From Prauserella alba (lineage in GTDB: Bacteria; Actinomycetota; Actinomycetes; Mycobacteriales; Pseudonocardiaceae), in NCBI RefSeq assembly GCF_024171735.1, contig NZ_JAMTCH010000006.1, forward strand, positions 62,001-126,000: 64,000 bases of DNA. The letters run 5' to 3'. The translations under genes and the position numbers were made by a program. Position 1 is the first letter of the stretch. Every line of letters starts with the position of its first letter. The notes under the pieces are model-generated. The model made no database searches. It had not been told where the DNA came from and saw only the letters and a program-made list of their open reading frames with translations. Positions 1 through 64,000 of this stretch are shown here, in pieces.

Positions 1-766
1 CCTCGGACGGGTGGTCGATGTGCTTCCAGGACAGCTCCGAGACGTGCACCAGGCCGTCGACGCCGCCGAGGTCCACGAACGCACCGAAGTTGACGATCGA
101 GGAGACGACGCCCTTGCGGACCTGGCCCTTGGCGAGCGCGTTGAGGAACTCGCTGCGGACCTCGGACTGGGTCTGCTCCAGGTAGGCGCGGCGGGACAGC
201 ACCACGTTGTTGCGGTTCTTGTCCAGCTCGATGATCTTGGCTTCGAGCTCGCGGCCGACGTACGGCTGCAGGTCGCGCACCCGGCGCATCTCGACGAGCG
301 AGGCGGGCAGGAAGCCGCGGAGGCCGATGTCGAGGATGAGGCCGCCCTTGACGACCTCGATGACGGTGCCCTTGACGGGCTCGTCCTTCTCCTTGAGCTC
401 TTCGATCGTGCCCCAGGCGCGCTCGTACTGGGCGCGCTTCTTGGACAGGATCAGCCGGCCTTCCTTGTCCTCCTTCTGCAGGACAAGGGCCTCCACCTCG
501 TCACCGACGGCGACAACCTCGGCCGGGTCGACATCGTGCTTGATGGACAGCTCACGAGAGGGGATGACGCCCTCGGTCTTGTAACCGATGTCGAGCAGCA
601 CTTCGTCGCGGTCGACCTTGACGATCGTGCCTTCGACGATGTCACCATCGTTGAAGTACTTGATGGTCTTGTCGATCGCGGCGAGGAAGTCTTCCTCCGT
701 CCCGATGTCGTTGACGGCGACCTGGGCCTGCTCGGCGCTCGGGGCGGTGGTGGTGTCGATGGTCAT
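1..766 (-). CDS. rpsA: 30S ribosomal protein S1 (N-terminal part, cut by window edge)
   Basis: RNA-binding ribosomal protein that helps mRNA dock on the 30S subunit. The minus-strand frame opens at ATG 766-764 and stays open to the window edge, giving about 255 residues. It begins MTIDTTTAPSAEQAQV and shows successive S1 (OB-fold) repeats: GDIVEGTIVKVDRDEVLLDIG in the first, GTVIEVVKGGLILDIGLRGF in the second, then GVVSSIVNFGAFVDLGG of the third. The C-terminal repeats lie outside the window. No purine-rich Shine-Dalgarno is seen just upstream of the ATG (the leader there is pyrimidine-rich), which fits the poor SD of rpsA in other bacteria. Nearby polA and pdtaR match the actinobacterial order seen around Rv1626-Rv1630. 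Confidence 0.97.
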   Translation of the reverse strand, partial: MTIDTTTAPSAEQAQVAVNDIGTEEDFLAAIDKTIKYFNDGDIVEGTIVKVDRDEVLLDIGYKTEGVIPSRELSIKHDVDPAEVVAVGDEVEALVLQKEDKEGRLILSKKRAQYERAWGTIEELKEKDEPVKGTVIEVVKGGLILDIGLRGFLPASLVEMRRVRDLQPYVGRELEAKIIELDKNRNNVVLSRRAYLEQTQSEVRSEFLNALAKGQVRKGVVSSIVNFGAFVDLGGVDGLVHVSELSWKHIDHPSE

Positions 767-1133
767 TAGGTGGGTTGCTCCGGTAGCGGATAGATGTCGT
801 GGGGTTTGCAGTTTGCCGAAGCCCGGCGTCTGGCGTGACCGGCCTCGGCGATGCCGGGACGGCCGATCCGTCGACGTCGGGCAGCGCAGGACGGGCCACC
901 GTGTGATGACCGTGCATTCGTCCAGGCGTCTCCGACGCTGATCGCGTCACGTGCGCCGCAACGGCCGCCGAGGATCATCTCGAGGTGCGCGACCACACAC
1001 CTCGCACGAAACCCGGGAGGCGAGAGGAAGCGCGGAACCCACTGCGCTGACAGTCATCGTACGCGGCCGATTGTGACCCGCACAATCAGGGGTGCGCGCG
1101 TGATCACGCCGCTTCGCGGAGGAGAATGCCCAC
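767..1133. other. Divergent intergenic region, rpsA / methyltransferase
   Basis: Gap of 367 bases between two divergent genes. It must hold the rpsA promoter and a long rpsA leader as well as the methyltransferase promoter. The only symmetric element seen is the inverted repeat at 1069-1087. Open frames here have no recognisable protein. Confidence 0.5.
1069..1087. promoter_or_regulatory. Inverted repeat upstream of methyltransferase
   Basis: Perfect 7-5-7 inverted repeat: GATTGTG (1069-1075), spacer ACCCG, CACAATC (1081-1087), ending 46 bases before the GTG at 1134. AT-richer than its surroundings. Could be an operator; no regulator is assigned. Confidence 0.35.
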
Positions 1134-2012
1134 GTGGCCGAGACACCTTCCGCGGCCGGTTCCGCCGCGCGCGACCCACGCTACTCCGGCACCGAGCGCG
1201 CACTCGGCACGGCGGGGGTCGCCTACCGCACCGTCGGCTCGGCCGAGGCGGAACGCGCCAGTCTGGCCTGGTGGGACGCCGACGCCGACACCTACCTCGA
1301 CGAGCACGGCGAGTTCCTCGGCGAGGCGGACTTCGTGTGGTGCCCTGAAGGCGTCCGGGAGGAACAGGCCCGGCTGCTGGGCCCGTCCGACGCACTCGCC
1401 GAAGCCGACGTGCTCGAACTCGGCTGCGGGTCCGCGCCCTGTGCCCGGTGGCTCACCGCGCAGGGGGCCGGGGTGATCGCGCTGGACCTGTCGCCGGAGA
1501 TGCTGCGGCACGCCCGTGCCGCAGAACGGCGCACCGGCCTGACACCCACGCTGCTGCAGGCCAACGCCGAAGCCCTGCCACTGCAGGCGGACGGGTTCGA
1601 CATCGCCTGCTCCTCGTTCGGGGCACTGATGTTCGTCCCATCGCTGGAGACCGTGTTCGCTGAGGTCGCGCGAGTCCTGCGCCCCGGCGGCACCTGGGTG
1701 TTCTCGGTGACTCATCCGATGCGGTGGATCTTCCCCGACGACCCGGGACCGACCGGACTGACCGCCGTCGAGCCGTACTTCGATCGCACCCCGTACGTCG
1801 AACAGGACGAGCGTGGCCGTGCCACCTACGTCGAGTACCACCGCACGTTCGGCGACTACGTCCGCGCACTGACGGCCACCGGATTCCGCCTGCTCGACGT
1901 CGTCGAGCCCGAATGGCCGGAGGGGCACACCCGGGTCTGGGGCCAGTGGAGCCCACTGCGCGGCAAGCTGTTCCCCGGCACCGCGATTTTCCGTACGGAA
2001 CGCACTCACTGA
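1134..2012 (+). CDS. Class I SAM-dependent methyltransferase
   Basis: Probable small-molecule methyltransferase of 292 residues with a Rossmann SAM fold. Motif I is VLELGCGSAPCARWL (about residue 93), followed by IALDLSPEML and the post-motif loop PGGTWVFSVTHPMRW. The family acts on diverse substrates, and nothing here fixes the acceptor. Start chosen at GTG 1134 because GGAGGA lies at 1118-1123. It is divergent from rpsA and stands alone as a transcription unit. The C-terminal half (EPEWPEGHTRVWGQWSP) is typical of actinobacterial Methyltransf_11 proteins. Confidence 0.92.
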   Translation: MAETPSAAGSAARDPRYSGTERALGTAGVAYRTVGSAEAERASLAWWDADADTYLDEHGEFLGEADFVWCPEGVREEQARLLGPSDALAEADVLELGCGSAPCARWLTAQGAGVIALDLSPEMLRHARAAERRTGLTPTLLQANAEALPLQADGFDIACSSFGALMFVPSLETVFAEVARVLRPGGTWVFSVTHPMRWIFPDDPGPTGLTAVEPYFDRTPYVEQDERGRATYVEYHRTFGDYVRALTATGFRLLDVVEPEWPEGHTRVWGQWSPLRGKLFPGTAIFRTERTH

Positions 2013-2016
2013 CCCT

Positions 2017-2033
2017 CGGGCGGCACCCGCCCG
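2017..2033 (+). terminator. Possible hairpin after methyltransferase
   Basis: CGGGCGG, loop CAC, CCGCCCG directly after the stop codon at 2012. GC-rich 7-bp stem without a T tract, as is common in actinobacteria. Confidence 0.35.
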
Positions 2034-2082
2034 GGCACCCCGCGCTCCCCCGCACTGCGCCCCGGCACGACACGTTCTACTA

Positions 2083-2106
2083 TTTGAACTGACCAGTCAG
2101 TTCAAA
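2083..2106. promoter_or_regulatory. TetR-type operator of the YhgE/Pip operon
   Basis: Perfect 11-2-11 palindrome: arms TTTGAACTGAC and GTCAGTTCAAA around CA. It is AT-rich against a GC-rich background and sits directly after a -10-like TACTAT (2078-2083). The first gene starts at 2117 with AAGGA between. The TGACNAGTCA core is typical of TetR repressors, and the third gene of this operon encodes one, so autoregulation is the natural reading. Confidence 0.78.
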
Positions 2107-2116
2107 AGGATGACGT

Positions 2117-3043
2117 ATGCAGCTGATCGCCGATCGGGTCGGAATCGACGGACCCCATGGCCCCCTTGTGCCACAGACCTCGCTCACGGTGTCCACCGGC
2201 GAGCTCGTCATTGTGAAGGGCGAACCCGGAACCGGCATCTCGGCGTTCGGCCTCGCGCTCGCGGGACGGCTGCGGCCCTCGACCGGCACCGTCACCGTCC
2301 ACGACGACGCCGGCGAACCGGCCTCCGAGCGCGAGACCCCCGCCGACGGCGACAACAGCAACAACGACGACAACAGCGATGCCGGCGACGAGGACCTCGG
2401 TGGTGAGCAGACCGCCGGTGACCTCGCCCGGGACGACGCCGCGGACGAAACCGGTGGCGACGGCGTTTCCGACACGGACGCGACGCCCGGCGGCCCGGCC
2501 GACGGGACATCGGAGGGCCGGGCCGATGCGGACGGGGACGCCGACCGGCCGGCAGGGCCATCCGAGGACACCCCGATCACGACGCCCGGAGCGGTGGCGG
2601 CGCGGGTCGCCGTCGTCGACGCCCCCGGCGTGAGCGAGCCCGACGATGCGCTGCCGCTCCGCGTCGTCGTCGGCGAGGAACTGGCGCTCGCGGGCAAGCC
2701 AGCGAGCAAGGCGGCGGTCGGCCGCTGGCTCACCGACCACGACGCGGCGCCCTACGCGGACTCCCGGTTCGAACACCTCGACGCCGGCCTTCGCACACGG
2801 CTGCTGACCACGCTCGCCGCGTCCCGCCACGGCGTGCGCATGCTCGTGCTCGACCGCCCCGACCGGCACACCAGCGAGACAGGCCACTGGCTGCGGCTCG
2901 CCCGCGAACAGGCCGAACGAGGACTGGCCGTCGTCGTGCTGACCGCGACCGCCGCCGACTCGGTGCTACCCGCGGACACCGTTCGCATCGGCCGTGTCGG
3001 CCGCCCCGACCCCGCACGCCCGCTGCCGGAGGACCACTCGTGA
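2117..3043 (+). CDS. Degenerate ABC-type ATP-binding protein partnered with YhgE/Pip
   Basis: 308 residues laid out like an ABC nucleotide-binding domain, but with key residues missing. The Walker A position reads GEPGTGIS (residues 35-42), with Ile in place of the P-loop Lys. The Walker B position reads MLVLDRPD (242-249), keeping the Asp but with Arg where the catalytic Glu would be. Between them, roughly residues 64-155, lies a low-complexity insertion very rich in Asp, Glu, Gly and Ala. In actinobacteria such proteins sit next to YhgE/Pip membrane proteins, as here (GTGA overlap at 3040). It is therefore probably a non-hydrolysing partner or regulator, not a pump motor. Start ATG 2117 is preceded by AAGGA and the operator. 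Confidence 0.7.
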   Translation: MQLIADRVGIDGPHGPLVPQTSLTVSTGELVIVKGEPGTGISAFGLALAGRLRPSTGTVTVHDDAGEPASERETPADGDNSNNDDNSDAGDEDLGGEQTAGDLARDDAADETGGDGVSDTDATPGGPADGTSEGRADADGDADRPAGPSEDTPITTPGAVAARVAVVDAPGVSEPDDALPLRVVVGEELALAGKPASKAAVGRWLTDHDAAPYADSRFEHLDAGLRTRLLTTLAASRHGVRMLVLDRPDRHTSETGHWLRLAREQAERGLAVVVLTATAADSVLPADTVRIGRVGRPDPARPLPEDHS

Positions 3044-4932
3044 ACGCCGTCCACCTCGCCCGCAACGAGCTGCGCAGGCTCACCACGGGAACACTGCCGA
3101 AGCTCGCCGTCGCCGCGCTCGTACTCGTGCCCCTGCTGTACGCCTCGCTGTATCTGTACTCCAACTACGACCCGTACGGCAGGCTCGACAACCTGCCCGC
3201 CGCGATCGTCAACAACGACACGGGCAGCGGTACCGGCGAGAACCACCGCGAGGTCGGCCGCGAGGTCACCGACGAGCTGCAACGCTCCGGCGACTTCGAC
3301 TGGCACGAGGTCTCGCGCGAGCGGGCGCACACCGGGGTCGGCAACGGCGACTACGCCTTCGCGATCACGATCCCCCGCGACTTCAGCAAAGCGCTGACCT
3401 CGAGCGAGGACTTCGAGCCCCGGCAGGCGGGGATCACGCTGACCACCAACGACGCGAACAACTACCTCTCGCACACCATCGCGGACCAGGTGGCCGAGGA
3501 GGTCCGGGACACGATCGCGGAGAAGGTGGGCACGCAGGCGGCCGACCGGTTCCTCGTCGGGTTCTCGACCATCCACGAACGAACGGAGAAGGCCGCAGGC
3601 GGCGCGCGGGAACTCGCCGCCGGGGCACGCGAACTCCGCGACGGGCAGCAGAAGCTCGCAACCGGCGCCTCGAAGCTGGCCACGGGCAGCAACCAGCTCT
3701 CGTCCGGGCTGACGACCCTGAAGTCCAACACGGAGAACCTGCCCCGGCAGACGCAGCAGCTCGCGACCGGCGCCAACAAGGTCGCGGCGGGCAACGAGCA
3801 GATCGCCGCGACGGCGTCGGCGCTCGCCCAGGGCTCGACGGATCTGCAGAACAACCTGAACAACGTGAACGACCAGCTCGGACAGCGACTCCGCGACGGC
3901 GGCCTCGACGAGGAGGAAGTGCAGCACGTGCTGGGCGTGCTGGGGAACGTGCGCGCACCGGTGGACCAGGCGGACAACCGGATCCAGCAGACGTCCACCC
4001 AGCTCAACACACTCGCCACCGGCTCACGGCAGGTCGCCAACGGGGCACAGCGCCTCGCGGGCAGTGCCCCACAGCTGGCGGGCGGGATCGCCCAGGCGGC
4101 CGGCGGCGCGCAGGAGCTGTCGAAGGGCGCGGCGAGCCTCGACAGCGGGCAGCAGGACGCCCTCAACGGCACGAAACAGCTCCTGGGCGGCGCGAACGAA
4201 CTCCGCGACGGCCTCAACGAGGGACTCCACCAGATCCCGAACACCGACGAGGACACGCGAGAGGAGACGGCCAGGACGATCGCCGATCCGGTGTCGGTCG
4301 ACAACGCGAGTATGGCCAGCGCGGGCACGTACGGGGCCGGACTCGCACCGTTCTTCATCGGACTGGCGACGTGGATCGGTGCCTTCGTGCTGTTCCTGCT
4401 GTTGCGGCCGTTGTCGACGCGTGCGCTCACGGCGGGTGCCTCGCCGGTGCGGGTCGCCCTCGGCGGCTGGCTGTCGGCGGCGCTACTGGGGACGGCACAG
4501 GTGGTCGTCCTGTTCGCCGCCGTCACCTGGCTCGTCGGGATCCACGTCGCGAATCCTGTCGCGGCGCTGGGCTTCGCCGTCCTGACCTCGCTGACGTTCA
4601 CGGCGATCGTGCACGCGCTCAACGCGCTCTTCGGCGCGGTCGGCAAGTTCCTCGGGCTCGTGCTGCTCGTACTGCAGCTGGTCAGCGCAGGCGGAACGTT
4701 CCCGTGGCAGACCCTGCCCGACGCACTCCAGCCGCTGCACGCGGTGCTGCCGATGGGGTACGTGATCGACGGACTGCGGCACCTGCTCTACAGCGGGGCG
4801 TCGGCCGAGGTGCTGCTCGACGTCGGTGTCCTCGTCGCGTACCTCGCGGCCGCACTCACGGCGTCGACACTGGCGGCACGGAGACGTCGCGTGTGGACAG
4901 TGGGTCACCTCAAGCCGGAGTTGGCGTTGTGA
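3040..4932 (+). CDS. YhgE/Pip family membrane protein
   Basis: 630-residue integral membrane protein. One N-terminal membrane segment (LAVAALVLVPLLYASLYLY) is followed by a long extracytoplasmic domain. That domain contains repeated heptad-like units of the form LATGxxxLAxG (about residues 190-390), the region YhgE/Pip proteins use for a long helical stalk. It ends in about five closely spaced membrane helices resembling ABC-2 permeases. The family includes the Lactococcus phage infection protein and proteins linked to type VII secretion; the transported species is not known here. The GTG start overlaps the previous stop, so the two genes are translationally coupled, and the gene runs into the TetR gene. 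Confidence 0.88.
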   Translation: MNAVHLARNELRRLTTGTLPKLAVAALVLVPLLYASLYLYSNYDPYGRLDNLPAAIVNNDTGSGTGENHREVGREVTDELQRSGDFDWHEVSRERAHTGVGNGDYAFAITIPRDFSKALTSSEDFEPRQAGITLTTNDANNYLSHTIADQVAEEVRDTIAEKVGTQAADRFLVGFSTIHERTEKAAGGARELAAGARELRDGQQKLATGASKLATGSNQLSSGLTTLKSNTENLPRQTQQLATGANKVAAGNEQIAATASALAQGSTDLQNNLNNVNDQLGQRLRDGGLDEEEVQHVLGVLGNVRAPVDQADNRIQQTSTQLNTLATGSRQVANGAQRLAGSAPQLAGGIAQAAGGAQELSKGAASLDSGQQDALNGTKQLLGGANELRDGLNEGLHQIPNTDEDTREETARTIADPVSVDNASMASAGTYGAGLAPFFIGLATWIGAFVLFLLLRPLSTRALTAGASPVRVALGGWLSAALLGTAQVVVLFAAVTWLVGIHVANPVAALGFAVLTSLTFTAIVHALNALFGAVGKFLGLVLLVLQLVSAGGTFPWQTLPDALQPLHAVLPMGYVIDGLRHLLYSGASAEVLLDVGVLVAYLAAALTASTLAARRRRVWTVGHLKPELAL

Positions 4933-5519
4933 CCCCGCGGGCGGAGGCGACCCAACGACGGCTGTTCGAGGCGACGATGCGCCTGGCACGCGGCACGGGG
5001 ATCGCGGGTGTCACCGTCGACCACATCGCCGCCGAGGCCCGCGTCGCCAAGGGCACCGTGTACTACAACTTCGGCAGCAAGGACGGGCTCATCGAGGCGC
5101 TGCTGCGCTACGGCATCGGTGAGCTGGCCGAGCGGCTGACCACCGCCGTCGACGACGCGGGCGACGACCCGTCGGCCGGACTCGCCGCGCTGATCGACGC
5201 CGCGCTGGCGTTCATCGAGCAGTACCCGGGGTTCTCCCAGATCCTCGTGAGCGAGCTCTGGCGAACCCCGGGCAGCTGGGCCGAGACGCTCGCGCCGTTG
5301 CGGGAGGAGATCCTCACCATCCTCGAACGGCAGCTGGCGCTGGTCGCGGCCACGCGGCGCTTCCCCGAGGGCGTACCGGTACGCAGGGCGGCGACGGCCC
5401 TGTTCGGGACGCTGCTCGTGACGGCACTCGACTGGCTGGTCTTCGAACCGCAGCGCGACCGGTCGGAGGTGCGGGACTCGGTACTCACCCTGCTCGCCGC
5501 ACGGGCCGAGCCGGGGTGA
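4929..5519 (+). CDS. TetR/AcrR family transcriptional regulator
   Basis: 196-residue repressor, last gene of the YhgE/Pip operon, with a GTGA overlap at 4929. The N-terminal helix-turn-helix is clear: TRLARGTGIAGVTVDHIAAE-like sequence followed by ARVAKGTVYYNFGSKDGL. The remainder is the all-helical ligand domain ending LLTALDWLVFEPQRDRSEVRD-like. The same reading frame is open far upstream (from 2994), but that part is an artefact of GC-rich DNA lying opposite the YhgE frame. It probably binds the palindrome at 2083-2106 and silences its own operon; the inducer is unknown. Confidence 0.9.
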   Translation: MTPRAEATQRRLFEATMRLARGTGIAGVTVDHIAAEARVAKGTVYYNFGSKDGLIEALLRYGIGELAERLTTAVDDAGDDPSAGLAALIDAALAFIEQYPGFSQILVSELWRTPGSWAETLAPLREEILTILERQLALVAATRRFPEGVPVRRAATALFGTLLVTALDWLVFEPQRDRSEVRDSVLTLLAARAEPG

Positions 5520-5576
5520 ACAAGCCGGGGTGAGCCGCTGCCGGGTGAGGCCTCGCCGGAGTCTGCGGCGGCGGTT

Positions 5577-6167
5577 TCAGGACCTGCGGACCGTTCTGCG
5601 CTCGCCCAGCTGATGCGCCGAGGACGGCCTGCCTGCGACCGCTCGGCGGACGGCCTCCAGCACTCCCCGTTCGATCTCCTCGTGTCCCAGTGGCCTGCCC
5701 ACGGCCACGTCCGAGGTGGACCCGAGCAGCACCTGCTGGGTCGGCCGGTGCGGGTAGTGGGGTTCCGGCGGTGCGACGACGTCGCCGTGCGTCGGCAGGG
5801 CTGTCACCTCGACCACGGGCGCCGCGGCCGACAGCAACGGTTCCACGGCGGACAGCACCGCCTCCCGGTAGGACTCGTGCACCCAGGCGACGAGCAGATC
5901 GGCAGGCCCCGTCAGCACGTCACTCGCCTTTCTCGCGAGGTCGGCGGGAGCGTCCCACTGCGCCTGTACCCAGGTCGCGCGGCCCGCGCCGACCGTCGTG
6001 TGCCGGTGGCCCGCGGTCCAGCGCACCGAATGCACATCCGGATCGCCGGTCGGGATGGGCGCGTAGCGCCTGCTCGGCAGGACGACCTGCCACCCGTCGA
6101 CGGCGAGCTCCCTCGTGACCCTGCGGAGCATCCCGGTCCCGGCGAGCAGCAGCGCACGTCGCGTCAT
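5577..6167 (-). CDS. Rossmann-fold (short-chain dehydrogenase-like) protein
   Basis: 196 residues when started at ATG 6167; an upstream GTG/ATG extension to 6251 is low-complexity and Arg-rich, so it is not preferred. The N-terminus MTRRALLLAGTGMLRRVTREL has a GTGML nucleotide-binding turn after a hydrophobic strand. WVHESYREAV and VEVTALPTHGDVV follow. Similar short proteins are annotated as short-chain dehydrogenases of unknown substrate; the usual YxxxK active site is not evident, so catalysis is unproven. It is convergent with the TetR gene and lies downstream of polA on the same strand. Confidence 0.75.
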   Translation of the reverse strand: MTRRALLLAGTGMLRRVTRELAVDGWQVVLPSRRYAPIPTGDPDVHSVRWTAGHRHTTVGAGRATWVQAQWDAPADLARKASDVLTGPADLLVAWVHESYREAVLSAVEPLLSAAAPVVEVTALPTHGDVVAPPEPHYPHRPTQQVLLGSTSDVAVGRPLGHEEIERGVLEAVRRAVAGRPSSAHQLGERRTVRRS

Positions 6168-6276
6168 GACGAGCACGATATCGGCGCCGCACCGCCCCCG
6201 CAGCGCTCCGGAAGGGCGGCACCGTGCGGGGCGGCGGCGCGGCCCGGCCACCGCCGCCCGCCCCGTGGTGGGTCGT

Positions 6277-9117
6277 TCAGTGCGCGGCGTCGTTCCACGA
6301 CCGGCCGAACCCGACCGACACCTCGAGGGGCACGGCGAGTTCGCAGGCGGCGCCCATCTCGCGACGCACCAGCTGTTCGACCTCGTCGTGCTCGCCCTCG
6401 GCGATCTCGAGGATCAGCTCGTCGTGCACCTGCAGCAGCATGCGGCTGCCCAGGTCCGACGACGCGAGCGCGTGGTACACGCCGAGCATGGCGACCTTGA
6501 TGATGTCGGCGGCACTGCCCTGGATCGGCGCGTTGAGCGCCATCCGCTCGGCCATCTCCCGCCGCTGCCGGTTCTCGCTCGTCAGATCGGGCAGGTATCG
6601 CCGCCTGCCGAAGATCGTCTGGGTGTAGCCGGACTTCGCGGCCTCGTCGACGACGGCGTGCAGGTAGTCGCGGACCCCGCCGAACCGCGCGAAGTAGTCG
6701 TCCATCAGCCCACGGGCCTCCTCGGTGGAGATCCGCAACTGCTGCGACAGCCCGTACGCCGACAGCCCGTAGGCCAGGCCGTAGTTCATCGCCTTGATCT
6801 TGGCGCGCTGCGGCCCCGTCACCTCGGCCGGATCGACGTCGAACACGGCGGCGGCCGTCGCGGCGTGGAAGTCGGCTCCCGACTGGAACGCCTCGATCAG
6901 GTCGGCGTCGCCGGACAGGTGCGCCATGATCCGCATTTCGATCTGGCTGTAGTCGGCGGTCATCAGCTGGTCGTAGCCCGTACCGACGACGAACGCCTCC
7001 CGGATCCGCCTGCCCTCGTCGGTGCGGATCGGGATGTTCTGCAGGTTCGGGTCCACCGAGGACAACCTGCCGGTCGCCGCGATCGTCTGGTGCAGGGTGG
7101 TGTGGATCCGCCCGTCGGGTGCGACCGCCTTGATCAGGCCTTCGACCGTGCTGCGCAGCCGGGCGGCGTCGCGGTGCTCCAGCAGGTGCTGCAGGAAGGG
7201 GTGCTCGGTCTTCTCGTACAGTGTCTGGAGCGCATCGGCGTCGGTCGTGTACCCGGTCTTGGTGCGTTTGGTCTTGGGCATGCCGAGCTCGTCGAACAGC
7301 ACGACCTGCAACTGCTTCGGCGAGCCGAGGTTGATCTGCTTGCCGATGACGCCGTAGGCGCTCTCGGTCGCCTCCTTCACCCTGCTCGCGTAGTGCGCTT
7401 CGAGCGTCGTCAGCTGCTCCAGGTCGACCGCCACGCCCGCGGCTTCGAGTTCGGTGATCACCGACAGCAGCGGTAGCTCGACCTCCGCCAGCAGTTGCTC
7501 CCCGCCGATCTCTGCCAGCTCGGTGGCCAGTGCCTCGGCGAGGTCGGCGGTCGCACGGGCGCGCACCAGCTCATCGTGGACGAGTTCGGCGTCGTCGTCG
7601 GAGTCTGCTCCGCCGGAGGTGTCGAGCAGCGACAGCTGGCCCTCACCACCGGACGAGTCGGACCGCAGTTCCCGCTGCAGGTAACGCAGCACGAGGTCGG
7701 CGAGTTCGAACGTACGCTGGCCGGGGCGGACCAGGTACGCGGCCAGTTCGGTGTCCATGGTCAGCCCGCGCACGCGCCGGCCTCGCGCCAGCAGGCCGTG
7801 CAGCGGCGCCTTCAGCGCATGCCCGGTCTTGTGCGCCTCGGGGTCGGCGAGCCAGGCGCCCAGCGCCGCCTCGTCGTCCGCGTCGAGCGTCGTCAGGTCC
7901 AGGTAGGCGCCCTCGCCGTCGGAGGCCGCCAGCGCGAGCGACGCGGCGTCGGCGGCGATCGAGGTGCCGGTGACACGCACGGCGAGCCCGGTGGTGGAGC
8001 CGGCCGGAGCGTGCTCGGCCAGCCACGTCGCGACCGTGCCGCGGGCCAGCGCGCCACCGCTGACGCTGAAACCCTCGTCGGCCTCGGGTTCGGCGCTGGA
8101 CAGGGTCGCGAACAACCGGTCACGCAGCACGCGGAACTCGAGCTCGTCGAACAGCCGGTGCACGGCGTCGCGGTCCCACGCCTTGACCTCGAGGTCCGCG
8201 GGAGCCTCTTCCAGCGGCACGTCCCGCACCAGCTCCGTCAACTGCCGGTTGAGCAGCACGCCGTCGAGGTGAGAGCGCAGCGCGTCGCCCGCCTTGCCCT
8301 TGACCTCGTCGACCCGGTCGACCAGGTCGCCGAGGGACCCGAACTGCCGGATCCACTTCGTCGCCGTCTTCTCCCCCACGCCCGGGATGCCGGGCAGGTT
8401 GTCCGACGGATCGCCGCGCAGCGCCGCGAAGTCCGGATACTGCACCGGGGACAGGCCGTACTTCTCCTGCACACCGTCCGGGTCGAACCGTACGAGATCC
8501 GAGACGCCCTTCTTCGGGTACAGCACCGTGATCGTGTCGGTGACGAGCTGCAGCGCGTCCCGGTCGCCCGTACAGATGAGGACGTCGTAGCCGGAGCCGG
8601 TCGCCTGCGTCGACAACGTGGCGATCAGGTCGTCGGCCTCGTAGCCGGGCTGCTCCAGCACCGGGATCGCCAGCGCGCCGAGCACCTGCTTGATCAGCTC
8701 GACCTGGCCCTTGAAATCGTCCGGCGTGGCCGACCGGTTGGCCTTGTACTCGGCGAAAGTCTCCGTCCGGAACGTCTGCCGGGAGACGTCGAACGCGACG
8801 GCCAGATGCGTCGGTTCCTCGTCCCGCAGCAGGTTGATCAACATCGACGTGAACCCGAAGACCGCGTTCGTCACCTGCCCCGTCGACGTCCGGAAGCGAT
8901 CCGCGGGCACCGCGTAGAAGGCGCGGTAGGCCATCGAATGGCCGTCGATCAGCAGCAACCGCCGGGTGGCCGCCGCGGCGTCGGCGGGCGACGAGCCGGC
9001 CGGCGCCGCGGGCTGCGGTGCGGCGGCGGACTGTGCTGTGCCTGCCGGCGGTTCCGCTGCGCCCGCCGACGGTGCGGTGTCTGCGAACGGTTCGTCGGTC
9101 TTCGCGTCTGGACTCAC
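6277..9117 (-). CDS. polA: DNA polymerase I
   Basis: Repair and Okazaki-processing polymerase, 946 residues. Domains: an Ala/Pro-rich N-terminal tail (about 1-50), the 5'-3' nuclease starting LLLIDGHSMAYRAFYAV, a degenerate 3'-5' exonuclease fold, then the family A polymerase. Polymerase motif A is ADYSQIEMRIMAHLS, motif B RAKIKAMNYGLAYG, motif C LLQVHDELILE. In the exonuclease fold the acidic metal ligands are absent: TGLAVRVTG stands where E. coli has FDTETD, and KTGHALKAPL where it has the ExoII Asp. Proofreading is therefore expected to be lost, as in other actinobacteria. The start (GTG 9117) is uncertain, since the first 50 residues are not conserved. Confidence 0.97.
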   Translation of the reverse strand: MSPDAKTDEPFADTAPSAGAAEPPAGTAQSAAAPQPAAPAGSSPADAAAATRRLLLIDGHSMAYRAFYAVPADRFRTSTGQVTNAVFGFTSMLINLLRDEEPTHLAVAFDVSRQTFRTETFAEYKANRSATPDDFKGQVELIKQVLGALAIPVLEQPGYEADDLIATLSTQATGSGYDVLICTGDRDALQLVTDTITVLYPKKGVSDLVRFDPDGVQEKYGLSPVQYPDFAALRGDPSDNLPGIPGVGEKTATKWIRQFGSLGDLVDRVDEVKGKAGDALRSHLDGVLLNRQLTELVRDVPLEEAPADLEVKAWDRDAVHRLFDELEFRVLRDRLFATLSSAEPEADEGFSVSGGALARGTVATWLAEHAPAGSTTGLAVRVTGTSIAADAASLALAASDGEGAYLDLTTLDADDEAALGAWLADPEAHKTGHALKAPLHGLLARGRRVRGLTMDTELAAYLVRPGQRTFELADLVLRYLQRELRSDSSGGEGQLSLLDTSGGADSDDDAELVHDELVRARATADLAEALATELAEIGGEQLLAEVELPLLSVITELEAAGVAVDLEQLTTLEAHYASRVKEATESAYGVIGKQINLGSPKQLQVVLFDELGMPKTKRTKTGYTTDADALQTLYEKTEHPFLQHLLEHRDAARLRSTVEGLIKAVAPDGRIHTTLHQTIAATGRLSSVDPNLQNIPIRTDEGRRIREAFVVGTGYDQLMTADYSQIEMRIMAHLSGDADLIEAFQSGADFHAATAAAVFDVDPAEVTGPQRAKIKAMNYGLAYGLSAYGLSQQLRISTEEARGLMDDYFARFGGVRDYLHAVVDEAAKSGYTQTIFGRRRYLPDLTSENRQRREMAERMALNAPIQGSAADIIKVAMLGVYHALASSDLGSRMLLQVHDELILEIAEGEHDEVEQLVRREMGAACELAVPLEVSVGFGRSWNDAAH

Positions 9118-9179
9118 ATCCGCGAGTCTAGGGTGAGGGTCCGACAGCGCTGCCTGTCCCTAGACCGAGGAGAGATCGA

Positions 9180-9623
9180 GTGACCAAGAACGGTTCTGAG
9201 CAGGCGTTTCGGGAGTCGCTGGCGGGCCTCACGCCCGAGATCGCGGCCCAGCAGCTCAACGACAAGGTCGGCATGGAATTCGGCCAACTCTCGCCCGAAC
9301 GCGTGACGGCCACCATGCCCGTGGAAGGCAACCTCCAGCCGTACGGGCTGCTGCACGGCGGCGCCAACGCCGTCCTTGCCGAAGCGCTCGGCTCGACCGT
9401 CGCCGCGCTCAACGCCGGTGACGGGCGTATCGCCGTCGGCGTCGACCTGAACTGCACCCACCACCGTGCGGTCACGTCCGGCATCGTCACCGCGGTGGCG
9501 ACGCCGGTGCACGTGGGCCGGTCGGCGGTGACCGCCGAGATCGTCATCACCGACGAGGCGGGCCGCCGCAGCTGCACCGCCAGGCTGACCTGCATGGTCC
9601 GGGACGCCCCACCCGCGGGTTGA
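9180..9623 (+). CDS. PaaI-type hotdog-fold thioesterase
   Basis: 147-residue acyl-CoA thioesterase-like protein. Diagnostic pieces are the helix-start motif LQPYGLLHGGANAVLAEALG (HGG at about residue 59) and the sheet GVDLNCTHHRAVTSG. Hotdog thioesterases of this size act as dimers or tetramers on aryl- or acyl-CoA; the acyl group cannot be read from sequence. Start GTG 9180 is supported by GAGGAGAG at 9167-9174. It is divergent from polA with only 62 bases between, and an inverted repeat follows its stop. Confidence 0.9.
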   Translation: MTKNGSEQAFRESLAGLTPEIAAQQLNDKVGMEFGQLSPERVTATMPVEGNLQPYGLLHGGANAVLAEALGSTVAALNAGDGRIAVGVDLNCTHHRAVTSGIVTAVATPVHVGRSAVTAEIVITDEAGRRSCTARLTCMVRDAPPAG

Positions 9624-9633
9624 CCACCGGCCG

Positions 9634-9675
9634 CCGGTGCCCGGTACCCGGCTCCCCCGGGGCGGCGGGCACCGG
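9634..9675 (+). terminator. Hairpin after thioesterase
   Basis: CCGGTGCCCG (9634-9643) pairs perfectly with CGGGCACCGG (9666-9675) across a 22-base loop that is itself GC-rich and partly self-complementary. Lies 10 bases after the stop; plausible intrinsic terminator. Confidence 0.45.
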
Positions 9676-9699
9676 GCGGCCTGCCGATAGCCTGACCGA

Positions 9700-11394
9700 A
9701 TGAACTCCGACGACGTGCGGCTCTCCGCGGTCGAACTGACCTCCTACATCGAGGACTACCTCGCCGACGAACCGGAATTCGAGGTCGATCCCGGCGTCGC
9801 GACGACCGCCCTGCAGCTGCTCGCCGACGAGTGCGGAGTGAGCGACCTCGGCGAGCTCCGCGACGGCGACACGACCCGGCTGCTGCTCCAGGTGTATCCG
9901 GCGGCCCGCCCGGACGACGACCCGAACGACGTGGTCAACGCCGTTGACCTGATGCTCGACTTCGCGTTCGACACCGAGCGGATCGACGAGAGCCGGCACG
10001 CCGAGCTGCTCGGTGAACTCGACGATGCCGAGACCGCCCTGTTCGGCACGCTCGACCGGCCGCGGCTGGCCGAGAACGAGCCGGACCTGAAGATGCTGTA
10101 CAACCTTCCGGACCGGCTGGGCCCGATCCGGCTGCCCGCCGAGGACGAGCTCGCCGAGGTGGCACGCCGCTCGCCGTTGCTCGCGCGGGCCCGTGCGCTG
10201 GCGGCGGCCGTCGTCGACGGCCAGGATCTCGGCGCGGCCGCGGACACGGCTGGAGTGTCCGAAACGGACCTGCCCTCCGTGGCGGAGCTCGCCTCGAACG
10301 TCGGCTTCGTCGAGTTCGAGGACGACGAGGACGGCGCCGATGACGAGGACGGCGGCGAGGTGATTCCGTCGGCCGGGCCTGCCTTCGACGAATGGCCCGG
10401 TGGTGACGACGACGAGGTGCTCACGGTGTGGGGGCACGCGCTCAACACGCTGCTCGCGTGGAGCCTGCCCGCCGACGCGGACCGCACGGGTGACGAGACC
10501 CTCGACTTCACCGGCACGTCCGCCTGGTTCGTGCCGCTCCTGCTCACCTGGCGCGTCGGCCTTCCGGTGCACGCGATCAGCGACATGATGGCCGACATCG
10601 CGACCGACGACCTGCCCGCCGACGAAGCGGACGCGGCGTGGCGCGCATGGTCGGCACAGCACGGCGACCCGGCCGAGGTGCTGCTGGGCAGGCTCGCCGA
10701 CCTCGGCGCCGTGGAGCTCGACGACTCCCACGAGGCCGCCGCGAGCGAAGGCACGGTCGCACGGCTCACGCCGCTGGCCGCCGCCTCGTTGCGCGGCGAG
10801 CTCGTCGAGTCCGGTGTGGACATTCCACTGCTGCCCGCGCCGGAGGACATGGCCGCCACCGATCTCGTCGACGTGCTCGCCCACGGCCTCGACGGTGAGA
10901 TCCAGGTGGAGGCACCGGCCTGGTTCACCGTCCACACGCCGCTCGGCGGGGCTCGCGCGCTCCTCGCCGTGGCCGCCGAGAGCGACGCGCCGCGCCGCGC
11001 GGACGCGATCACGCTGGTCCGCGAGCACGCCGGCGCCGAGGCCGAAACGGCGTGGCGGGAGGTCGAGGACGTACCCGCGCTTCGGTTGCATGCCCGGCTC
11101 GAAACGGCCGCGCTACGCGGTGCGGACGCCGACCTGGGCGATGCCGAGCTGGCCTGGCTCGCGGTCGACGCGATCGCGGGCAGGCTCGGCAGGCACGAGC
11201 CGGACGTGATCACCGCGGTCATCGAGCACATCATCCCGGCGGGCGCGACGGGACCGGTCGACACGATGTGGCGGGTCGACCACCCGGACACGGTCACGGT
11301 CCTCACCGCGGTCGGCGAGCACCATCCGGACAAGGCCGTCGCGAAGGCGGCACGCAAGGCGATCCACAAGGTGGCCGACCGCGCCGCCACGTAG
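9700..11394 (+). CDS. Conserved hypothetical acidic protein
   Basis: 564 residues, not recognised. The sequence is strongly acidic, with an Asp/Glu-rich linker near residues 205-230 (EFEDDEDGADDEDGGEV) separating an N-terminal helical domain (starts MNSDDVRLSAVELTSYIEDY) from a C-terminal helical domain. The latter ends with Ala/His-rich HEAT-like helices (DKAVAKAARKAIHKVADR). No signal peptide, membrane helix or catalytic motif is apparent, so it should be cytosolic. It is transcribed alone and ends at a strong bidirectional hairpin. Codon use matches its neighbours. Confidence 0.85.
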   Translation: MNSDDVRLSAVELTSYIEDYLADEPEFEVDPGVATTALQLLADECGVSDLGELRDGDTTRLLLQVYPAARPDDDPNDVVNAVDLMLDFAFDTERIDESRHAELLGELDDAETALFGTLDRPRLAENEPDLKMLYNLPDRLGPIRLPAEDELAEVARRSPLLARARALAAAVVDGQDLGAAADTAGVSETDLPSVAELASNVGFVEFEDDEDGADDEDGGEVIPSAGPAFDEWPGGDDDEVLTVWGHALNTLLAWSLPADADRTGDETLDFTGTSAWFVPLLLTWRVGLPVHAISDMMADIATDDLPADEADAAWRAWSAQHGDPAEVLLGRLADLGAVELDDSHEAAASEGTVARLTPLAAASLRGELVESGVDIPLLPAPEDMAATDLVDVLAHGLDGEIQVEAPAWFTVHTPLGGARALLAVAAESDAPRRADAITLVREHAGAEAETAWREVEDVPALRLHARLETAALRGADADLGDAELAWLAVDAIAGRLGRHEPDVITAVIEHIIPAGATGPVDTMWRVDHPDTVTVLTAVGEHHPDKAVAKAARKAIHKVADRAAT

Positions 11395-11474
11395 CGCGGT
11401 CCCGGCTGCCGGCTCCGTGGCTCCGCACCACGTGCAGCCGGCTCCGCGTCGACGATTCCGACCTCCGACGACAC

Positions 11475-11506
11475 GGGCCCCGTCACCACGGGTGGTGACG
11501 GGGCCC
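11475..11506. terminator. Bidirectional terminator
   Basis: Perfect 13-bp stem: GGGCCCCGTCACC (11475-11487) and GGTGACGGGGCCC (11494-11506) with a 6-base loop. Lies between the convergent hypothetical gene and pdtaR, so it can serve both. Confidence 0.8.
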
Positions 11507-11547
11507 GCTGCGGTTCGGGGAACCGGGCTGCGCCCGGTTCGGCCGGA

Positions 11548-12159
11548 TCAGTCGGCGATGCTCTCGATCACGGCCTCGGCGACGGCCTTCATCGTCGAGC
11601 GCCGGTCCATCGCCGTGCGCTGGATCCACCGGAACGCGTCCGGTTCGCTCAGTCCCTGTTGGCTCATGAGCAGCCCCTTGGCGCGGTCGATGACCTTCCG
11701 GGTCTCGAGCCGGTCCGTCAGGCCCGCGACCTCGGATTCGAGAGCCTGCAGCTCGGCGAACCGGCTCACGGCCAGCTCGATGGCCGGCACCAGGTCGCGC
11801 TTCGCGAACGGCTTGACCAGGTACGCCATCGTCCCGGCCTCGCGCGCACGTTCGACGAGGTCACGCTGCGAGAACGCGGTCAGGATCACCACCGGGGCGA
11901 TCCGGTCACCCGTGATCTTCGAAGCGGCCTCGATGCCGTCGAGTTTCGGCATCTTCACGTCGAGGATCACGAGGTCGGGCTTCAGCTCGGTCGCCAGCTT
12001 GATGGCTTCCTCACCGTCGCCGGCCTCGCCGACGACCTCGTAGCCTTCCTCGCGCAGCATCTCGACGAGGTCGAGGCGAATGAGTGCCTCGTCCTCCGCG
12101 ACCAGCACACGGCGCTGGGGTGCGGCGCCTTCGCTGGACTCGGTAGCCGCTTCGGTCAC
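11548..12159 (-). CDS. pdtaR: ANTAR-domain response regulator (PdtaR / Rv1626 type)
   Basis: 203-residue antiterminator response regulator. The receiver domain starts RRVLVAEDEALIRLDLVEML (acidic pocket E22-D23-E24), has the phospho-acceptor D67 in VILDVKMPKLDG and K116 in YLVKPF. The C-terminal ANTAR domain (about 140-195) includes LETRKVIDRAKGLLMSQQG and AFRWIQRTAMDRR, which bind paired RNA hairpins when phosphorylated. In Mycobacterium the partner kinase PdtaS is encoded elsewhere; none is seen here. Proximity to polA and rpsA repeats the mycobacterial order, supporting orthology. Confidence 0.95.
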   Translation of the reverse strand: MTEAATESSEGAAPQRRVLVAEDEALIRLDLVEMLREEGYEVVGEAGDGEEAIKLATELKPDLVILDVKMPKLDGIEAASKITGDRIAPVVILTAFSQRDLVERAREAGTMAYLVKPFAKRDLVPAIELAVSRFAELQALESEVAGLTDRLETRKVIDRAKGLLMSQQGLSEPDAFRWIQRTAMDRRSTMKAVAEAVIESIAD

Positions 12160-12195
12160 AGGGCTCCTCCTGGGACGATCAATCAGGCAAAGACA

Positions 12196-12210
12196 TAGCG
12201 GTTTCCGCTA
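12196..12210. promoter_or_regulatory. Inverted repeat upstream of pdtaR
   Basis: TAGCGG, TTT, CCGCTA: perfect 6-3-6 symmetry 37 bases before the pdtaR start. Could be an operator or a short leader hairpin. Confidence 0.3.
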
Positions 12211-12356
12211 GCTGCAGGCTACCGGTTGTCGGGCCGGTCGTGACGATGGCCTTCACCACGCAAGGTGATCACATGCCGGAAACCACAACAGCCGCCGGAC
12301 GTGGTAGCCCGAATGCCGCCCGTGATGCCGTATCGAGTACAGTCAGCAACCCGCAC

Positions 12357-12433
12357 GCCCCCGTAGCCCAATTGGCAGAGGCACACGACTCAAAATCGTG
12401 CAAGTGTGAGTTCGAGTCTCACCGGGGGCACCA
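12357..12433 (+). tRNA. tRNA-Leu (CAA anticodon), class I architecture
   Basis: Complete cloverleaf with encoded CCA. Acceptor stem GCCCCCG (12357-12363) pairs with CGGGGGC (12423-12429); discriminator A at 12430, CCA at 12431-12433. The anticodon stem CACGA/TCGTG encloses the loop CTCAAAA, so the anticodon is CAA at 12391-12393, which reads the leucine codon UUG. The T arm GTGAG-TTCGAGT-CTCAC is perfect. The variable loop is only five bases (12401-12405), whereas bacterial tRNA-Leu normally has a long extra arm. The D stem has three pairs. Confidence 0.93.
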
Positions 12434-12808
12434 GCAGCCATACCACCTCTTCCCAAGTTTGCCAGCCTGCAGTGCCCGTCAGCCCGCACTGTCCGGCAGC
12501 CTGCAGTCCGGCACCCTGCCGTTCTCGACTCTCGGCCCAACGCCCGCCTGACGCGAGTTCGGCCGCCTGTGCAGCGCGACGTGCGGTGACGCTGATGCCG
12601 TACTCGCGCCACGAGGTCTCGGATGGGCGCGGGGACGTTCGCCGGGTCGGCCTCGATGGGCTCGGCGTGCCGTCGACGACTCTCCGCAGCGGCCTTGACA
12701 ACGAGCACCGCCCCTTTCACGATCTTCGCGAATCGATCAAGTACCGGCTTGCCGAAGCCGCCACCTGCAGGGCGGACCGGATGCGCAGTCGCGGGAAGGG
12801 ACCCTGGG
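12434..12808. other. Gene-free stretch after the tRNA, possible decayed minus-strand gene
   Basis: No intact gene. On the minus strand two overlapping frames join, across a frame change near 12595-12620, into a protein-like stretch: VLDRFAKIVKGAVLVVKAA, then APIRDLVA in one frame and REYGISVTARRAAQAAELA in the next. This reads like a decayed small protein next to a tRNA, but no family is recognised and the similarity is not strong enough to name it. Confidence 0.3.
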
Positions 12809-13399
12809 ATGAACGACTCCACCAGCGTGTTCGGCCTCACCGGATGGCGGTGGTTCAACCCACCCACCAACTACGAGTTCGACGGCACCGGACTGCGCGT
12901 CACCACCGACGAGGACACCGACTTCTGGGTCACCACCCACTACGGCTTCGTCCGCGACACCGGCCACGCCCTGCTACGTCCCGTTGGCGCGCAGTTCCGG
13001 CTGACCGCGACGTTCCAGGGCGAGTACCACGAGCAGTACGACCAGGCGGGTCTTCTGCTGCGCGGCGACGCGCACAACTGGATCAAGACCGGAATCGAGT
13101 TCGTCGACGGCGAGCCGCTGCTCAGCGCTGTCGTCACGCGCGAGGTGTCCGACTGGAACGTCGTGCCTCTCACCCGCATCGCCGGCCGCCCCACCAGCGT
13201 CACGATCGACGTGCGGCGCGTGAACGACACCGTGACCGTCCGCTACGGCTGGGATGATCACCGTCCCGACACGCTGTTGCGCATGGCCTACTTCCCGCCG
13301 GATGCGAAGGCCGAGGCCGGTCCGATGTGCGCCTCGCCCGACGGCACGGGCTTCGCCGTGCGCTTCGCCGACGTGACGTACGAGGAGCACATCGTGTGA
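12809..13399 (+). CDS. DUF1349 (concanavalin A-like) protein
   Basis: 196-residue protein of the DUF1349 family, predicted to fold as a beta sandwich. Signature region: EYHEQYDQAGLLLRGDAHNW then KTGIEFVDGEP and the closing strand FAVRFADVTYEEHIV. Some members bind carbohydrates; no enzymatic role is established. There is no signal peptide, so it acts in the cytosol. Start ATG 12809 marks where family similarity begins; the open frame to 12623 upstream is not protein-like. It is convergent with the hydroxylase gene at 13446. Confidence 0.87.
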   Translation: MNDSTSVFGLTGWRWFNPPTNYEFDGTGLRVTTDEDTDFWVTTHYGFVRDTGHALLRPVGAQFRLTATFQGEYHEQYDQAGLLLRGDAHNWIKTGIEFVDGEPLLSAVVTREVSDWNVVPLTRIAGRPTSVTIDVRRVNDTVTVRYGWDDHRPDTLLRMAYFPPDAKAEAGPMCASPDGTGFAVRFADVTYEEHIV

Positions 13400-13445
13400 G
13401 GCGTCGGCCGGCACCCCGGCCGGACGGGCCGGCACCGAGCGTCCG

Positions 13446-15353
13446 TCAGACGTCCACCAGCACGTCGGCGAGGAAAGCGACCAGCTCCTCGTGGGCATCG
13501 AGCGGCAGGACGTGGGCGACGTAGTGATCGGGGCGCACCAGTACGAGGCAGCCCGTGTCGCGATCGACACCACGGTGGTCGAAGATGTCAGCGCTCGGGT
13601 CGGGGCAGAAGGTCTTCTCGTAGTCGACGAGACCGAACCTGCCCTTGCGGGGAAGCAGCACCGGGTGCAGGTCGGACACCGAAACGTCACGGTGCCACTG
13701 CTGGAGCACCGCACGCACGTCGATCACCGCATCCGGGTCGTAGCCGGCCGGTGTGAACCGGGTCAGTGGCGACCTCGTGGAGCCGAGGAAGTCGGCGAGC
13801 TCCCGCAGTGCGGAATCGGGTGCCGCCGGGTGCGCCCGGTCGGCGAAGGCGTACAGCCGCCACGCCCCGTCCGCGCGGGCCGCATGGCCGAGGTGCACCG
13901 GCTTGGCGTCGGCCAGCCTGACGACCGGCGCCGAGTGGAACCGCATCCCCACCGGGAATCCCTCGGCCAGCTGCTGGTGCGCGGCCGCGGACGTGAGGAT
14001 CGACGGCTCGTAGCGGACCGCGACACCGGCCGTGAACCGGCCCTGCCGGCGGAAGTATTCCTGGAACTCGTTCCGGTCCGACTCGGTGTCGGGCCGGTTG
14101 CTGACGGCAGCCGCGAACTCACGGTCGAAATCGATCAGCTCCTGCGCAACGCGTTGGCGTTCGGCGGAGTACGTGGGGAGGACCTCGGGAGGCGCTGTGC
14201 CGCGCAGCACCGTGCCGAGCTTCCAACCCAGGTTCCACGCATCGGCCATCGACACGTTCATGCCTTGGCCCGCCTTCGCGCTGTGGGTGTGGCAGGCGTC
14301 GCCCGCGATGAACACCCGGGGCGGGCGGCTGTCGACCTCGTCCTCGGGGACGTCGTCGGGAGCGTCGTCGAACCGCCGGCACAGTCGCTGGCCGATCTCG
14401 TAGACGGCCCACCACCCGACCTGCTTCACCTCCAGTGTGTAGGGGTGCAGGATCCGGTTGGCGACCGCGGCGAGCTTCTCCGGCGTGACGCTGCGCTCAC
14501 GCAGCATTTCGGCGTCGCGCTCGTTGTCCAACTCGATGTAGAGCCGCACCAGGTAGCCGCCCTCGCGCGGGATGATCAGGATGCTGCCCTGTTCGGAGTG
14601 GACGACCGACTTCACCCTGATGTCGGGGAAATCGGTCACGGCCAACACGTCCAGCACGCCCCACGAGGAGTTCGCCGCATCGCCTTCCAGCCTGCGGCCG
14701 ATGGCCTGCCGGACACCGCTGCGCGCTCCGTCGCAACCGACGACGTACTTCGCCCGGATCGCGGCGCTCTCGCCGGTGGGTTCGCCGCCCCGCATGCGCT
14801 GCGCGGTCACGGTGACCGGATACGCGTCCGAGTCGGGGTCGACCTCGACGCCGGTGACGTGCAATCCGTAGCAGGGCTCGGCGCGGGTCGCGGAGCGGGA
14901 CATGTGGTCACGCAGATAGGCGAGCATCCGGGCCTGGTTGACGATCATGTGCGGCATCTCGGACAGGCCCTCTTCGACGTCGTCGATGCGGCCGGTGCGC
15001 ACGATGGTCGAGCCGTCCCGCTCGTCCGGCCTCCAGAATGAGACCTCGTTGACCTGGTAGCCCTCGTGGATCAGCTGGTCCGCGAGGCCGAACGCCTCGA
15101 ACATCTCGACGGTCCGGCATGCGACGCCGTCGGCTTGCCCCACCTCGAGAGGACCGTCCCGCCGGTCGACGATCACGGTGCGGATGTCGGGGAACTGCGC
15201 GAGCTGCGCTGCCAGCACCAGGCCGGCAGGGCCGCAGCCGACGATCACGACGTCGGCGGTCTCCGGCAGCGCGCCGGTTCGGCTTTCCACGTCGGCGTGC
15301 GCTTCCTGCACGAACGGGTCACCGGGGCGGTAGCCGTCGAGATAGAACTGCAC
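13446..15353 (-). CDS. FAD-dependent aromatic hydroxylase (phenol 2-monooxygenase / 3-hydroxybenzoate 4-monooxygenase type)
   Basis: 635-residue flavoprotein monooxygenase. The FAD-binding GxGxxG is DVVIVGCGPAGLVLAAQLA (about residue 36), the central DG motif is KYVVGCDGARSGVRQAIGR, and the second FAD motif is RVFIAGDACHTHSAKAGQGM. A C-terminal thioredoxin-like domain (about 470-635) places it with the two-domain phenol hydroxylases, not the shorter PHBH class. Family members use NAD(P)H and O2 to hydroxylate phenols or hydroxybenzoates; the exact substrate is open. It lies downstream of an IclR gene, with a shared operator 118 bases upstream. No ring-cleavage genes are in the window. Confidence 0.9.
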   Translation of the reverse strand: MQFYLDGYRPGDPFVQEAHADVESRTGALPETADVVIVGCGPAGLVLAAQLAQFPDIRTVIVDRRDGPLEVGQADGVACRTVEMFEAFGLADQLIHEGYQVNEVSFWRPDERDGSTIVRTGRIDDVEEGLSEMPHMIVNQARMLAYLRDHMSRSATRAEPCYGLHVTGVEVDPDSDAYPVTVTAQRMRGGEPTGESAAIRAKYVVGCDGARSGVRQAIGRRLEGDAANSSWGVLDVLAVTDFPDIRVKSVVHSEQGSILIIPREGGYLVRLYIELDNERDAEMLRERSVTPEKLAAVANRILHPYTLEVKQVGWWAVYEIGQRLCRRFDDAPDDVPEDEVDSRPPRVFIAGDACHTHSAKAGQGMNVSMADAWNLGWKLGTVLRGTAPPEVLPTYSAERQRVAQELIDFDREFAAAVSNRPDTESDRNEFQEYFRRQGRFTAGVAVRYEPSILTSAAAHQQLAEGFPVGMRFHSAPVVRLADAKPVHLGHAARADGAWRLYAFADRAHPAAPDSALRELADFLGSTRSPLTRFTPAGYDPDAVIDVRAVLQQWHRDVSVSDLHPVLLPRKGRFGLVDYEKTFCPDPSADIFDHRGVDRDTGCLVLVRPDHYVAHVLPLDAHEELVAFLADVLVDV

Positions 15354-15470
15354 TCTTCACGCTCCTGTCGCACATCGGCTTGCCGACCCGCCCGCGAGGG
15401 AAAGGCTCCGCGGCTCGCGGCGACTCGGGTCCGAATCATCGTCGAGCGGCAGCACGGAAAGCGACAGGAA

Positions 15471-15487
15471 GTTCTGCAGGACAGAAC
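15471..15487. promoter_or_regulatory. Candidate IclR operator, hydroxylase side
   Basis: GTTCTGCAGGACAGAAC: perfect 6-5-6 palindrome at the 3' end of the iclR gene and upstream of the hydroxylase. Shares GTTCT-N7-AGAAC and the 17-base length with 16233-16249. Confidence 0.6.
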
Positions 15488-15488
15488 A

Positions 15489-16241
15489 TCAGTCGGGGGC
15501 GTTCGCCCGTTCCCGAAGGTCCGCCTCCAGCGCGGCGGACGTCTCCCGCAGGGCACCGACGATGTCCGGCAACAGTCGGCGGTGGTACCGCGCGGTCGGC
15601 ATCGCCACCGACAGCGCGATCGGAGGGAAACCCGGACTCTCCTCCAACGCGCAGCCGATCGCGGTCAAGCCGGCCTCGGTGCTCTGATCGTTGATCGCGA
15701 ACCCGCGGCGCCGCGCCTGCCGCACGACACGCTCGACCTCCTCGAACGCGTCGCCGGTCTCGCCGTCGTAGCGCGCGGCGAGGTCGGCGCGGCCGAGCCG
15801 GGCCAGCAGGGCACGCCCTCCCGAAGCACGGTCGGCGGGAAGTAGCCGGCCCTCGCGATCTCCGACCCGCAGTACGTGCTCGCACTCCACGGTGGCGACC
15901 ATCTGCACCTGCCTGCCGTGCAGGACCATGGCGTTCGAGCTCTCCCCGGTTCGGCGCATCAGGGTGCGCAGCTGCGGTACCGCAAGGTCACGGAGACCGA
16001 CGACCCGCTCCGGCCTGTTCGGCACCCGGAGAATCGGCCCGGCCACGTACCGCCGGTCGACGCCCTGTTCGGCGAAATCGCGGTACACGAGCATCGCCAG
16101 TAGCCGATGGGCCGTCGACCTGGCGACACCGAGCCGGGCAGCGGCCTCGGTGACGCCCATCGCCCCCTCCTGCTGCAGGCAGACGGCCAGCCGCAGGGCG
16201 TGGTCGACCGACTCGACACTGTAGGCCGGTTTGTTCTTCAT
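15489..16241 (-). CDS. IclR family transcriptional regulator
   Basis: 250 residues. An N-terminal winged helix-turn-helix (SVESVDHALRLAVCLQQEG then VTEAAARLGVARSTAHRLLAM) is followed by the GAF-like effector domain (GLRDLAVPQLRTLMRRTGES to the SVAMPTARYHRR loop). IclR proteins commonly control aromatic-acid catabolism, and this one lies directly upstream of an aromatic hydroxylase on the same strand. A palindrome overlaps its own start codon and a second copy precedes the hydroxylase, implying autoregulation plus control of the hydroxylase. Confidence 0.92.
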   Translation of the reverse strand: MKNKPAYSVESVDHALRLAVCLQQEGAMGVTEAAARLGVARSTAHRLLAMLVYRDFAEQGVDRRYVAGPILRVPNRPERVVGLRDLAVPQLRTLMRRTGESSNAMVLHGRQVQMVATVECEHVLRVGDREGRLLPADRASGGRALLARLGRADLAARYDGETGDAFEEVERVVRQARRRGFAINDQSTEAGLTAIGCALEESPGFPPIALSVAMPTARYHRRLLPDIVGALRETSAALEADLRERANAPD

Positions 16242-16249
16242 AGCAGAAC
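16233..16249. promoter_or_regulatory. Candidate IclR operator overlapping the iclR start
   Basis: GTTCTTCATAGCAGAAC covers the iclR ATG (16241-16239). It is nested with a second perfect inverted repeat, CATAGC-N5-GCTATG at 16239-16255. Same half-sites as 15471-15487. Confidence 0.6.
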
Positions 16250-16271
16250 GCTATGTCATGCCCGTCCCCGT

Positions 16272-17243
16272 TCACACCCCACCGGCGAAGCGGTCGGTGG
16301 CGGCGGTGATCGCCGCGGTCATGCTGCCGCCGCGGTGCCCGGTGTCGTCGAGGACGACCAGCTCGCTGCCCGGCCAGGCGCGATGCAGCGCCCACGCCGT
16401 GTCGAGCGGCCCGCTGACGTCGTAGCGCCCGTGGATCAGCACGGCGGGAATCCCGTGGAGTCGCTCGATGTCCCGCAGCAGCTGCCCGTCGTCCAGAAAA
16501 CTGCCGTGCGACCAGTAGTGGGTCACGATGCGGGCGAAGGCGAGCCGGAACGCCGGATCGGCGACCGACAGGTACGGCTCCGCATCGGGGGCCAGCGACA
16601 TGTGGGTGTCCTCCCACTCGCACCACCGCCGCGCGGCCCCGGCACGGACCTCGGGGTCGGGGTCGTGAAGCAATCGGCTGTAGGCGGCCGCCAGGTCGCC
16701 GTCGCGCTCGTCGGCGGGCACACCGTCACGGAACCGTTCCCACTCACGCGGGAACACGCGGCCCATGTCGCGCGTGATCCAGTCGGTGCGACGTCGGTCG
16801 CCGTCGGTCACGGCCGCGAGCACCAGTTCGGTGACCCGCTCCGGATACGCCTGCGCGTAGGCGAGCGCGAGCGTGACGCCCCACGAGGCTCCCCACACCA
16901 ACCAGCGCTCGATTCCCAGGTGCACCCGCAGCGTCTCCAGGTCCGCGACGAGGTGTTGCGTGGTGTTGGCGGACAGGTCGACGACCGGATCGGCCGCCGA
17001 CGGCGTGCTGCGCCCCGAGCTCCGCTGGTCGACCAGGACCACGCGGTAGCGGTCCGGGTCGAACAGGCTCCGCATCCGCGGCGAGCTCCCGGTACCGGGA
17101 CCGCCGTGCAGGGCGACCGCGGGCTTACCGCCGGGGTTTCCCGACACCTCCCAGTACAGCGAGTGGCCGTCGCCGACGTCCAACATTCCGGATTCGTGCG
17201 GTTCGATCGGTGGATAACGCCCGTCGTCGGATCTACTGCCCAT
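16272..17243 (-). CDS. pip: Proline iminopeptidase (S33 alpha/beta hydrolase)
   Basis: 323-residue hydrolase that removes N-terminal proline from peptides. Family marks: oxyanion motif LHGGPGTGSSPRM, the VLVDQRSSGRS strand, nucleophile elbow WGASWGVTLALAYAQAYPE (Ser of GxSxG), acid HGRYDVSGP and catalytic His in DDTGHRGGS. Order and spacing match prolyl aminopeptidases; the length is normal and no signal peptide is present, so it is cytosolic. It lies upstream of iclR on the same strand with a 30-base gap that holds the IclR palindromes, so it is probably a separate unit. Confidence 0.92.
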   Translation of the reverse strand: MGSRSDDGRYPPIEPHESGMLDVGDGHSLYWEVSGNPGGKPAVALHGGPGTGSSPRMRSLFDPDRYRVVLVDQRSSGRSTPSAADPVVDLSANTTQHLVADLETLRVHLGIERWLVWGASWGVTLALAYAQAYPERVTELVLAAVTDGDRRRTDWITRDMGRVFPREWERFRDGVPADERDGDLAAAYSRLLHDPDPEVRAGAARRWCEWEDTHMSLAPDAEPYLSVADPAFRLAFARIVTHYWSHGSFLDDGQLLRDIERLHGIPAVLIHGRYDVSGPLDTAWALHRAWPGSELVVLDDTGHRGGSMTAAITAATDRFAGGV

Positions 17244-17349
17244 CGACGCATGATCGCGCGCCGGTGGCCCGCCGGCCAGAACAAGCGCCGACCAGAAGCC
17301 GTGCCGACCAGAAGCGGTGCCCGCCCCGCTCCGGCGGCCCCGTTCGCTG

Positions 17350-19041
17350 TCAGCGCGGCACCGAACCCGGCCCGAAGCCGGCCGCCGTCACCCGGACCCG
17401 CTCGCCGGCCGCCGCGGTCAGGTCCCACACCTCGTACTCACCGACGACCTGCTCGGGCACCTCGGTGGCGAGGACGACCACGCCCGGATAGTCGGCCAGC
17501 AGTGCCCGCAGCAGGTCCGCACCACCCGCGCCCAGCTGTTCCTCGATGTGGTCGAGCACCAGCAGCGGTGGCCGCCGGTAGCGGGCGCGGGCCAGCTGCA
17601 GCCGCGCGCGTTCGGGCAGCAACAGCGGTTCTCCCCCGCGGCGCAGTGTCGTCCGCTCCCCCTTCGGCAGGTTCCTGACCCGCTCGGCGAGCCCGACGGC
17701 GGCGAGTTCGGCAGCCACCGGCTCCGTCGAGGCGGGATGGCGGTAGCGGACCGCGCGGGCGATCGTGCCGCGCTCGAGAGCGACGCCGCGGGCGGCGAAC
17801 CCGACGTACCGGCGGCGCTGCTCCGGTGCCAGCCTCCCGAGGTCCTGTCCGGACACGCGGACCCAGCCCCGCGCCCCGCCATCCGCCGCGGCGCTGCTGC
17901 CCGCGAGCAATCCCACGACGGCATCGACCTGTTCGCGGCGTTCGCTGCGCAGCACCACGCGCGCGCCCGGAGCGGCCACCAGGCCGGGCAGCCGGGTGCC
18001 GTCGTGCCACAGGTCGTGTACGTGGACCCCGGGCCGTCCCGGACCGTCCTGACGAGGCGCAGGAGTCCGGGTCTGCCGCTCGGCGGGCGATGACGTGCCG
18101 AGCGCCGGCGCGAGGATCCGGCGGGCGGCCAGGAACGACTGCCGGTATTCGACGACGCGCCCGAGGTCGTGAATCGGCGTCGCCAGCACCCCGACGACCG
18201 TGATCGTCGTGGCGACGACCGCGTGCTCCAGTCCCGCCCACGAGCCCGCGACGACCACGCCGACCGTGGCGACCGCAGCCGCGCCGACGGCGGCGCCGCG
18301 CAGGTATCCGGCGACCCGGGCGCGGCGGACGGCACGCTCCCGCACGTCGGCGCTGCGCTGGGCGATCCGGCCGAGCTCGCGGCGGACACCGCCGGCGGCA
18401 CGGATCCCGGTGCCCGCCGCCACCGCGTCACCGACCTGCGCGGCCAACCTGCCGCGGGCGGTGCGGACGCTGCGGGCGCGCACGTACGCCGTCCGCGCCA
18501 GCAGTGCGAACACGACCGCGAGCAGCCCGACCGGCACGGCGACGGCGGCCGCCAGCACCGGATGCACCAGCGCCAGTACGACGAGCACCCCCGCGACCAG
18601 CGGCACCGCACCGGTCAGCGGGGCGATACCCCACGCGACCCAGTTGCGCACCGCGGCCAGGTCGTTGGTCGCCCTGGCGATCGTGGTTCCGAGCGACGGG
18701 CCGCGTCCCTCCGCGAGCGCGGCGGCGAGCAGGCCACCGCGCACCTCGTGCACGTAGTCCTGGCCGAGTCTCTCCGCCAGGACCCACTCGGCGATGCGTA
18801 TGCCGCTCATGCACAGTGCGGCCAGGAGCAGGATTCCCACCCAGAACCACCGGTCCCCCGGCTCCGCCTGCAGCAGCCTCGGCATGCTCACGGCGGTGGC
18901 ACCGGCCAGCGCGGCCTGGCCGAGACCGGCGCACACGAGCAGGCCGACCGTGACACGCCTGCGACCGGTGAGCAGCGGCGGCAACGACTCCGCCGTCCGT
19001 GCCGCGCGGTTGGCCGCCGTTGTGGTGCCGGGAGCCGTCAC
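17350..19041 (-). CDS. ABC exporter-like protein with ATPase-dead nucleotide-binding domain
   Basis: 563 residues. The N-terminal membrane half (about 25-300) has the helix pattern of type I ABC exporters. The C-terminal half aligns by position with an NBD but lacks its chemistry. The Walker A region reads ARVVLRSERREQVDAVVGLL with no glycine-rich P-loop or Lys. The Q-loop region is VGFAARGVALERGT without Gln. The signature position is LLLPERARLQLARARYRR instead of LSGGE. Walker B LLVLDHIE keeps Asp but has His in place of catalytic Glu. Its GTG start overlaps the upstream NTPase gene (GTGA, 19038-19041), so the two are translationally coupled. It cannot hydrolyse ATP by the usual mechanism. 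Confidence 0.8.
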   Translation of the reverse strand: MTAPGTTTAANRAARTAESLPPLLTGRRRVTVGLLVCAGLGQAALAGATAVSMPRLLQAEPGDRWFWVGILLLAALCMSGIRIAEWVLAERLGQDYVHEVRGGLLAAALAEGRGPSLGTTIARATNDLAAVRNWVAWGIAPLTGAVPLVAGVLVVLALVHPVLAAAVAVPVGLLAVVFALLARTAYVRARSVRTARGRLAAQVGDAVAAGTGIRAAGGVRRELGRIAQRSADVRERAVRRARVAGYLRGAAVGAAAVATVGVVVAGSWAGLEHAVVATTITVVGVLATPIHDLGRVVEYRQSFLAARRILAPALGTSSPAERQTRTPAPRQDGPGRPGVHVHDLWHDGTRLPGLVAAPGARVVLRSERREQVDAVVGLLAGSSAAADGGARGWVRVSGQDLGRLAPEQRRRYVGFAARGVALERGTIARAVRYRHPASTEPVAAELAAVGLAERVRNLPKGERTTLRRGGEPLLLPERARLQLARARYRRPPLLVLDHIEEQLGAGGADLLRALLADYPGVVVLATEVPEQVVGEYEVWDLTAAAGERVRVTAAGFGPGSVPR

Positions 19042-20165
19042 AGCAGGGCCGTGGCCACGTCGGGTTCGGCGAGCGAGTACGTGTCGAGTACCGGCACGTC
19101 CAGGGCGGACCGCGCCTCCCGCATCGCGAGGGGCGCGGAGGTGAGGAGGCCGCTGACCGCGCCGACCGGCACCCCGCGCTCCCCGAGCAGGGCCACACCG
19201 CCCGCGGCCCCGGCAGCGCCCTCCGCCGCGAAGACGACCCGGTCGACGACGCGGGTGAAGAGCGGGTCACCGAGCAGCCGGGCCGTCTCCTGTTGGTACA
19301 GACCATCCGCGAGTTCGAGCACCACCACGTCCGCTCCCGGGGCCGACAGGTGCGTCACCAGCGACTGCAGGACGGCACGGACCTCGTCGCGACTCAGCCG
19401 GAACGTGGTGGGAAACCCGAAATCGGTGAAGTCGAGGACCTCGGCCGCACCCGCGTCGGCGAATCCGTGGGGATCGCCGCCCGCACCGGTGCCGGTCACC
19501 TTGCCCGCGTTGACCCGCAGTCCCGAACGGGCCAGCCCGCGGATGAGTGAGCCTGCGGTGGTGGATTTTCCGGAGTTCATCGACGTGCCGACCACGCCGA
19601 TGACCGTCGGGTCCACGGCGGGGGCAGGCCGGATCGCCGTCGCGTCCGGCAGCAGCGCCCGCGACGCGTGGCGGCGCAGGGTGACGGTGCCGTCGGCGTC
19701 GGCGAGGAGCCCGAGAGGGCGGATCGCCGTCGCGTCCTCGATGTCCCGGTGCTTGTCGGTCGCCAGTGCGGCGATGCCGCCCGCCGCGACGAGATGCGCC
19801 GGGCCGAGATCGCCGGGAACGACGGCCTCGAACTGGTCGGGCGCATACCGATGGCCGTACGCGACGAGGATCTCGTCGCCAGGGAACAGGGTCTGTCTGC
19901 GGCCTGCGGGGCTCTCCAGCCGCTTGTGCATGCCGATCGCCTCCACGCGCGCCAGGACGACGTCACCCGGCTGCGGGGCCACGTCCGGGCCGTCGAGCAG
20001 GCGGTACCCCTCCGGTGAGGTGTCGATGAGCGCGGCCACGGATCTGGTGGTGTAGGCCTTTTTCGCCTGCCGTAGGCGGTCGGGACTCAGGCGCGTGGGC
20101 GCCGGCGCGGCCGCGGGCCACGCCGGTGGTGTCAGCGTCGCGTCCTGCTCCGTGGAAACGGTCAT
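19038..20165 (-). CDS. P-loop NTPase of DUF1611/MobB-like type
   Basis: 375-residue soluble protein. A beta-rich N-terminal domain (about 40-180, with VLARVEAIGMHKRLES and LFPGDEILVAYGHRYAPDQ) precedes a P-loop NTPase domain with intact Walker A GTSMNSGKST (193-202). This is followed by LRVNAGKVTGTGAGGDPHGF and VVVLELADGLYQQET. The layout resembles DUF1611 and MobB-like GTPases; no substrate is known. Start ATG 20165 is chosen because GAGGAG lies just upstream; a longer frame to 20228 lacks an RBS. It is coupled to the ATPase-dead ABC gene downstream. Confidence 0.75.
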   Translation of the reverse strand: MTVSTEQDATLTPPAWPAAAPAPTRLSPDRLRQAKKAYTTRSVAALIDTSPEGYRLLDGPDVAPQPGDVVLARVEAIGMHKRLESPAGRRQTLFPGDEILVAYGHRYAPDQFEAVVPGDLGPAHLVAAGGIAALATDKHRDIEDATAIRPLGLLADADGTVTLRRHASRALLPDATAIRPAPAVDPTVIGVVGTSMNSGKSTTAGSLIRGLARSGLRVNAGKVTGTGAGGDPHGFADAGAAEVLDFTDFGFPTTFRLSRDEVRAVLQSLVTHLSAPGADVVVLELADGLYQQETARLLGDPLFTRVVDRVVFAAEGAAGAAGGVALLGERGVPVGAVSGLLTSAPLAMREARSALDVPVLDTYSLAEPDVATALL

Positions 20166-20479
20166 GGTGCGGTTCTCCTCACTGTTCCGGCAGCACGTGT
20201 CCGGGCGGCACTCGATCGGTGGCGGCACCGGTCCGGTGGCGGCGCCGGTCCGGCAAGGGCACGGTCCTGCGCTTCCACCGGAACGGGACGCTACGGGCGG
20301 CGGATGAGGGCCTCATGGGAACGAGATGAACGAATTCTTATCCGCGAACGCGTCTCCGGGGTGACGGCTCAGCCGTGTCCGATGCGGCGTCCTCATCGGA
20401 CCTTCGGCGCACCGTCACCGGGATCCGCACCCCGCCCTTGCCGCCGGGTGCCCGGCATCACCGCACGGGCCGGCGTGGA
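20166..20479. other. Intergenic region with possible 45-codon ORF
   Basis: Gap of 314 bases between the LysR gene and the NTPase gene, both read leftward. A minus-strand ORF runs from ATG 20316 to the stop at 20179, just before the GAGGAG of the NTPase gene. It starts MRPSSAARSVPFRWKRR and is Arg/Pro-rich. It is preceded by an AT-rich patch (TAAGAATTCG) that could be a promoter. Coding status is unproven; a leader peptide is possible. Confidence 0.3.
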
Positions 20480-21415
20480 TCACACCGCCGCGGCCACCTC
20501 GTCGTCGCCGGCGCGGCCCCGCAGCAGCGATACCAGCAGACCGGTGAACTGCATGGCCGGGGCGGGCAAACGCCTTCCCGGCATCGTCTGGACCTGTGCT
20601 TCCCGTTGGCCGAACACGGGATGGTCGAGCCGGACGTAGGACACGCCGCCGGAGGCCCCCTCTCGGTCCAGGTCACCGAGATCACCGATCAGTGCGACGC
20701 CGCCACCGTCGCGCACGAACTCGTGCAGCGGCGCCAGTTCGTCGCAGACGAGGACCGGGGTGACGGTCAGCCCTTCCATTCCGGTCCCGAGGTCGAACAG
20801 TTCGCGTTGGCTGGTGCTGGGCGAGGCCAGCGCCAGTGGGTACTCGCACAGCTCGGCGAGCCCGATGTGCTCCCGACCGGCCAGCCGGTGCCCGGCGGGC
20901 ACGATCGCGGCGACGTCGGTGACCTTGGCGCACTCCACCCGCACGTCGTGCTGCGGCCCCATCGCGTAGGTGACGGCGATGTCGGCGATTCCCTCGACGA
21001 CGCGCCGTGTCGCCTCCTGCCGGCCGACGATGTCCAGCTCGAACGTCACGTCAGGGTGGTCGCGGCGGAACCGCGCCATCGCGCGCGGCACGAGCCGCCT
21101 GCCGAAGCCCTCCGAGCACGCCACGCTCACCGGTCGCACGTCGGGTCCCGACCCGGCACGGAGTTCGTCGACGAGAGCCGCGGATTCGGCCTCGTTGCGC
21201 CGTGTGTGCGCCAGTAGCCGTGCCCCGGCGTCGGTCAGCACCATTCCGCGTGGTTTGCGGTCGAACAGCGGGAGGCGCAGCTCGGCCTCCAGCTTGGCGA
21301 CCTGCCTGCTGATCGCGGAGGGTGCGACCTGCAACGACTCCGCCGCCCTGGTGACCGAGCCCGTCCGTGCCACCTCCGCGAAGTAGGCCAGTCCCGTGGG
21401 CAGCAGCTGCATCAC
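20480..21415 (-). CDS. LysR family transcriptional regulator
   Basis: 311 residues. N-terminal winged helix-turn-helix: LAYFAEVARTGSVTRAAESL then VAPSAISRQVAKLEAEL and LPLFDRKPRGMVLTDAG. The C-terminal two-lobe effector domain begins near residue 90. It is divergent from the M20 peptidase/MFS operon, the classical LysR arrangement, with a 39-base regulatory inverted repeat in the shared promoter region, so that operon is the likely target. GTG 21415 and ATG 21412 are both possible starts; GGAAGG lies upstream. Confidence 0.93.
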   Translation of the reverse strand: MMQLLPTGLAYFAEVARTGSVTRAAESLQVAPSAISRQVAKLEAELRLPLFDRKPRGMVLTDAGARLLAHTRRNEAESAALVDELRAGSGPDVRPVSVACSEGFGRRLVPRAMARFRRDHPDVTFELDIVGRQEATRRVVEGIADIAVTYAMGPQHDVRVECAKVTDVAAIVPAGHRLAGREHIGLAELCEYPLALASPSTSQRELFDLGTGMEGLTVTPVLVCDELAPLHEFVRDGGGVALIGDLGDLDREGASGGVSYVRLDHPVFGQREAQVQTMPGRRLPAPAMQFTGLLVSLLRGRAGDDEVAAAV

Positions 21416-21432
21416 GACCGCCTTCCGTGAGT

Positions 21433-21471
21433 ATTGCCGCTATTAGAACGATCGATGGCGAAAACGGCAAT
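21433..21471. promoter_or_regulatory. Candidate LysR binding region
   Basis: ATTGCCG (21433-21439) and CGGCAAT (21465-21471) form a perfect 7-bp inverted repeat separated by 25 bases, between divergent LysR and M20 genes. A -10-like TAATCT lies at 21494-21499 for the rightward gene. Confidence 0.5.
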
Positions 21472-21537
21472 GGTGACCGGCGCGGCGATCCCCTAATCTG
21501 CTCGACCGAGCATCGTCGAGCAGCCCGGGGTGATGTC

Positions 21538-22953
21538 GTGCTTTCCGAGAACATTCGCCGAAACGCCGAACACTACGTCGACGCCGGCGGTTTCGGCGCG
21601 GAACTCGCCCGGCTCGTCGGCTACCCGACCGAAAGCACGACCACCGAGGGTCGCGTTGCGATCAAGGCATACCTCGACGAGGTCCTGACCCCGGCACTCA
21701 CGGACCTCGGGTGCACCGTCACCGAACACGCCAACCCGGACCCGGCCGGCGGGCCGTTCCTGGTCGGCACCCGCGCCGAATCACCGGACCTGCCCACGGT
21801 GCTGTGCTACGGGCACGCGGACGTCGTCGAAGGACTCGGATCGCAGTGGAGCAACGGGCGCGCCCCGTGGCGCCTCACCGTCGAGGGCGACCGCTGGTAC
21901 GGCCGGGGCACCGCCGACAACAAGGGCCAGCACCTGGTCAACCTCACCGCCCTCCGGTTGTTGCTCGCCGAGCGCGGTGAGCTCGGATTCAACCTGACGA
22001 TGCTGTTCGAAACGGGCGAGGAGATCGGCTCACCCGGGCTCGCCGAGTTCGCGGCCACCCACCGTGAACTGCTCGCCGCCGACGTCCTCCTCGCCTCGGA
22101 CGGGCCACGCCTCGACGCCGACACACCGACGCTGTTCCTCGGCTCCCGCGGCGGCCTCGGTATCGAACTCGACGTCGACCTGCGCAGCGACTCGTACCAT
22201 TCCGGCAACTGGGGAGGACTCCTCCGCAACCCGGCCACGACGTTGGCAGGCGCGGTGTCGAGCCTCGTCGAGGGGCACGGCCGCATCCGTGTCCCCGGGC
22301 TGCGCCCTCCCGAGCTTCCGGAGGAGATCCGCGCGGCGCTGGCCGGCGTGCAGGTGGCCGCGAGCCCCGGTGACCCGGTGCCCGACGACGGCTGGGGTGA
22401 ACCCGGGCTGACTCCCGCCGAGCGGCTGTACGGCTGGAACACCCTCGAAGTGCTGTCCCTCGGCGCCGCGGACGTCGACCACCCCGTCAACGCGATTCCC
22501 GCGCGGGCCAAAGCGGTGCTGCAGCTGCGCTACGTCGCGGGCACCGACGTCGACAGGGCGGCCGAGCTCATCACCGGCCACCTCGCCGAACACGGCTACT
22601 CGATGGTGGACGTACGCATCACCGGCCGGTTCGCCGCCAGCCGGACCGATGTCGGCGGTCCGTGGCCACGCTGGGCCACGGCGCTGCTGCGGGAGACCAC
22701 CGGCGGGAACCTCGCCGTGCTGCCCAACATCGGCGGCTCGCTGCCCAACGCGGTGTTCACCGACGTGCTCGGCATGCCTGCGCTGTGGCTGCCGCACTCG
22801 TATCCCGGGTGCCTGCAGCACGCACCCGACGAGCACCTGCTCGTACCGATCGCCAGGGAGGGGATCGTCCTCGCGGCCGCCCTGTTCGACGCGATCGGCC
22901 ATCCCCCGGCCGAGCACCCACTACCGGTCCGCGGACAGGAGGTCGTCCGATGA
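21538..22953 (+). CDS. M20 family zinc metallopeptidase / deacylase
   Basis: 471 residues. Di-zinc site residues are visible: H93 in YGHADVV, D127 in GRGTADNKG, the catalytic/metal E161-E162 in ETGEEIGS, and a C-terminal His in LPHSYPGCLQHAPDEH. A dimerisation insert with IELDVDLRSDSYHSGNW sits in the middle. M20 enzymes cleave dipeptides or N-acyl/N-carbamoyl amino acids; the substrate is not defined. It is translationally coupled (ATGA at 22950) to an MFS permease, suggesting uptake and hydrolysis of one compound. The frame is open upstream, but similarity starts at GTG 21538. Confidence 0.9.
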   Translation: MLSENIRRNAEHYVDAGGFGAELARLVGYPTESTTTEGRVAIKAYLDEVLTPALTDLGCTVTEHANPDPAGGPFLVGTRAESPDLPTVLCYGHADVVEGLGSQWSNGRAPWRLTVEGDRWYGRGTADNKGQHLVNLTALRLLLAERGELGFNLTMLFETGEEIGSPGLAEFAATHRELLAADVLLASDGPRLDADTPTLFLGSRGGLGIELDVDLRSDSYHSGNWGGLLRNPATTLAGAVSSLVEGHGRIRVPGLRPPELPEEIRAALAGVQVAASPGDPVPDDGWGEPGLTPAERLYGWNTLEVLSLGAADVDHPVNAIPARAKAVLQLRYVAGTDVDRAAELITGHLAEHGYSMVDVRITGRFAASRTDVGGPWPRWATALLRETTGGNLAVLPNIGGSLPNAVFTDVLGMPALWLPHSYPGCLQHAPDEHLLVPIAREGIVLAAALFDAIGHPPAEHPLPVRGQEVVR

Positions 22954-24242
22954 CTGCGCAGGCCACGGCGACGGCGCGCACCCCGGTGTCGGCGCGGCGC
23001 GCGATCGCCGCGGCCACCATCGGCAACGCCCTCGAATGGTTCGACCTCGCCGTCTACGCCCTCATGGCGACCTACATCGGCAGCACGTTCTTCCCGGAGG
23101 GGGCGCCCGGGGCCCAGCTGGTGCAGGCCTACGCCGTGTTCGGCGTGACCTACCTGATCCGGCCGCTGGGCGGGCTCGTGCTCGGCGCCTACGCGGACCG
23201 GCACGGCAGGAAGAAGGCCCTCGTGCTGACGATCTGGCTGATGGTCGCCGGCACCTTCCTGATGGCGATCATGCCCGGCTACGACACGCTCGGGATGGCC
23301 GCGCCGCTGGCCGTGGTCGTGGCCCGGTTGATCCAGGGGTTCGCCGCGGGCGGCGAGTTCGGCGCCGCGACCTCTTTCCTGGTCGAGCACAACGAACGGC
23401 GCAAGGGCTTCCTCGGCAGTTTCCAGTTCGCCAGTCAGGGACTGGCGACGCTGATGGCCGCCGGTTTCGCCACCGGCCTCACCGCGGTGCTGTCGGACGA
23501 GGCCATGACGAGCTGGGGCTGGCGGGTGCCGTTCGTGTTCGGCCTGCTGATCGGCCCGATCGGCTACTACATCCGCCGCCACGTCGACGAGTCCCCTGCC
23601 GTGCGGGACACCTCGAACGACGACGCGAGCGACGACGGACGCTCCCCCATGCTGACGGTGTTCCGCGACCACTGGGGCGGCCTGCTCATGGCGGGCGGCG
23701 CGCTGGTGGTGTCCACGGCGCTGAACTTCATCCTGCAATACCTGCCGACGTTCGGCATCGAGCAACTGGGACTCGACGACTCCCTGTCGTTCACCGCGCT
23801 GCTCATCACGGGCGTGATCCTGACGTTCCTCACGCCGTTCGTCGGACTGCTGGCCGACCGGTTCGGCCGCCTGCCGATCATGGTGCCCGCGGCGTTACTC
23901 ATCGGCGGCGGCGTGGTGCCGCTGTTCGTCTGGGTCACCCACGTGCCGTCCTTCCTCACGCTGGCCGCGGCGATGACCATCCTCGGCGTGCTCAAGGCCT
24001 GCTATTTCGGAGCGCTGCCGTCGGTCATGTCCGATGTGTTCCCCGCTCGCGCCCGCGCCACGGGACTGTCGTTCAGCTACAACACGGCTGTGGGCGTGTT
24101 CGGCGGGTTCACGCCGACGATCGCAGCGGCACTGGTGGCGGGCACCGGCTCACAGATCTCGCCCGGCTACTACCTGCTGGCGGTGTCCTTCCTCAGTCTG
24201 GCCGCACTGGCGGCAGCGTTCCGCACCCGCGGGGTCCACTGA
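22950..24242 (+). CDS. MFS transporter, metabolite:H+ symporter (MHS) type
   Basis: 430-residue, 12-helix permease. The N-terminus IGNALEWFDLAVYALMATYIG and the loop RPLGGLVLGAYADRHGRKKAL are diagnostic of the MHS branch (ProP, KgtP, ShiA relatives), as is the EFGAATSFLVEHNERRKGFLG segment. These use the proton gradient to import organic acids, betaines or amino-acid derivatives. It overlaps the M20 gene by ATGA, so the two are co-expressed, and the peptidase product or precursor is the probable cargo. Confidence 0.92.
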   Translation: MTAQATATARTPVSARRAIAAATIGNALEWFDLAVYALMATYIGSTFFPEGAPGAQLVQAYAVFGVTYLIRPLGGLVLGAYADRHGRKKALVLTIWLMVAGTFLMAIMPGYDTLGMAAPLAVVVARLIQGFAAGGEFGAATSFLVEHNERRKGFLGSFQFASQGLATLMAAGFATGLTAVLSDEAMTSWGWRVPFVFGLLIGPIGYYIRRHVDESPAVRDTSNDDASDDGRSPMLTVFRDHWGGLLMAGGALVVSTALNFILQYLPTFGIEQLGLDDSLSFTALLITGVILTFLTPFVGLLADRFGRLPIMVPAALLIGGGVVPLFVWVTHVPSFLTLAAAMTILGVLKACYFGALPSVMSDVFPARARATGLSFSYNTAVGVFGGFTPTIAAALVAGTGSQISPGYYLLAVSFLSLAALAAAFRTRGVH

Positions 24243-24626
24243 CGCCAGCCGCTCCCACGGTTCCCGGCCCGCGAGCCACACGGTTCCGGCAGGGCCCCGG
24301 TACACCGCCACCCGGGCGCGGTGGTCCTGTTCGGACGTTTCGGCCGTAACGCGGTCACTCGGGTCGACGGCCGGTGCACCACGCTCGCCCGCAGCGGAGA
24401 AGGGTTCCGGGAAGACCGGCGGCACCGGAGCGAAATCCGAGTCACGCCTCGACGAGCGGCGCCGCGGCCGAAGCTGCCGTCCACGGCGACGAAGCGCGCC
24501 GGCTGCCGGGCCGCGCACATCGATGCATTTCCTGAATCAGAGGATGCGAAAACGGAGTTGGACGTGCATTGCTCCTCGACTCTAACGTCGCCGTCACGGG
24601 CCAGACCACCCTGGAGGAAGCACGCG
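24243..24626. other. Intergenic region before kdgD
   Basis: Gap of 384 bases without a credible gene. The base composition becomes AT-richer near 24520-24590, where a promoter-like pair lies (24558-24586). No copy of the LacI palindrome seen at 35190 or 36647 is present here. Confidence 0.5.
24558..24586 (+). promoter_or_regulatory. Candidate promoter of the kdgD operon
   Basis: TTGGAC (24558-24563), 17-base spacer, TCTAAC (24581-24586), located 41 bases before the kdgD ATG. The matches to sigma-70-like consensus are partial. Confidence 0.4.
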
Positions 24627-25553
24627 ATGTCCCAGTTCACGCCCCACGAAACAGCCCGGCAGCTGTCGAACGGGCTCCTGTCCTTCCCGGTGACACACTT
24701 CCGGGACGACTTGAGCTTCGACGAGCCCGCCTACCGCGAGAACATCGCCTGGCTGAGCGGGTTCGGCGCGACCGGACTCTTCGCCGCGGGCGGCACCGGC
24801 GAGTTCTTCTCGCTGACCCCGGACGAGGTGTCGGCGGTCGTGACCGCGGCCGCGGCCGAGGCGCCCGACAGCGTACCGGTGATCGCACCGGCCGGATACG
24901 GCACCGCCACGGCCGTCGAGCTGGCACGCTCCGCCGAGCGCGCCGGTGCCGACGGACTGCTCCTGCTGCCGCCGTACCTCACGGAGGCCTCGCAGGACGG
25001 GCTCGTCGAGCATGTCAAGGCCGTCTGTGCGGCCACGTCGCTCGGCGTGATCATCTACAGCAGGGCCAACGCGATCTACACCGACGAGACCGTCGCCCGG
25101 CTCGCCGACGCGTGCCCCAACCTCGTCGGCTTCAAGGACGGCGTCGGCGACATCGAGCGCATGACCCGCATCCACACGCGACTCGGCGACCGGCTGACCT
25201 ACATCGGCGGCCTCCCCACGGCCGAGACGTTCGCCCTGCCGTACCTGGAGATGGGCGTGACGACCTATTCGTCGGCCATGTACAACTTCGTCCCCGAGTT
25301 CGCGCAGCGGTTCTTCGACGCCGTGCGCGCTCACGACCGCGCCACGGTCGATCACTATCTCGCCGAGTTCGTCCTGCCCTACTGCGACATCCGTAATCAC
25401 AAGGCGGGTTACGCGGTGAGCATCGTGAAGGCGGGCATGAAGGCCATCGGCCGCCCTGCGGGACCGGTTCGTGCCCCGCTGACCGACCTTGACGACGACG
25501 AGCTGAAGCAGCTCGACGAGCTGATCTCCCGTATTCCCAAGGAGCACACATGA
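24627..25553 (+). CDS. kdgD: 5-dehydro-4-deoxyglucarate dehydratase (decarboxylating)
   Basis: 308-residue DapA-superfamily lyase that dehydrates and decarboxylates 5-keto-4-deoxyglucarate to 2-oxoglutarate semialdehyde. Family marks: [21 protein letters not shown] at the start, [18 protein letters not shown] (GTGEFF replaces the GTTGE of DHDPS), the YSRAN loop and Schiff-base Lys in [16 protein letters not shown] lies at 24613-24617 before ATG 24627. It overlaps the next gene by ATGA; that gene encodes the dehydrogenase acting on its product. Confidence 0.95.
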
Positions 25554-27130
25554 GCACGCCGACCGGCCAGATGATCATCGCGGGCGAACCGGTCACCGGT
25601 GGCGGCACCACGGTCCGCGCCGTCGACCCGGCCGGCGCCACGGAGCTGGAGCCTGCCTTCGCCCACGGCACCCACGACGACGTCGACCGCGCGTGCACCG
25701 CCGCGCGGGAGGCGTTCGGCGAGTACCGCGCGCTGCCGGCAGGCAGACGTGCGGAGCTGCTGGAACGGATCGCCGACAACATCGAGGCGATCGGTGAGGC
25801 CCTGATCGAACGGGCACACGCCGAGTCGGGCCTGGCCGTGGCCCGGTTGACCGGCGAGCGCGGTCGGACGACCGGGCAGCTGCGCATGTTCGCGACGCTG
25901 CTGCGCGACGGGAACCACGAGATCCCGCGTATCGACCCCGCGCAGCCGGACCGCACCCCGCCCCGCGCCGACATCCGCCAACGCGACGTTCCGCTCGGCC
26001 CCGTCGCCGTGTTCGGCGCCAGCAACTTCCCCCTCGCGTTCTCGGTGGCGGGCGGAGACACCGCGTCGGCGCTCGCGGCGGGCTGTCCCGTCGTCGTGAA
26101 GGGGCACGACGCCCACCCCGGCACCTCGGAACTCGTCGGGCGCGCGATCGCCGCGGCGGTCACCGAGACGGGCATGCCCGCGGGCACGTTCTCGTTACTC
26201 TTCGGCCACGGCCCCGACCTCGGCACGGCGCTGGTCACCGATCCGCGCATCCGTGCCGTGGGATTCACCGGGTCGCGGCGCGGCGGTCTCGCGCTGGTGG
26301 CCGCCGCACAGGCACGTCCGCGGCCGATCCCGGTGTACGCCGAGATGAGCAGTACGAACCCGGTGTTCCTGCTGCCCGGCGCACTCGCCGACCGGGCCGA
26401 GGAGATCGGCACCGCGTTCGTCGGTTCACTCACGCTCGGCGCGGGCCAGTTCTGCACCAATCCCGGTATCGTCATCGGGGTGGACGGTCCGGAGCTGCAG
26501 CGCTTCGTGGACGCGGCAACGGCGGCGATCTCCGCGTCGGAACCCGCCACGATGCTCACCCCCGGGATCGCCGACGCCTACGCCGAAGGCGTGACCACGA
26601 TGTCCGGCCACGACGGCGTCGAGGTGCTCGCCCAGGGTTCCGAATCCGACCGGCCGGTCACCTGCCGGCCCGCGCTGCTGGCCACCGACGCCGAACGATT
26701 CGTCGCCGACGAGGCCCTGCAGCAGGAGGTGTTTGGTTCCTTCGGCATCGTCGTGCGCTGCCGCGACACGGCGCAGGTCCGCACGGTCGCGGAGGCTCTC
26801 GAAGGGCAGCTGACCGCGACCGTGCACACCGGAACCGGTGACGAGGACGAGGCCGCCGCCCTCCTGCCTGCGCTCGAACTCGTCGCGGGCAGGGTGCTGT
26901 TCAACGGCTGGCCGACGGGAGTCGAGGTAGGACACGCGATGGTGCACGGCGGACCTTATCCGTCCACATCGGATTCGCGGACGACATCGGTCGGAACCAG
27001 GGCCGTCGAGCGGTTCCTGCGCCCGGTGTCCTACCAGGACGTTCCGGCGGACCTCCTGCCCGGCCCGATCGCCGACGGCAACCCCGACGGCCTGCTGCGC
27101 CGTATCGACGGCGCCGTCGACCGGCACTAG
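25550..27130 (+). CDS. 2,5-dioxopentanoate (2-oxoglutarate semialdehyde) dehydrogenase
   Basis: 526-residue NAD(P)+ aldehyde dehydrogenase of the KGSADH branch. It oxidises 2-oxoglutarate semialdehyde to 2-oxoglutarate. Visible: nucleotide/substrate region [30 protein letters not shown], general-base Glu in [10 protein letters not shown], catalytic Cys in [10 protein letters not shown]. The AEMSSTNP and QFCTNPG variants are typical of KGSADH, not betaine aldehyde dehydrogenases. It is coupled to kdgD (ATGA), so the two steps are made together. A strong hairpin follows. Confidence 0.93.
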
Positions 27131-27140
27131 CCACCCCGTC

Positions 27141-27176
27141 CGGGTGCCGGTTCCGAGAGTCCGGAACCGGCACCCG
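27141..27176 (+). terminator. Intra-cluster terminator/attenuator hairpin
   Basis: Perfect 15-bp stem: CGGGTGCCGGTTCCG (27141-27155) and CGGAACCGGCACCCG (27162-27176), loop AGAGTC. It lies between the aldehyde dehydrogenase and gudD, so it may reduce read-through into gudD/gntP or end the first unit. Confidence 0.75.
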
Positions 27177-27212
27177 GACCCGCCACCACGGAAACAGTCG
27201 AAGAGGACAGTG

Positions 27213-28559
27213 ATGACATCGGTGCAACACACGGTGGTGACCGGGATGCGCGTGGTCCCCGTCGCCGGACACGACTCCATGTTGCTCAACCTGAGCGGAG
27301 CGCACGCCCCGTTCTTCACCCGCAACCTGGTGATCCTCACCGATTCGGACGGCCGCACCGGCGTCGGTGAGGTCCCCGGTGGGGAACCGATCCGGACCAC
27401 GCTGGAGGAATCCGCGGACCTGGTCGTCGGAGCCTCCGTCGCCCGGTTCCGCTCGGTGCTGCGTGACATGCACGGGCGCTTCGGCGGCCGGGACGCGGCG
27501 GGACGCGGCAACCAGACGTTCGACCTGCGTGTCACGGTGCACGCCGTGACCGCGATCGAATCGGCCATGCTGGACCTGCTCGGCCGGCAGCTCGACGTGC
27601 CCGTGGCCGAACTGCTCGGGGACGGGCAGCAGCGCGCCCAGGTGCCCGTGCTCGGCTACCTGTTCTTCGTCGGCGACCGCGGGAGGACCGATCTCGCCTA
27701 CCGCGCGCCGTCCGACGACCCGGCGGGTACCGACGACTGGACCCGGCTACGGCACGAGGAGGCGCTGACCCCGGATGCCGTCGTGCGCCTGGCAGAGGCT
27801 GCACGCGAGCGCTACGGATTCCGCGACTTCAAGCTCAAGGGCGGCGTCCTGCCCGGCCACGAAGAGGCCGAGGCGGTGCAGGCACTCGCCGAACGGTTCC
27901 CCGAGGCCCGCGTCACGCTCGACCCCAACGGTGCCTGGCCGTTGGCCGAGGCGATCGGCCTCGGCCGCGAGCTGCGCGACGTCCTCGCCTACGCCGAGGA
28001 CCCGTGCGGCGGGGAAGCGGGCTACTCCGGCCGCGAGACCATGGCCGAGTTCCGCCGCGCGACCGGGCTGCCGACCGCGACGAACATGATCGCCACCGAC
28101 TGGCGCGAACTCGGCCACGCCGTGCGCTCCGGTGCCGTCGACATCCCGCTGGCCGATCCGCACTTCTGGACGATGAGCGGTTCGGTGCGCGTGGCCCAGT
28201 TCTGCCACGACTGGGGTCTGACGTGGGGCTCGCACTCCAACAACCACTTCGACGTCTCGCTGGCCATGTTCACCCATGTGGCCGCTGCGGCGCCCGGCGA
28301 GATCACCGCGATCGACACGCACTGGATCTGGCAGGACGGCCAGCGGCTCACCCACGACCCGCTGCCCATCACCGACGGACTGCTTCCCGTGCCCGACGGC
28401 CCCGGACTCGGCGTCGAGCTCGACCTCGAACAGGTCGAGGCGGCGCACGAGCTGTATCTGCGCGAAGGACTCGGCGCACGCGACGACGCCACCGCGATGC
28501 GCTACCTCGTCCCCGACTGGACGTTCGACCCGAAACGTCCCGCCCTCGACCGCGGCTGA
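27213..28559 (+). CDS. gudD: Glucarate dehydratase
   Basis: 448-residue enolase-superfamily enzyme that converts D-glucarate to 5-keto-4-deoxyglucarate, the KdgD substrate. Strong family strings: [39 protein letters not shown], the catalytic KxK in [11 protein letters not shown], metal Asp in [10 protein letters not shown], and the catalytic His in [16 protein letters not shown] precedes ATG 27213. It is separated from the kdgD pair by a hairpin and followed by a GntP-type permease. Confidence 0.96.
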
Positions 28560-28643
28560 CCCGGCGCCGCCACCCACTCCCCCGGTTCGTCCCCGTATCC
28601 CGGCACGCGCACCGCGTGCCCTCCTCAGGAGGCAACGAAGCCT

Positions 28644-30107
28644 GTGAACACCGCTATTCTGGCCGCCGAACAGCCGGACACGGCGTGGGCTCTGCCCTCG
28701 TGGGCCCTGCTGCTGCTCGTCGTCGGCGGCATCGCGCTGTTGCTGTTGCTCGTCATCAAGGTCAAGCTGCACGCGTTCGTCGCGTTGCTCGTGGTGAGCA
28801 TCGTCGTCGGTATCGCCGCAGGTCTCGAACCGGCCGCGATCCCCGAGGTGCTGCAGTCCGGCATGGGCGACACCCTCGGTGAGATCGCGACCATCGTCGC
28901 ACTCGGTGCCATGCTCGGCCGGGTGATGCAGGAGTCCGGCGCCGCCGGAGTGCTGTCGAACCGGCTGCTCGACGCGTTCGGCGAACGCAAGGCACCCCTC
29001 GCTGTCGGGCTGACCGCCCTGATCTTCGGAATTCCGGTGTTCTTCGACGTCGGATTCATCATCATGTTGCCGCTGATCTACGCGGTGGCGCAGCGCTCCG
29101 GCCGATCGGTCATCAGTATCGCGCTGCCCGCGGTCGGCGGACTCGCCATCATGCACGCGGTCCTCCCACCGCACCCCGGCCCGGTGGCGGCCGCGGGGCT
29201 GCTCGGCGGCAACCTCGGCTGGATCGCGATCATGGGCCTGATCTGCGGTCTGCCCGCATGGTTCTTCGGCGCCTACCTGTTCGGCACCCGGATCGGCGAC
29301 CGGCTGAACGTGCCCGTTCCGTCGCAGCTGATCGGCGAGGCGCAGGAGAAGTCCGGCCAGGCCACGCAGGACGACACCCACGGCTCCGGCAAGACCGGCG
29401 GAGCCGGTGTCGGCACGGCCGTGCAGGCTCCGCCGTCGTTGAAGGTGACGGTCACGGTGATCCTGCTGCCGGTGCTGCTCATCATGCTCAACACCTTCGC
29501 CGGAGTCGTGTTCCCGGAGGGCGCGGTCCGCAGCACCCTGGAGTTCATCGGCGCCCCGGTCGTCGCACTGACCGTGGCCGCACTCCTGTCGTTCTGGGTG
29601 CTCGGCCTGCGCGGCGGTTTCAGCATGGAACGCATCGAGAAGGCCGCATCGGCCTCGCTCGGCCCGGTGGCTCTCGTCCTGTTGGTCACCGGCGCGGGCG
29701 GCATCTTCGGCGCCGTACTGGAGGCCACGGGCGCGGGGCAGGCTCTCGCCGGCGCCTTGTCGGGCACCGCGCTGCCCGCCGTCGTGCTCGCGTTCCTCAT
29801 CGCCACGGCGCTGCGCGTCGCGCTCGGCTCGAAGACCGTCGCGATCGTCACGACCGCGCCGATCGTCGCACCGCTCATCCAGGAGTCCGGCATGTCGCAA
29901 CCGGAGATCGCGCTCGTCGTGATCGCGATCGCGGCGGGCGGCACCGTGCTCTCGCACGTCAACGACTCCGGGTTCTGGCTGTTCAACCGCTACATGGACA
30001 TCGACATCCGGACCACGCTGAAGAGCTGGACCCTGATGGAGACGTTCATGGGCGGCATCGCGTTCGCCATCGCAGCCGTGCTCAGCGGCGTGCTGTCGCT
30101 CACCTGA
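28644..30107 (+). CDS. GntP family aldonate/aldarate:H+ symporter
   Basis: 487-residue polytopic membrane protein, about 12 helices. Family features: LVVSIVVGIAAGLEPAAIPEV-like start, then GMGDTLGEIATIVALGAMLG, IPVFFDVGFIIMLPLIY, VLPPHPGPVAAAGLLG and the C-terminal LSHVNDSGFWLFNRYM. GntP proteins import gluconate and related sugar acids; next to gudD the cargo is probably glucarate, but this is inference. GTG 28644 is preceded by AGGAGG at 28627-28632. A bidirectional terminator follows. Confidence 0.93.
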   Translation: MNTAILAAEQPDTAWALPSWALLLLVVGGIALLLLLVIKVKLHAFVALLVVSIVVGIAAGLEPAAIPEVLQSGMGDTLGEIATIVALGAMLGRVMQESGAAGVLSNRLLDAFGERKAPLAVGLTALIFGIPVFFDVGFIIMLPLIYAVAQRSGRSVISIALPAVGGLAIMHAVLPPHPGPVAAAGLLGGNLGWIAIMGLICGLPAWFFGAYLFGTRIGDRLNVPVPSQLIGEAQEKSGQATQDDTHGSGKTGGAGVGTAVQAPPSLKVTVTVILLPVLLIMLNTFAGVVFPEGAVRSTLEFIGAPVVALTVAALLSFWVLGLRGGFSMERIEKAASASLGPVALVLLVTGAGGIFGAVLEATGAGQALAGALSGTALPAVVLAFLIATALRVALGSKTVAIVTTAPIVAPLIQESGMSQPEIALVVIAIAAGGTVLSHVNDSGFWLFNRYMDIDIRTTLKSWTLMETFMGGIAFAIAAVLSGVLSLT

Positions 30108-30135
30108 GCGGCGCTCACCCCGCCACACCGGATCA

Positions 30136-30169
30136 CGCGGCCGGTCTCCCTTCCCGGAGACCGGCCGCG
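30136..30169. terminator. Bidirectional terminator
   Basis: CGCGGCCGGTCTCC (30136-30149) and GGAGACCGGCCGCG (30156-30169), perfect 14-bp stem with a 6-base loop, between the convergent gntP-type and enolase-superfamily genes. Confidence 0.8.
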
Positions 30170-30183
30170 CCCGCATCGGCACG

Positions 30184-31260
30184 TCAGTCCACATCGAACA
30201 CCAGTCCGTGACCGGGGCCGGTGTCGGCACGGGCGCCCACCGCGTCGACGGTCACGCCCGACGGCTCGGCCAGCCCGCCCAGTTCCTGCAGCGACGCCCG
30301 GTCGATCGCTTCCACCATGGACACCGCCGGTACGCACAGCGCCAGCTGAGCCGACATCTCGGGCAGCAGGTGCGGTGCCACCGGCACGTCGTAGGCGGCC
30401 GCCAGGTCGGCGATCCGCAGGAACGGCGTGATGCCGCCGACGCGGACCACGTTCGGCTGAGCGATGTCGCATACGCCCGCCGCGAGCATGTCGCGGAACT
30501 GCCGCACGGTTCGCAGGTTCTCCCCGACGGCGAACGGCACCCGCGTCGTCGCACGCAATCGCACGTGTCCCGCGAGGTCGTCGGCGGGAAGCGGCTCCTC
30601 GATCCAGTACGGATCGAACCGTTCCAGCGCATTGATGGCCCGCGACGCCGTGGGCACGTCCCATCGCTGATTGGCGTCGACCATGAGCGCGGCGTGCGGG
30701 CCGATCAGCTCGCGCACCGCCGCTACGCGCTCCAGGTCACGGTCCAGCTCGGCGGAACCGACCTTGATCTTCACCGCGGTGTGACCCGCCTCGACCCACC
30801 TGCTCACCTGCACCCGCAACTCGTCGAGGTCGTAGTCGAGGTTCACGCCACTGGCGTAGGCGGGCACCCTGTCGCGGCGCCTGCCGAGCAGGTCCACCAG
30901 GCTCGTCCCCGTCGCGCGGGCACGCAGATCCCACAGTCCGATGTCGACGGCCGCCTGCGCCATCGCCGCGACACCGCCCGGGCCGGCCTCGTGCAGGTGC
31001 GCGTACAACGCCTCCCAGACGACCGCCGGATGCGTCCCGGCGCCGTGCAGGAAGTCCGCGCACTCGTCCTCGAGCAGCGCGCGCACCGCGCCGGCACCGA
31101 CCCTCGGGGTCCAGCTGAAACCTGTGCCCTCGGCGCCGGTGTCGTCGCGGAGCCGGGCCACGACGACGTCGTGGAAACTCACCCCGCCGTCCCACGTCCC
31201 CGGCAACGGCAACCGGGTGCTCGCGCACCTCAGCTCGGCGATCCCCACGGCGCCGCTCAC
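30184..31260 (-). CDS. Mandelate racemase/enolase-superfamily enzyme (candidate galactarolactone cycloisomerase or galactarate dehydratase)
   Basis: 358 residues. Catalytic elements of the MR subgroup: KxK in HTAVKIKVGS, metal ligands in MVDANQRWD, WIEEPLP and FAVGENL, and a general-base His in VAPHLLPEMSAQLAL. The N-terminal capping domain includes DVVVARLRDDTGAEGTGFSW. It is the last gene of the TRAP operon and overlaps the uronate-dehydrogenase-like gene (31257-31260). In Agrobacterium an enzyme of this superfamily (Gci) opens galactarolactone to keto-deoxy-hexarate next to udh and a TRAP system. The same job is inferred here; galactarate dehydratase is the alternative. Confidence 0.85.
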   Translation of the reverse strand: MSGAVGIAELRCASTRLPLPGTWDGGVSFHDVVVARLRDDTGAEGTGFSWTPRVGAGAVRALLEDECADFLHGAGTHPAVVWEALYAHLHEAGPGGVAAMAQAAVDIGLWDLRARATGTSLVDLLGRRRDRVPAYASGVNLDYDLDELRVQVSRWVEAGHTAVKIKVGSAELDRDLERVAAVRELIGPHAALMVDANQRWDVPTASRAINALERFDPYWIEEPLPADDLAGHVRLRATTRVPFAVGENLRTVRQFRDMLAAGVCDIAQPNVVRVGGITPFLRIADLAAAYDVPVAPHLLPEMSAQLALCVPAVSMVEAIDRASLQELGGLAEPSGVTVDAVGARADTGPGHGLVFDVD

Positions 31261-32135
31261 ACCAGCTCCGTACGCCAGTCGTACGCCGGCTCCCAGCCGA
31301 GAAGCCTGCGCGCCCTACTCGTGTCGAACGCCGATGCGGTGCCGGCCAGCTGCCCGGCAACCTCCTCCGGCACCGACATGTGTTCCGGAAGGAGCTCACT
31401 CAGCGGCTTCTCGGCGAGCGCATCGGCCGCCGCCACGAAGAACGTCTCACCGTTCGGCACGTGCTCCGCCTTCGCCAGCAGCAACCGGACGAACTCCGCG
31501 GCGTCGCGGGCGTCGACGTAGTTGAACAGCGACACGGCCGCCTCGCTCCGGTTCTCGAGCCGCCCGCGTACCGTGCCGCCACCCTGTGTCGGTGCGCCGC
31601 GCCATTCCTCGGGGGACACCACGAAGCAGGGACGGAAGATGTGGAACCGGCCCTCACCGCGGCGTGCGAACGCCCGCACGACGTCCTCGGTGGCCACCTT
31701 CGACATCGTGTAGGCGTTCCAGGGCGCCACGGGGTGGTTCTCGTCCAACGGCAGATAGGAGGGCTGCCACCCGGCCGGGTTGCCGTAGCCCATCACCGTC
31801 GGGCTGCTCGCCACCAGCACGTGACCGACACCGAGGTCGGCCGCCGACTGGCAGACGTTGTAGGCCAACGCCGTGTTCGTGGTGAACGTACGGACCTCGC
31901 TGCGCATCCCGGGTGCCGGGATCGCAGCCAGATGCACGATCGCGTCCGGGCGGAAGCGCGCCAGCGTGGAGTAACACTCACCGGCGTCGGTGAGATCGGC
32001 CGGGAAGGTCACGACGTCGTCGTCGCGCCGCTCCGGCACCGTATCCACCGAGACGACCTCGTCGCCCGCCGCGGCGAGCGCGTCGACCACATTGCGACCC
32101 AGTCGTCCCGACCCTCCGGTCACGAGGACCCGCAT
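31257..32135 (-). CDS. NAD-dependent epimerase/dehydratase family protein, probable uronate dehydrogenase
   Basis: 292-residue extended SDR. NAD-binding GGSGRLG follows MRVLVT, with ADLTDAG and VHLAAIPAPG strands and the catalytic YTMSKVATE (YxxxK) at about residue 143. Uronate dehydrogenases are SDRs of about this size that oxidise galacturonate/glucuronate to aldarolactones with NAD+. The gene's place between a TRAP transporter and an enolase-superfamily enzyme fits that pathway. Generic sugar-nucleotide epimerase is less likely in this context. A hairpin separates it from dctP. Confidence 0.82.
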   Translation of the reverse strand: MRVLVTGGSGRLGRNVVDALAAAGDEVVSVDTVPERRDDDVVTFPADLTDAGECYSTLARFRPDAIVHLAAIPAPGMRSEVRTFTTNTALAYNVCQSAADLGVGHVLVASSPTVMGYGNPAGWQPSYLPLDENHPVAPWNAYTMSKVATEDVVRAFARRGEGRFHIFRPCFVVSPEEWRGAPTQGGGTVRGRLENRSEAAVSLFNYVDARDAAEFVRLLLAKAEHVPNGETFFVAAADALAEKPLSELLPEHMSVPEEVAGQLAGTASAFDTSRARRLLGWEPAYDWRTELV

Positions 32136-32160
32136 TCCTTCTCCTCACACGTGGCTGCCT

Positions 32161-32191
32161 CGCCGTGCGGGCAGCATGTGCCCGCACGGCG
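32161..32191 (-). terminator. Intra-operon hairpin after the TRAP binding protein
   Basis: CGCCGTGCGGGCA (32161-32173) pairs perfectly with TGCCCGCACGGCG (32179-32191), 5-base loop. It is located just after the binding-protein gene in transcription order, where such hairpins often stabilise its message or attenuate downstream genes. Confidence 0.65.
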
Positions 32192-32229
32192 GGGAACATC
32201 GATTCTCCGTAGCGGAACGGCAGGCCCGG

Positions 32230-33240
32230 CTACTGCTGCTTCTTCGCCGCCTCGACGGCGTCCATGAACTCGCCGTACTGACCGGCGTAGCGCTCCTTCA
32301 GCCCGGCCACCGCGTCCTCGAACGGCTTCTTGTCGTCGAGCTCGGTGATCGTCACGCCGGCGTCCTCGAGGGTCTTGCGGCTCTCGGCGACCTCTTCCTG
32401 CCAGAGCTCACGCTGCACCTCGGTGGATTCCTTCGCCACCTCGCGGACGAGCTGCTGGTCCTGTTCGGACAACTGGTCCATTGCGGACTGCGAGATCATC
32501 AGCACCTCGGGCACCCGCTGGTGCTCGTTCAGCGTCAGATTGTCAGCGACCTCGTAGTGCCGGGTGGAGACGTAGCTGGGCAGGTTGTTCTCCGCGCCGT
32601 CGATGACACCGGTCTCGATACCGCTGTAGACCTCCCCGAAGTCCATCGTCGTCGCCGATCCGCCGAACTCTTCGACCACCTCGGCCGTGATCGAACCCGG
32701 CTGTACCCGGATGTTGCGGCCCGCCAGGTCATCCGGCTTCTCGATGGGCTTGCCGTTGGTGTAGAGCGACCGGGCGCCCGAGTCGTAGTAGGCGAGGCCC
32801 ACCGCACCCATCTCCGACAGCTCGTCGAGCTTGGCCTGGCCACCCTCGCCCTGAAGGAAGTTCCAGAAGTGTTCCTCGCCCTCGAAGGCGTACGGGATGC
32901 CGTAGGCCTTCCACGACGGCACGAACTCGCCCACCAGGTTGGCGTTGGTGCGGTTGAGCTCGACCGAGCCCAGCTGCATCTGCTCCAGAACGTCCCGCTC
33001 CTCGCCGAGCTGGGCGTCCGGGTACACCTCGACGGTGATCCGGCCGTCGGAACGCTTGCTCAGTTCCTCGGCGAACCACTTGTCCGCCTGCGTGGTCGGA
33101 TAGTCGCCCGGGTGTGTCTCCGCGAGTCGCCACGACACCGATTCCTGGGCACCGCCTCCGCCACCGCATGCGGCGAGACCGAGTCCGAGCGTGGCCGCGA
33201 GAGCGACCGTGGTCATTCGACGAAGCGCTGCGCTGCGCAT
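32230..33240 (-). CDS. TRAP transporter substrate-binding lipoprotein (DctP family)
   Basis: 336 residues. Lipoprotein signal MRSAALRRMTTVALAATLG ends in the lipobox LAAC, so it is anchored outside the membrane. DctP marks: ETHPGDYPTTQADKWFAEEL, the selectivity helix region DLAGRNIRVQPGS with the conserved Arg, and EVYSGIETGVIDGAENNLP. It delivers an organic acid to the DctQ/DctM pair. Pathway context points to a hexuronate. It is third in the dctQ-dctM-dctP order, with a hairpin following. Confidence 0.93.
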   Translation of the reverse strand: MRSAALRRMTTVALAATLGLGLAACGGGGGAQESVSWRLAETHPGDYPTTQADKWFAEELSKRSDGRITVEVYPDAQLGEERDVLEQMQLGSVELNRTNANLVGEFVPSWKAYGIPYAFEGEEHFWNFLQGEGGQAKLDELSEMGAVGLAYYDSGARSLYTNGKPIEKPDDLAGRNIRVQPGSITAEVVEEFGGSATTMDFGEVYSGIETGVIDGAENNLPSYVSTRHYEVADNLTLNEHQRVPEVLMISQSAMDQLSEQDQQLVREVAKESTEVQRELWQEEVAESRKTLEDAGVTITELDDKKPFEDAVAGLKERYAGQYGEFMDAVEAAKKQQ

Positions 33241-33273
33241 ATGTCTCCTTTCACGGGGAACGGGGAGTCGCCG

Positions 33274-34569
33274 TCAGAAACCGAGCACACGTGGCAGGGT
33301 CAACGACAGCGACGGAACGAAGGTCACCAACAACAGGCAGGCGACCATCGGCAGGTAGAACGGGAGCACTCCGCGCGCGGCCTGCTCGATGCGGATGCCG
33401 CCGATCGCGGATCCGACGAACAGCACACTGCCCACGGGCGGGGTGATCAGGCCGATGCCGAGGTTCAGCAACAGCATCACGCCGAACTGCATCGGATCCA
33501 TGCCCAGCGACGTGACGACCGGGAGCAGGATCGGCGTCGTGATCAGGATCAGCGGTGCCATGTCCATGATCGAGCCCAATGCCAGCAACAGGACGTTGCA
33601 CAGCAACAGGATCACGACCGGGTTGTCGGACAACCCGAGCAGTCCCTGGGTGAGCGCCTCCGGCAGTTGCAGCACGGTGAGCAGATGCCCGTATGCGCCT
33701 GCCGCCGCGATCAGGAACAGCACCGTGCCGAGAGTCTTGACCGAACGGCGCAGCATGCCGGTGAAGGCCCGCAGCGGCACCTCCCGGTACACGCCGAACG
33801 TGATGAGCACGGCCCACACGCAGGCGATCGCTGCCGACTCCGTCGCGGTGAACACGCCGGTGAGGATGCCGCCGATCACGATCACGGGGGTCAGCAGACC
33901 CAACAGCCCCTGCCAGACGATCCGCGGTACGTCCCGGGCCGGAATCGGCTCGCCCTTGGGGTGCCCCTGTTTCCTGGCCATCACGTAGCAGGCCACGAGC
34001 AGCAGCGCCGCGATCAGCAGGCCGGGCACCACACCGGCCATGAACACGCCGCCGATCGAGACGCTTCCTCCCGCAGCGAGCGCGAAGATGATCATGTTGT
34101 GGCTCGGCGGGATCAGCACACCCTGAGTTGCGCTCGAGACGGTGACGCCGACCGAGTAGGTGGCGGGATAGCCCTGCTCGCGCATCATCGGCAGCATCAC
34201 CGAGCCCACCGAGGAGGTGTCGGCCACGGCGGAGCCGGAGATCCCGCCGAAGAAGGTGCTGGCCACCACGTTGAGCATCGCCAGGCCGCCGCGCAGCCAG
34301 CCGACGACGACGTTGGCCAGGTCGATCAGCCTGCGCGCGACGCCACCACCGGCCATCACCTCGCCCGCGAGGATGAAGAACGGAATGGCCAGCAACGGGA
34401 ACGAATTCAGTGCCTGGACCATCTTCTGCCCGACGAGCGGCAGTGGCACCGCGATCCACAGAGCGGCCGCGATCGACGCGACCGCGAGGGACAGCGCGAC
34501 CGGCACGCGCAGCAGCATCAGCACGGCGAACCCGCCGAACAGCAACAGAACGGCGACGGGGTCGATCAT
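33274..34569 (-). CDS. TRAP transporter large permease (DctM family)
   Basis: 431-residue, about 12-helix membrane protein that couples substrate import to the sodium gradient. Typical segments: LNSFPLLAIPFFILAGEVMA, GGISGSAVADTSSVGSVMLP, GYPATYSVGVTVSSATQGVL, IPPSHNMIIFALAAGGSVSI and the C-terminal LNLGIGLITPPVGSVLFVGS. It overlaps the dctQ gene by ATGA at 34566-34569 and is followed closely by the binding-protein gene. Confidence 0.95.
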   Translation of the reverse strand: MIDPVAVLLLFGGFAVLMLLRVPVALSLAVASIAAALWIAVPLPLVGQKMVQALNSFPLLAIPFFILAGEVMAGGGVARRLIDLANVVVGWLRGGLAMLNVVASTFFGGISGSAVADTSSVGSVMLPMMREQGYPATYSVGVTVSSATQGVLIPPSHNMIIFALAAGGSVSIGGVFMAGVVPGLLIAALLLVACYVMARKQGHPKGEPIPARDVPRIVWQGLLGLLTPVIVIGGILTGVFTATESAAIACVWAVLITFGVYREVPLRAFTGMLRRSVKTLGTVLFLIAAAGAYGHLLTVLQLPEALTQGLLGLSDNPVVILLLCNVLLLALGSIMDMAPLILITTPILLPVVTSLGMDPMQFGVMLLLNLGIGLITPPVGSVLFVGSAIGGIRIEQAARGVLPFYLPMVACLLLVTFVPSLSLTLPRVLGF

Positions 34570-35138
34570 CGGTCATCCCCTTCCCCGGACTTGGCGGTAC
34601 CGGCCGTGTCCGCATCGGACACCGGATCCGGCGGATCGAGCGGGATCAGCCCGAACAGTTGCAGCAGGCTGTAGACGGCGATCAGCACACCGGCCACCGG
34701 CATCGCCGCGTACTGCACCGAGGTGGGAAGACCGGTGGCCGGCAACGTCGAATGCATCATCAACTGCGTGAACTCGCCGCCCTGGACGACGAGGTAACCG
34801 CCGAACGCTGCCATCAGGGCAGGTGCGACCCGGATCGCGACGGCCCGCAACATCCCGGGCAGGCGATCGACGACGAACCCGACCGCGATGTGGCTGTGCT
34901 CCCGGATGCCCTTGGCGATACCGAGGAAGGCCAGCCAGCACAGCAACAGCAGCGCGACCTCGGAGGCCCACCCCGGGGTGAATCCGAGGAGGAACCGCGC
35001 GAATACCTGCCAGCTGACCACCAGCACCATGGCCACCAGGCCGAGGAGGGTCAGCGCATCGGTCGTCCGGTCGACGACGGCGAGCCCCAGGCGTAGCGCC
35101 CTGGCCGGCATCGGCGGCCTCGATGGGGACTGTGACAT
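34566..35138 (-). CDS. TRAP transporter small permease (DctQ family)
   Basis: 190-residue four-helix protein that docks onto DctM. Conserved core: VVSWQVFARFLLGFTPGWASEV, then LLLLCWLAFLGIAKGIREHS and HIAVGFVVDRLPGML. Start set at ATG 35138 (MSQSPSRPPMP); the longer frame to 35207 would run through the operator. First gene of the TRAP/udh operon, directly downstream of a strong promoter with a LacI-type palindrome. Confidence 0.9.
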   Translation of the reverse strand: MSQSPSRPPMPARALRLGLAVVDRTTDALTLLGLVAMVLVVSWQVFARFLLGFTPGWASEVALLLLCWLAFLGIAKGIREHSHIAVGFVVDRLPGMLRAVAIRVAPALMAAFGGYLVVQGGEFTQLMMHSTLPATGLPTSVQYAAMPVAGVLIAVYSLLQLFGLIPLDPPDPVSDADTAGTAKSGEGDDR

Positions 35139-35189
35139 GGGACGAGAAACTCCGATCGGCTTTGATCGAGCACACACGAAACACCGTGC

Positions 35190-35233
35190 GAGAAACCGGT
35201 TTCTCACCCTAGCCGCGGACGCGATGCTGTCAA
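35190..35233 (-). promoter_or_regulatory. Promoter and LacI-type operator of the TRAP/uronate operon
   Basis: Read leftward: TTGACA (35233-35228), 16-base spacer, TAGGGT (35211-35206), then directly the 16-bp perfect palindrome GAGAAACCGGTTTCTC (35205-35190). The operator would cover the transcription start. Its core AGAAACCGGTTTCT is identical to 36647-36660. Confidence 0.8.
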
Positions 35234-35280
35234 GACCGAATGTCGGAATCGCCGTCGCCGGGCCGACCCCGCGCCGCCCG

Positions 35281-35324
35281 CGGACGGTCAGCGGACGGTC
35301 AGCGGACGGTCAGCGGACGGTCAG
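35281..35324. repeat. Four 11-bp tandem repeats
   Basis: Four perfect head-to-tail copies of CGGACGGTCAG at the 3' end of the LacI gene; the last copy contains its stop codon (35323-35321). The array ends in the intergenic region before the TRAP promoter. Confidence 0.9.
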
Positions 35325-36325
35325 CGCGGAACTCTGGCCGTGCTCTGCCGGACTTCCAGCCGCGGGGTGAAACACACGTCGGCGGGCGGTTCCTCGCCGC
35401 GCAACACGGCCGAAAGGCGCTGCCAGGCCTCCTCGCCGAGCGCTTCCTGCGGCACGGCGACGGTGGTCAGCATGGGCGATGCGTAGCGAGCGAACGCGAT
35501 GTCGTCGAATCCCACCACGCTGACCTCGTCCGGCACCGACACCCCGATGGCGTGGAACTTTCCGAGCGCACCGAGCGCCACGAGGTCGTTGTAGCCGATG
35601 ATCGCGGTCGCTCCGGTGCCGAGCGCGCGGTCGGCCGCCTCGTAACCGTCCTCGTGCATCGAGCCGCACTCGAGGACCGTCAGCTCGAAACGGCCCTCGG
35701 CCGACGCGTGCAGCGTGTCGAGCCGCTCCTGGTTCGACACACTGGCCATCGGACCGGACAGGTACGCGACGTGCCGGTGCCCGAGGCCGGCGAGGTGAGC
35801 CACGAGGGCACGGATACCCGCCGCGTAGTCCACCGCGACCATGGGCGCGAGCAGCCCCTCGACATGACGGTTGACCAGCACGAACGGTTCGAGTTTCCCC
35901 GCCAGCTCCAGCAGCTCCTGATCGTGGGAACGCGGTGAGCAGAGCACGAGCCCGTCGGTGCGCAACCGCGTCTCCTGCGCCAGGAACGGCTCCTCGAGCG
36001 GCATCTCGTGGCTGTCGGTGACGAGCACGCGGTAGCCCTCGACCCCGGCCGCCCTGCTGATCCCCCGCAACACCGACTGGAACATCGGGTTGCCGAGATC
36101 CGGCACCAGGATGGAAACCAGCTCGGTCCTGCCCCTCGCCAGCCCTTGAGCGACGACGCTCGGGTGGTAGCCGAGAGAGGCCGCCGCCTGCTGCACCCGG
36201 CGGGCGAGTTCCACGTCGACCGTGCTCCGGCGGTTCATCACCCGCGACACGGTCGCGGGAGACACCTGCGCAGCCCGCGCGACGTCTCTGATGGTGACCG
36301 ACGGCGCGCGCTCGCCCGGTTCCAT
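35321..36325 (-). CDS. LacI family transcriptional regulator of pectin/uronate genes
   Basis: 334 residues. N-terminal LacI headpiece VTIRDVARAAQVSPATVSRV with hinge-helix region LGYHPSVVAQGLARG, then the periplasmic-binding-protein-like effector domain (VSILVPDLGNPMFQSVLRGI to the SVVGFDDIAFARY end motif). Start at ATG 36325 is supported by GAGGAGGAAAG; the longer frame lacks an RBS. It lies between the TRAP/udh operon and the divergent GH28 operon. Palindromes of one sequence family lie at both promoters and upstream of this gene, so it is the likely repressor, relieved by a uronate-derived sugar acid. Confidence 0.93.
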   Translation of the reverse strand: MEPGERAPSVTIRDVARAAQVSPATVSRVMNRRSTVDVELARRVQQAAASLGYHPSVVAQGLARGRTELVSILVPDLGNPMFQSVLRGISRAAGVEGYRVLVTDSHEMPLEEPFLAQETRLRTDGLVLCSPRSHDQELLELAGKLEPFVLVNRHVEGLLAPMVAVDYAAGIRALVAHLAGLGHRHVAYLSGPMASVSNQERLDTLHASAEGRFELTVLECGSMHEDGYEAADRALGTGATAIIGYNDLVALGALGKFHAIGVSVPDEVSVVGFDDIAFARYASPMLTTVAVPQEALGEEAWQRLSAVLRGEEPPADVCFTPRLEVRQSTARVPR

Positions 36326-36381
36326 GGGGCCGCCCTTTCCTCCTCGGGGTTCACATCCCTGCCGCCACTCGGCCACACCGA

Positions 36382-36395
36382 AGAAAGCGGTTTCG
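36382..36395. promoter_or_regulatory. Imperfect LacI operator upstream of lacI
   Basis: AGAAAGCGGTTTCG, two changes from AGAAACCGGTTTCT, 57 bases upstream of the lacI ATG. Suggests weaker autoregulation. Confidence 0.55.
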
Positions 36396-36616
36396 CCGAC
36401 ATCGGTCGACACGATCGATCTTATCGCACGTCAGAGGGTCGACGTCGGCGCGACCCGTGTTTCCGATGGGCGAAACCGGGCCGGCGTCGACCGGGGCGCA
36501 CCAGCGACATCGGCCCCGTGCCAGCCCGGCTTCGGGGTGCCCCGCCTTCCGCGATACCCCGAAGCCGAGGGCCTGACACGCCGCCGACCCTCGTAACCTT
36601 CGTCCGAATTCTCCCA

Positions 36617-36660
36617 TTGACACTCGAACGAGGCTGCTGTTCCATCAGAAACCGGTTTCT
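36617..36660 (+). promoter_or_regulatory. Promoter and LacI operator of the GH28 operon
   Basis: Consensus -35 TTGACA (36617-36622), 17-base spacer, weak -10 TTCCAT (36640-36645), then perfect palindrome AGAAACCGGTTTCT (36647-36660). Same geometry as at 35190-35233. Confidence 0.75.
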
Positions 36661-36761
36661 CGCAGCAACGGCAGCGGACCGGAGTCGTACGAAACCACTC
36701 CCGCGCCGAAGGCGGCCCGGGAGCGAGCGTGCTCACCGTCGAGTACCAGCGAGGAGAACGC

Positions 36762-38213
36762 ATGTCGTCAACAGTCCTCACCCGAACCCTGACCGCCGCG
36801 CTCGGCGCGGCGCTCGCGATGTCCGTCTTCACGCCCCCCGCCGCGGGCGACCCACCCGGGCACGCCCCGGGCCAGTCCGAACCCCAGGGCTGGGAACTGG
36901 CCGACCGGATCCGCAAGGAGGTCCAACCACCCCGCATCCCGCAGCGCCCGTTCGACATCACCGACTACGGCGCCGACCCGAACGGCGACCGCGACAGCAC
37001 GGATGCGATCGCCGACGCCATCGACGCCGCGGCCGAGAAGGGCGGCGGCAAGGTCGTCGTTCCGGAGGGTGAGTTCCACACCGGTGCGATCCGGCTGCGC
37101 AGCAACATCGAACTGCACGTCAGCGACGGCGCGACCGTGCGGTTCAGCCAGGACCCCGCCGACTACCTGCCCGCGGTGAAGACCCGCTGGGAAGGGGTCG
37201 AACTGTACAACTACTCGTCCTTCATCTACGCCCATGACGTCGAGGACGTCGCCATCACCGGTGGCGGCACGCTCGACGGCCAGGCCGACGACGAGCACTG
37301 GTGGCCGTGGAAGGAGGAGCCGAACGGCGACGGTGGGGTCATCGAGACCGAGCACCGTGACCAGCTGTTCCGGTGGGCGGCCGAGGGCACACCCGTCGAG
37401 CAGCGCCGGTTCGACGACAGCAAGCTCCGGCCGAACTTCGTGCAGTTCTACGAGAGCGAGAACATCCTCCTCGAGGACGTCACGCTGACGAACTCTCCGA
37501 TGTGGATGATCCACCCCGTGTTGTCGGAGAACGTCACCGTCGACAATGTCACGCTCGACAGTCCGGTCGGACCCAACAGCGACGGCGTCAACCCGGAGTC
37601 CAGCAGGAACGTCGTCATCAAGAATTCGAGCTTCGACAACGGCGACGACTGCATCGCCATCAAGTCGGGACGCAACGAGGACGGCCGCAGGATCGGCGTT
37701 CCCAGCGAGAACATCGTCATCCACGACAACACGATGGCCGACGGCCACGGTGGCGTGACGATCGGCAGCGAGATGTCCGGCGACGTCTACAACGTCTTCG
37801 CCGAGGACAACGTCATGGACAGCGAAAACCTGGACCGCGCGCTGCGCATCAAGACCAACTCCGTACGCGGAGGCACCGTGGAACAGGTCTACTTCCGTGA
37901 CAACGACATTCCGCAGATCGGCGGCGAGGTCATCCGGATCAACTTCCAGTACGAGGAGGGCGACGCGGGTGAGCACACGCCGACGGTGCGGGACATCCGC
38001 ATCGAGAACGTCCACAGCACCGGCGGCGAGTTCGGCCTCTACCTGTTGGGTTACGAACAGTCCCCCATCAGTGACGTGACCATCCGCGACTCGACGTTCG
38101 CCGACGTCGACAGCCCGATGGAACTGGAACATGTCGACAATCTCCGGCTCGAGAACGTCGACATCAACGACGAGCACTACGACGAGGTCATCGACGCCGG
38201 CGCCGCGGACTGA
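36762..38213 (+). CDS. Secreted GH28 polygalacturonase
   Basis: 483-residue right-handed beta-helix glycosidase that cleaves galacturonan. A signal peptide (MSSTVLTRTLTAALGAALAM, cleavage near residue 28) exports it. All four GH28 motifs are intact: NSDG (D274), GDDC (D295, D296), GHG (H329) and RIK (R362, K364). The N-terminal FDITDYGADPNGDRDSTDAI is the family's first strand. Length and the insertion around residues 180-220 resemble exo-acting bacterial enzymes. GAGGAG at 36751-36756 precedes ATG 36762. It is first of a tandem pair controlled by a LacI operator. Confidence 0.93.
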   Translation: MSSTVLTRTLTAALGAALAMSVFTPPAAGDPPGHAPGQSEPQGWELADRIRKEVQPPRIPQRPFDITDYGADPNGDRDSTDAIADAIDAAAEKGGGKVVVPEGEFHTGAIRLRSNIELHVSDGATVRFSQDPADYLPAVKTRWEGVELYNYSSFIYAHDVEDVAITGGGTLDGQADDEHWWPWKEEPNGDGGVIETEHRDQLFRWAAEGTPVEQRRFDDSKLRPNFVQFYESENILLEDVTLTNSPMWMIHPVLSENVTVDNVTLDSPVGPNSDGVNPESSRNVVIKNSSFDNGDDCIAIKSGRNEDGRRIGVPSENIVIHDNTMADGHGGVTIGSEMSGDVYNVFAEDNVMDSENLDRALRIKTNSVRGGTVEQVYFRDNDIPQIGGEVIRINFQYEEGDAGEHTPTVRDIRIENVHSTGGEFGLYLLGYEQSPISDVTIRDSTFADVDSPMELEHVDNLRLENVDINDEHYDEVIDAGAAD

Positions 38214-38249
38214 CGCCGCGCTGCTTCCACTCGCTGCGAAGGAGAACGC

Positions 38250-39680
38250 ATGAAACAGCGGTCACGAGGCAGGAGGACACTCGTCGCGGCACTGGTCGGC
38301 CTGCTGTGCACCGGGCTGGCCGCCGGTTCCGGGGCCACCGCGGCGCCGGATCCGGGCGGTCAGGGTTCGGCGGGCAAGGGTTCGGTGGGCACGGATCCCC
38401 TGTGGCGGATGGCCGACCGCGTCGTGGACGCGGTCGAGGAGCCGTCGATTCCCGACCGGGAGTTCCGGGTGACGGACCACGGCGCGACCGGCGACGGGAC
38501 CACGGACGACCACGACGCGATCATGGCGACGGTGCGTGCCGCGCACGAGAGCGGCGGAGGTCGTGTCGTACTACCCGAGGGGACCTGGCTCAGCGAGGGC
38601 CCGATCCACCTCGAAAGCAAGATCGAACTGCACATCGCCGACGGTGCACGGCTGCTGTTCGGCGCCGACCCGGCCGACTACCTTCCCGTGGTGCACACTC
38701 GTTGGGAAGGCACCGAGATGTACGGCTACTCGCCGCTCATCTACGCGAAGAACGTGCACGACGTGGCGATCACCGGCTCGGGCGTCATCGACGGCAACGA
38801 GGCGAGCGAGTTCCTGTCCTGGTACGACAAGCAGGACGCGGACGTGCAGCAGCTGCGGCGCATGGGCTTCGACGGGCAGCCGCTCGACAAGCGCCGCTTC
38901 GGGGAGGGGCACTTCCTCCGGCCGAGCATGATCCAGTTCTTCGGCGCCGAACGGGTGTTGCTGAACGACTACACGGTCACCAACTCGCCGTTCTGGATCA
39001 ACCACCTCGTCTACACCGACCACGCGACGGTGCGAAATCTGACGGTCGAGAGCCACAACGCCAACAACGACGGCGTCGACGTGGATTCCAGCACGAACGT
39101 GCTCGTCGAGAAGAACACGTTCCGCACCGGCGACGACGCGGTTGCCGTGAAGTCGGGGCGGGACAAGGACGGCAGGGACATCGGCAGGCCCAGTGAACGC
39201 GTCGTCGTCCGGGACAACGACATGGGCGGCGAGGACGGGATCGCGCTGGGCAGTGAGATGTCCGGCGACATCCGGTACGTCTTCTTCGAGGACAACACGT
39301 TGCGCTCCGGCGCGTCGGCGATCCGGTTCAAGGGCAACCTCGACCGCGGCGGCACGGTGGAGCACATCCGCGTGCGCGATTTCGAGGTCGACTCGTTCGA
39401 GAACCTGATCTGGTTCCAGCTGAACTATCCCGGCGAGCTCGGCGGCGACTTTCCACCGGTGTACCGCGACCTCGTGTTCGAGGACTTCACGGTCGACAGC
39501 GCGACGACCACGCTGGAGATCCACGGGCCGGAGGACGTGCCGTTGCGGAACGTCACCCTGCGCGACATCGAGGTAGCCGAGTCCGAGACACCGATGGTGC
39601 TCGAGAACGTCGAGGATCTGACGTTCGACGACCTGGTGATCGCGGGCGAGCGCATCGACGGCGAGCTCGACTGGCGCTGA
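38250..39680 (+). CDS. Secreted GH28 family protein with altered catalytic motifs
   Basis: 476 residues, paralogue of the preceding gene, 36 bases downstream. Signal peptide MKQRSRGRRTLVAALVGLLC with Ala-rich cleavage region. The beta-helix and two acidic motifs are kept (NNDG with D274; GDDA with D295, D296). The Cys of GDDC is Ala, the GHG motif reads GED with Glu at the catalytic-His position (residue 328), and RIK reads RFK. The enzyme may act on a different pectic linkage, use an altered mechanism, or be a binding protein. It is co-transcribed with the intact polygalacturonase. Confidence 0.9.
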   Translation: MKQRSRGRRTLVAALVGLLCTGLAAGSGATAAPDPGGQGSAGKGSVGTDPLWRMADRVVDAVEEPSIPDREFRVTDHGATGDGTTDDHDAIMATVRAAHESGGGRVVLPEGTWLSEGPIHLESKIELHIADGARLLFGADPADYLPVVHTRWEGTEMYGYSPLIYAKNVHDVAITGSGVIDGNEASEFLSWYDKQDADVQQLRRMGFDGQPLDKRRFGEGHFLRPSMIQFFGAERVLLNDYTVTNSPFWINHLVYTDHATVRNLTVESHNANNDGVDVDSSTNVLVEKNTFRTGDDAVAVKSGRDKDGRDIGRPSERVVVRDNDMGGEDGIALGSEMSGDIRYVFFEDNTLRSGASAIRFKGNLDRGGTVEHIRVRDFEVDSFENLIWFQLNYPGELGGDFPPVYRDLVFEDFTVDSATTTLEIHGPEDVPLRNVTLRDIEVAESETPMVLENVEDLTFDDLVIAGERIDGELDWR

Positions 39681-39710
39681 CATCCCGGCCGAGGGCACAC
39701 CGCCGTCGTC

Positions 39711-40400
39711 CTACCCGGACTCCCGTTCGGAACCCGGGTACGGCGCGGCGGTGCGCCCGCCGGTGAGCAGGTGGAACGCGTGCTTCCGGTGGTCGGCGAA
39801 CAGCCGCGCCGCCCGGTCGGTGTCACCGGCACGCAACGCGGCCGCCAGCTCGCGGTGTTCGCCGGGCAGATGTGCTAGGTCGTCACTGACGCCGACGCGG
39901 GTCAGCAGGAAGAGGTGGACCTGTGACCGGATCGCCTGCCACGCCTCCCGCAGCCGCCGGTGGCCGGCCGCCGCATACACGGCGTCGTGGAACGCGATGT
40001 CGGCGCGCACCATCGCGTAGGCGTCGCCCGCCCGGCCCATGGTGTCCGCCGCGGCCTCGATCGCGGTGAGGCCCCGCTCGTCGGCCGTCTCGGCGACGAG
40101 GGATACGGCCAGTCCTTCCAGCGCACCACGCAGGCTGTCGAGTTCCGCGATGTCGGCGGCCGACAGCTCGACGACGAACGCGCCACGATGCCAGGCCGTG
40201 TGCACCAGCCCTTCCCGTTCCAACCGCAGCAACGCTTCGCGCACGGGCCCGCGGCTGACTTCCAGTGCGCGGGACAGCTCGACCTCCCGCAGCTGCGCGC
40301 CCGGTGCGTAGGTGCCGTCGAAGATCGCCTCACGCACCGTGTCGGCGACCTCGTCGGCGAGCCCCCGGCGCCGCGCCGGTGTGACGCTCCGCTCGGACAT
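39711..40400 (-). CDS. GntR family regulator, FCD (FadR-type) subfamily
   Basis: 229 residues. Winged helix: ADEVADTVREAIFDGTYAPG then LREVELSRALEVSRGPVREA and LLRLEREGLVHTAWHRGAFV. The helical FCD effector domain follows (FHDAVYAAAGHRRLREAW, with metal-ligand-type His in GEHRELAAALRAGD). FCD regulators often sense sugar acids or organic acids. Start ATG 40400 is preceded by AGAGGTGG, and a 28-base near-perfect palindrome lies just upstream, where it would bind its own and the divergent VOC promoter. Confidence 0.92.
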   Translation of the reverse strand: MSERSVTPARRRGLADEVADTVREAIFDGTYAPGAQLREVELSRALEVSRGPVREALLRLEREGLVHTAWHRGAFVVELSAADIAELDSLRGALEGLAVSLVAETADERGLTAIEAAADTMGRAGDAYAMVRADIAFHDAVYAAAGHRRLREAWQAIRSQVHLFLLTRVGVSDDLAHLPGEHRELAAALRAGDTDRAARLFADHRKHAFHLLTGGRTAAPYPGSERESG

Positions 40401-40411
40401 CCGCACCACCT

Positions 40412-40439
40412 CTTGTCTCAATGTTAACATTAAGACAAG
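40412..40439. promoter_or_regulatory. 28-bp palindromic operator (GntR)
   Basis: Symmetry centred on GTTAAC (40423-40428), 14-base arms with a single mismatched pair (40419/40432), outer ends CTTGTCT and AGACAAG. Very AT-rich for this genome. Located between divergent gntR and VOC genes. Confidence 0.75.
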
Positions 40440-40568
40440 CATGCGTGTCGGACACACACCACTCCGCTGAGCCCACTCGAACGTCTCGACGTGGCAGGCG
40501 GATCCACGACCGGCACACCGGCGACGTCAGAGCGTCACCGGCCCCGGACCGCGACCCAGGAGGTACCC

Positions 40569-41000
40569 GTGAGCGTCCTCGACTCCCCCATTCCGCGCTT
40601 CCACCTCGCCGTGCCGGTCGACGACCTCGACCGCGCCCGGCACTTCTACGGCGACGTCCTCGGACTCGACCAGGGACGCAGCTCCGACACCTGGATCGAC
40701 TGGAACCTCCACGGTCACCAGTTCGTCACCCACCTCGCGCCCGGCCGCTCGGAGGGCGTCCACAATCCCGTCGACGGTCACGACGTGCCCGTGCCGCATT
40801 TCGGCCTGCTGCTGACGATTCCCGAGTTCCACGAACTCGCCGACCGGCTGCGCGCGGCCGACACGACGTTCGTCATCGAGCCGTATCTGCGGTTCGAGGG
40901 CCTGCCCGGTGAGCAGTGGACGATGTTCCTGCGGGATCCGGCCGGCAACGCCCTCGAGTTCAAGGCGTTCGCCGACGACGACCAGGTCTTCGCGGCCTGA
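40569..41000 (+). CDS. VOC (glyoxalase/dioxygenase fold) family protein
   Basis: 143 residues, single pair of beta-alpha-beta-beta-beta units. Candidate metal ligands: His in PRFHLAVPVDDLDRARHFYG, His in FVTHLAPGRSEG or VPHFGLLL, and Glu in PAGNALEFKAF. The family includes glyoxalases, extradiol dioxygenases and resistance proteins; the reaction here is unknown. GTG 40569 is supported by AGGAGG at 40558-40563. It is divergent from the GntR regulator and shares its palindromic promoter region. Confidence 0.9.
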   Translation: MSVLDSPIPRFHLAVPVDDLDRARHFYGDVLGLDQGRSSDTWIDWNLHGHQFVTHLAPGRSEGVHNPVDGHDVPVPHFGLLLTIPEFHELADRLRAADTTFVIEPYLRFEGLPGEQWTMFLRDPAGNALEFKAFADDDQVFAA

Positions 41001-41027
41001 CCGCGAACCCTCCAGGCCGCTCGTCAC

Positions 41028-41045
41028 CCGCACCCGAGGGTGCGG
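41028..41045. terminator. Hairpin between convergent genes
   Basis: CCGCACCC-GA-GGGTGCGG, perfect 8-bp arms, after the VOC gene and before the convergent betaine-binding gene. Confidence 0.45.
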
Positions 41046-41151
41046 CTGCCGTCGGGGTGTGCGCCGCCCCACCCGGCGCAGCGACGCGTGCCGGCAGGCG
41101 ACCGCCCGCCGGCACCACGCCCCACCGTCATCGGTTCGTCACCGATCGACG

Positions 41152-42069
41152 TCACTGCCCCTGGAGCTGGCCGAACGCCTCGTCCATGAGCTGTTTGTTC
41201 TGCTGCGCCCACTGCCCGGCGGCCTGCAGTTCCTGACCCTGGCCTGCCTCCTGGATCGTGTTCTCCAGCTCTTCCAGCTGCTTGTCCGTCAGCGAGAAGT
41301 TCTTGATGACGCGGGTCAACTCCGGGAAGTCCTCGCCGAATCCCTCACGGCCGATCATGTGCAGCTTCTCCGCTTCACCCATCGACCCCTTGGGGTCCTT
41401 CAGATCCTTCAGGTCGTAACGGGAGTACGCCCAGTGCGGGTGCCACAACGTCACGACGATCGGCTCCTTGTTCTGGATCGCCCTGTCCAACGCGGACAGC
41501 ATCGCGGTGGTCGACGACTTCTGCAGGGTCATCGCCGAACCGAGCCCGTAGTCCGGGATCATCTTGGTCTCCACCAGCCGGGTCTCGCCCGCGCCCGGTT
41601 CGATACCCGTGATCTTGCCGTCGAACTGGCCCGCGTGCTGTTTGAGATCGGCGATCGAATTGACGTTCTTCACGTACGAGGGTACGGCGATGTCCAACGT
41701 GGCCTGGTCGTACCAGACGCCGAGATCCTCGACCTGGTCCTTGTACTGCTCCCAGTAGTCCGAGTGCGTGACGGGCAGCCACGCATCCTGGAACAGATCG
41801 ACCTCTCCCTGCGCGACGGCCTGCCAGGTCGGTGCGACGTCGAGCTGCCGGAGGCTGACGTTGTAACCGCGCTCGTCCAGTTCGGCCTTGAACAGGTTGG
41901 CCAGTGCGATGTTCTCGTCCCATGCGATGTAACCGATGGTGAGATCGTTGCCACCACCCTCACCGCCACCGCCGCCGCTCTCGTCGTCACCGCCTCCACA
42001 GGCACCGACGACCATGACCAGCAGCGCTGCCAGCACCGCGGGAAGCGTCCGTGATGTTCGCCTTCTCAT
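41152..42069 (-). CDS. Glycine betaine/proline ABC transporter substrate-binding lipoprotein
   Basis: 305 residues. Signal MRRRTSRTLPAVLAALLVMV ends in the lipobox VGAC, followed by a Gly/Asp-rich tether. OpuAC-type domain: IGYIAWDENIALANLFKAEL, FQDAWLPVTHSDYWEQY, GKITGIEPGAGETRLVE and VVTLWHPHWAYSRYDLKDL, with aromatic residues (Trp, Tyr) suited to the cation-pi betaine cage. Start ATG 42069 has AAGGAGG upstream. Last gene of an ATPase-permease-binding protein operon for osmoprotectant uptake. Confidence 0.94.
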   Translation of the reverse strand: MRRRTSRTLPAVLAALLVMVVGACGGGDDESGGGGGEGGGNDLTIGYIAWDENIALANLFKAELDERGYNVSLRQLDVAPTWQAVAQGEVDLFQDAWLPVTHSDYWEQYKDQVEDLGVWYDQATLDIAVPSYVKNVNSIADLKQHAGQFDGKITGIEPGAGETRLVETKMIPDYGLGSAMTLQKSSTTAMLSALDRAIQNKEPIVVTLWHPHWAYSRYDLKDLKDPKGSMGEAEKLHMIGREGFGEDFPELTRVIKNFSLTDKQLEELENTIQEAGQGQELQAAGQWAQQNKQLMDEAFGQLQGQ

Positions 42070-42113
42070 CCGTTCCGTCCTCCTTCCACCGGGTGGTCCT
42101 GACCGCCCGGTGC

Positions 42114-43004
42114 TCACGCCGCGCCCGCCAGCCTGCGTGCGCGACTGACCGCGGATTTCGCGGACAACGACGCGGTGATGCGGTCGAGATAAATGGCGAG
42201 GATCACGACACTCACGCCGTACTCGAAGCCCGCGCCGAGTTGGAGCCGGGTCGTGGCCTCGAAGACGTCGGCCCCGAGCCCCGGCGTGCCGACCATGCCG
42301 GCGATGACGACCATCGACAGCGACAGCATGATGATCTGGTTGACGCCCGCCATGATCGACGGCATGGCCAGGGGAATCTGGATTCCCGTGAGGATGCGGG
42401 CGGGCGACGAACCGAACGCCTCCCCCGCTTCGACCATCTCCCTGTCGACCTGCCGGATACCGAGTTCGGTGAGCCGCACTCCGGGCGCGAGCGCGAACAT
42501 CACGGTCGCGACGACCCCCGGGCCGACGCCGATCCCGAAGAAGATCACGGCGGGGATCAGATAGATGAACTGCGGCACGGTCTGCAGGAAGTCCATGACC
42601 GGCTTGATCATCCTGCTCGCCGTGTCACTGCGGGCGCCGAGTATGCCCAGCGGAACCGCGATGATCACCGCCACGATCCCGGCCAGCAGTACGAGCGACA
42701 GGGTCTGCATCGCGCTGTCGTACGAGTTCAGCCCGTCGAGCAGCGCGAAACCGATCAGCGCGGCCAGTCCGAACTTCCAGCCGCGCAACCACAACGCCAA
42801 CAGGGCGAACAGCAGGATCATGACCCAGGTCGGCGCCCAGGTCAGCAGGTCGGCCAACGACATGACCGCTGATTCGAGGCCGTCGGACACCGCGGTGAAG
42901 AAGTCCCCCAGGTTGTCCTGCAGCCACCCGACCAGTTCGGAGAACCATTCGCCGAGGGGAATCCTCGGCACCTCCCAATCCGTGACGGCGGGTACGACGC
43001 GCAT
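42114..43004 (-). CDS. Glycine betaine/proline ABC transporter permease
   Basis: 296-residue membrane protein of the ProW/OpuAB family. The BPD_transp_1 domain includes LLAGIVAVIIAVPLGILGAR, MDFLQTVPQFIYLIPAVIFF and the EAA-like loop VEAGEAFGSSPARILTGIQI. It forms the channel of the betaine importer. Its ATG (43004) shares a base with the stop of the ATPase gene (TGATG), so translation is coupled. Confidence 0.94.
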   Translation of the reverse strand: MRVVPAVTDWEVPRIPLGEWFSELVGWLQDNLGDFFTAVSDGLESAVMSLADLLTWAPTWVMILLFALLALWLRGWKFGLAALIGFALLDGLNSYDSAMQTLSLVLLAGIVAVIIAVPLGILGARSDTASRMIKPVMDFLQTVPQFIYLIPAVIFFGIGVGPGVVATVMFALAPGVRLTELGIRQVDREMVEAGEAFGSSPARILTGIQIPLAMPSIMAGVNQIIMLSLSMVVIAGMVGTPGLGADVFEATTRLQLGAGFEYGVSVVILAIYLDRITASLSAKSAVSRARRLAGAA

Positions 43005-44212
43005 CAGCGAACCTCCTCGGATCCGGTGCGGTCGGGGGCGTGCTCGACCTCGCCCAGCGCCGCGAGCAACGCCGACTGGTGCACGACTCCGATCAACGTG
43101 CCGCGCTCGTCCACGACCGCCAGCGGCATCGGCCCGGAGGCGGCGGTGAACAACTCACTGACGGCCGTGTCCGCGGGAACACTCGTCACGGGCCGTTGCG
43201 CGTCCCCGACGCTGGTATGTCCGCCCCCGGCGGCCTCGGTCGCGTCGCGTTCCAGCACCGCACCCGCGGGCGCGCCCGCGGCGTCGACGACCAGTACGGC
43301 GCCCACGTGCTGCTCCCGCATCACCCGCAGCGCCTCGTTCGGGGACGCCGACGACGGGACCGCGTGGAGCGGCTTGGCCATCACCGACCGCGCCGTCAGT
43401 ACCCGCGCCCGGTCGACGTCCCTGACGAACTCCGAGACGTAGTCGTCGGCCGGTGCGGTGAGAATGGCTTCGGCGGTTCCGATCTGCACGATCCGGCCCT
43501 GCCGCATGACGGCGATCCGGTCACCGAGTCGCATCGCCTCGTTCAGGTCGTGCGTGATGAACACGATCGTCTTCCCCAGTTGCTGCTGCAGCGTGAGCAA
43601 CTGGTCCTGCATTTCCCTGCGGATCAGCGGATCGAGCGCGCTGAACGCCTCGTCCATGAGCAGGACGTCCGTGTCCGCGGCGAGTGCGCGCGCCAGCCCG
43701 ACACGCTGCTGCATGCCGCCGGAGAGCTGTTCGGGAAGGCGGTTCTCCCAACCTTCGAGCCCGACGAGCGACAGCGCCTGCTGCGCCCGATCGAGCCGTT
43801 CCTGTTTACCCTGCCCCTGAACCTGCAGCCCGTACGCCGCATTCTGCAGCACGGTCCGGTGCGGAAACAGCGCGAAATGCTGAAACACCATGCTCATACG
43901 CCGCTTGCGCATGTCACGGATCTGCCGCGCCGACATCCCGGTTATCTCGACTTCGTCCAGATAAACCCGACCATGGGTAACGGGTAGGATTCCATTCAGC
44001 ATCCGGAGCAGTGTCGATTTACCCGATCCGGAAAGGCCCATCACCACGAAAATCTCACCGGAGCGCACGTCGAACGACGCGTCGACCACGGCCGCGGTCG
44101 TTCCCGGTACCGCCGCCTGGGCGGATCCGTTCTCGCTCAACAGGACACGAACGGCCTCGTCCGCACGGCGGCCGAACACCTTGTAGAGGTTTTCCACCTG
44201 GATAGAAGGCAC
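43004..44212 (-). CDS. Glycine betaine/proline ABC transporter ATP-binding protein with CBS domains
   Basis: 402 residues from GTG 44212, chosen for the AAAGGTGG upstream; a longer frame to 44239 exists. All ABC motifs are intact: Walker A GLSGSGKS, Q-loop VFQHFALFPHRTV, signature LSGGMQQR, Walker B VLLMDEAFSALD, His switch FITHDLNEAM. Two C-terminal CBS domains (about 285-395) sense ionic strength in OpuA, gating uptake under osmotic stress. First gene of the operon; the KVFGRRADEAV start is typical of ProV/OpuAA. Confidence 0.95.
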   Translation of the reverse strand: MPSIQVENLYKVFGRRADEAVRVLLSENGSAQAAVPGTTAAVVDASFDVRSGEIFVVMGLSGSGKSTLLRMLNGILPVTHGRVYLDEVEITGMSARQIRDMRKRRMSMVFQHFALFPHRTVLQNAAYGLQVQGQGKQERLDRAQQALSLVGLEGWENRLPEQLSGGMQQRVGLARALAADTDVLLMDEAFSALDPLIRREMQDQLLTLQQQLGKTIVFITHDLNEAMRLGDRIAVMRQGRIVQIGTAEAILTAPADDYVSEFVRDVDRARVLTARSVMAKPLHAVPSSASPNEALRVMREQHVGAVLVVDAAGAPAGAVLERDATEAAGGGHTSVGDAQRPVTSVPADTAVSELFTAASGPMPLAVVDERGTLIGVVHQSALLAALGEVEHAPDRTGSEEVR

Positions 44213-45366
44213 CTCGGTCCACCTTTCTGGCGGCAGCAAGGAAAACCGATCCCCAGTTTAGTAGGCGTTCCGGAAATTCATCGGGTGAACTACCGAGGGG
44301 TACCCACCGGAAGCTATCCGTCACCACTTCGGAAAAGTCGACCGGATACAGACATGAAGGAACCACGGCCATTCGACCCTCGGTTCGAGAATAAGTAACA
44401 CGACGGGGCGGGCCGCGGTGGCCCGGCGACAGCACCCCTCGACGCGGGGCGACAGCCACCGACCGCACAGGCGGGTTCGCGGCCCGCAGGCCGGTTTCCG
44501 GCCCCGCAGGAGGGGCTCTGGGCCCACAGGTGGACTCGCGGCCCCGCAGGCGACCTCCCGCCCGCACCGCCACACCGGCGTGCGGTCGCCACAGCGGCAT
44601 GCGATCGCCACGAGACAGGCCGCCGAGGCCGCGCCGATGGCCCGGCACGGCGTCTCCGGCGCGGCACGGCAGCCTCCGGCACAGCTCGGCCACCGTTCCC
44701 GGCCCACCGGCCGGGGCACGGACACGAGGGAACACGCGCACCGGCCACGCGGTTCCAGGAGCGGCGGTACCCCTTCGGCGGGCACCGCGAAGCGAGCTGG
44801 CCGAGAGTCAGCCAGTACATCCGGCACCCGTCGAACGCCGCGGACTCCTCGATCAGCACGGTGCCGTGCCGGTCGTCATGGCCGGCCACGATGACGTGGT
44901 GGCAGAGCGACCTGTCCGGCGTGGTCCGCACCACCGGCGTGCGACAGGCACGTTTCGGATCGTCATCCGACGGCTCCCGGATCGGCTCGTCCGAGTATTC
45001 GCCGAGACACCTTTTTCACCCGTTTCGGCCGCGCCGGAATGGGGACACCGACCACACGGCGCCAGCAACGGAAGAGCTCGAGAACCAACCCGGAAAAGAA
45101 TCCTTTCACAGGTTCGAACCGGTTGAATACGGGACATGGCGGACAATTCTCCTTGTGCGCCCACACTCCCCCTACCTGGGGGGATGCCGCCGGTCAGCGC
45201 AACGACGATGGTCCGAACAGTGCAGTAATCCCGACGCTGCCCACCGATCGCATCGCCGTAACTGCCTGTTCATCGACCAGCAGACGTTCGTCGGTTATTT
45301 CATTTTGCTCTTTCGTGTGAAAGTGATGTCCGCCCTGTGTGACGACTGTAGAAACGAGGCCCTGGG
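44213..45366. other. Long stretch with no clear gene
   Basis: About 1.15 kb. Left part (to about 44310) should hold the betaine operon promoter. 44400-44560 is G/C-rich with repeated CCGCAGG-type words. On the minus strand a frame opening near 44934 begins MVRTTPDRSLCHHVIVAGHD and continues protein-like to about residue 55, then turns Arg/Pro-rich and ends at 44314. It may be a small or decayed gene; no family is recognised. 45165-45190 has a CCCCC-N5-GGGGG hairpin. The last 120 bases are AT-rich and should carry the endonuclease promoter. Confidence 0.4.
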
Positions 45367-46458
45367 ATGAGGACACGTACCACCCGGTGGGCGGTGGGAG
45401 CCCTGTCGGCTTTCGCCGTCACCGCGGGGATGCTCGCACCGGTGCAGGCGACGGCGGACGTGCCTGCCGGTTACTACGACGCCGCCGAAGGCCTGTCCGG
45501 CGGCGAACTGAAGAGCGCACTCAACGACATCATCAGCGACAGCACTCAGCTGTCGTACGACGAGGTGTGGGACGCGCTCAAGGCGAGCGACGAGGACCCG
45601 AACAACGGGAACAACGTCGTCCTGCTCTACAGCGGCGAGTCCCGGAGCAAGGACGCCAACGGAGGCGGCAGCGGCGACTGGAACCGCGAGCACGTCTGGG
45701 CCAAGTCGCACGGCGACTTCGGCACATCCGGCCCCGGCGCCGACGCGCACCACCTCCGTCCGACGGACGTGCAGGTCAACAGCGCCCGCGGCAACAAGGA
45801 CTTCGACAACGGCGGCAGCGAGGTCGACGGTGCACCCGGCAACTTCACCGACGACGACTCGTACGAACCGCGCGACGAGGTCAAGGGCGACGTCGCCCGC
45901 ATGATCTTCTACATGGCGGTGCGCTACGAGGGCGAGGACGGCGCTCCGGATCTCGAGCTCAACGACGAGGTCGACAACGGGTCGCAGCCCCTGATGGGAC
46001 GCAGTTCCGTGCTACTCGACTGGCACGCCGCCGACCCGGTGAGCGACATGGAACGCCGACGCAACGACGTCATCTACGAACAGTTCCAGAACAACCGGAA
46101 CCCGTTCATCGACCACCCCGAGTGGGCGGGCGAGATCTTCGGTGACGGTTCCACTCCCACCCCCGAACCGGAGCCGGAGCCGGAGCCCGACCCGGGCTGC
46201 GGCGAGGCGACGGGCCTGGAGACCGTGGGACTGTCGTCGCTTCCCTCGGACGCACAGGGGATCATCGAGGACGTCCGCAACGGCCGGACCGGTGAGACCT
46301 ACGAGAACCGCGAAGGCGTTCTGCCGGACTGCGAGGACGGCTATTACCAGCTGTTCCACGTCGGCTACGAGGACCGCGTGATCGCCGGTGACGGCGGCGA
46401 GTTCTACTACACGCCGGACTACTACGAGACGTTCCAGTCGGTGAATCTCGACTCCTGA
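45367..46458 (+). CDS. Secreted endonuclease I fused to an RNase Sa-like domain
   Basis: 363 residues. Signal peptide (about 1-30, ending ATA-DVPAG). Endonuclease I domain (about 35-250): catalytic beta-beta-alpha-metal motif DWNREHVWAKSHG (H109), DAHHLRPTDVQVNSARGNK, and SVLLDWHAADPVSDMERRRN. A Pro-Glu repeat linker (PEPEPEPEPDP) follows. The last 85 residues match the guanyl-specific RNase fold of Streptomyces RNase Sa: SSLPSDA, NREGVLP (N314-R315-E316 for guanine binding), GYYQLFHV, DRVIAG (R337) and YYTPDYYETF. The RNase Sa catalytic Glu54 is Leu329 and His85 is Tyr352, so RNA cleavage by the normal mechanism is unlikely. Probably a secreted DNase with a guanine- or nucleic-acid-binding module. 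Confidence 0.88.
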   Translation: MRTRTTRWAVGALSAFAVTAGMLAPVQATADVPAGYYDAAEGLSGGELKSALNDIISDSTQLSYDEVWDALKASDEDPNNGNNVVLLYSGESRSKDANGGGSGDWNREHVWAKSHGDFGTSGPGADAHHLRPTDVQVNSARGNKDFDNGGSEVDGAPGNFTDDDSYEPRDEVKGDVARMIFYMAVRYEGEDGAPDLELNDEVDNGSQPLMGRSSVLLDWHAADPVSDMERRRNDVIYEQFQNNRNPFIDHPEWAGEIFGDGSTPTPEPEPEPEPDPGCGEATGLETVGLSSLPSDAQGIIEDVRNGRTGETYENREGVLPDCEDGYYQLFHVGYEDRVIAGDGGEFYYTPDYYETFQSVNLDS

Positions 46459-46475
46459 CCACCGCAGACGACCCT

Positions 46476-46510
46476 GGGGTCGGTGCCTGCCTCCGTGCGG
46501 CACCGACCCC
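46476..46510. terminator. Bidirectional terminator
   Basis: GGGGTCGGTGCC (46476-46487) and GGCACCGACCCC (46499-46510), perfect 12-bp stem, extended by imperfect outer pairing. Between the convergent endonuclease and TetR genes. Confidence 0.78.
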
Positions 46511-46545
46511 GTCGTCGTGGTGAAGCACCACCGCCGGTATCGCTG

Positions 46546-47115
46546 CTAGCCCTGGTGGCCGACCAGGCGCAGCGCGAACGTGCTGTACTGCCAGACCACC
46601 GCATCCTCGGTGAGCTCCCCGTCCTCGCGGTACCAGGCCGAGACGCCCATGCCGAGGTCGAGCACCGCGTACGAGGCGAGCCGTGCCGAGTCGACCCGGA
46701 ACACGCCGTCGGCCACGCCCGCGGCCACGAGGTCGCGGAAACCGTGTTCGTACTCGGCACGCAACGCGAGCACCCGGGCGCGATGAGGTTCGACGAGGCT
46801 GCGGATCTCGCGGTTTCCGACGAACGCCTCCAGCCGGTGCCGGGCGTGATACCGCACGTGTGCCTCGGTCGCCCGCCGCAGCCGTTCGGCCGGATCCTCG
46901 GAACTCGCCACGGCGGTGCGGTAGCCCGCCAACAGCGCCTCCATCGTCGTGGTCATGATGCGGGCGAGCAGGTCCTGTTTGGACTCGACGTGCTTGTACA
47001 GACTCGGCCCGCGCATACCGACGGCGGCACCGATGTCCGCCATCGTGGTCGCCCGGTAGCCCCGGCCGGTGAACAGTTCGAGCGCGGCCGCGCGGATGTC
47101 GTCGAACCGGTCCAC
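46546..47115 (-). CDS. TetR family regulator of the acyl-CoA dehydrogenase operon
   Basis: 189 residues from GTG 47115 (AGGAGG six bases upstream; the open frame to 47265 has no similarity). Helix-turn-helix: IRAAALELFTGRGYRATTMA then IGAAVGMRGPSLYKHVESKQ. The helical ligand domain follows. It is divergent from the acyl-CoA dehydrogenase/phosphotransferase/SDR operon. Two matching 18-base inverted repeats lie between them, one near each start, so it probably represses both directions and responds to an acyl-CoA or precursor. Confidence 0.92.
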   Translation of the reverse strand: MDRFDDIRAAALELFTGRGYRATTMADIGAAVGMRGPSLYKHVESKQDLLARIMTTTMEALLAGYRTAVASSEDPAERLRRATEAHVRYHARHRLEAFVGNREIRSLVEPHRARVLALRAEYEHGFRDLVAAGVADGVFRVDSARLASYAVLDLGMGVSAWYREDGELTEDAVVWQYSTFALRLVGHQG

Positions 47116-47145
47116 AGCCCCTCCTCGATTCAATCCGGCCAGTCC

Positions 47146-47163
47146 GGCTAATTCATCATAGCC
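47146..47163. promoter_or_regulatory. Candidate TetR operator, regulator side
   Basis: GGCTAATTCATCATAGCC: arms GGCTA/TAGCC. Shares length and half-sites with 47232-47249. Confidence 0.55.
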
Positions 47164-47231
47164 GCATCTGCACGGATGTGTCGCCGTCCACCAGGCGCTT
47201 GCCCGACCTCGGGTGACCCGTCTACAGTTTC

Positions 47232-47249
47232 GGCTAACATTCATTAGCC
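47232..47249. promoter_or_regulatory. Candidate TetR operator, operon side
   Basis: GGCTAACATTCATTAGCC: perfect 6-6-6 inverted repeat ending 15 bases before the acyl-CoA dehydrogenase ATG. Confidence 0.65.
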
Positions 47250-47264
47250 ACACGGGAGTCGCCA

Positions 47265-48458
47265 ATGGCCGTGGACCTCAGCCCCACTCCCGACGTCGCC
47301 GAGCTCGTCGAGCGCACGACGAGGTTCGTGCGCGACGTCGCCGTGCCCCTGGAGGAGCGGCACGGCGGGGTCGCCCGCACCGAGGACGTCCGCACCGAGC
47401 TGCAACGTGCCGCCAAGGAGGCCGGGGTCTTCGCCCCGCACGTGTCCCACGAGTACGGCGGGCACGGCCTGGATATGCGCGGCCGCGCCGCCGTGTTCGA
47501 GGCGGCCGGTTACTCGCTGTTCGGCCCGCTCGCGCTCAACATCGCGGCACCGGACGAGGGCAACATGCACCTGCTCGAGGCGATCGCGACGGCGCACCAG
47601 AAGGAGAACTACCTCCGTCCACTCGCGACCGGGGCGGTGCGGTCGTGCTTCGCGATGACCGAACCCGCCCCGGGCGCCGGTTCCGATCCCAACGCGCTCA
47701 CCACGGTCGCCGAACGCGAGGAGGGCGGCTGGCGCATCAACGGGCGCAAATGGTTCATCACCGGTGCCGACGGCGCGGCCTACGCGATCTGCATGGCGCG
47801 CACGTCCGGCACCGACGGCGGGACCGCGGGCGCCACGATGTTCCTCGTCGACGCCGACAATCCCGGCATGACGCTCGTGCGCCACATCGACACGCTCGAC
47901 GAGAGCCTCTACGGCGGGCACCTGGAAGTGCTGTTCGAGAACTGCCGAGTGCCCGACGACGCCGTGCTCGGCGAGGTGGACGAAGGGTTCCGGTACGCCC
48001 AGGTGCGGCTCGGCCCGGCCCGCATGACGCACTGCATGCGCTGGCTCGGCATCGCCCGGCGGTCACAGGACATCGCGGTCGCCCGCGCGGCCGACCGCGA
48101 GGCGTTCGGCTCCCGGCTCGGTGAACTCGGCATGGTGCAGCAGATGATCGCCGACAACGAGATCGACATCGCCGCCTCGCGCGGGCTCATCACGCAGGCG
48201 TGCTGGGAGCTCGATCTGGGCCGGTCGGCGGCTCAGTCGACCGCGATGGCGAAGACGTTCTGCGCCGAGGCGATCTGGCGAGTGGTCGATCGGTCGCTGC
48301 AGATCTGCGGATCGCTCGGCGTGTCCGGCGACGTCCTGTTGAGCCGGTTCCTGCGCGAGGTCCGGCCGTTCCGCATCTACGACGGGCCCTCGGAGACGCA
48401 CCGGTGGTCCATCGCACGGCGCGTGCTGCGCCGCCGCGACGAGGAGGCGCGCCGATGA
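47265..48458 (+). CDS. Acyl-CoA dehydrogenase family protein
   Basis: 397-residue FAD flavoprotein. Family strings: EYGGHGLDMRGRAAVFEAAG, the FAD/substrate motif CFAMTEPAPGAGSDPNAL, INGRKWFITGADGAAYAI, ARRSQDIAVARAADREAFGS, and C-terminal CGSLGVSGDVLLSRFLREVR then DGPSETHRWSIARRVL. It is the first gene of a three-gene coupled operon (ATGA overlaps) with a kinase-like protein and an SDR. In this company it may eliminate a phosphate from a 4-phosphoacyl-CoA rather than perform classical alpha,beta-desaturation. Confidence 0.93.
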   Translation: MAVDLSPTPDVAELVERTTRFVRDVAVPLEERHGGVARTEDVRTELQRAAKEAGVFAPHVSHEYGGHGLDMRGRAAVFEAAGYSLFGPLALNIAAPDEGNMHLLEAIATAHQKENYLRPLATGAVRSCFAMTEPAPGAGSDPNALTTVAEREEGGWRINGRKWFITGADGAAYAICMARTSGTDGGTAGATMFLVDADNPGMTLVRHIDTLDESLYGGHLEVLFENCRVPDDAVLGEVDEGFRYAQVRLGPARMTHCMRWLGIARRSQDIAVARAADREAFGSRLGELGMVQQMIADNEIDIAASRGLITQACWELDLGRSAAQSTAMAKTFCAEAIWRVVDRSLQICGSLGVSGDVLLSRFLREVRPFRIYDGPSETHRWSIARRVLRRRDEEARR

Positions 48459-49498
48459 CCCCGACCGCCACCGGCCCGGGATCCGCGCCCGACGGCCTCG
48501 ACATGCCCGCGCTCACCGAGTTCTTCGCCGCACGCGTCCCGGGCTTCGGCGGCACGCTGGAGGCCGAGCTGATCGCGGGCGGCAAGTCGAATCTCACGTT
48601 CCTGCTGACCGACGGCACGCGCCGCTGGGTGCTGCGCAGACCGCCGCTCGGCAACCTCACACCGTCGGCACACGACATGCTGCGCGAGTACCGCGTCGTC
48701 GCCGCCCTCTCCGGGACCGACGTGCCCGTGGCGCCCGCGGTGGCCTACGACGACACGGTGCTGGACGTGCCGTTCGCGCTGGTCGAGTACGTCGACGGGC
48801 CGGTGCTGCGCACCGAGCGGCAGTTGCACGAGCTGCCGGACGCCGACATCGAACGTTGTGGGTACGCGCTCGTCGACGTGCTGGCCTCACTGCACGCCGT
48901 CGACCCGGAGCCGGTGGGACTCGGCGACTTCGGCAAGCCCGCGGGCTACCTGGAGCGGCAGGTGCGCCGGTGGTACGACCAGTGGCAGCGGGTGCGGACC
49001 CGCGAACTGCCGGACATCGACGCGCTGCACACCCGGCTGGCGGAGTCGTGCCCGCCCGAGAGCGGGGCGTCGATCGTGCACGGCGACTATCGCATCGACA
49101 ACACGATCCTCGACCCCGACGACCCGGCGCACGTGCGCGCGGTCGTGGACTGGGAGATGGCGACCCTCGGCGATCCGCTCGCCGACCTGGGGTTGCACCT
49201 GGTCTACGCCGATCCGTCGTTCGCCCCGGTGCTGTCCGGGTCCGCCGCCTCGACCAGCGCGAAACTGCCGTCGGCCGCCGCCGTGGCGCAACACTACGCG
49301 GACGTGAGCGGACGCGACCTGAGCCGGTTCGCGTTCTATCTCGGACTCGGCTACTTCAAGATCGCCGTGGTGGCGGAGGGCATCCACGCGCGGTATCGGC
49401 AGGGTATGACACGTGGTGACGGTTTCGACCACGTCGGAGAGGCCGTCGCGCCGCTCGCCGCGGGCGGGCTGCGCGCGTTGAAGGGAGACCTCGCATGA
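48455..49498 (+). CDS. Phosphotransferase (APH/ACAD10-11 kinase-like) family protein
   Basis: 347-residue protein-kinase-like fold. Nucleotide-site strand GGKSNLTFLLTDGTRRWVLR, catalytic loop SIVHGDYRIDN (HxDxxxxN) and metal-binding VVDWEMATLGDPLADLG are intact, so it should be active. Homologues fused or adjacent to acyl-CoA dehydrogenases phosphorylate 4-hydroxyacyl-CoAs (LvaA in Pseudomonas levulinate catabolism; the N-terminal part of human ACAD11). The ATGA overlap with both neighbours supports that pairing. Aminoglycoside resistance is unlikely in this operon. Confidence 0.88.
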   Translation: MTPTATGPGSAPDGLDMPALTEFFAARVPGFGGTLEAELIAGGKSNLTFLLTDGTRRWVLRRPPLGNLTPSAHDMLREYRVVAALSGTDVPVAPAVAYDDTVLDVPFALVEYVDGPVLRTERQLHELPDADIERCGYALVDVLASLHAVDPEPVGLGDFGKPAGYLERQVRRWYDQWQRVRTRELPDIDALHTRLAESCPPESGASIVHGDYRIDNTILDPDDPAHVRAVVDWEMATLGDPLADLGLHLVYADPSFAPVLSGSAASTSAKLPSAAAVAQHYADVSGRDLSRFAFYLGLGYFKIAVVAEGIHARYRQGMTRGDGFDHVGEAVAPLAAGGLRALKGDLA

Positions 49499-50262
49499 GC
49501 GGCGTACTGGATCTGTTCCGACTGGACGACAAGGTCGCCGTCGTGACGGGCGCGAGCTCCGGCCTGGGGGCCGGCTTCGCCGTCGCGCTCGCGGAAGCCG
49601 GAGCCGACGTGGTCCTCGCCGCCCGGCGTACCGACCGCCTCGCGGAGACGGCCGAGCGGGTACGCGAGACCGGCAGGCGCGCGCTCACCGTCGCCACCGA
49701 TGTCGCCGACGCAGCCGGTGTCGACGCGATGGCCGCCGCGGCCGTCGACGAGTTCGGCCACATCGACGTATTGGTCAACAACGCGGGTGTCGGCACCGCC
49801 GTTCCTGCGCTGAAAGAGGACCCCGACGAGTTCCGAAAGGTCGTCGACATCAATCTGAACGGCGCGTACCTGGCCGCGCGGGCGTGTGCCACCCGGATGG
49901 AGTCCGGTTCGAGCATCGTCAACATCGCGAGCGTGCTCGGCCTGATCAAGTCGTTCGCCCCGCAGGCCTCCTACGCCGCCAGCAAGGCGGGTGTCATCGG
50001 ACTGACGCGCGACCTGTCCCAGCAGTGGTCCGGCCGCAAGGGCATCCGCGTCAACGCGATCGCGCCGGGCTACTTCGCCAGCGAGATGACCGCCGAGATC
50101 CCGGAGGACAAGCTCCTGCCGTTCGTGCGGCAGACCTCCACGCTCGGCAGGCTCGGGGAGCAGCGGGAACTCGACACCGCGGTCGTCTTCCTCGCCAGCC
50201 CGGCCTCGTCGTACGTCACGGGCTCCACGCTGGCCGTCGACGGCGGCATGTCGGGGCACTGA
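49495..50262 (+). CDS. Short-chain dehydrogenase/reductase
   Basis: 255-residue classical SDR. Cofactor loop VVTGASSGLGAGFAVALAEA, NNAGVG, catalytic Ser in VNIASVLGL, YAASKAG (YxxxK), and C-terminal FLASPASSYVTGSTLAVDGG. ARRTDR after the second strand favours NADP(H). Third gene of the acyl-CoA dehydrogenase operon (ATGA at 49495). In a levulinate-like route it could interconvert 4-oxo- and 4-hydroxyacyl-CoA. Confidence 0.93.
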   Translation: MSGVLDLFRLDDKVAVVTGASSGLGAGFAVALAEAGADVVLAARRTDRLAETAERVRETGRRALTVATDVADAAGVDAMAAAAVDEFGHIDVLVNNAGVGTAVPALKEDPDEFRKVVDINLNGAYLAARACATRMESGSSIVNIASVLGLIKSFAPQASYAASKAGVIGLTRDLSQQWSGRKGIRVNAIAPGYFASEMTAEIPEDKLLPFVRQTSTLGRLGEQRELDTAVVFLASPASSYVTGSTLAVDGGMSGH

Positions 50263-50264
50263 CG

Positions 50265-50768
50265 TCACGCTCTGCGCGCGACCACATCCACCGTCAGGTG
50301 CTGGTTGCGTCCGGTCATTCCGCGCGCGGTGCGAATGCCGAACTCGAAACGGTCGACGGTGGCGGTGGCGCGAGCGGTGAGCTCACCGCCGACCAGGTCG
50401 ATCCGCGACACGTCGAGGACCAGCGGTCGCGTCGTCCCCCGGACCGTCAGCGTTCCGTGCAGGAGGCCCTCCGGATCGCGTGGTTCGAAGCGCTCGGCGT
50501 GGAACAACAGGTGTGGACAGCGCTCCGCGTCGAGGTAATCGGCCGAACGGACGTGCTCGTCACGCGGACCGTTGCCGGTCGAGAAGCCGGCCGCAGATAT
50601 CCGAACCTCAACGGTCGAGTCCTCTGGCGGTTCGGCCACAGTGACAGTGCCGCCCTCGACCGGAAAAGTGCCTTTCACCCCCAGCAGGCCGAACATCGCA
50701 CGGGTGCGGAACGCGACCGTCGAATCCACCGGGTCGATGACGTATACACCCGCGTCACTCGTGGTCAT
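50265..50768 (-). CDS. YceI family (lipid-binding beta barrel) protein
   Basis: 167 residues. YceI marks: YVIDPVDSTVAFRTRAMFGL, VKGTFPVEGG, SADYLDAERCPHLLFHAERF, GTLTVRGTTRPLVLDVSRID and FEFGIRTARGMTGRNQHLTV. The fold is a lipocalin-like barrel that holds isoprenoids or other long lipids. No signal peptide, so cytosolic. Start ATG 50768 (GGGGAGAG upstream); the long open frame to 51458 is spurious. It is convergent with the SDR gene, with only two bases between their ends. Confidence 0.9.
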   Translation of the reverse strand: MTTSDAGVYVIDPVDSTVAFRTRAMFGLLGVKGTFPVEGGTVTVAEPPEDSTVEVRISAAGFSTGNGPRDEHVRSADYLDAERCPHLLFHAERFEPRDPEGLLHGTLTVRGTTRPLVLDVSRIDLVGGELTARATATVDRFEFGIRTARGMTGRNQHLTVDVVARRA

Positions 50769-50838
50769 CACACTCTCCCCAGAATTCGCCACAAAGGCCT
50801 CGGAACCGACGTGGCCGAGGCGTCGAACCCTAGCAGCG

Positions 50839-51213
50839 TTATGCCACGCCGTGGTGCGCGTTGTCCGCGGCCGGGTCAGCGGCGGGCGGCAGGTCGCGGT
50901 CGATGTGGTCGGCGTGGAACAGCGCCTGCGCCAGCAAGCCGCGCACGTGGTTGTTGGCGGCCGAGTAGTAGACGAACGTCCCTTCGCGCCGGCCCGTGAC
51001 CAGGCCTGCGAGCCGCAGTTTCGCCAGATGCTGGCTGACCGCCGTCGGGGCGGCACCGGCCAGCTCGGCCAGACACGCGACCGACGACTCGCCCTGGAGC
51101 AACGCCCACAGCACCTTGATCCGCGTCGGATCGGCGAGCAGCCGGAACGACTCCGCGGCCAGGTCGACCTGTTCGTCGTTCGGCATGTCGAAATCGGGCA
51201 CCGAACTGTGCAT
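50839..51213 (-). CDS. ArsR family metal-sensing repressor (NmtR/KmtR-like)
   Basis: 124 residues from ATG 51213; GTG 51231 and ATG 51186 are alternatives. Winged helix-turn-helix: FRLLADPTRIKVLWALLQGE then LAELAGAAPTAVSQHLAKLR and GTFVYYSAANNHVRGLL. The C-terminal helix carries His/Asp (ALFHADHIDRD) like the alpha-5 metal sites of nickel/cobalt or zinc sensors. It is divergent from a CDF exporter, with a perfect palindrome between them, so metal-relieved repression of efflux is expected. Confidence 0.92.
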   Translation of the reverse strand: MHSSVPDFDMPNDEQVDLAAESFRLLADPTRIKVLWALLQGESSVACLAELAGAAPTAVSQHLAKLRLAGLVTGRREGTFVYYSAANNHVRGLLAQALFHADHIDRDLPPAADPAADNAHHGVA

Positions 51214-51253
51214 GCCGACACGGTACGGCACCTCGATTGGTTACGCACTTGCT

Positions 51254-51275
51254 TATCTGCGTGAGTGCGCAGATA
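51254..51275. promoter_or_regulatory. ArsR operator in the divergent arsR-CDF region
   Basis: TATCTGCG (51254-51261), 6-base spacer, CGCAGATA (51268-51275), ending nine bases before the transporter GTG. Length and symmetry fit ArsR/SmtB operators. Confidence 0.72.
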
Positions 51276-51283
51276 GTGATCCT

Positions 51284-52351
51284 GTGACACGTCAGCACAC
51301 ACCCGACGACCACGACCACCACCACACCACCGGGCACGGGCACGGGCACGGGCACGGGCACGGGCACGGGCACGGGCACGGCGGAAGTTTCGCCTCCCGC
51401 CTCCGGCACCTGGTGACTCCGCACAGCCACGATTCCGCCAACCGCGTCGACACCGCACTCGAAACGAGCAGCAAGGGCCTGCGCGCGCTCGCCTGGTCGT
51501 TCGCGGGTCTCATGCTCACCGCCGTGATCCAGCTCGGCATCGTGCTGATCACCGGGTCGGTGGCACTGCTGAGCGACACGATCCACAACTTCGCCGACGC
51601 GTTGACCTCGATCCCGCTGGCCATCGCGTTCGTACTGGGCAGGCGCGCGGCCTCACGCCGGTACACCTACGGCTTCGGCCGCGCCGAGGACCTCGCCGGC
51701 ATCGTCGTGGTCGTGCTCATCGCGGCCTCCGCCGCACTCGCCGGATACGAATCCGTGAGCCGGCTGTTCGACCCCCAGCCCATGACCCATGCGTGGGTGG
51801 CGATGCTCGCCGGGGTCGCGGGCTTCGCGGGCAACGAGCTCGTCGCCCGCTACCGGATCCGCATCGGGCGGGAGATCGGTTCCGCCGCGCTGGTCGCCGA
51901 CGGGCTGCACGCCAGGACGGACGGTTTCACCTCCCTGGCCGTCGTGGTCGGCGCTCTCGGCAGCATGGCAGGGTTCCCGCTGGCCGACCCGATCATCGGT
52001 CTGCTCATCACGGTCGCGATCCTCGCCGTCCTCCGCGGCGCCGCACGGGAGGTCCTGGGCAGGCTCATGGACGCCGTCGAACCCGACCTCACCGAGCGAG
52101 TGGAACGGACCGCGGCGGCCGTGCCCGGGGTCGGCGCCGTCCGGCAGGTCCGGGTGCGGTGGCTGGGCCACAGTCTCCGGGCCGAACTGGACGTCGCCGT
52201 GGAGGGCACGCTCGACGTCACGTCCGCGCACGCGATCTCCCACGAGGTCGAGCGCGCACTCACCGGTGCCGTACCGCGGCTGACCGCGGCGACCGTGCAC
52301 ACCGAACCCCTCGCCGGCGCGGCGGATGCGCACGGGCACTCCGGCGGCTGA
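51284..52351 (+). CDS. Cation diffusion facilitator (CDF) metal exporter
   Basis: 355 residues. A His-rich N-terminus (HDHHH, then eight Gly-His pairs) precedes six membrane helices. Transport-site motifs: LLSDTIHNFADALTSIPLAI (HxxxD in TM2) and LVADGLHARTDGFTSLAVVV (HxxxD in TM5). The C-terminal cytosolic domain (VERTAAAVPGVGAVRQVRVR) senses metal as a dimer. It exports a divalent cation such as Zn, Co or Ni in exchange for protons. GTG 51284 lies just after the operator, so the transcript may be nearly leaderless. Controlled by the divergent ArsR protein. Confidence 0.94.
   Translation: MTRQHTPDDHDHHHTTGHGHGHGHGHGHGHGHGGSFASRLRHLVTPHSHDSANRVDTALETSSKGLRALAWSFAGLMLTAVIQLGIVLITGSVALLSDTIHNFADALTSIPLAIAFVLGRRAASRRYTYGFGRAEDLAGIVVVVLIAASAALAGYESVSRLFDPQPMTHAWVAMLAGVAGFAGNELVARYRIRIGREIGSAALVADGLHARTDGFTSLAVVVGALGSMAGFPLADPIIGLLITVAILAVLRGAAREVLGRLMDAVEPDLTERVERTAAAVPGVGAVRQVRVRWLGHSLRAELDVAVEGTLDVTSAHAISHEVERALTGAVPRLTAATVHTEPLAGAADAHGHSGG
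51332..51379 (+). repeat. Eight-copy GGGCAC hexanucleotide repeat
   Basis: Eight perfect in-frame copies of GGGCAC inside the CDF gene, encoding (Gly-His)8, a probable metal-binding flexible tail. Prone to length change by slippage in whole-codon steps. Confidence 0.95.
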
Positions 52352-52563
52352 GCCAGGAACGGGCCGTCCGGCGACGGAGCTGTACACGATACGCACACCT
52401 GGGATCACTCGGTGTCAGATCGACGCCTGCCCGTGATCGAACCGTTGTGGCGTTTCTCAAAGGCACTGGACCCCGTCCCGGCGAGTGCGCATTCTCGGTC
52501 CTCTCCCCGACCCGAGTGACGCGTTTCCCCCGACGCGTCCGACAACACAATTGGAGACCCCGC

Positions 52564-53592
52564 ATGAGTGCGCCCCACGCGCTCAGCCGGGCGGCGGCCG
52601 TGACACTGGCAACACTGGCGCTGGTCGCCGCCCCGACCACCCCGGCCCACGGCCAGGAATCCCCCGACGACCTGGAGGCCGCGCGCACCGAACTGAGCCA
52701 GGCCCAGGCAGCACTGGCCCAGACCTACCAGCGTTACGGCGACGCTCAGCGCAAACACGAGCGCACGCAGCAGGCCGCCACGCAGGCTCGCGAGCGTGCC
52801 GAGCAGGCCCGCGGCGCGGCCGAGAAGGCCGCCGCGCGGGTGCGCGGCATGCGCGGCGACGTCGACCGGTTCGCCTCCGCGAGCTTCCGGCAGGGCAGCA
52901 CGGTCGGCTCGATCTCGGCCTACCTCGGCGCGGAGAGCACGACCGAGATGTTGGAACGCTCGTCCCTGCTCAACGCGATCAGCGACGACCAGCTCAGCAT
53001 CCTGGACCGGATGCGTGCGGCGCTCGACAAGCGACGCGCGTCCCAGCACGACGCCACCGCCGCCCTGCGCGAGGCGTCCAGCAACGAACAGGCGGCGGAG
53101 TCGGCCAAGACCGAGGCGCAGCGCGCGTTCCGCGCCGCGAAGGCCAAGAAGCAGGAGGCACAGTCCGAGATCGACCGGCTCTCGGCGGCCACCGCAGAGG
53201 TGAGCACCGGCGGTGCCGCCAAGCCCGCCGAGGGCGAACTGACCTCCGGGTACGGCGCTCGGTGGGGCACGGTCCACTACGGGATCGACATCGCCAACAG
53301 CATCGGCACACCGATCCACTCGACACTGCCGGGTGAGGTGATCGACGCTGGCCCCGCGAGCGGCTTCGGCATGTGGGTGCGCGTGCAGCACTCCGACGGC
53401 CTCATCTCGGTGTACGGCCACATCGACGAGGCGACCGTGTCGGTGGGCCAGCAGGTCGCCGCGGGCGAGCAGATCGCCACGATGGGCAACCGCGGTCAGT
53501 CGACCGGTCCGCACCTGCACTTCGAGATCCACGAGAACGGCAACAAGATCGATCCGTTGCCGTGGCTGCGCAGCCGGGGCGTGGACATCTGA
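52564..53592 (+). CDS. Secreted M23 (LytM-type) peptidoglycan endopeptidase
   Basis: 342 residues. Signal peptide MSAPHALSRAAAVTLATLAL with AHGQ cleavage region, then a long coiled coil (about 38-215, Gln/Ala/Arg-rich) as in EnvC- or RipA-partner proteins. The C-terminal M23 domain has zinc ligands HYGIDIANS (HxxxD) and GPHLHFEIH (HxH), plus ITS-like SVYGHIDEATV. All catalytic residues are intact, so it should cut peptide cross-links during growth or division. The 212-base leader upstream contains no recognised riboswitch. Confidence 0.92.
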   Translation: MSAPHALSRAAAVTLATLALVAAPTTPAHGQESPDDLEAARTELSQAQAALAQTYQRYGDAQRKHERTQQAATQARERAEQARGAAEKAAARVRGMRGDVDRFASASFRQGSTVGSISAYLGAESTTEMLERSSLLNAISDDQLSILDRMRAALDKRRASQHDATAALREASSNEQAAESAKTEAQRAFRAAKAKKQEAQSEIDRLSAATAEVSTGGAAKPAEGELTSGYGARWGTVHYGIDIANSIGTPIHSTLPGEVIDAGPASGFGMWVRVQHSDGLISVYGHIDEATVSVGQQVAAGEQIATMGNRGQSTGPHLHFEIHENGNKIDPLPWLRSRGVDI

Positions 53593-53733
53593 CACCCGCC
53601 CCGCGGTGCGGGCGCGCCGACGACGAGGCGGCAGGCCGGAGTCACCCGGTCGACCGCCTCGTCGATCGTGAGGCACCCTCGACGGACAACGGCGGCGCGG
53701 TCCGACGTCCGGCTGAGCAGCCGGAGGCCCGCC

Positions 53734-54216
53734 TCACCAGCTGAGCAGTTCGCGGGGGATGCCGTGCTCGGCCGAACCGCGGCCGCCGACCGGTACCGCC
53801 GAGACGGCCGCCAGCACCGCGCCGAGGCTCGGCAGCCAGCGGCGGGCCGCGTCGGGAGCGACGAGCCAGCGGGCCGCGCATTCCTGCCTGCCGTCCGGCA
53901 GCGGGACGACCGATCCGGCCGGAAGGACGCGGATTCCGCCGGGCAGTGGCTGCTGCATCGTGCCGAAGTCGTCGGCCTCGGCCAGCAGGACGGTGACGCG
54001 CTCCCGCCTGGTCGGCAATCCGAGGGCGGGGCCGGCGCAGTCGAGTTTCCGCAGGTCCGCGAGGACCGTGTCGGACAGGGCACGCGGCACGACGACGGCC
54101 GCGACCCCGGAGCCGGTGATCAGCCGCTGCCCTTTCGCGTGCTGTTCGACGGGCCAGCCGTATGTGCCGCGGTAGTCGGGACGGGTGCCCTGGGACTCGT
54201 CCAGTTCGAGAGTCAT
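53734..54216 (-). CDS. Hypothetical protein with YGWPV start motif
   Basis: 160 residues, not assigned to a family. Start ATG 54216 (MTLELDESQGTRPDYRGTYG); an earlier ATG at 54237 is less likely. YGWPVEQHAKGQRLITGSG and GLPTRRERVTVLLAEADD are faintly like the N-terminal region of bifunctional primase/polymerase proteins, but no catalytic residues can be assigned. No signal peptide or membrane segment. It is divergent from a TetR gene and shares its operator region, so it is a candidate target of that regulator. Confidence 0.75.
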   Translation of the reverse strand: MTLELDESQGTRPDYRGTYGWPVEQHAKGQRLITGSGVAAVVVPRALSDTVLADLRKLDCAGPALGLPTRRERVTVLLAEADDFGTMQQPLPGGIRVLPAGSVVPLPDGRQECAARWLVAPDAARRWLPSLGAVLAAVSAVPVGGRGSAEHGIPRELLSW

Positions 54217-54260
54217 CGCGGTCCTCCTGCGGTGCATCGTCGCTCCACGTGCCGTTCCAC

Positions 54261-54285
54261 GCTAGTGGCACTGAGTGCCGTTAGC
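54261..54285. promoter_or_regulatory. TetR-type operator between divergent genes
   Basis: Near-palindrome: GCTA (54261-54264), then GGCAC-TGA-GTGCC (54267-54279), then TAGC (54282-54285), with two unpaired positions per side. Its core recurs in the hairpin at 55360-55394. Confidence 0.65.
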
Positions 54286-54311
54286 AAGTGAATCCTGCTA
54301 TCTTTCCGGTC

Positions 54312-55286
54312 ATGGCCGACACCGCGTCGTCACCGTCCTCCCAATCGCCGCCGTCCTCCCAGTCGTCACCGTCCGCGCAGTCGTCATCGTCGGCGCCGGT
54401 GTCACACCCCGCCGCGTCACCGGCCGGGCGGCCGGAGCCGGAGTCACCGCGCCCGCGCGCGGGGCGTACCGCCGCGGGCAGGCGCAAGGTCCGCCGGAGC
54501 ATCACCCGCGCCGCGATCGATCTGTTCCTCGCCCGCGGCTACGACACGACGACGGTGGACGACATCGCGGCGGCCGCCGGGGTCGGCAGGCGCACGTTCT
54601 TCCGCTACTTCCGATCCAAGGAAGACTCGATCTTCCCCAACCACGACGAGTTGCTCGCCGACATCGAACGCACCCTCGCCGAATCCGATCCTGCCGCGGA
54701 GGCGCCGGTGGACGCGGTGTGCCGGGCCGTACGACTCGTCCTCGACTCGTACCTCGTCGACCCGGACGTGTCCCTGAAGCGCTACCGGCTCACCCGCACC
54801 GTGACCTCGCTGCGGGACAGAGAGGTCGCGAGCGTCGATCGGTACCAGCGGGTGTTCACCCGCTTTCTGCGCGGGCGGCTGCACTCGGCGGGCGACCCGG
54901 CCGCCGACATGCGGGCGCCCATCATCGGTGCGGCCGTGGCCGCAGCGCACAACCACGTGCTGCGGCAGTGGCTGCACAGCGACGGGGAGGTGGATGCACA
55001 CCGGCTCGCCGACCGGGCGTTCGCCATGGTCCGCCAGGCGAACCCGCCCTACACGACCGGTGCCGCCGACACCGGGACGCCGGAAGACGTGGGGACGGGA
55101 CGGCCCCCGGCGCCGGCGGCCGGCGATGATCGCGCGGATGCGGCCGAGCCCGTGGTGGCCGTGCTGCGCAGCTCGGTCCCGGCCGACGAACTCGTCCGTC
55201 GGATCAACGCCGCCCTCACCGACGACGTGGCAGCCGCGGCGGGCACCGCCGACCCTGCGTCCGGCACGCCGTCCGGCACGGACTGA
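54312..55286 (+). CDS. TetR family transcriptional regulator with long disordered ends
   Basis: 324 residues from ATG 54312; GTG 54288 is also possible. Ser/Pro/Ala-rich tail (about 1-60), then helix-turn-helix RRSITRAAIDLFLARGYDTT and VDDIAAAAGVGRRTFFRYFR, then a ligand domain to about 235, then another low-complexity Ala/Pro/Asp tail. A TGCTAT at 54295-54300 could be a -10 for a leaderless transcript. A palindrome lies just upstream and its core reappears after the gene. Targets are probably itself and the divergent hypothetical gene. Confidence 0.88.
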   Translation: MADTASSPSSQSPPSSQSSPSAQSSSSAPVSHPAASPAGRPEPESPRPRAGRTAAGRRKVRRSITRAAIDLFLARGYDTTTVDDIAAAAGVGRRTFFRYFRSKEDSIFPNHDELLADIERTLAESDPAAEAPVDAVCRAVRLVLDSYLVDPDVSLKRYRLTRTVTSLRDREVASVDRYQRVFTRFLRGRLHSAGDPAADMRAPIIGAAVAAAHNHVLRQWLHSDGEVDAHRLADRAFAMVRQANPPYTTGAADTGTPEDVGTGRPPAPAAGDDRADAAEPVVAVLRSSVPADELVRRINAALTDDVAAAAGTADPASGTPSGTD

Positions 55287-55359
55287 GATCGCGCAGGCGC
55301 AGTCGCCGCGCAGCCCGCACCCGCGTTCGCGGTCCACGACGGGAGGGTCACAAGGCAGG

Positions 55360-55394
55360 TGAGGCCTAACGGCACTGCGTGCCGTTAGGCCTCA
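55360..55394. terminator. Perfect hairpin carrying the TetR operator core
   Basis: Sixteen-base arms (55360-55375 and 55379-55394) with a 3-base loop, between convergent tetR and dipeptidase genes. Strong bidirectional terminator. The inner part TAACGGCAC/GTGCCGTTA matches the operator at 54261-54285. Confidence 0.8.
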
Positions 55395-55445
55395 CATCGC
55401 GGATGTCCGTGCGACGGGACTGAGCCGTCCCGCCGACACGGGCGG

Positions 55446-56297
55446 TCAGTTCGCGGTCAGTGACCTCCGCGCCACGGGGAAGTCGAAGTAGGTGTCCGGG
55501 TACGGCTCGCCGTCGAGCGTGAAGTGCCACCACTCGAGCGGATAGTTCGAGAACCCGCCGTCGGCCATCAGCTCGCGCAGCAGGAACCGGTTCGCCCGGA
55601 CGCGGTCACCGACGCCGGGCGCCTCGGTGGCCGCCAGTTCGTCGAAACAGTCGTAGCCCGTGCCCATGTCGATCGAATTGTCGGGGAACCGCTCCCCTTC
55701 CGGCGCGAAGCACGCGGTGAGCGGTTCGCCCGGCCGATAGGGGCGCTGCGGCTCGGCCGGCAGTTCCACGAGCGTCAGATCGACGGTGCTTCCCCTGCTG
55801 TGCCCGGACCGTTCGGCGATGTACCCCTCGGGGAACAGGCGTGACTTCTCGATCCGCGGGTAGAACTCGTCGCGCATGCGGTCGTTGCCGTCCTGCTGCG
55901 CCCAGCGGACGAAGTCGTCGACCGAGCGCTGCGGCCGGAAGCAGTCGTAGACCTTGAGCGTGTACCCCCGCGCGAGCGCCGCGCGCTGGACCTCGCGCAG
56001 CGCGTCCGCCGTCTCGCGGGTCAGCAGGCACAGCGGCTCGTGGTACCCGCGCACGCGGCGGCCGACGAAGTTGTGCGCCGTCGTGTACCGGATGTCGTGC
56101 CGGATGGTCGGATCGACGTCACTCAGCGCAACGAACGACTCCGGTGCGCGATCGCCGTCCCGGGTTTCGGCGGCACCTGCGGTCACCCCACTCAACATCA
56201 TGCCGGCCAGCAGTGCACCGACCATCGCACCGGCGACACCGCGCCGCCGCCATCGACGTTCTCGCCAGGACCCTTTTCGCCGCGTGTTCAGCATCAT
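55446..56297 (-). CDS. Secreted VanX-type D-Ala-D-Ala dipeptidase (M15)
   Basis: 283 residues from ATG 56297 (56294 equally possible). Arg-rich start then signal/anchor segment GAMVGALLAGMMLSGVTAGA. M15D catalytic pattern is complete: Arg in YDCFRPQRSV, zinc ligands in SGHSRGSTVDLTLV (HxxxxxxD), and EWWHF with the catalytic Glu and third zinc His. It cleaves D-alanyl-D-alanine dipeptide; being exported, it probably recycles or trims wall peptides rather than giving vancomycin resistance, since no vanH/vanA genes adjoin it. Confidence 0.92.
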   Translation of the reverse strand: MMLNTRRKGSWRERRWRRRGVAGAMVGALLAGMMLSGVTAGAAETRDGDRAPESFVALSDVDPTIRHDIRYTTAHNFVGRRVRGYHEPLCLLTRETADALREVQRAALARGYTLKVYDCFRPQRSVDDFVRWAQQDGNDRMRDEFYPRIEKSRLFPEGYIAERSGHSRGSTVDLTLVELPAEPQRPYRPGEPLTACFAPEGERFPDNSIDMGTGYDCFDELAATEAPGVGDRVRANRFLLRELMADGGFSNYPLEWWHFTLDGEPYPDTYFDFPVARRSLTAN

Positions 56298-56550
56298 CCG
56301 CGTTTGGTAGCACCGCCCGACGTGCCGGACAAGGTCCGTCCGAGCGACATTGCGGTCCATTGTGGACCAGCACGGACGGGCCGGCCCGCGATCACGGATG
56401 AGACACACGTCACCGGCCGTCCGCCGTGGGCGAAACGGGTTCGCGAGGGGTTCTGTCGGTGTGCCAATCTAGACTCGGGACCTGCGCTGGGTGAGCCGCC
56501 TCCGACCGATGGCGTCGCTCCACCGAGTCGAGCCGTTCGCCCGACGCACC

Positions 56551-56617
56551 GGAACGACGCCGCTCCGAAACGACGCCGCTCCGGAAACGACAAGGCTCTG
56601 GAACGACGACACCGCTC
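56551..56617. repeat. Imperfect tandem repeat, unit about 16-17 bp
   Basis: Four units starting GGAACGACGCCGCTCC (56551), GAAACGACGCCGCTCC (56567), then two more divergent copies at 56583 and 56600. Confidence 0.7.
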
Positions 56618-56647
56618 GCGCTGGGCGCATCCGCCCAGCGCTGCGGC

Positions 56648-56713
56648 CCACCAGCACCTCGCACCACCAGCAACCTCGCACCACCAGCAACGTCGAACCA
56701 CCAGCACGTCGCA
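56648..56713. repeat. Imperfect tandem repeat, unit 16-17 bp (CCACCAGCA-type)
   Basis: Four units beginning CCACCAGCA at 56648, 56664, 56681 and 56698, each followed by a CTCGCA- or GTCGAA-like end, immediately upstream of the exporter RBS. Confidence 0.75.
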
Positions 56714-56749
56714 CCACCGAGCACGCACGCCAGTTCACCAGGGGGATGT

Positions 56750-58213
56750 ATGACCGACACTGCCCACACCGGCACCGACACCGCGGAGCCCGGGCAGCAG
56801 GATCGGCAGGCGGTGGACCCGAAGGCGCTGCTGCTCATCGGCGTGCTCGTCGCTTCCGCGTTCGTGATGATCCTGAACGAGACGATCCTGAGCGTCGCGC
56901 TGCGGCAGCTGAGTCAGGAACTCGGCGTCGCGACGACCACGGCGCAGTGGGTGACCAGCGGGTTCCTGCTGACCATGGCCGTGATCATCCCGACCACCGG
57001 GTTTCTGCTCGAACGCTTCACCCCGAGACAGGTGTTCCTCGCCTCGCTCGCCTCGTTCAGCGCGGGCACCCTGCTGTCGGCGCTCGCGCCGGGCTTCCCG
57101 GTCCTGCTCGCGGGACGGGTCGTGCAGGCGTGCGGCACGGCCGTGATGATCCCGCTGCTGATGACCTCGGTCATGCGGCTCATCCCGGAGAGCCGCCGCG
57201 GTTCGATGATGGGCACGATCGGCATCGTGATCGCGGTCGCACCCGCGCTCGGCCCCAGCATCGGCGGTGCGATCCTGTCCGGCCTCGGGTGGCGCTGGAT
57301 GTTCTGGCTGGTACTGCCGCTGGCGATCGCGGCGTTGCTGATCGGCGCGCGCTGGCTGCGGCTGGACACGGAGACGCGGAAGGTGCCGCTCGACGTGCTG
57401 TCGGTGATCCTGTCGGCGCTCGGCTTCGGCGGCCTGCTGTACGGCCTGTCGTCGATCGGTGAAGGCGGCGGCGGGCACGCCGTGCCGCCGGTGCTGCCCA
57501 TCGTCGCCGGCCTGGTGGTGCTGTCGGTGTTCGTGTGGCGGCAGCTGACGCTGCAGCGCCGCGAGCGCGCCCTGCTGGACCTGCGCCCGTTCGAGTCGAG
57601 GGACTTCGTCGTCTCGCTCACGCTGACCGGCCTGCTGTTCATGTGCCTGCTCGGGGTCGCCTCCATCCTCCTGCCGCTGTACCTGCAGACGGTGCTCGAC
57701 GCGTCGGCGTTCGAAAGCGGGCTGGCCGTACTTCCCGGCGGTCTCGCGCTCGGGCTGCTGGGCAGGCCGGTCGGATCGCTGTACGACCGCATCGGCCCGC
57801 GGCCGCTGGTCATTCCGGGCACGGTCGCCATGGCGAGCGGACTCTGGCTGTTCACCACACTCGGCCCGGGCTCGGCCATCGCGACGGTCGTGATCTACCA
57901 CGTGATCATGATGATCGGGCTCGCGCTGATGATGACGCCGTTGATGACGCAGGCGCTCGGTTCCCTCAGCGAACAGCTGAGCTCGCACGGCAGCGCCATC
58001 CTGGCCACGTTGCAGCAGGTGGCGGGCGCCCTCGGTACGGCGGTGTTCGTGACCGTCGCCGCGATCGCCAGCGGCGGCGGCGCAGGCCCCGACGCGGACG
58101 GGCTGCGCGTGGCGTTCATGGTCGCAGGCGCGATCGGGCTGATCGCGGTGGCGACGTCGCTGCTGCTGAGCAAGCACAAGTCGAGTTCGGCGGCGGGCGG
58201 CCACGGTCACTGA
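56750..58213 (+). CDS. MFS multidrug exporter, DHA2 (14-helix) family
   Basis: 487 residues. DHA2 features: motif region LNETILSVALRQLSQELGVA, WVTSGFLLTMAVIIPTTGFL, GRVVQACGTAVMIPLLMTSV and LGPSIGGAILSGLGWRWMFW (motif C). Fourteen hydrophobic segments, ending in a short His-containing tail. It exports drugs or metabolites against protons. GGGGG precedes ATG 56750. It is a single-gene unit behind a repeat-rich leader and ends at a strong terminator; no adjacent regulator is obvious. Confidence 0.94.
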   Translation: MTDTAHTGTDTAEPGQQDRQAVDPKALLLIGVLVASAFVMILNETILSVALRQLSQELGVATTTAQWVTSGFLLTMAVIIPTTGFLLERFTPRQVFLASLASFSAGTLLSALAPGFPVLLAGRVVQACGTAVMIPLLMTSVMRLIPESRRGSMMGTIGIVIAVAPALGPSIGGAILSGLGWRWMFWLVLPLAIAALLIGARWLRLDTETRKVPLDVLSVILSALGFGGLLYGLSSIGEGGGGHAVPPVLPIVAGLVVLSVFVWRQLTLQRRERALLDLRPFESRDFVVSLTLTGLLFMCLLGVASILLPLYLQTVLDASAFESGLAVLPGGLALGLLGRPVGSLYDRIGPRPLVIPGTVAMASGLWLFTTLGPGSAIATVVIYHVIMMIGLALMMTPLMTQALGSLSEQLSSHGSAILATLQQVAGALGTAVFVTVAAIASGGGAGPDADGLRVAFMVAGAIGLIAVATSLLLSKHKSSSAAGGHGH

Positions 58214-58228
58214 CGGTTCGAACCGGCC

Positions 58229-58265
58229 GGTGCCCACTGCCGCGTGTACTGCGGCGGTGGGCACC
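58229..58265. terminator. Bidirectional terminator
   Basis: Fifteen-base arms (58229-58243 and 58251-58265) beginning GGTGCCCAC and ending GTGGGCACC, one mismatch, 7-base loop. Between the convergent exporter and monooxygenase genes. Confidence 0.75.
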
Positions 58266-58281
58266 CCTCACCTGCTCACCG

Positions 58282-59880
58282 TCAGGTGAGTTCGAACCCG
58301 TGATACCCGGCGACGGCCACGCCGTCGCCGATCTGCTTGTACGTGCCGACCCCACCGACGAACGGCATGAAGACCCGCTGCTTGCCGGGAATGTTCGCGC
58401 CCGTGTACCACGACGCGGCGCGCGGCATCAGGGTCAGCTCACCGACGTCGTTGGTCGTGTTCACCCAGTTGTCCTCGGCCTCGATGTCCGGCTCCATGCG
58501 GTGCCGGCCGCTCGCGCGCAGGTGTTCGAGCGCCGTGGTGACCCAGTCGACGTGGTACTCGATGGAGGTCATCATGTTCGACAGCACAGAGGGGCTCTGC
58601 GGCCCGGTGATCATGAACAGGTTCGGGAACCCCGCCGTCATGAGCCCCAGGTACGTACGCGGACCGGCCGCCCACTTCTCGGTGAGCGCGCCGCCCGTGC
58701 CGCGGATGTCCATGGCCGTGAGCGCGCCCGTCATGGCGTCGAACCCGGTCGCCAGGATGATCACGTCGAAGGCCCGCTCCGCGTCGCCGGCGACGATGCC
58801 CCGTTCGGTGAACCGCTCGATCGGCTCCTCGCCGAGGTCCACCAGGGACACGTTGTCCCGGTTGAACACCTCGAAGTAACCGGTGTCGACGCACATCCGC
58901 TTCGCCGCGATCGGATACGTGCGCGGAGTGAGCTTCTCGGCCGTCCCCGGGTCGTTGACCTTCGCCCGGATGCGCTCCCGCACGTACTCGGCGAGGGCCT
59001 CGTTCGCGTCGGCGTCGAACAGCACGTCCCGGAACGACAGCGTGAAGCACAGACCGCCGTCGGACCACCTGCGGTCGAGCTCACGGCGCACGCCGGCTGC
59101 GGGTGTTTCCGCGTAGTAGCCCGTCTCGTCCTCACCGCAGTGGAACCCCAGTCGGGACAGCCTGCTCTCCTCGCGGAACTCCGGATAACCGGGTTTGACC
59201 TCGTCGAGGCGTGCGGCGATCGGGCCGTTGTGCGCGGGTACGGCATACGACGGGGTGCGCTGGAACACCGTGAGCGACCCGACGTCCGGGGCGATCGCCG
59301 TGATCGTCTGCAGCCCCGACGAGCCGGTGCCGACGACCGCCACCCGCTTGCCCGTCAGGTCGACGCCGTCGTGCGGCCAGTTGGACGTCCAGTACAGCTC
59401 GCCGGCGAAATCCGCCATGCCCGCGAAAGCAGGCCGCGACGGCACGGACAGACAGCCCGTCGCGGCGATCACGAACCGGGCGGTCCGGCTGCGCCCGTCG
59501 TCGGTTCTCACCGTCCACCGCTCGGCGGCGTCGTCCCACCGCATTGCCTCGACCCGGGTGCCGAACGTGATGTCGCGCCGCAGGTCGTACCGGTCGGCGA
59601 CGTGGCGGATGTAGTCGAGGATCTCCGGCTGCGACGCGTACCGTTCGGTCCAGTTCCATTCCTGTTCGAGGGTGCGGTCGAACGAGTAGGAGTACTCGAT
59701 CGACTCGACGTCGCACCGCGCCCCCGGGTACCGGTTCCAGTACCATGTTCCGCCGACGTCGCCGCCCGCTTCGAGCACCCGCACCTCGTAGCCGGCCTGC
59801 CGCAGCCGGATCAGCTGGTACAGACCGGCGAACCCCGCTCCGACGACGATCACGTCGTGGTCGTTGCGTTCCTCGGTCAT
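58282..59880 (-). CDS. Baeyer-Villiger-type flavin monooxygenase
   Basis: 532 residues, class B flavoprotein that would insert oxygen into a ketone using NADPH and O2. FAD motif IVVGAGFAGLYQLIRLRQAG, the GTWYWNRYPGARCDVES segment typical of cyclohexanone monooxygenases, and NADPH motif VAVVGTGSSGLQ. The Baeyer-Villiger fingerprint FxGxxxHxxxWP reads FAGELYWTSNWP (158-169), with Trp164 instead of His. The C-terminal TGPQSPSVLSNMM matches the family. ATGA overlap with the esterase gene; together with an alcohol dehydrogenase they form an alcohol-ketone-ester route. Confidence 0.9.
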   Translation of the reverse strand: MTEERNDHDVIVVGAGFAGLYQLIRLRQAGYEVRVLEAGGDVGGTWYWNRYPGARCDVESIEYSYSFDRTLEQEWNWTERYASQPEILDYIRHVADRYDLRRDITFGTRVEAMRWDDAAERWTVRTDDGRSRTARFVIAATGCLSVPSRPAFAGMADFAGELYWTSNWPHDGVDLTGKRVAVVGTGSSGLQTITAIAPDVGSLTVFQRTPSYAVPAHNGPIAARLDEVKPGYPEFREESRLSRLGFHCGEDETGYYAETPAAGVRRELDRRWSDGGLCFTLSFRDVLFDADANEALAEYVRERIRAKVNDPGTAEKLTPRTYPIAAKRMCVDTGYFEVFNRDNVSLVDLGEEPIERFTERGIVAGDAERAFDVIILATGFDAMTGALTAMDIRGTGGALTEKWAAGPRTYLGLMTAGFPNLFMITGPQSPSVLSNMMTSIEYHVDWVTTALEHLRASGRHRMEPDIEAEDNWVNTTNDVGELTLMPRAASWYTGANIPGKQRVFMPFVGGVGTYKQIGDGVAVAGYHGFELT

Positions 59881-60845
59881 CGTGCGACTCCCGCCTGCTC
59901 CCGCTCGGTCCGGCGCTGGGCGACGAACTCGTTGATGTGACGCGACACGAGCCGAATCCCCTCCTCGTATCCGGGGAGGATGCCGGCCATCTGGAAGAAC
60001 GCGTGCATCTGGTCGGTGGCTTCCTCCAGTGCCACGGGTACGCCCGCGGCTTCCAGTGCACGCGCGTACGCCACTCCCTCGTCGTGCAACGGGTCGTACC
60101 GCGCGACGTACACGAGCGCCGGCGGCAGTCCGGTGTGGTCGGCCGCCCGCAGCGGCGACGCGTCGGGGTTGGTCCGGGCGGCCTCGTCCGGCAGGTAGTG
60201 GTCCCAGAACCACCGCATGGTCTCGCGATTCAGCAGCAGCTGGTTCTCCGGGGCCACAGAGGATGGTGTGTCGAGGTCGCAGTCGGTCACCGGGTAGACG
60301 AGAGCCTGGTAGTCGACCGTCGGACCGGATCGGTCACGGGCCCACAGCGTCATGACCGCGGCGATGTTCCCGCCCGCACTGTCCCCCGCGACGATCAACG
60401 GTGCACCGTCGGGCGCCAGCTCCCCCGCGTGGCCTGCCGCCCACCGCAGACCGGCATAGCTGTCGTCGATCGCCGCGGGGAAACGGTGTTCCGGCGCCTT
60501 GCGATAGTTGACGAGCACCACGGTCGAGGACGTCAGGTTCGCCAGCCGCCGCCCGAGATGGTCGTACTGCAGATCGATGTCGCCGATCACCCAGCCGCCA
60601 CCGTGGAAGTACACGATGACCGCCTGCGGTTCGGCGGGCCGCAACACCCGCATCCGGAACCGGCCGCCGTCACCGTCGGAGAGCTTGAGGTCGGTCACCT
60701 CCGTCACCTCGGGTCCGGGACCGCTCATGCCGGCGAAGATCGGCCCGCTCATCCGCGCGATCGCGGGCGTGGACTCGTGGATCGGTGGCGTTCCGGACTC
60801 GGCGAGCTGAGCCAGGAACGCCTGGGACGGACCGTCCAGCGGCAT
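59877..60845 (-). CDS. HSL-family alpha/beta hydrolase (esterase)
   Basis: 322 residues. Oxyanion motif YFHGGGWVIGD, nucleophile VAGDSAGGNIAAV (GDSAG), acid in VARYDPLHDEG and His in DQMHAFFQM: the full hormone-sensitive-lipase triad. No signal peptide. It would hydrolyse the ester or lactone made by the coupled monooxygenase. It follows the alcohol dehydrogenase gene by 61 bases on the same strand. Confidence 0.93.
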   Translation of the reverse strand: MPLDGPSQAFLAQLAESGTPPIHESTPAIARMSGPIFAGMSGPGPEVTEVTDLKLSDGDGGRFRMRVLRPAEPQAVIVYFHGGGWVIGDIDLQYDHLGRRLANLTSSTVVLVNYRKAPEHRFPAAIDDSYAGLRWAAGHAGELAPDGAPLIVAGDSAGGNIAAVMTLWARDRSGPTVDYQALVYPVTDCDLDTPSSVAPENQLLLNRETMRWFWDHYLPDEAARTNPDASPLRAADHTGLPPALVYVARYDPLHDEGVAYARALEAAGVPVALEEATDQMHAFFQMAGILPGYEEGIRLVSRHINEFVAQRRTEREQAGVAR

Positions 60846-60906
60846 GTCGGAACCTCCTGCGAATCGGGCCGTACGGGATGTCCGCGGTAATGGGGCGAGG
60901 ACGGCG

Positions 60907-62034
60907 TCAGGTCTCGTCCTCGGGGAACAGGACGAGACCGCGGAGGTTCTTACCGTCGGCCAGGTCCTGATAGCCCTGGTTGATGTCCTCGAGGCGGTAC
61001 GTCGACGTGACGAGCTCGTCGAGCTTGAGATGCCCCGACCGGTACAGGTGCAGCAGCCGCGGAATCGTCGTCCGCGGGCCGGCGCCGCCGAAGATCGCGC
61101 CCTGCACCCGCTTCTGCAGCAGCGTCAACTCGAAGAGGTTGAGGGAGACGTCGGTGTCACGGAAGTCGCCCATACCGGTCACCACGACCTGGCCGCCCTT
61201 GCCCGTCATGTCGAGCGCCTGCTGGATGTGCTCACCGCGGATCTCGCCCACGGTGACGATCACGACCTCGGCGCCGCGGCCCCAGGTCAGGTCCGGCACC
61301 TCCGCGGCGGCCTCCGCCGCGGAGGCGTACACGTGGGTGGCGCCGAAGTCGAGCGCCGACTTGCGCTTGTACTCCACGGGATCGATCGCCAGCACCTGTC
61401 GCGCTCCGGCGAACACCGCGCCCTGCACCGAGTTGATCCCGACACCGCCCACACCCATCACGACGACGGTGTCGCCGGGCCGGACGTCACCGATCTCCGT
61501 GGCCGAGCCCCACCCGGTCGACACGCCGCAGCCGAGCAGCGCCGCCTTGTCCAGGGGGATGTCCTTCTCGATCCGCACCACCGACGATTCGCTGACCGTC
61601 ACGTACGGGGAGAACGTGCCCAGCAGGCACATCTGCACCGCAGGCCTGCCGCCGACGTGCGCGCGGAACGTTCCGTCCGCGATCGCCCTGCCCGTCAACA
61701 GGCCGGCACCCTCGTCGCACAGGTTCTGCATCCCGGACGCACATGCCGGGCACGTCCCGCACGCCGGGACGAACGCCAGCACGACGTGGTCGCCCTCCTC
61801 GACCCCGCGCACCCCGGGGCCCACCTTGGTGACCACGCCCGCGCCCTCGTGTCCGCCGACCACCGGCAGGAACGCCACCGGGCTCGCACCCGACACCAGG
61901 TGGGCGTCCGAATGGCACAGTCCCGACGCGGCCAGGCGCACCTGCACCTCCCCGGCCACCGGGTCACCGAGTTCCACGTCCGAGATCTGCCACGGAGCGC
62001 CGATTTCTTCGAGGACTGCCGCCTTCACCTTCAT
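60907..62034 (-). CDS. NDMA-dependent (Rxyl_3153-type) zinc alcohol dehydrogenase
   Basis: 375-residue medium-chain dehydrogenase. Catalytic zinc ligands in ASGLCHSDAH and GGHEGAG, structural zinc cysteines in ACGTCPACASGMQNLC, cofactor loop VVMGVGGVGINSVQGAVFAG. This branch in actinobacteria typically holds its nicotinamide tightly and is linked to the redox cofactor mycofactocin; no mft genes are in the window. Start ATG 62034 (GGGAGA upstream). First gene of the cassette: it would oxidise a secondary alcohol to the ketone used by the monooxygenase. Confidence 0.92.
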   Translation of the reverse strand: MKVKAAVLEEIGAPWQISDVELGDPVAGEVQVRLAASGLCHSDAHLVSGASPVAFLPVVGGHEGAGVVTKVGPGVRGVEEGDHVVLAFVPACGTCPACASGMQNLCDEGAGLLTGRAIADGTFRAHVGGRPAVQMCLLGTFSPYVTVSESSVVRIEKDIPLDKAALLGCGVSTGWGSATEIGDVRPGDTVVVMGVGGVGINSVQGAVFAGARQVLAIDPVEYKRKSALDFGATHVYASAAEAAAEVPDLTWGRGAEVVIVTVGEIRGEHIQQALDMTGKGGQVVVTGMGDFRDTDVSLNLFELTLLQKRVQGAIFGGAGPRTTIPRLLHLYRSGHLKLDELVTSTYRLEDINQGYQDLADGKNLRGLVLFPEDET

Positions 62035-62255
62035 GCGATCTCCCGTACGTCGATGGACAGGCGTGAGGTCGTGCGGGCACCCCGCCCCCACGGCCTGTGA
62101 TCCGAGTCACGATCCCCAGGTCAACGTACGATCTTCCGGCGCGGCAGCCATAGCGCGATCGCGGCCACAACCGCGCCGTTCCGGCCATGCCGCACTCTCG
62201 CGGCCGCACCGGCGTGGCCGTTGACGCGTGATTCGGGCTCGGCGAAACTGGCCGG

Positions 62256-63443
62256 ATGGATCCCGGCAGCGCTGCCGACGTTGTTCCACCGACCGCCGAT
62301 CACTCCGGCCAGCAGCACACCGCGAGCCCCGACCCGGATAGCCGCGCCGCGAATGGACGTGACCGGGAGGGCCGTGCCGCAGAGCATCGCGACGCCGCCG
62401 TTGCCGACTCCAACCGGGTGATCGCCGCCATCGCCGACTCGTGGGATCACCCGCGGACGATGGTGGGCGTCTCTACCCTGCTCGACTGGGCCGCCGAGCA
62501 CGGGCTCGACCGGCAGGCCCTGCTCGACGGCTCGCACGTCGAACCCGCGCTCCTGCCCGATCCGGTCGCGTTGATCGAAGCCCGCCAGGAACTCGCCGTG
62601 ATCCGCAACCTCGTCCTCGCATGCGGCGACCGGCCGGGACTGGGTGTCGACGTCGGTGCCCGCTACCACCTGACGGCGTACGGGCATTTCGGCTATCTCC
62701 TCGCGACGTGCGGTTCGGCGCGCGAGATCGCCGAGCTCGGCCTGCGCTACATCCTGCTGACCTTCGCCTTCTCCACGATGACGGCCCACATCCGCGACGG
62801 GGACGGCTACGTGCTGGCTTTCGACGCCGACGACGTGCCCGCCGACGTCCGCCGGTTCACCGTCGAACGCGACGCCGCGGCGACGATGCAGGTCCAGCGC
62901 GAGGTGTTCCCGGGTGCCGGCCGTGTCCCGCTGCGGGCGGCGCGGTTCGCGTTCCCGCTCGACCGGCCCGGCGACGCCGCGGCCTACCGCAGGCATTTCC
63001 GTGTCCCGGTGTCGTTCGACGCACCACGTACGGAGCTCGTCTTCGACGCCGCGTACCTCGACCACGTCCCGCCGATGGCCAACCGGCACACGGCCAAGCT
63101 GATGACGGCCGAATGCGAACGCATCCGCACCGAACGCCTCCACCGCACCGGGGTGGCCGCGCGGGTGCGGGCGTTCCTGCTCGACCAGACGTCGCTCGAC
63201 CTGACCCTGGAGACGGTCGCCGAACGGCTGCACTACGCACCGCGCACACTCCGCAGGCACCTCGAAGGTGAGGGCACGACGTTCCGGATGATTCTCGACG
63301 AGGTACGGCGGGTCGTCGCCGAGCAGCTGCTGCACGACCCGTCGGTGCCCCGCTACGAGATCGCCCGGCGCCTCGGTTACCAGGACTGGTCCAGCGTGGC
63401 CCGCGCACGCCGCCGGTGGTCCGGCCGCACCGCGGTGACCTGA
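62256..63443 (+). CDS. AraC family transcriptional regulator (OruR/PF12625 type)
   Basis: 395 residues as drawn. The N-terminal effector domain begins near WDHPRTMVGVSTLLDWAAEH and includes YGHFGYLLATCGSAREIAEL. The C-terminal AraC DNA-binding domain has LTLETVAERLHYAPRTLRRH and IARRLGYQDWSSVARARRRW. The first 55 residues are low-complexity, so GTG 62418 or ATG 62460 may be the true start. It is divergent from the alcohol dehydrogenase/monooxygenase/esterase genes and is their likely activator. Confidence 0.9.
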   Translation: MDPGSAADVVPPTADHSGQQHTASPDPDSRAANGRDREGRAAEHRDAAVADSNRVIAAIADSWDHPRTMVGVSTLLDWAAEHGLDRQALLDGSHVEPALLPDPVALIEARQELAVIRNLVLACGDRPGLGVDVGARYHLTAYGHFGYLLATCGSAREIAELGLRYILLTFAFSTMTAHIRDGDGYVLAFDADDVPADVRRFTVERDAAATMQVQREVFPGAGRVPLRAARFAFPLDRPGDAAAYRRHFRVPVSFDAPRTELVFDAAYLDHVPPMANRHTAKLMTAECERIRTERLHRTGVAARVRAFLLDQTSLDLTLETVAERLHYAPRTLRRHLEGEGTTFRMILDEVRRVVAEQLLHDPSVPRYEIARRLGYQDWSSVARARRRWSGRTAVT

Positions 63444-63455
63444 CGAGCCGTCCGG

Positions 63456-63710
63456 TCACCGCTCCCGGCGAGCGGGCGGAACCCACGCCGGAGCGAGCGC
63501 GAGCTGTTCGACCCGTTGGCGCACCAGCGAAATGTGATCCCCCCCCCCGTCGAGATCCGTCCTGCGCGCCGAGGTGGACAGCTGGCGGGGATGCTTGCGG
63601 TACCACAGCGTCGGCGCGTCGAGCACGACTCCTTCGGCGACCGCGGACGCGGCCATGAGCAGACCCGTGTCCTCCATACCGAACAGCGGCCCCGGAATCC
63701 CCAACACCAT
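63456..63710 (-). pseudogene. Glycosyltransferase remnant (C-terminal fragment)
   Basis: About 84 residues resembling the end of a family 2 glycosyltransferase: MEDTGLLMAASAVAEGVVLD then APTLWYRKHPRQLSTSARRT. The catalytic N-terminal domain is missing. The part before the ED motif consists of heptapeptide repeats VLRIPGP/VLRIPGM/VLGIPGP. A C10 tract at 63539-63548 interrupts the 3' part. ATG 63710 or 63677 could start it, but a working enzyme is not expected. Confidence 0.5.
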
Positions 63711-63757
63711 CCCTGGAATGCGCAACACGGGCCCCGGGATGCGCAACACGCGACCCC
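63694..63757. repeat. Three 21-22 bp tandem repeats
   Basis: Units at 63694-63714, 63715-63735 and 63736-63757, each starting GGAAT or GGGAT with CAACAC in the middle. They lie within or upstream of the glycosyltransferase remnant and encode heptapeptide repeats on the minus strand. Confidence 0.75.
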
Positions 63758-63794
63758 GGGGCCGGGGGTTCCCTCGCACGGCGTAGTGTGCCAT

Positions 63795-63821
63795 CTTGTC
63801 CGTACAACTTATGCGTACAAG
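63795..63821. promoter_or_regulatory. Tandem operator-like sites before kdgT
   Basis: CTTGTCCGTACAAC (63795-63808) and CTTATGCGTACAAG (63808-63821) share 11 of 14 bases and overlap by one. Each resembles a TTGT-N4-ACAA palindrome like those of GntR-type regulators. Confidence 0.55.
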
Positions 63822-63867
63822 TTCTCGGCGCGGGATGCTCGCGCCGGATGCCGACAAGGAGGCCGGC

Positions 63868-64000
63868 GTGAGCGACCAGGAAACTTCGCGCGTCCCGATT
63901 TTCGCGACGATGCAGCGGATCCCCGGCGGGCTGATGCTGATCCCGCTGATCCTCGGGGCGATCATCGGCACGTTCGCATCCGGTGCCCTCGAGATCGGCA
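63868..64000 (+). CDS. kdgT: 2-keto-3-deoxygluconate permease (N-terminal part, cut by window edge)
   Basis: First 44 residues from GTG 63868, preceded by AAGGAGG (63856-63862). The start VSDQETSRVPIFATMQRIPG continues GGLMLIPLILGAIIGTFASG, matching the RIPGGxMLxPLxLGAxxxTF opening of KdgT permeases, which import 2-keto-3-deoxygluconate, a pectin breakdown product. The rest lies outside the window. The role fits the pectin/uronate island at 21-40 kb, but the gene is 24 kb away and has its own regulatory region. Confidence 0.85.
   Translation, partial: MSDQETSRVPIFATMQRIPGGLMLIPLILGAIIGTFASGALEIG

What the first reader, a model, noticed from the sequence alone, without database searches (positions are those of the whole stretch)
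45367..46458. Secreted endonuclease I fused to a catalytically disarmed RNase Sa-like domain
Seen: signal peptide, complete endonuclease I motifs, a Pro-Glu linker, then about 85 residues aligning without gaps at key blocks to Streptomyces RNase Sa (NRExVLP, GYY, RxIxG, YYTxDxY.TF). The guanine-site residues and R337 (Arg69) are kept, while the catalytic Glu54 and His85 positions are Leu329 and Tyr352. Known: RNase Sa needs Glu54 and His85. Inference: the domain has become a guanine- or nucleic-acid-recognition module tethered to a DNase, or H331 nearby substitutes. A DNase-pseudoRNase fusion of this kind is not one I recognise as described.
Basis: partly seen in the sequence, partly recalled or inferred. 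Interest (0 to 1): 0.75.

Follow-up and report, generated by a model that had tools for sequence, protein, structure and literature searches.

The report
Nuclease carrying a dead RNase domain
A secreted bacterial nuclease carries at its tail an RNase domain that has lost its cutting residues but kept its guanine-reading loop, a module related to the silent second half of two-part RNases in neighbouring soil bacteria.

Summary
ORF 45367-46458 (+, 363 aa) is a secreted endonuclease I (PF04231), then a Pro-Glu linker and an RNase Sa-like domain (PF00545 above cut-off; the only confident fold matches are RNase Sa2/Sa3/Sa). Glu54 is Leu329, His85 is Tyr352; two loops are shortened, one with Arg65. 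Arg69 and the guanine loop YENREGVLP remain. The silencing seems older than this fusion: the same domain is the second half of a two-domain secreted RNase found in Amycolatopsis, Actinophytocola and Prauserella. In 80 of 80 distinct such proteins domain 1 keeps Glu54/Arg65/Arg69/His85 and domain 2 lacks Glu54. The silent domains form one clade. In 86 of them the guanine loop is the most conserved 9-column window (1 of 81 as low); in 80 active domains it is ordinary (29 of 98). The fusion was seen only in Prauserella (6 of 7 genomes), probably arose once and was lost in P. rugosa. Best reading: a non-cutting guanine/nucleic-acid-binding module tethering a nuclease to substrate. Binding, inactivity and the endonuclease's substrate (DNA, RNA or both) are untested.

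The parts
45367..46458 (+). whole ORF, 363 aa plus stop: secreted endonuclease I with C-terminal pseudo-RNase domain
45367..45456 (+). signal peptide, residues 1-30 (by eye; cleavage site not computed)
   Evidence: sequence; similar N-terminus in the fused orthologues
45499..46122 (+). Endonuclease I catalytic domain, residues 45-252
   Evidence: PF04231 E 4.2e-42; fold match to Vvn and V. cholerae endonuclease I
45679..45696 (+). W-N-R-E-H-V block, residues 105-110; Arg107, Glu108, His109 invariant in 45 aligned sequences (active-site role recalled from Vvn)
46144..46197 (+). Pro/Glu-rich linker, residues 260-277
   Evidence: length varies among orthologues
46198..46455 (+). pseudo-RNase Sa domain, residues 278-363
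   Evidence: PF00545; Foldseek ranks 1-19 all RNase Sa2/Sa3/Sa at prob 1.00
46300..46326 (+). guanine-recognition loop YENREGVLP, residues 312-320 (RNase Sa 37-45)
46351..46353 (+). Leu329 at the place of catalytic Glu54
46375..46377 (+). Arg337 at the place of Arg69, Arg in 86 of 86 silent domains (80 tandem, 6 fused)
46420..46422 (+). Tyr352 at the place of catalytic His85

Best explanation
A secreted endonuclease I-type nuclease whose C-terminal domain is a pseudoenzyme sharing descent with the silent second half of a two-domain RNase Sa-type RNase. Proposed working: the pseudo-RNase, on a flexible Pro-Glu tether, holds a guanine base (in RNA or exposed guanines of DNA) in the retained loop with Arg69 and Tyr86 on the phosphate side, does not cut, and so keeps the endonuclease I domain close to its substrate, as a carbohydrate-binding module does for a glycosidase. 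Shown by computation: domain identity, predicted fold, loss of Glu54 and of the Arg65 loop, retention and exceptional conservation of the guanine loop, common descent with tandem second domains, one clade of fused domains. Inferred: loss of RNase activity, guanine/nucleic-acid binding, benefit to the nuclease.
For: Pfam and PDB sequence hits. The domain model matches RNase Sa2/Sa3/Sa (ranks 1-19, prob 1.00, TM 0.62-0.68; rank 20 has E 1.7); the full-length model matches Vvn-type structures and RNase Sa2 in separate parts. Residue tally: tandem domain 1 E54/R65/R69/H85 80 of 80; tandem domain 2 E54 0 of 80 (Leu 79, Phe 1), R69 80, N39 80, R40 79, E41 80, H85 41 of 80 (Arg 37, Lys 1, Asp 1); fusions Leu 6 of 6. 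The guanine loop is the most conserved 9-column window in 86 silent domains (entropy 0.154 against 1.061; 1 of 81 windows, 6 of 20000 random column sets as low) but not in 80 active domains (29 of 98; 5360 of 20000). Median pairwise dN/dS: fusions 0.27, Amycolatopsis domain 2 0.43, domain 1 0.35. Silent domains one group 100/97; fused ones 100/98. Precedent: the T1-fold pseudo-RNase CSEP0064/BEC1054 binds RNA weakly (passages of PMC6464244).
Against: No binding or activity data. P. rugosa has the nuclease without the domain, so it is dispensable there. Within the six fusions alone the loop signal is weaker (3 of 81 windows, 632 of 20000 sets). The fused domains are strongly acidic (median net charge -15), which does not favour nucleic-acid binding, though Amycolatopsis domain 2 is about neutral (+1) and the active Prauserella domain 1 is as acidic (-18). 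Two loops near the active site are cut away, which may weaken binding. The domain model has only pLDDT 66 from two sequences, and the C-terminus of the full-length model is lower still. dN/dS is higher in silent than in active domains in all three genera.
Confidence: 0.55

Rival explanations
1. The module binds a free guanine nucleotide (for example GMP, GTP or a nucleotide signal) and acts as a regulatory or scavenging site, not as a tether to a polymer.
For: What is conserved is the base-reading loop plus Arg69 (86 of 86) and mostly Tyr86, enough for a mononucleotide; two neighbouring loops are shortened. RNase Sa2 structures with mononucleotides exist (titles).
Against: In the loci fetched it sits next to a nuclease domain (active-looking RNase 80 of 80, endonuclease I 6 of 6), which fits a polymer substrate better. 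Nothing shows a free-nucleotide role.
Confidence: 0.17
2. The domain is a passive spacer, stability partner or protein-binding surface that merely kept its fold.
For: Absent from P. rugosa with the rest of the locus collinear; dN/dS higher than in the active partner.
Against: Conservation is focused on the guanine loop, far above the rest of the domain and above the active partner's own loop; Leu at 54 is itself nearly fixed (85 of 86).
Confidence: 0.17
3. The domain still cleaves RNA with other residues (His331 in the fusions, or Arg69 with His85 where kept).
For: His331 lies two residues along the same strand and is His in 6 of 6 fusions; His85 is kept in 41 of 80 tandem second domains and 1 of 6 fusions.
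Against: No general base is conserved across the clade: place 56 is His in 1 of 80 tandem second domains; His85 is Arg, Lys, Asp, Tyr or Leu in the rest; the Arg65 loop is shortened in 80 of 86.
Confidence: 0.07
4. The domain is a decoy that titrates a barstar-type inhibitor, sparing active RNases.
For: Barstar (PF01337) matches occur in 7 of 7 genus genomes; that barstar binds RNase active sites is recalled.
Against: In each genome a barstar gene lies beside another, membrane-anchored RNase and is presumably intracellular, whereas this protein has a signal peptide.
Confidence: 0.04

Closest known systems
RNase Sa / Sa2 / Sa3 (guanyl-specific RNases, PF00545, N1/T1 superfamily)
   Same: Sequence (39% identity to RNase Sa over aligned places, 38% to the genome's own RNase), predicted fold, guanine loop, Arg69, Tyr86.
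   Different: No Glu54, no Arg65, two shortened loops, His85 mostly lost; cysteines at the N-terminus of the domain and in LPxC, unlike the terminal pair recalled for RNase Sa; part of a larger protein.
Endonuclease I family (PF04231: Vvn, EndA; Bacillus extracellular nuclease Bsn/YurI, family membership recalled)
   Same: Whole catalytic domain, invariant R-E-H block, secretion signal, fold match to Vvn.
   Different: Extra C-terminal module; 0 of the 79 other loci kept besides P. halophila (best 80 of 579) has it (tails read).
Tandem RNase Sa + silent RNase Sa proteins of Amycolatopsis, Actinophytocola and Prauserella
   Same: Their second domain is the same module (63-67% identity to the window domain within Prauserella; one clade).
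   Different: There the partner is an active-looking RNase Sa domain. I saw no description of these in print (listings).
RALPH effectors of powdery mildews (CSEP0064/BEC1054)
   Same: T1-type RNase fold without the catalytic triad; binds RNA weakly (PMC6464244, passages; PMC7857584, passages).
   Different: Fungal, acts in plant cells, not tethered to a nuclease; independent loss of catalysis is inferred, not tested.

Membership tests
Endonuclease I (PF04231) | profile match over the whole domain | tested here: met
   145 bits, cut-off 25, residues 45-252
Endonuclease I (PF04231) | active-site residues (R-E-H block, metal-site Asn; roles recalled from Vvn) | tested here: met
   R107, E108, H109, N138 invariant in 45 aligned sequences
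Endonuclease I (PF04231) | metal-dependent cleavage of DNA and/or RNA | not testable with these tools
   needs purified protein
RNase Sa / N1-T1 RNase (PF00545) | profile match and fold | tested here: met
   30.8 bits for the domain, cut-off 24; Foldseek prob 1.00 to RNase Sa2
RNase Sa / N1-T1 RNase (PF00545) | guanine loop N39-R40-E41 | tested here: met
   N314-R315-E316; 6 of 6 fusions
RNase Sa / N1-T1 RNase (PF00545) | catalytic Glu54 | tested here: not met
   Leu329; Leu in 6 of 6 fusions
RNase Sa / N1-T1 RNase (PF00545) | catalytic His85 | tested here: not met
   Tyr352; one of six fusions has His
RNase Sa / N1-T1 RNase (PF00545) | Arg65 and Arg69 | tested here: not met
   Arg69 kept; Arg65 missing with its loop in 6 of 6 fusions
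RNase toxin with immunity gene (barnase-barstar type) | barstar gene beside the RNase gene | tested here: not met
   the one barstar match of this genome is on contig C1 beside another RNase, the window gene is on C4; neighbours of the window ORF look like an ABC transporter and a TetR-type gene (by eye)
RALPH pseudo-RNase effectors | common descent with fungal T1/F1 RNases | not tested
   no fungal sequence was in the tree; the best matches found are bacterial RNase Sa types

The most novel reading that the evidence does not exclude
An RNase that duplicated itself, kept one copy as the cutter and turned the other into a dedicated guanine-reading, non-cutting arm, kept across at least three genera; the arm then moved as a stand-alone nucleic-acid-binding module onto an unrelated secreted nuclease, giving a guanine-guided scavenging nuclease. 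This would be the nuclease counterpart of carbohydrate-binding modules, with a visible intermediate (Actinophytocola: Glu54 lost, loops still full length).
Probability: 0.42. Interest if true: 0.7.

Novelty: new variant of a known kind. Interest (0 to 1): 0.52.

Why it matters
RNase Sa and barnase are model proteins whose catalysis and guanine recognition have been dissected residue by residue (recalled), so a natural, conserved, catalytically silent version lets one ask directly what recognition without cutting is good for. The tandem proteins give 80 natural pairs of live-looking and silent domains in one chain, and the Prauserella fusion shows the silent one persisting beside an unrelated nuclease. 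If binding is shown, it is a small ready-made guanine-binding module and a clear case of a pseudoenzyme becoming a substrate-binding domain.

Tried and rejected
Considered and set aside: sequencing error or frameshift (five orthologous fusions agree); mobile-element origin (viral scan: 73 pattern matches, none a relative; plasmids: 2 records with weak RNase Sa-like hits at 32-34%; flanks collinear with P. rugosa); toxin-immunity pair. A tblastn of the domain against 400 bases around and after the end of the P. rugosa nuclease gene gave one 11-residue antisense hit, E 0.078, taken as chance.

Literature: ten searches, seen as capped listings with abstract starts; most were uninformative (one search matched 13,901 papers, 10 listed; one search found none). 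The kinetic paper on RNase Sa active-site mutants was not held, so the need for Glu54 in RNase Sa rests on recall; His85's catalytic and Tyr86's binding role are in PMC2716378 (passages). That Bsn/YurI belongs to the endonuclease I family is recalled; PMC2777011 (one table passage) and PMC6469844 (passages) only say that RNase Bsn is encoded by yurI and is extracellular. PMC6196983 and PMC4278273 were looked at in passages and not used.

Limits and dropped rows. Two L208 ORFs shared one name, so the single-domain tally printed as 34 is 33 distinct rows (all Glu54 and His85). The domain tree used 27 of 70 Amycolatopsis proteins and left out L148 and L150; it has few columns (106) and a midpoint root. 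One search left one fused row (L083) untrimmed. The conservation tests do not correct for relatedness. The names for genera g11 and g6 rest on shared coordinates with three named records (A. roodepoortensis, A. thailandensis, Actinophytocola xinjiangensis), not on a label for each genome. The match lists were cut, and of the weaker matches in other genera only seven places were fetched (all single-domain), so tandem or fused forms elsewhere are not excluded. Ten of 80 g11 genomes had only weaker matches and were not fetched.

Full report
What is there. The ORF at 45367-46458 (+) encodes 363 residues. Pfam gives Endonuclease_1 over residues 45-252 (E 4.2e-42) and Ribonuclease over 280-359 (26.9 bits, cut-off 24; 30.8 bits when the C-terminus is scanned alone). 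Against PDB sequences the C-terminus matches RNase Sa2 (E 5.1e-8), Sa3, Sa and, weakly, barnase.

Structure. A model of residues 271-363 from two sequences has mean pLDDT 66. Foldseek against the PDB returns RNase Sa2, Sa3 and Sa at ranks 1-19, all probability 1.00, TM 0.62-0.68; rank 20 has E 1.7. A full-length model (45 sequences, pLDDT 70.8, low in the linker and C-terminal domain) returns Vibrio endonuclease I structures for one part and RNase Sa types for the other.

Residues. Leu329 replaces Glu54, Tyr352 replaces His85, Arg337 is Arg69. Between RNase Sa 57 and 69 there are 4 residues instead of 11, so Arg65 is gone, and the stretch around Tyr30 is missing too. The guanine loop YENREGVLP is intact.

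Where the domain is found. Besides the fusion, four of the seven genus genomes hold a second protein with a signal-like N-terminus and two RNase Sa-like domains in a row; its second domain is 63-67% identical to the window domain. A profile of ten such domains (A1) searched in 390 genomes of the family led to the same tandem protein in 70 of 80 genomes of one genus and 6 of 6 of another; shared coordinates with named records identify these as Amycolatopsis and Actinophytocola. Seven other family places fetched were single-domain. In an even sample of the phylum 17 of 396 genomes had a match, the window's own included; the 18 loci from the other 16 genomes are single-domain RNases with Glu54 and His85 kept.

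The pattern. Of 80 distinct tandem proteins, the first domain keeps Glu54, Arg65, Arg69 and His85 in 80. The second domain has Leu (79) or Phe (1) at 54; Arg69 80, Asn39 80, Arg40 79, Glu41 80, Tyr86 78; His85 41, otherwise Arg 37, Lys 1, Asp 1. The loop with Arg65 is shortened in 74 of 80 (70 Amycolatopsis, 4 Prauserella) and full length in the 6 Actinophytocola, which look like an earlier stage. The six distinct fusions share Leu54 and the short loop; place 85 is Tyr 4, His 1, Leu 1. The 33 distinct single-domain rows keep both Glu54 and His85.

Conservation. In 86 silent domains the nine columns of the guanine loop have mean entropy 0.154 against 1.061 elsewhere; 1 of 81 nine-column windows (itself) and 6 of 20000 random column sets are as low. 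In the 80 active first domains the same loop is unremarkable (0.526 against 0.692; 29 of 98 windows, 5360 of 20000). In the six fusions alone the signal is weaker (3 of 81; 632 of 20000). These tests do not correct for relatedness; the first domains, from the same proteins, are the control. Median pairwise dN/dS (pairs with dS 0.1-1.5) is 0.27 for the fused domains; second against first domains: Amycolatopsis 0.43 and 0.35, Actinophytocola 0.39 and 0.31, Prauserella 0.25 and 0.16. So all are under purifying selection on average, the silent ones somewhat less.

History. In a tree of 112 domains the 43 silent ones form one group (100/97) and the six fused ones one group inside it (100/98); the next fork (88/85) joins them with the four Prauserella second domains and three Amycolatopsis ones. 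The endonuclease tree puts unfused P. rugosa with fused G006 (100/94), so one capture and one loss is the simplest account, given that the fused domains are one clade. P. rugosa is collinear with the window on both sides of the gene and lacks the 3' module; no credible remnant. Of the 80 best endonuclease loci kept, P. halophila has the domain and 0 of the other 79 do. In 386 family genomes 206 had a match to the full protein; the listed matches that reach the query's C-terminus from the nuclease part are the six Prauserella ones (list cut).

Context. A coaD-like gene (PF01467) lies directly upstream of the tandem gene in L154 and L166 (Amycolatopsis), and about 460 bases upstream in L202 (Actinophytocola); L213, a single-domain RNase of another genus, also has one beside it; these four are the only ones scanned for it. 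L167 and L168 showed no such ORF under my filter and were not scanned. An rsmD-like gene (PF03602) was confirmed in L154 and a YceD gene in L202; DivIVA matches were below the cut-off. This suggests an old chromosomal position. Each of the 7 genus genomes carries a barstar beside a third, membrane-anchored RNase; G002 has a second, weaker barstar match.

Mechanism proposed. A silent RNase domain that reads guanine and holds the phosphate with Arg69, Tyr86 and, in many tandem proteins, Arg at place 85, tethered to an active nuclease. The replacement of His85 by Arg in 37 of 80 second domains fits phosphate binding without catalysis (inference). An RNA-binding, non-cutting T1-fold protein is known in powdery mildew (PMC6464244, passages). 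Binding, inactivity and benefit are not shown. Whether the endonuclease cuts DNA, RNA or both is open: the family contains enzymes acting on either (recalled), and RNase Bsn of B. subtilis, recalled as a member, is an extracellular RNase (PMC6469844, passages).

Novelty. The listings showed no description of such proteins; the library lacks most subscription papers. The parts are known families; the conserved live/silent pairing and its appearance on endonuclease I are, as far as I could see, new.

Noticed in passing
L002:1378-1800 and 1803-2183 (G000:C1, about 818.5-819.4 kb): An RNase Sa-like protein with an N-terminal hydrophobic stretch and all catalytic residues, directly followed by a barstar gene; RNase and barstar lie side by side in 7 of 7 genus genomes.
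   Followed up: partly
L154, L166, L202, L213: The tandem (or, in L213, single-domain) RNase gene has a coaD-like gene upstream in the four loci scanned, across three genera.
   Followed up: partly
G000 and G002: These two genomes have the endonuclease fusion but no tandem RNase match, so the silent domain seems to have outlived its parent protein there.
   Followed up: no
L219, L223: RNase Sa-like matches in P. flavalba and Actinokineospora enzanensis records run across one in-frame TGA; perhaps only the match passing the natural stop.
   Followed up: no
L201-L206 (Actinophytocola): Second domains with Glu54 already Leu (6 of 6) but full-length loops: a likely evolutionary intermediate.
   Followed up: partly
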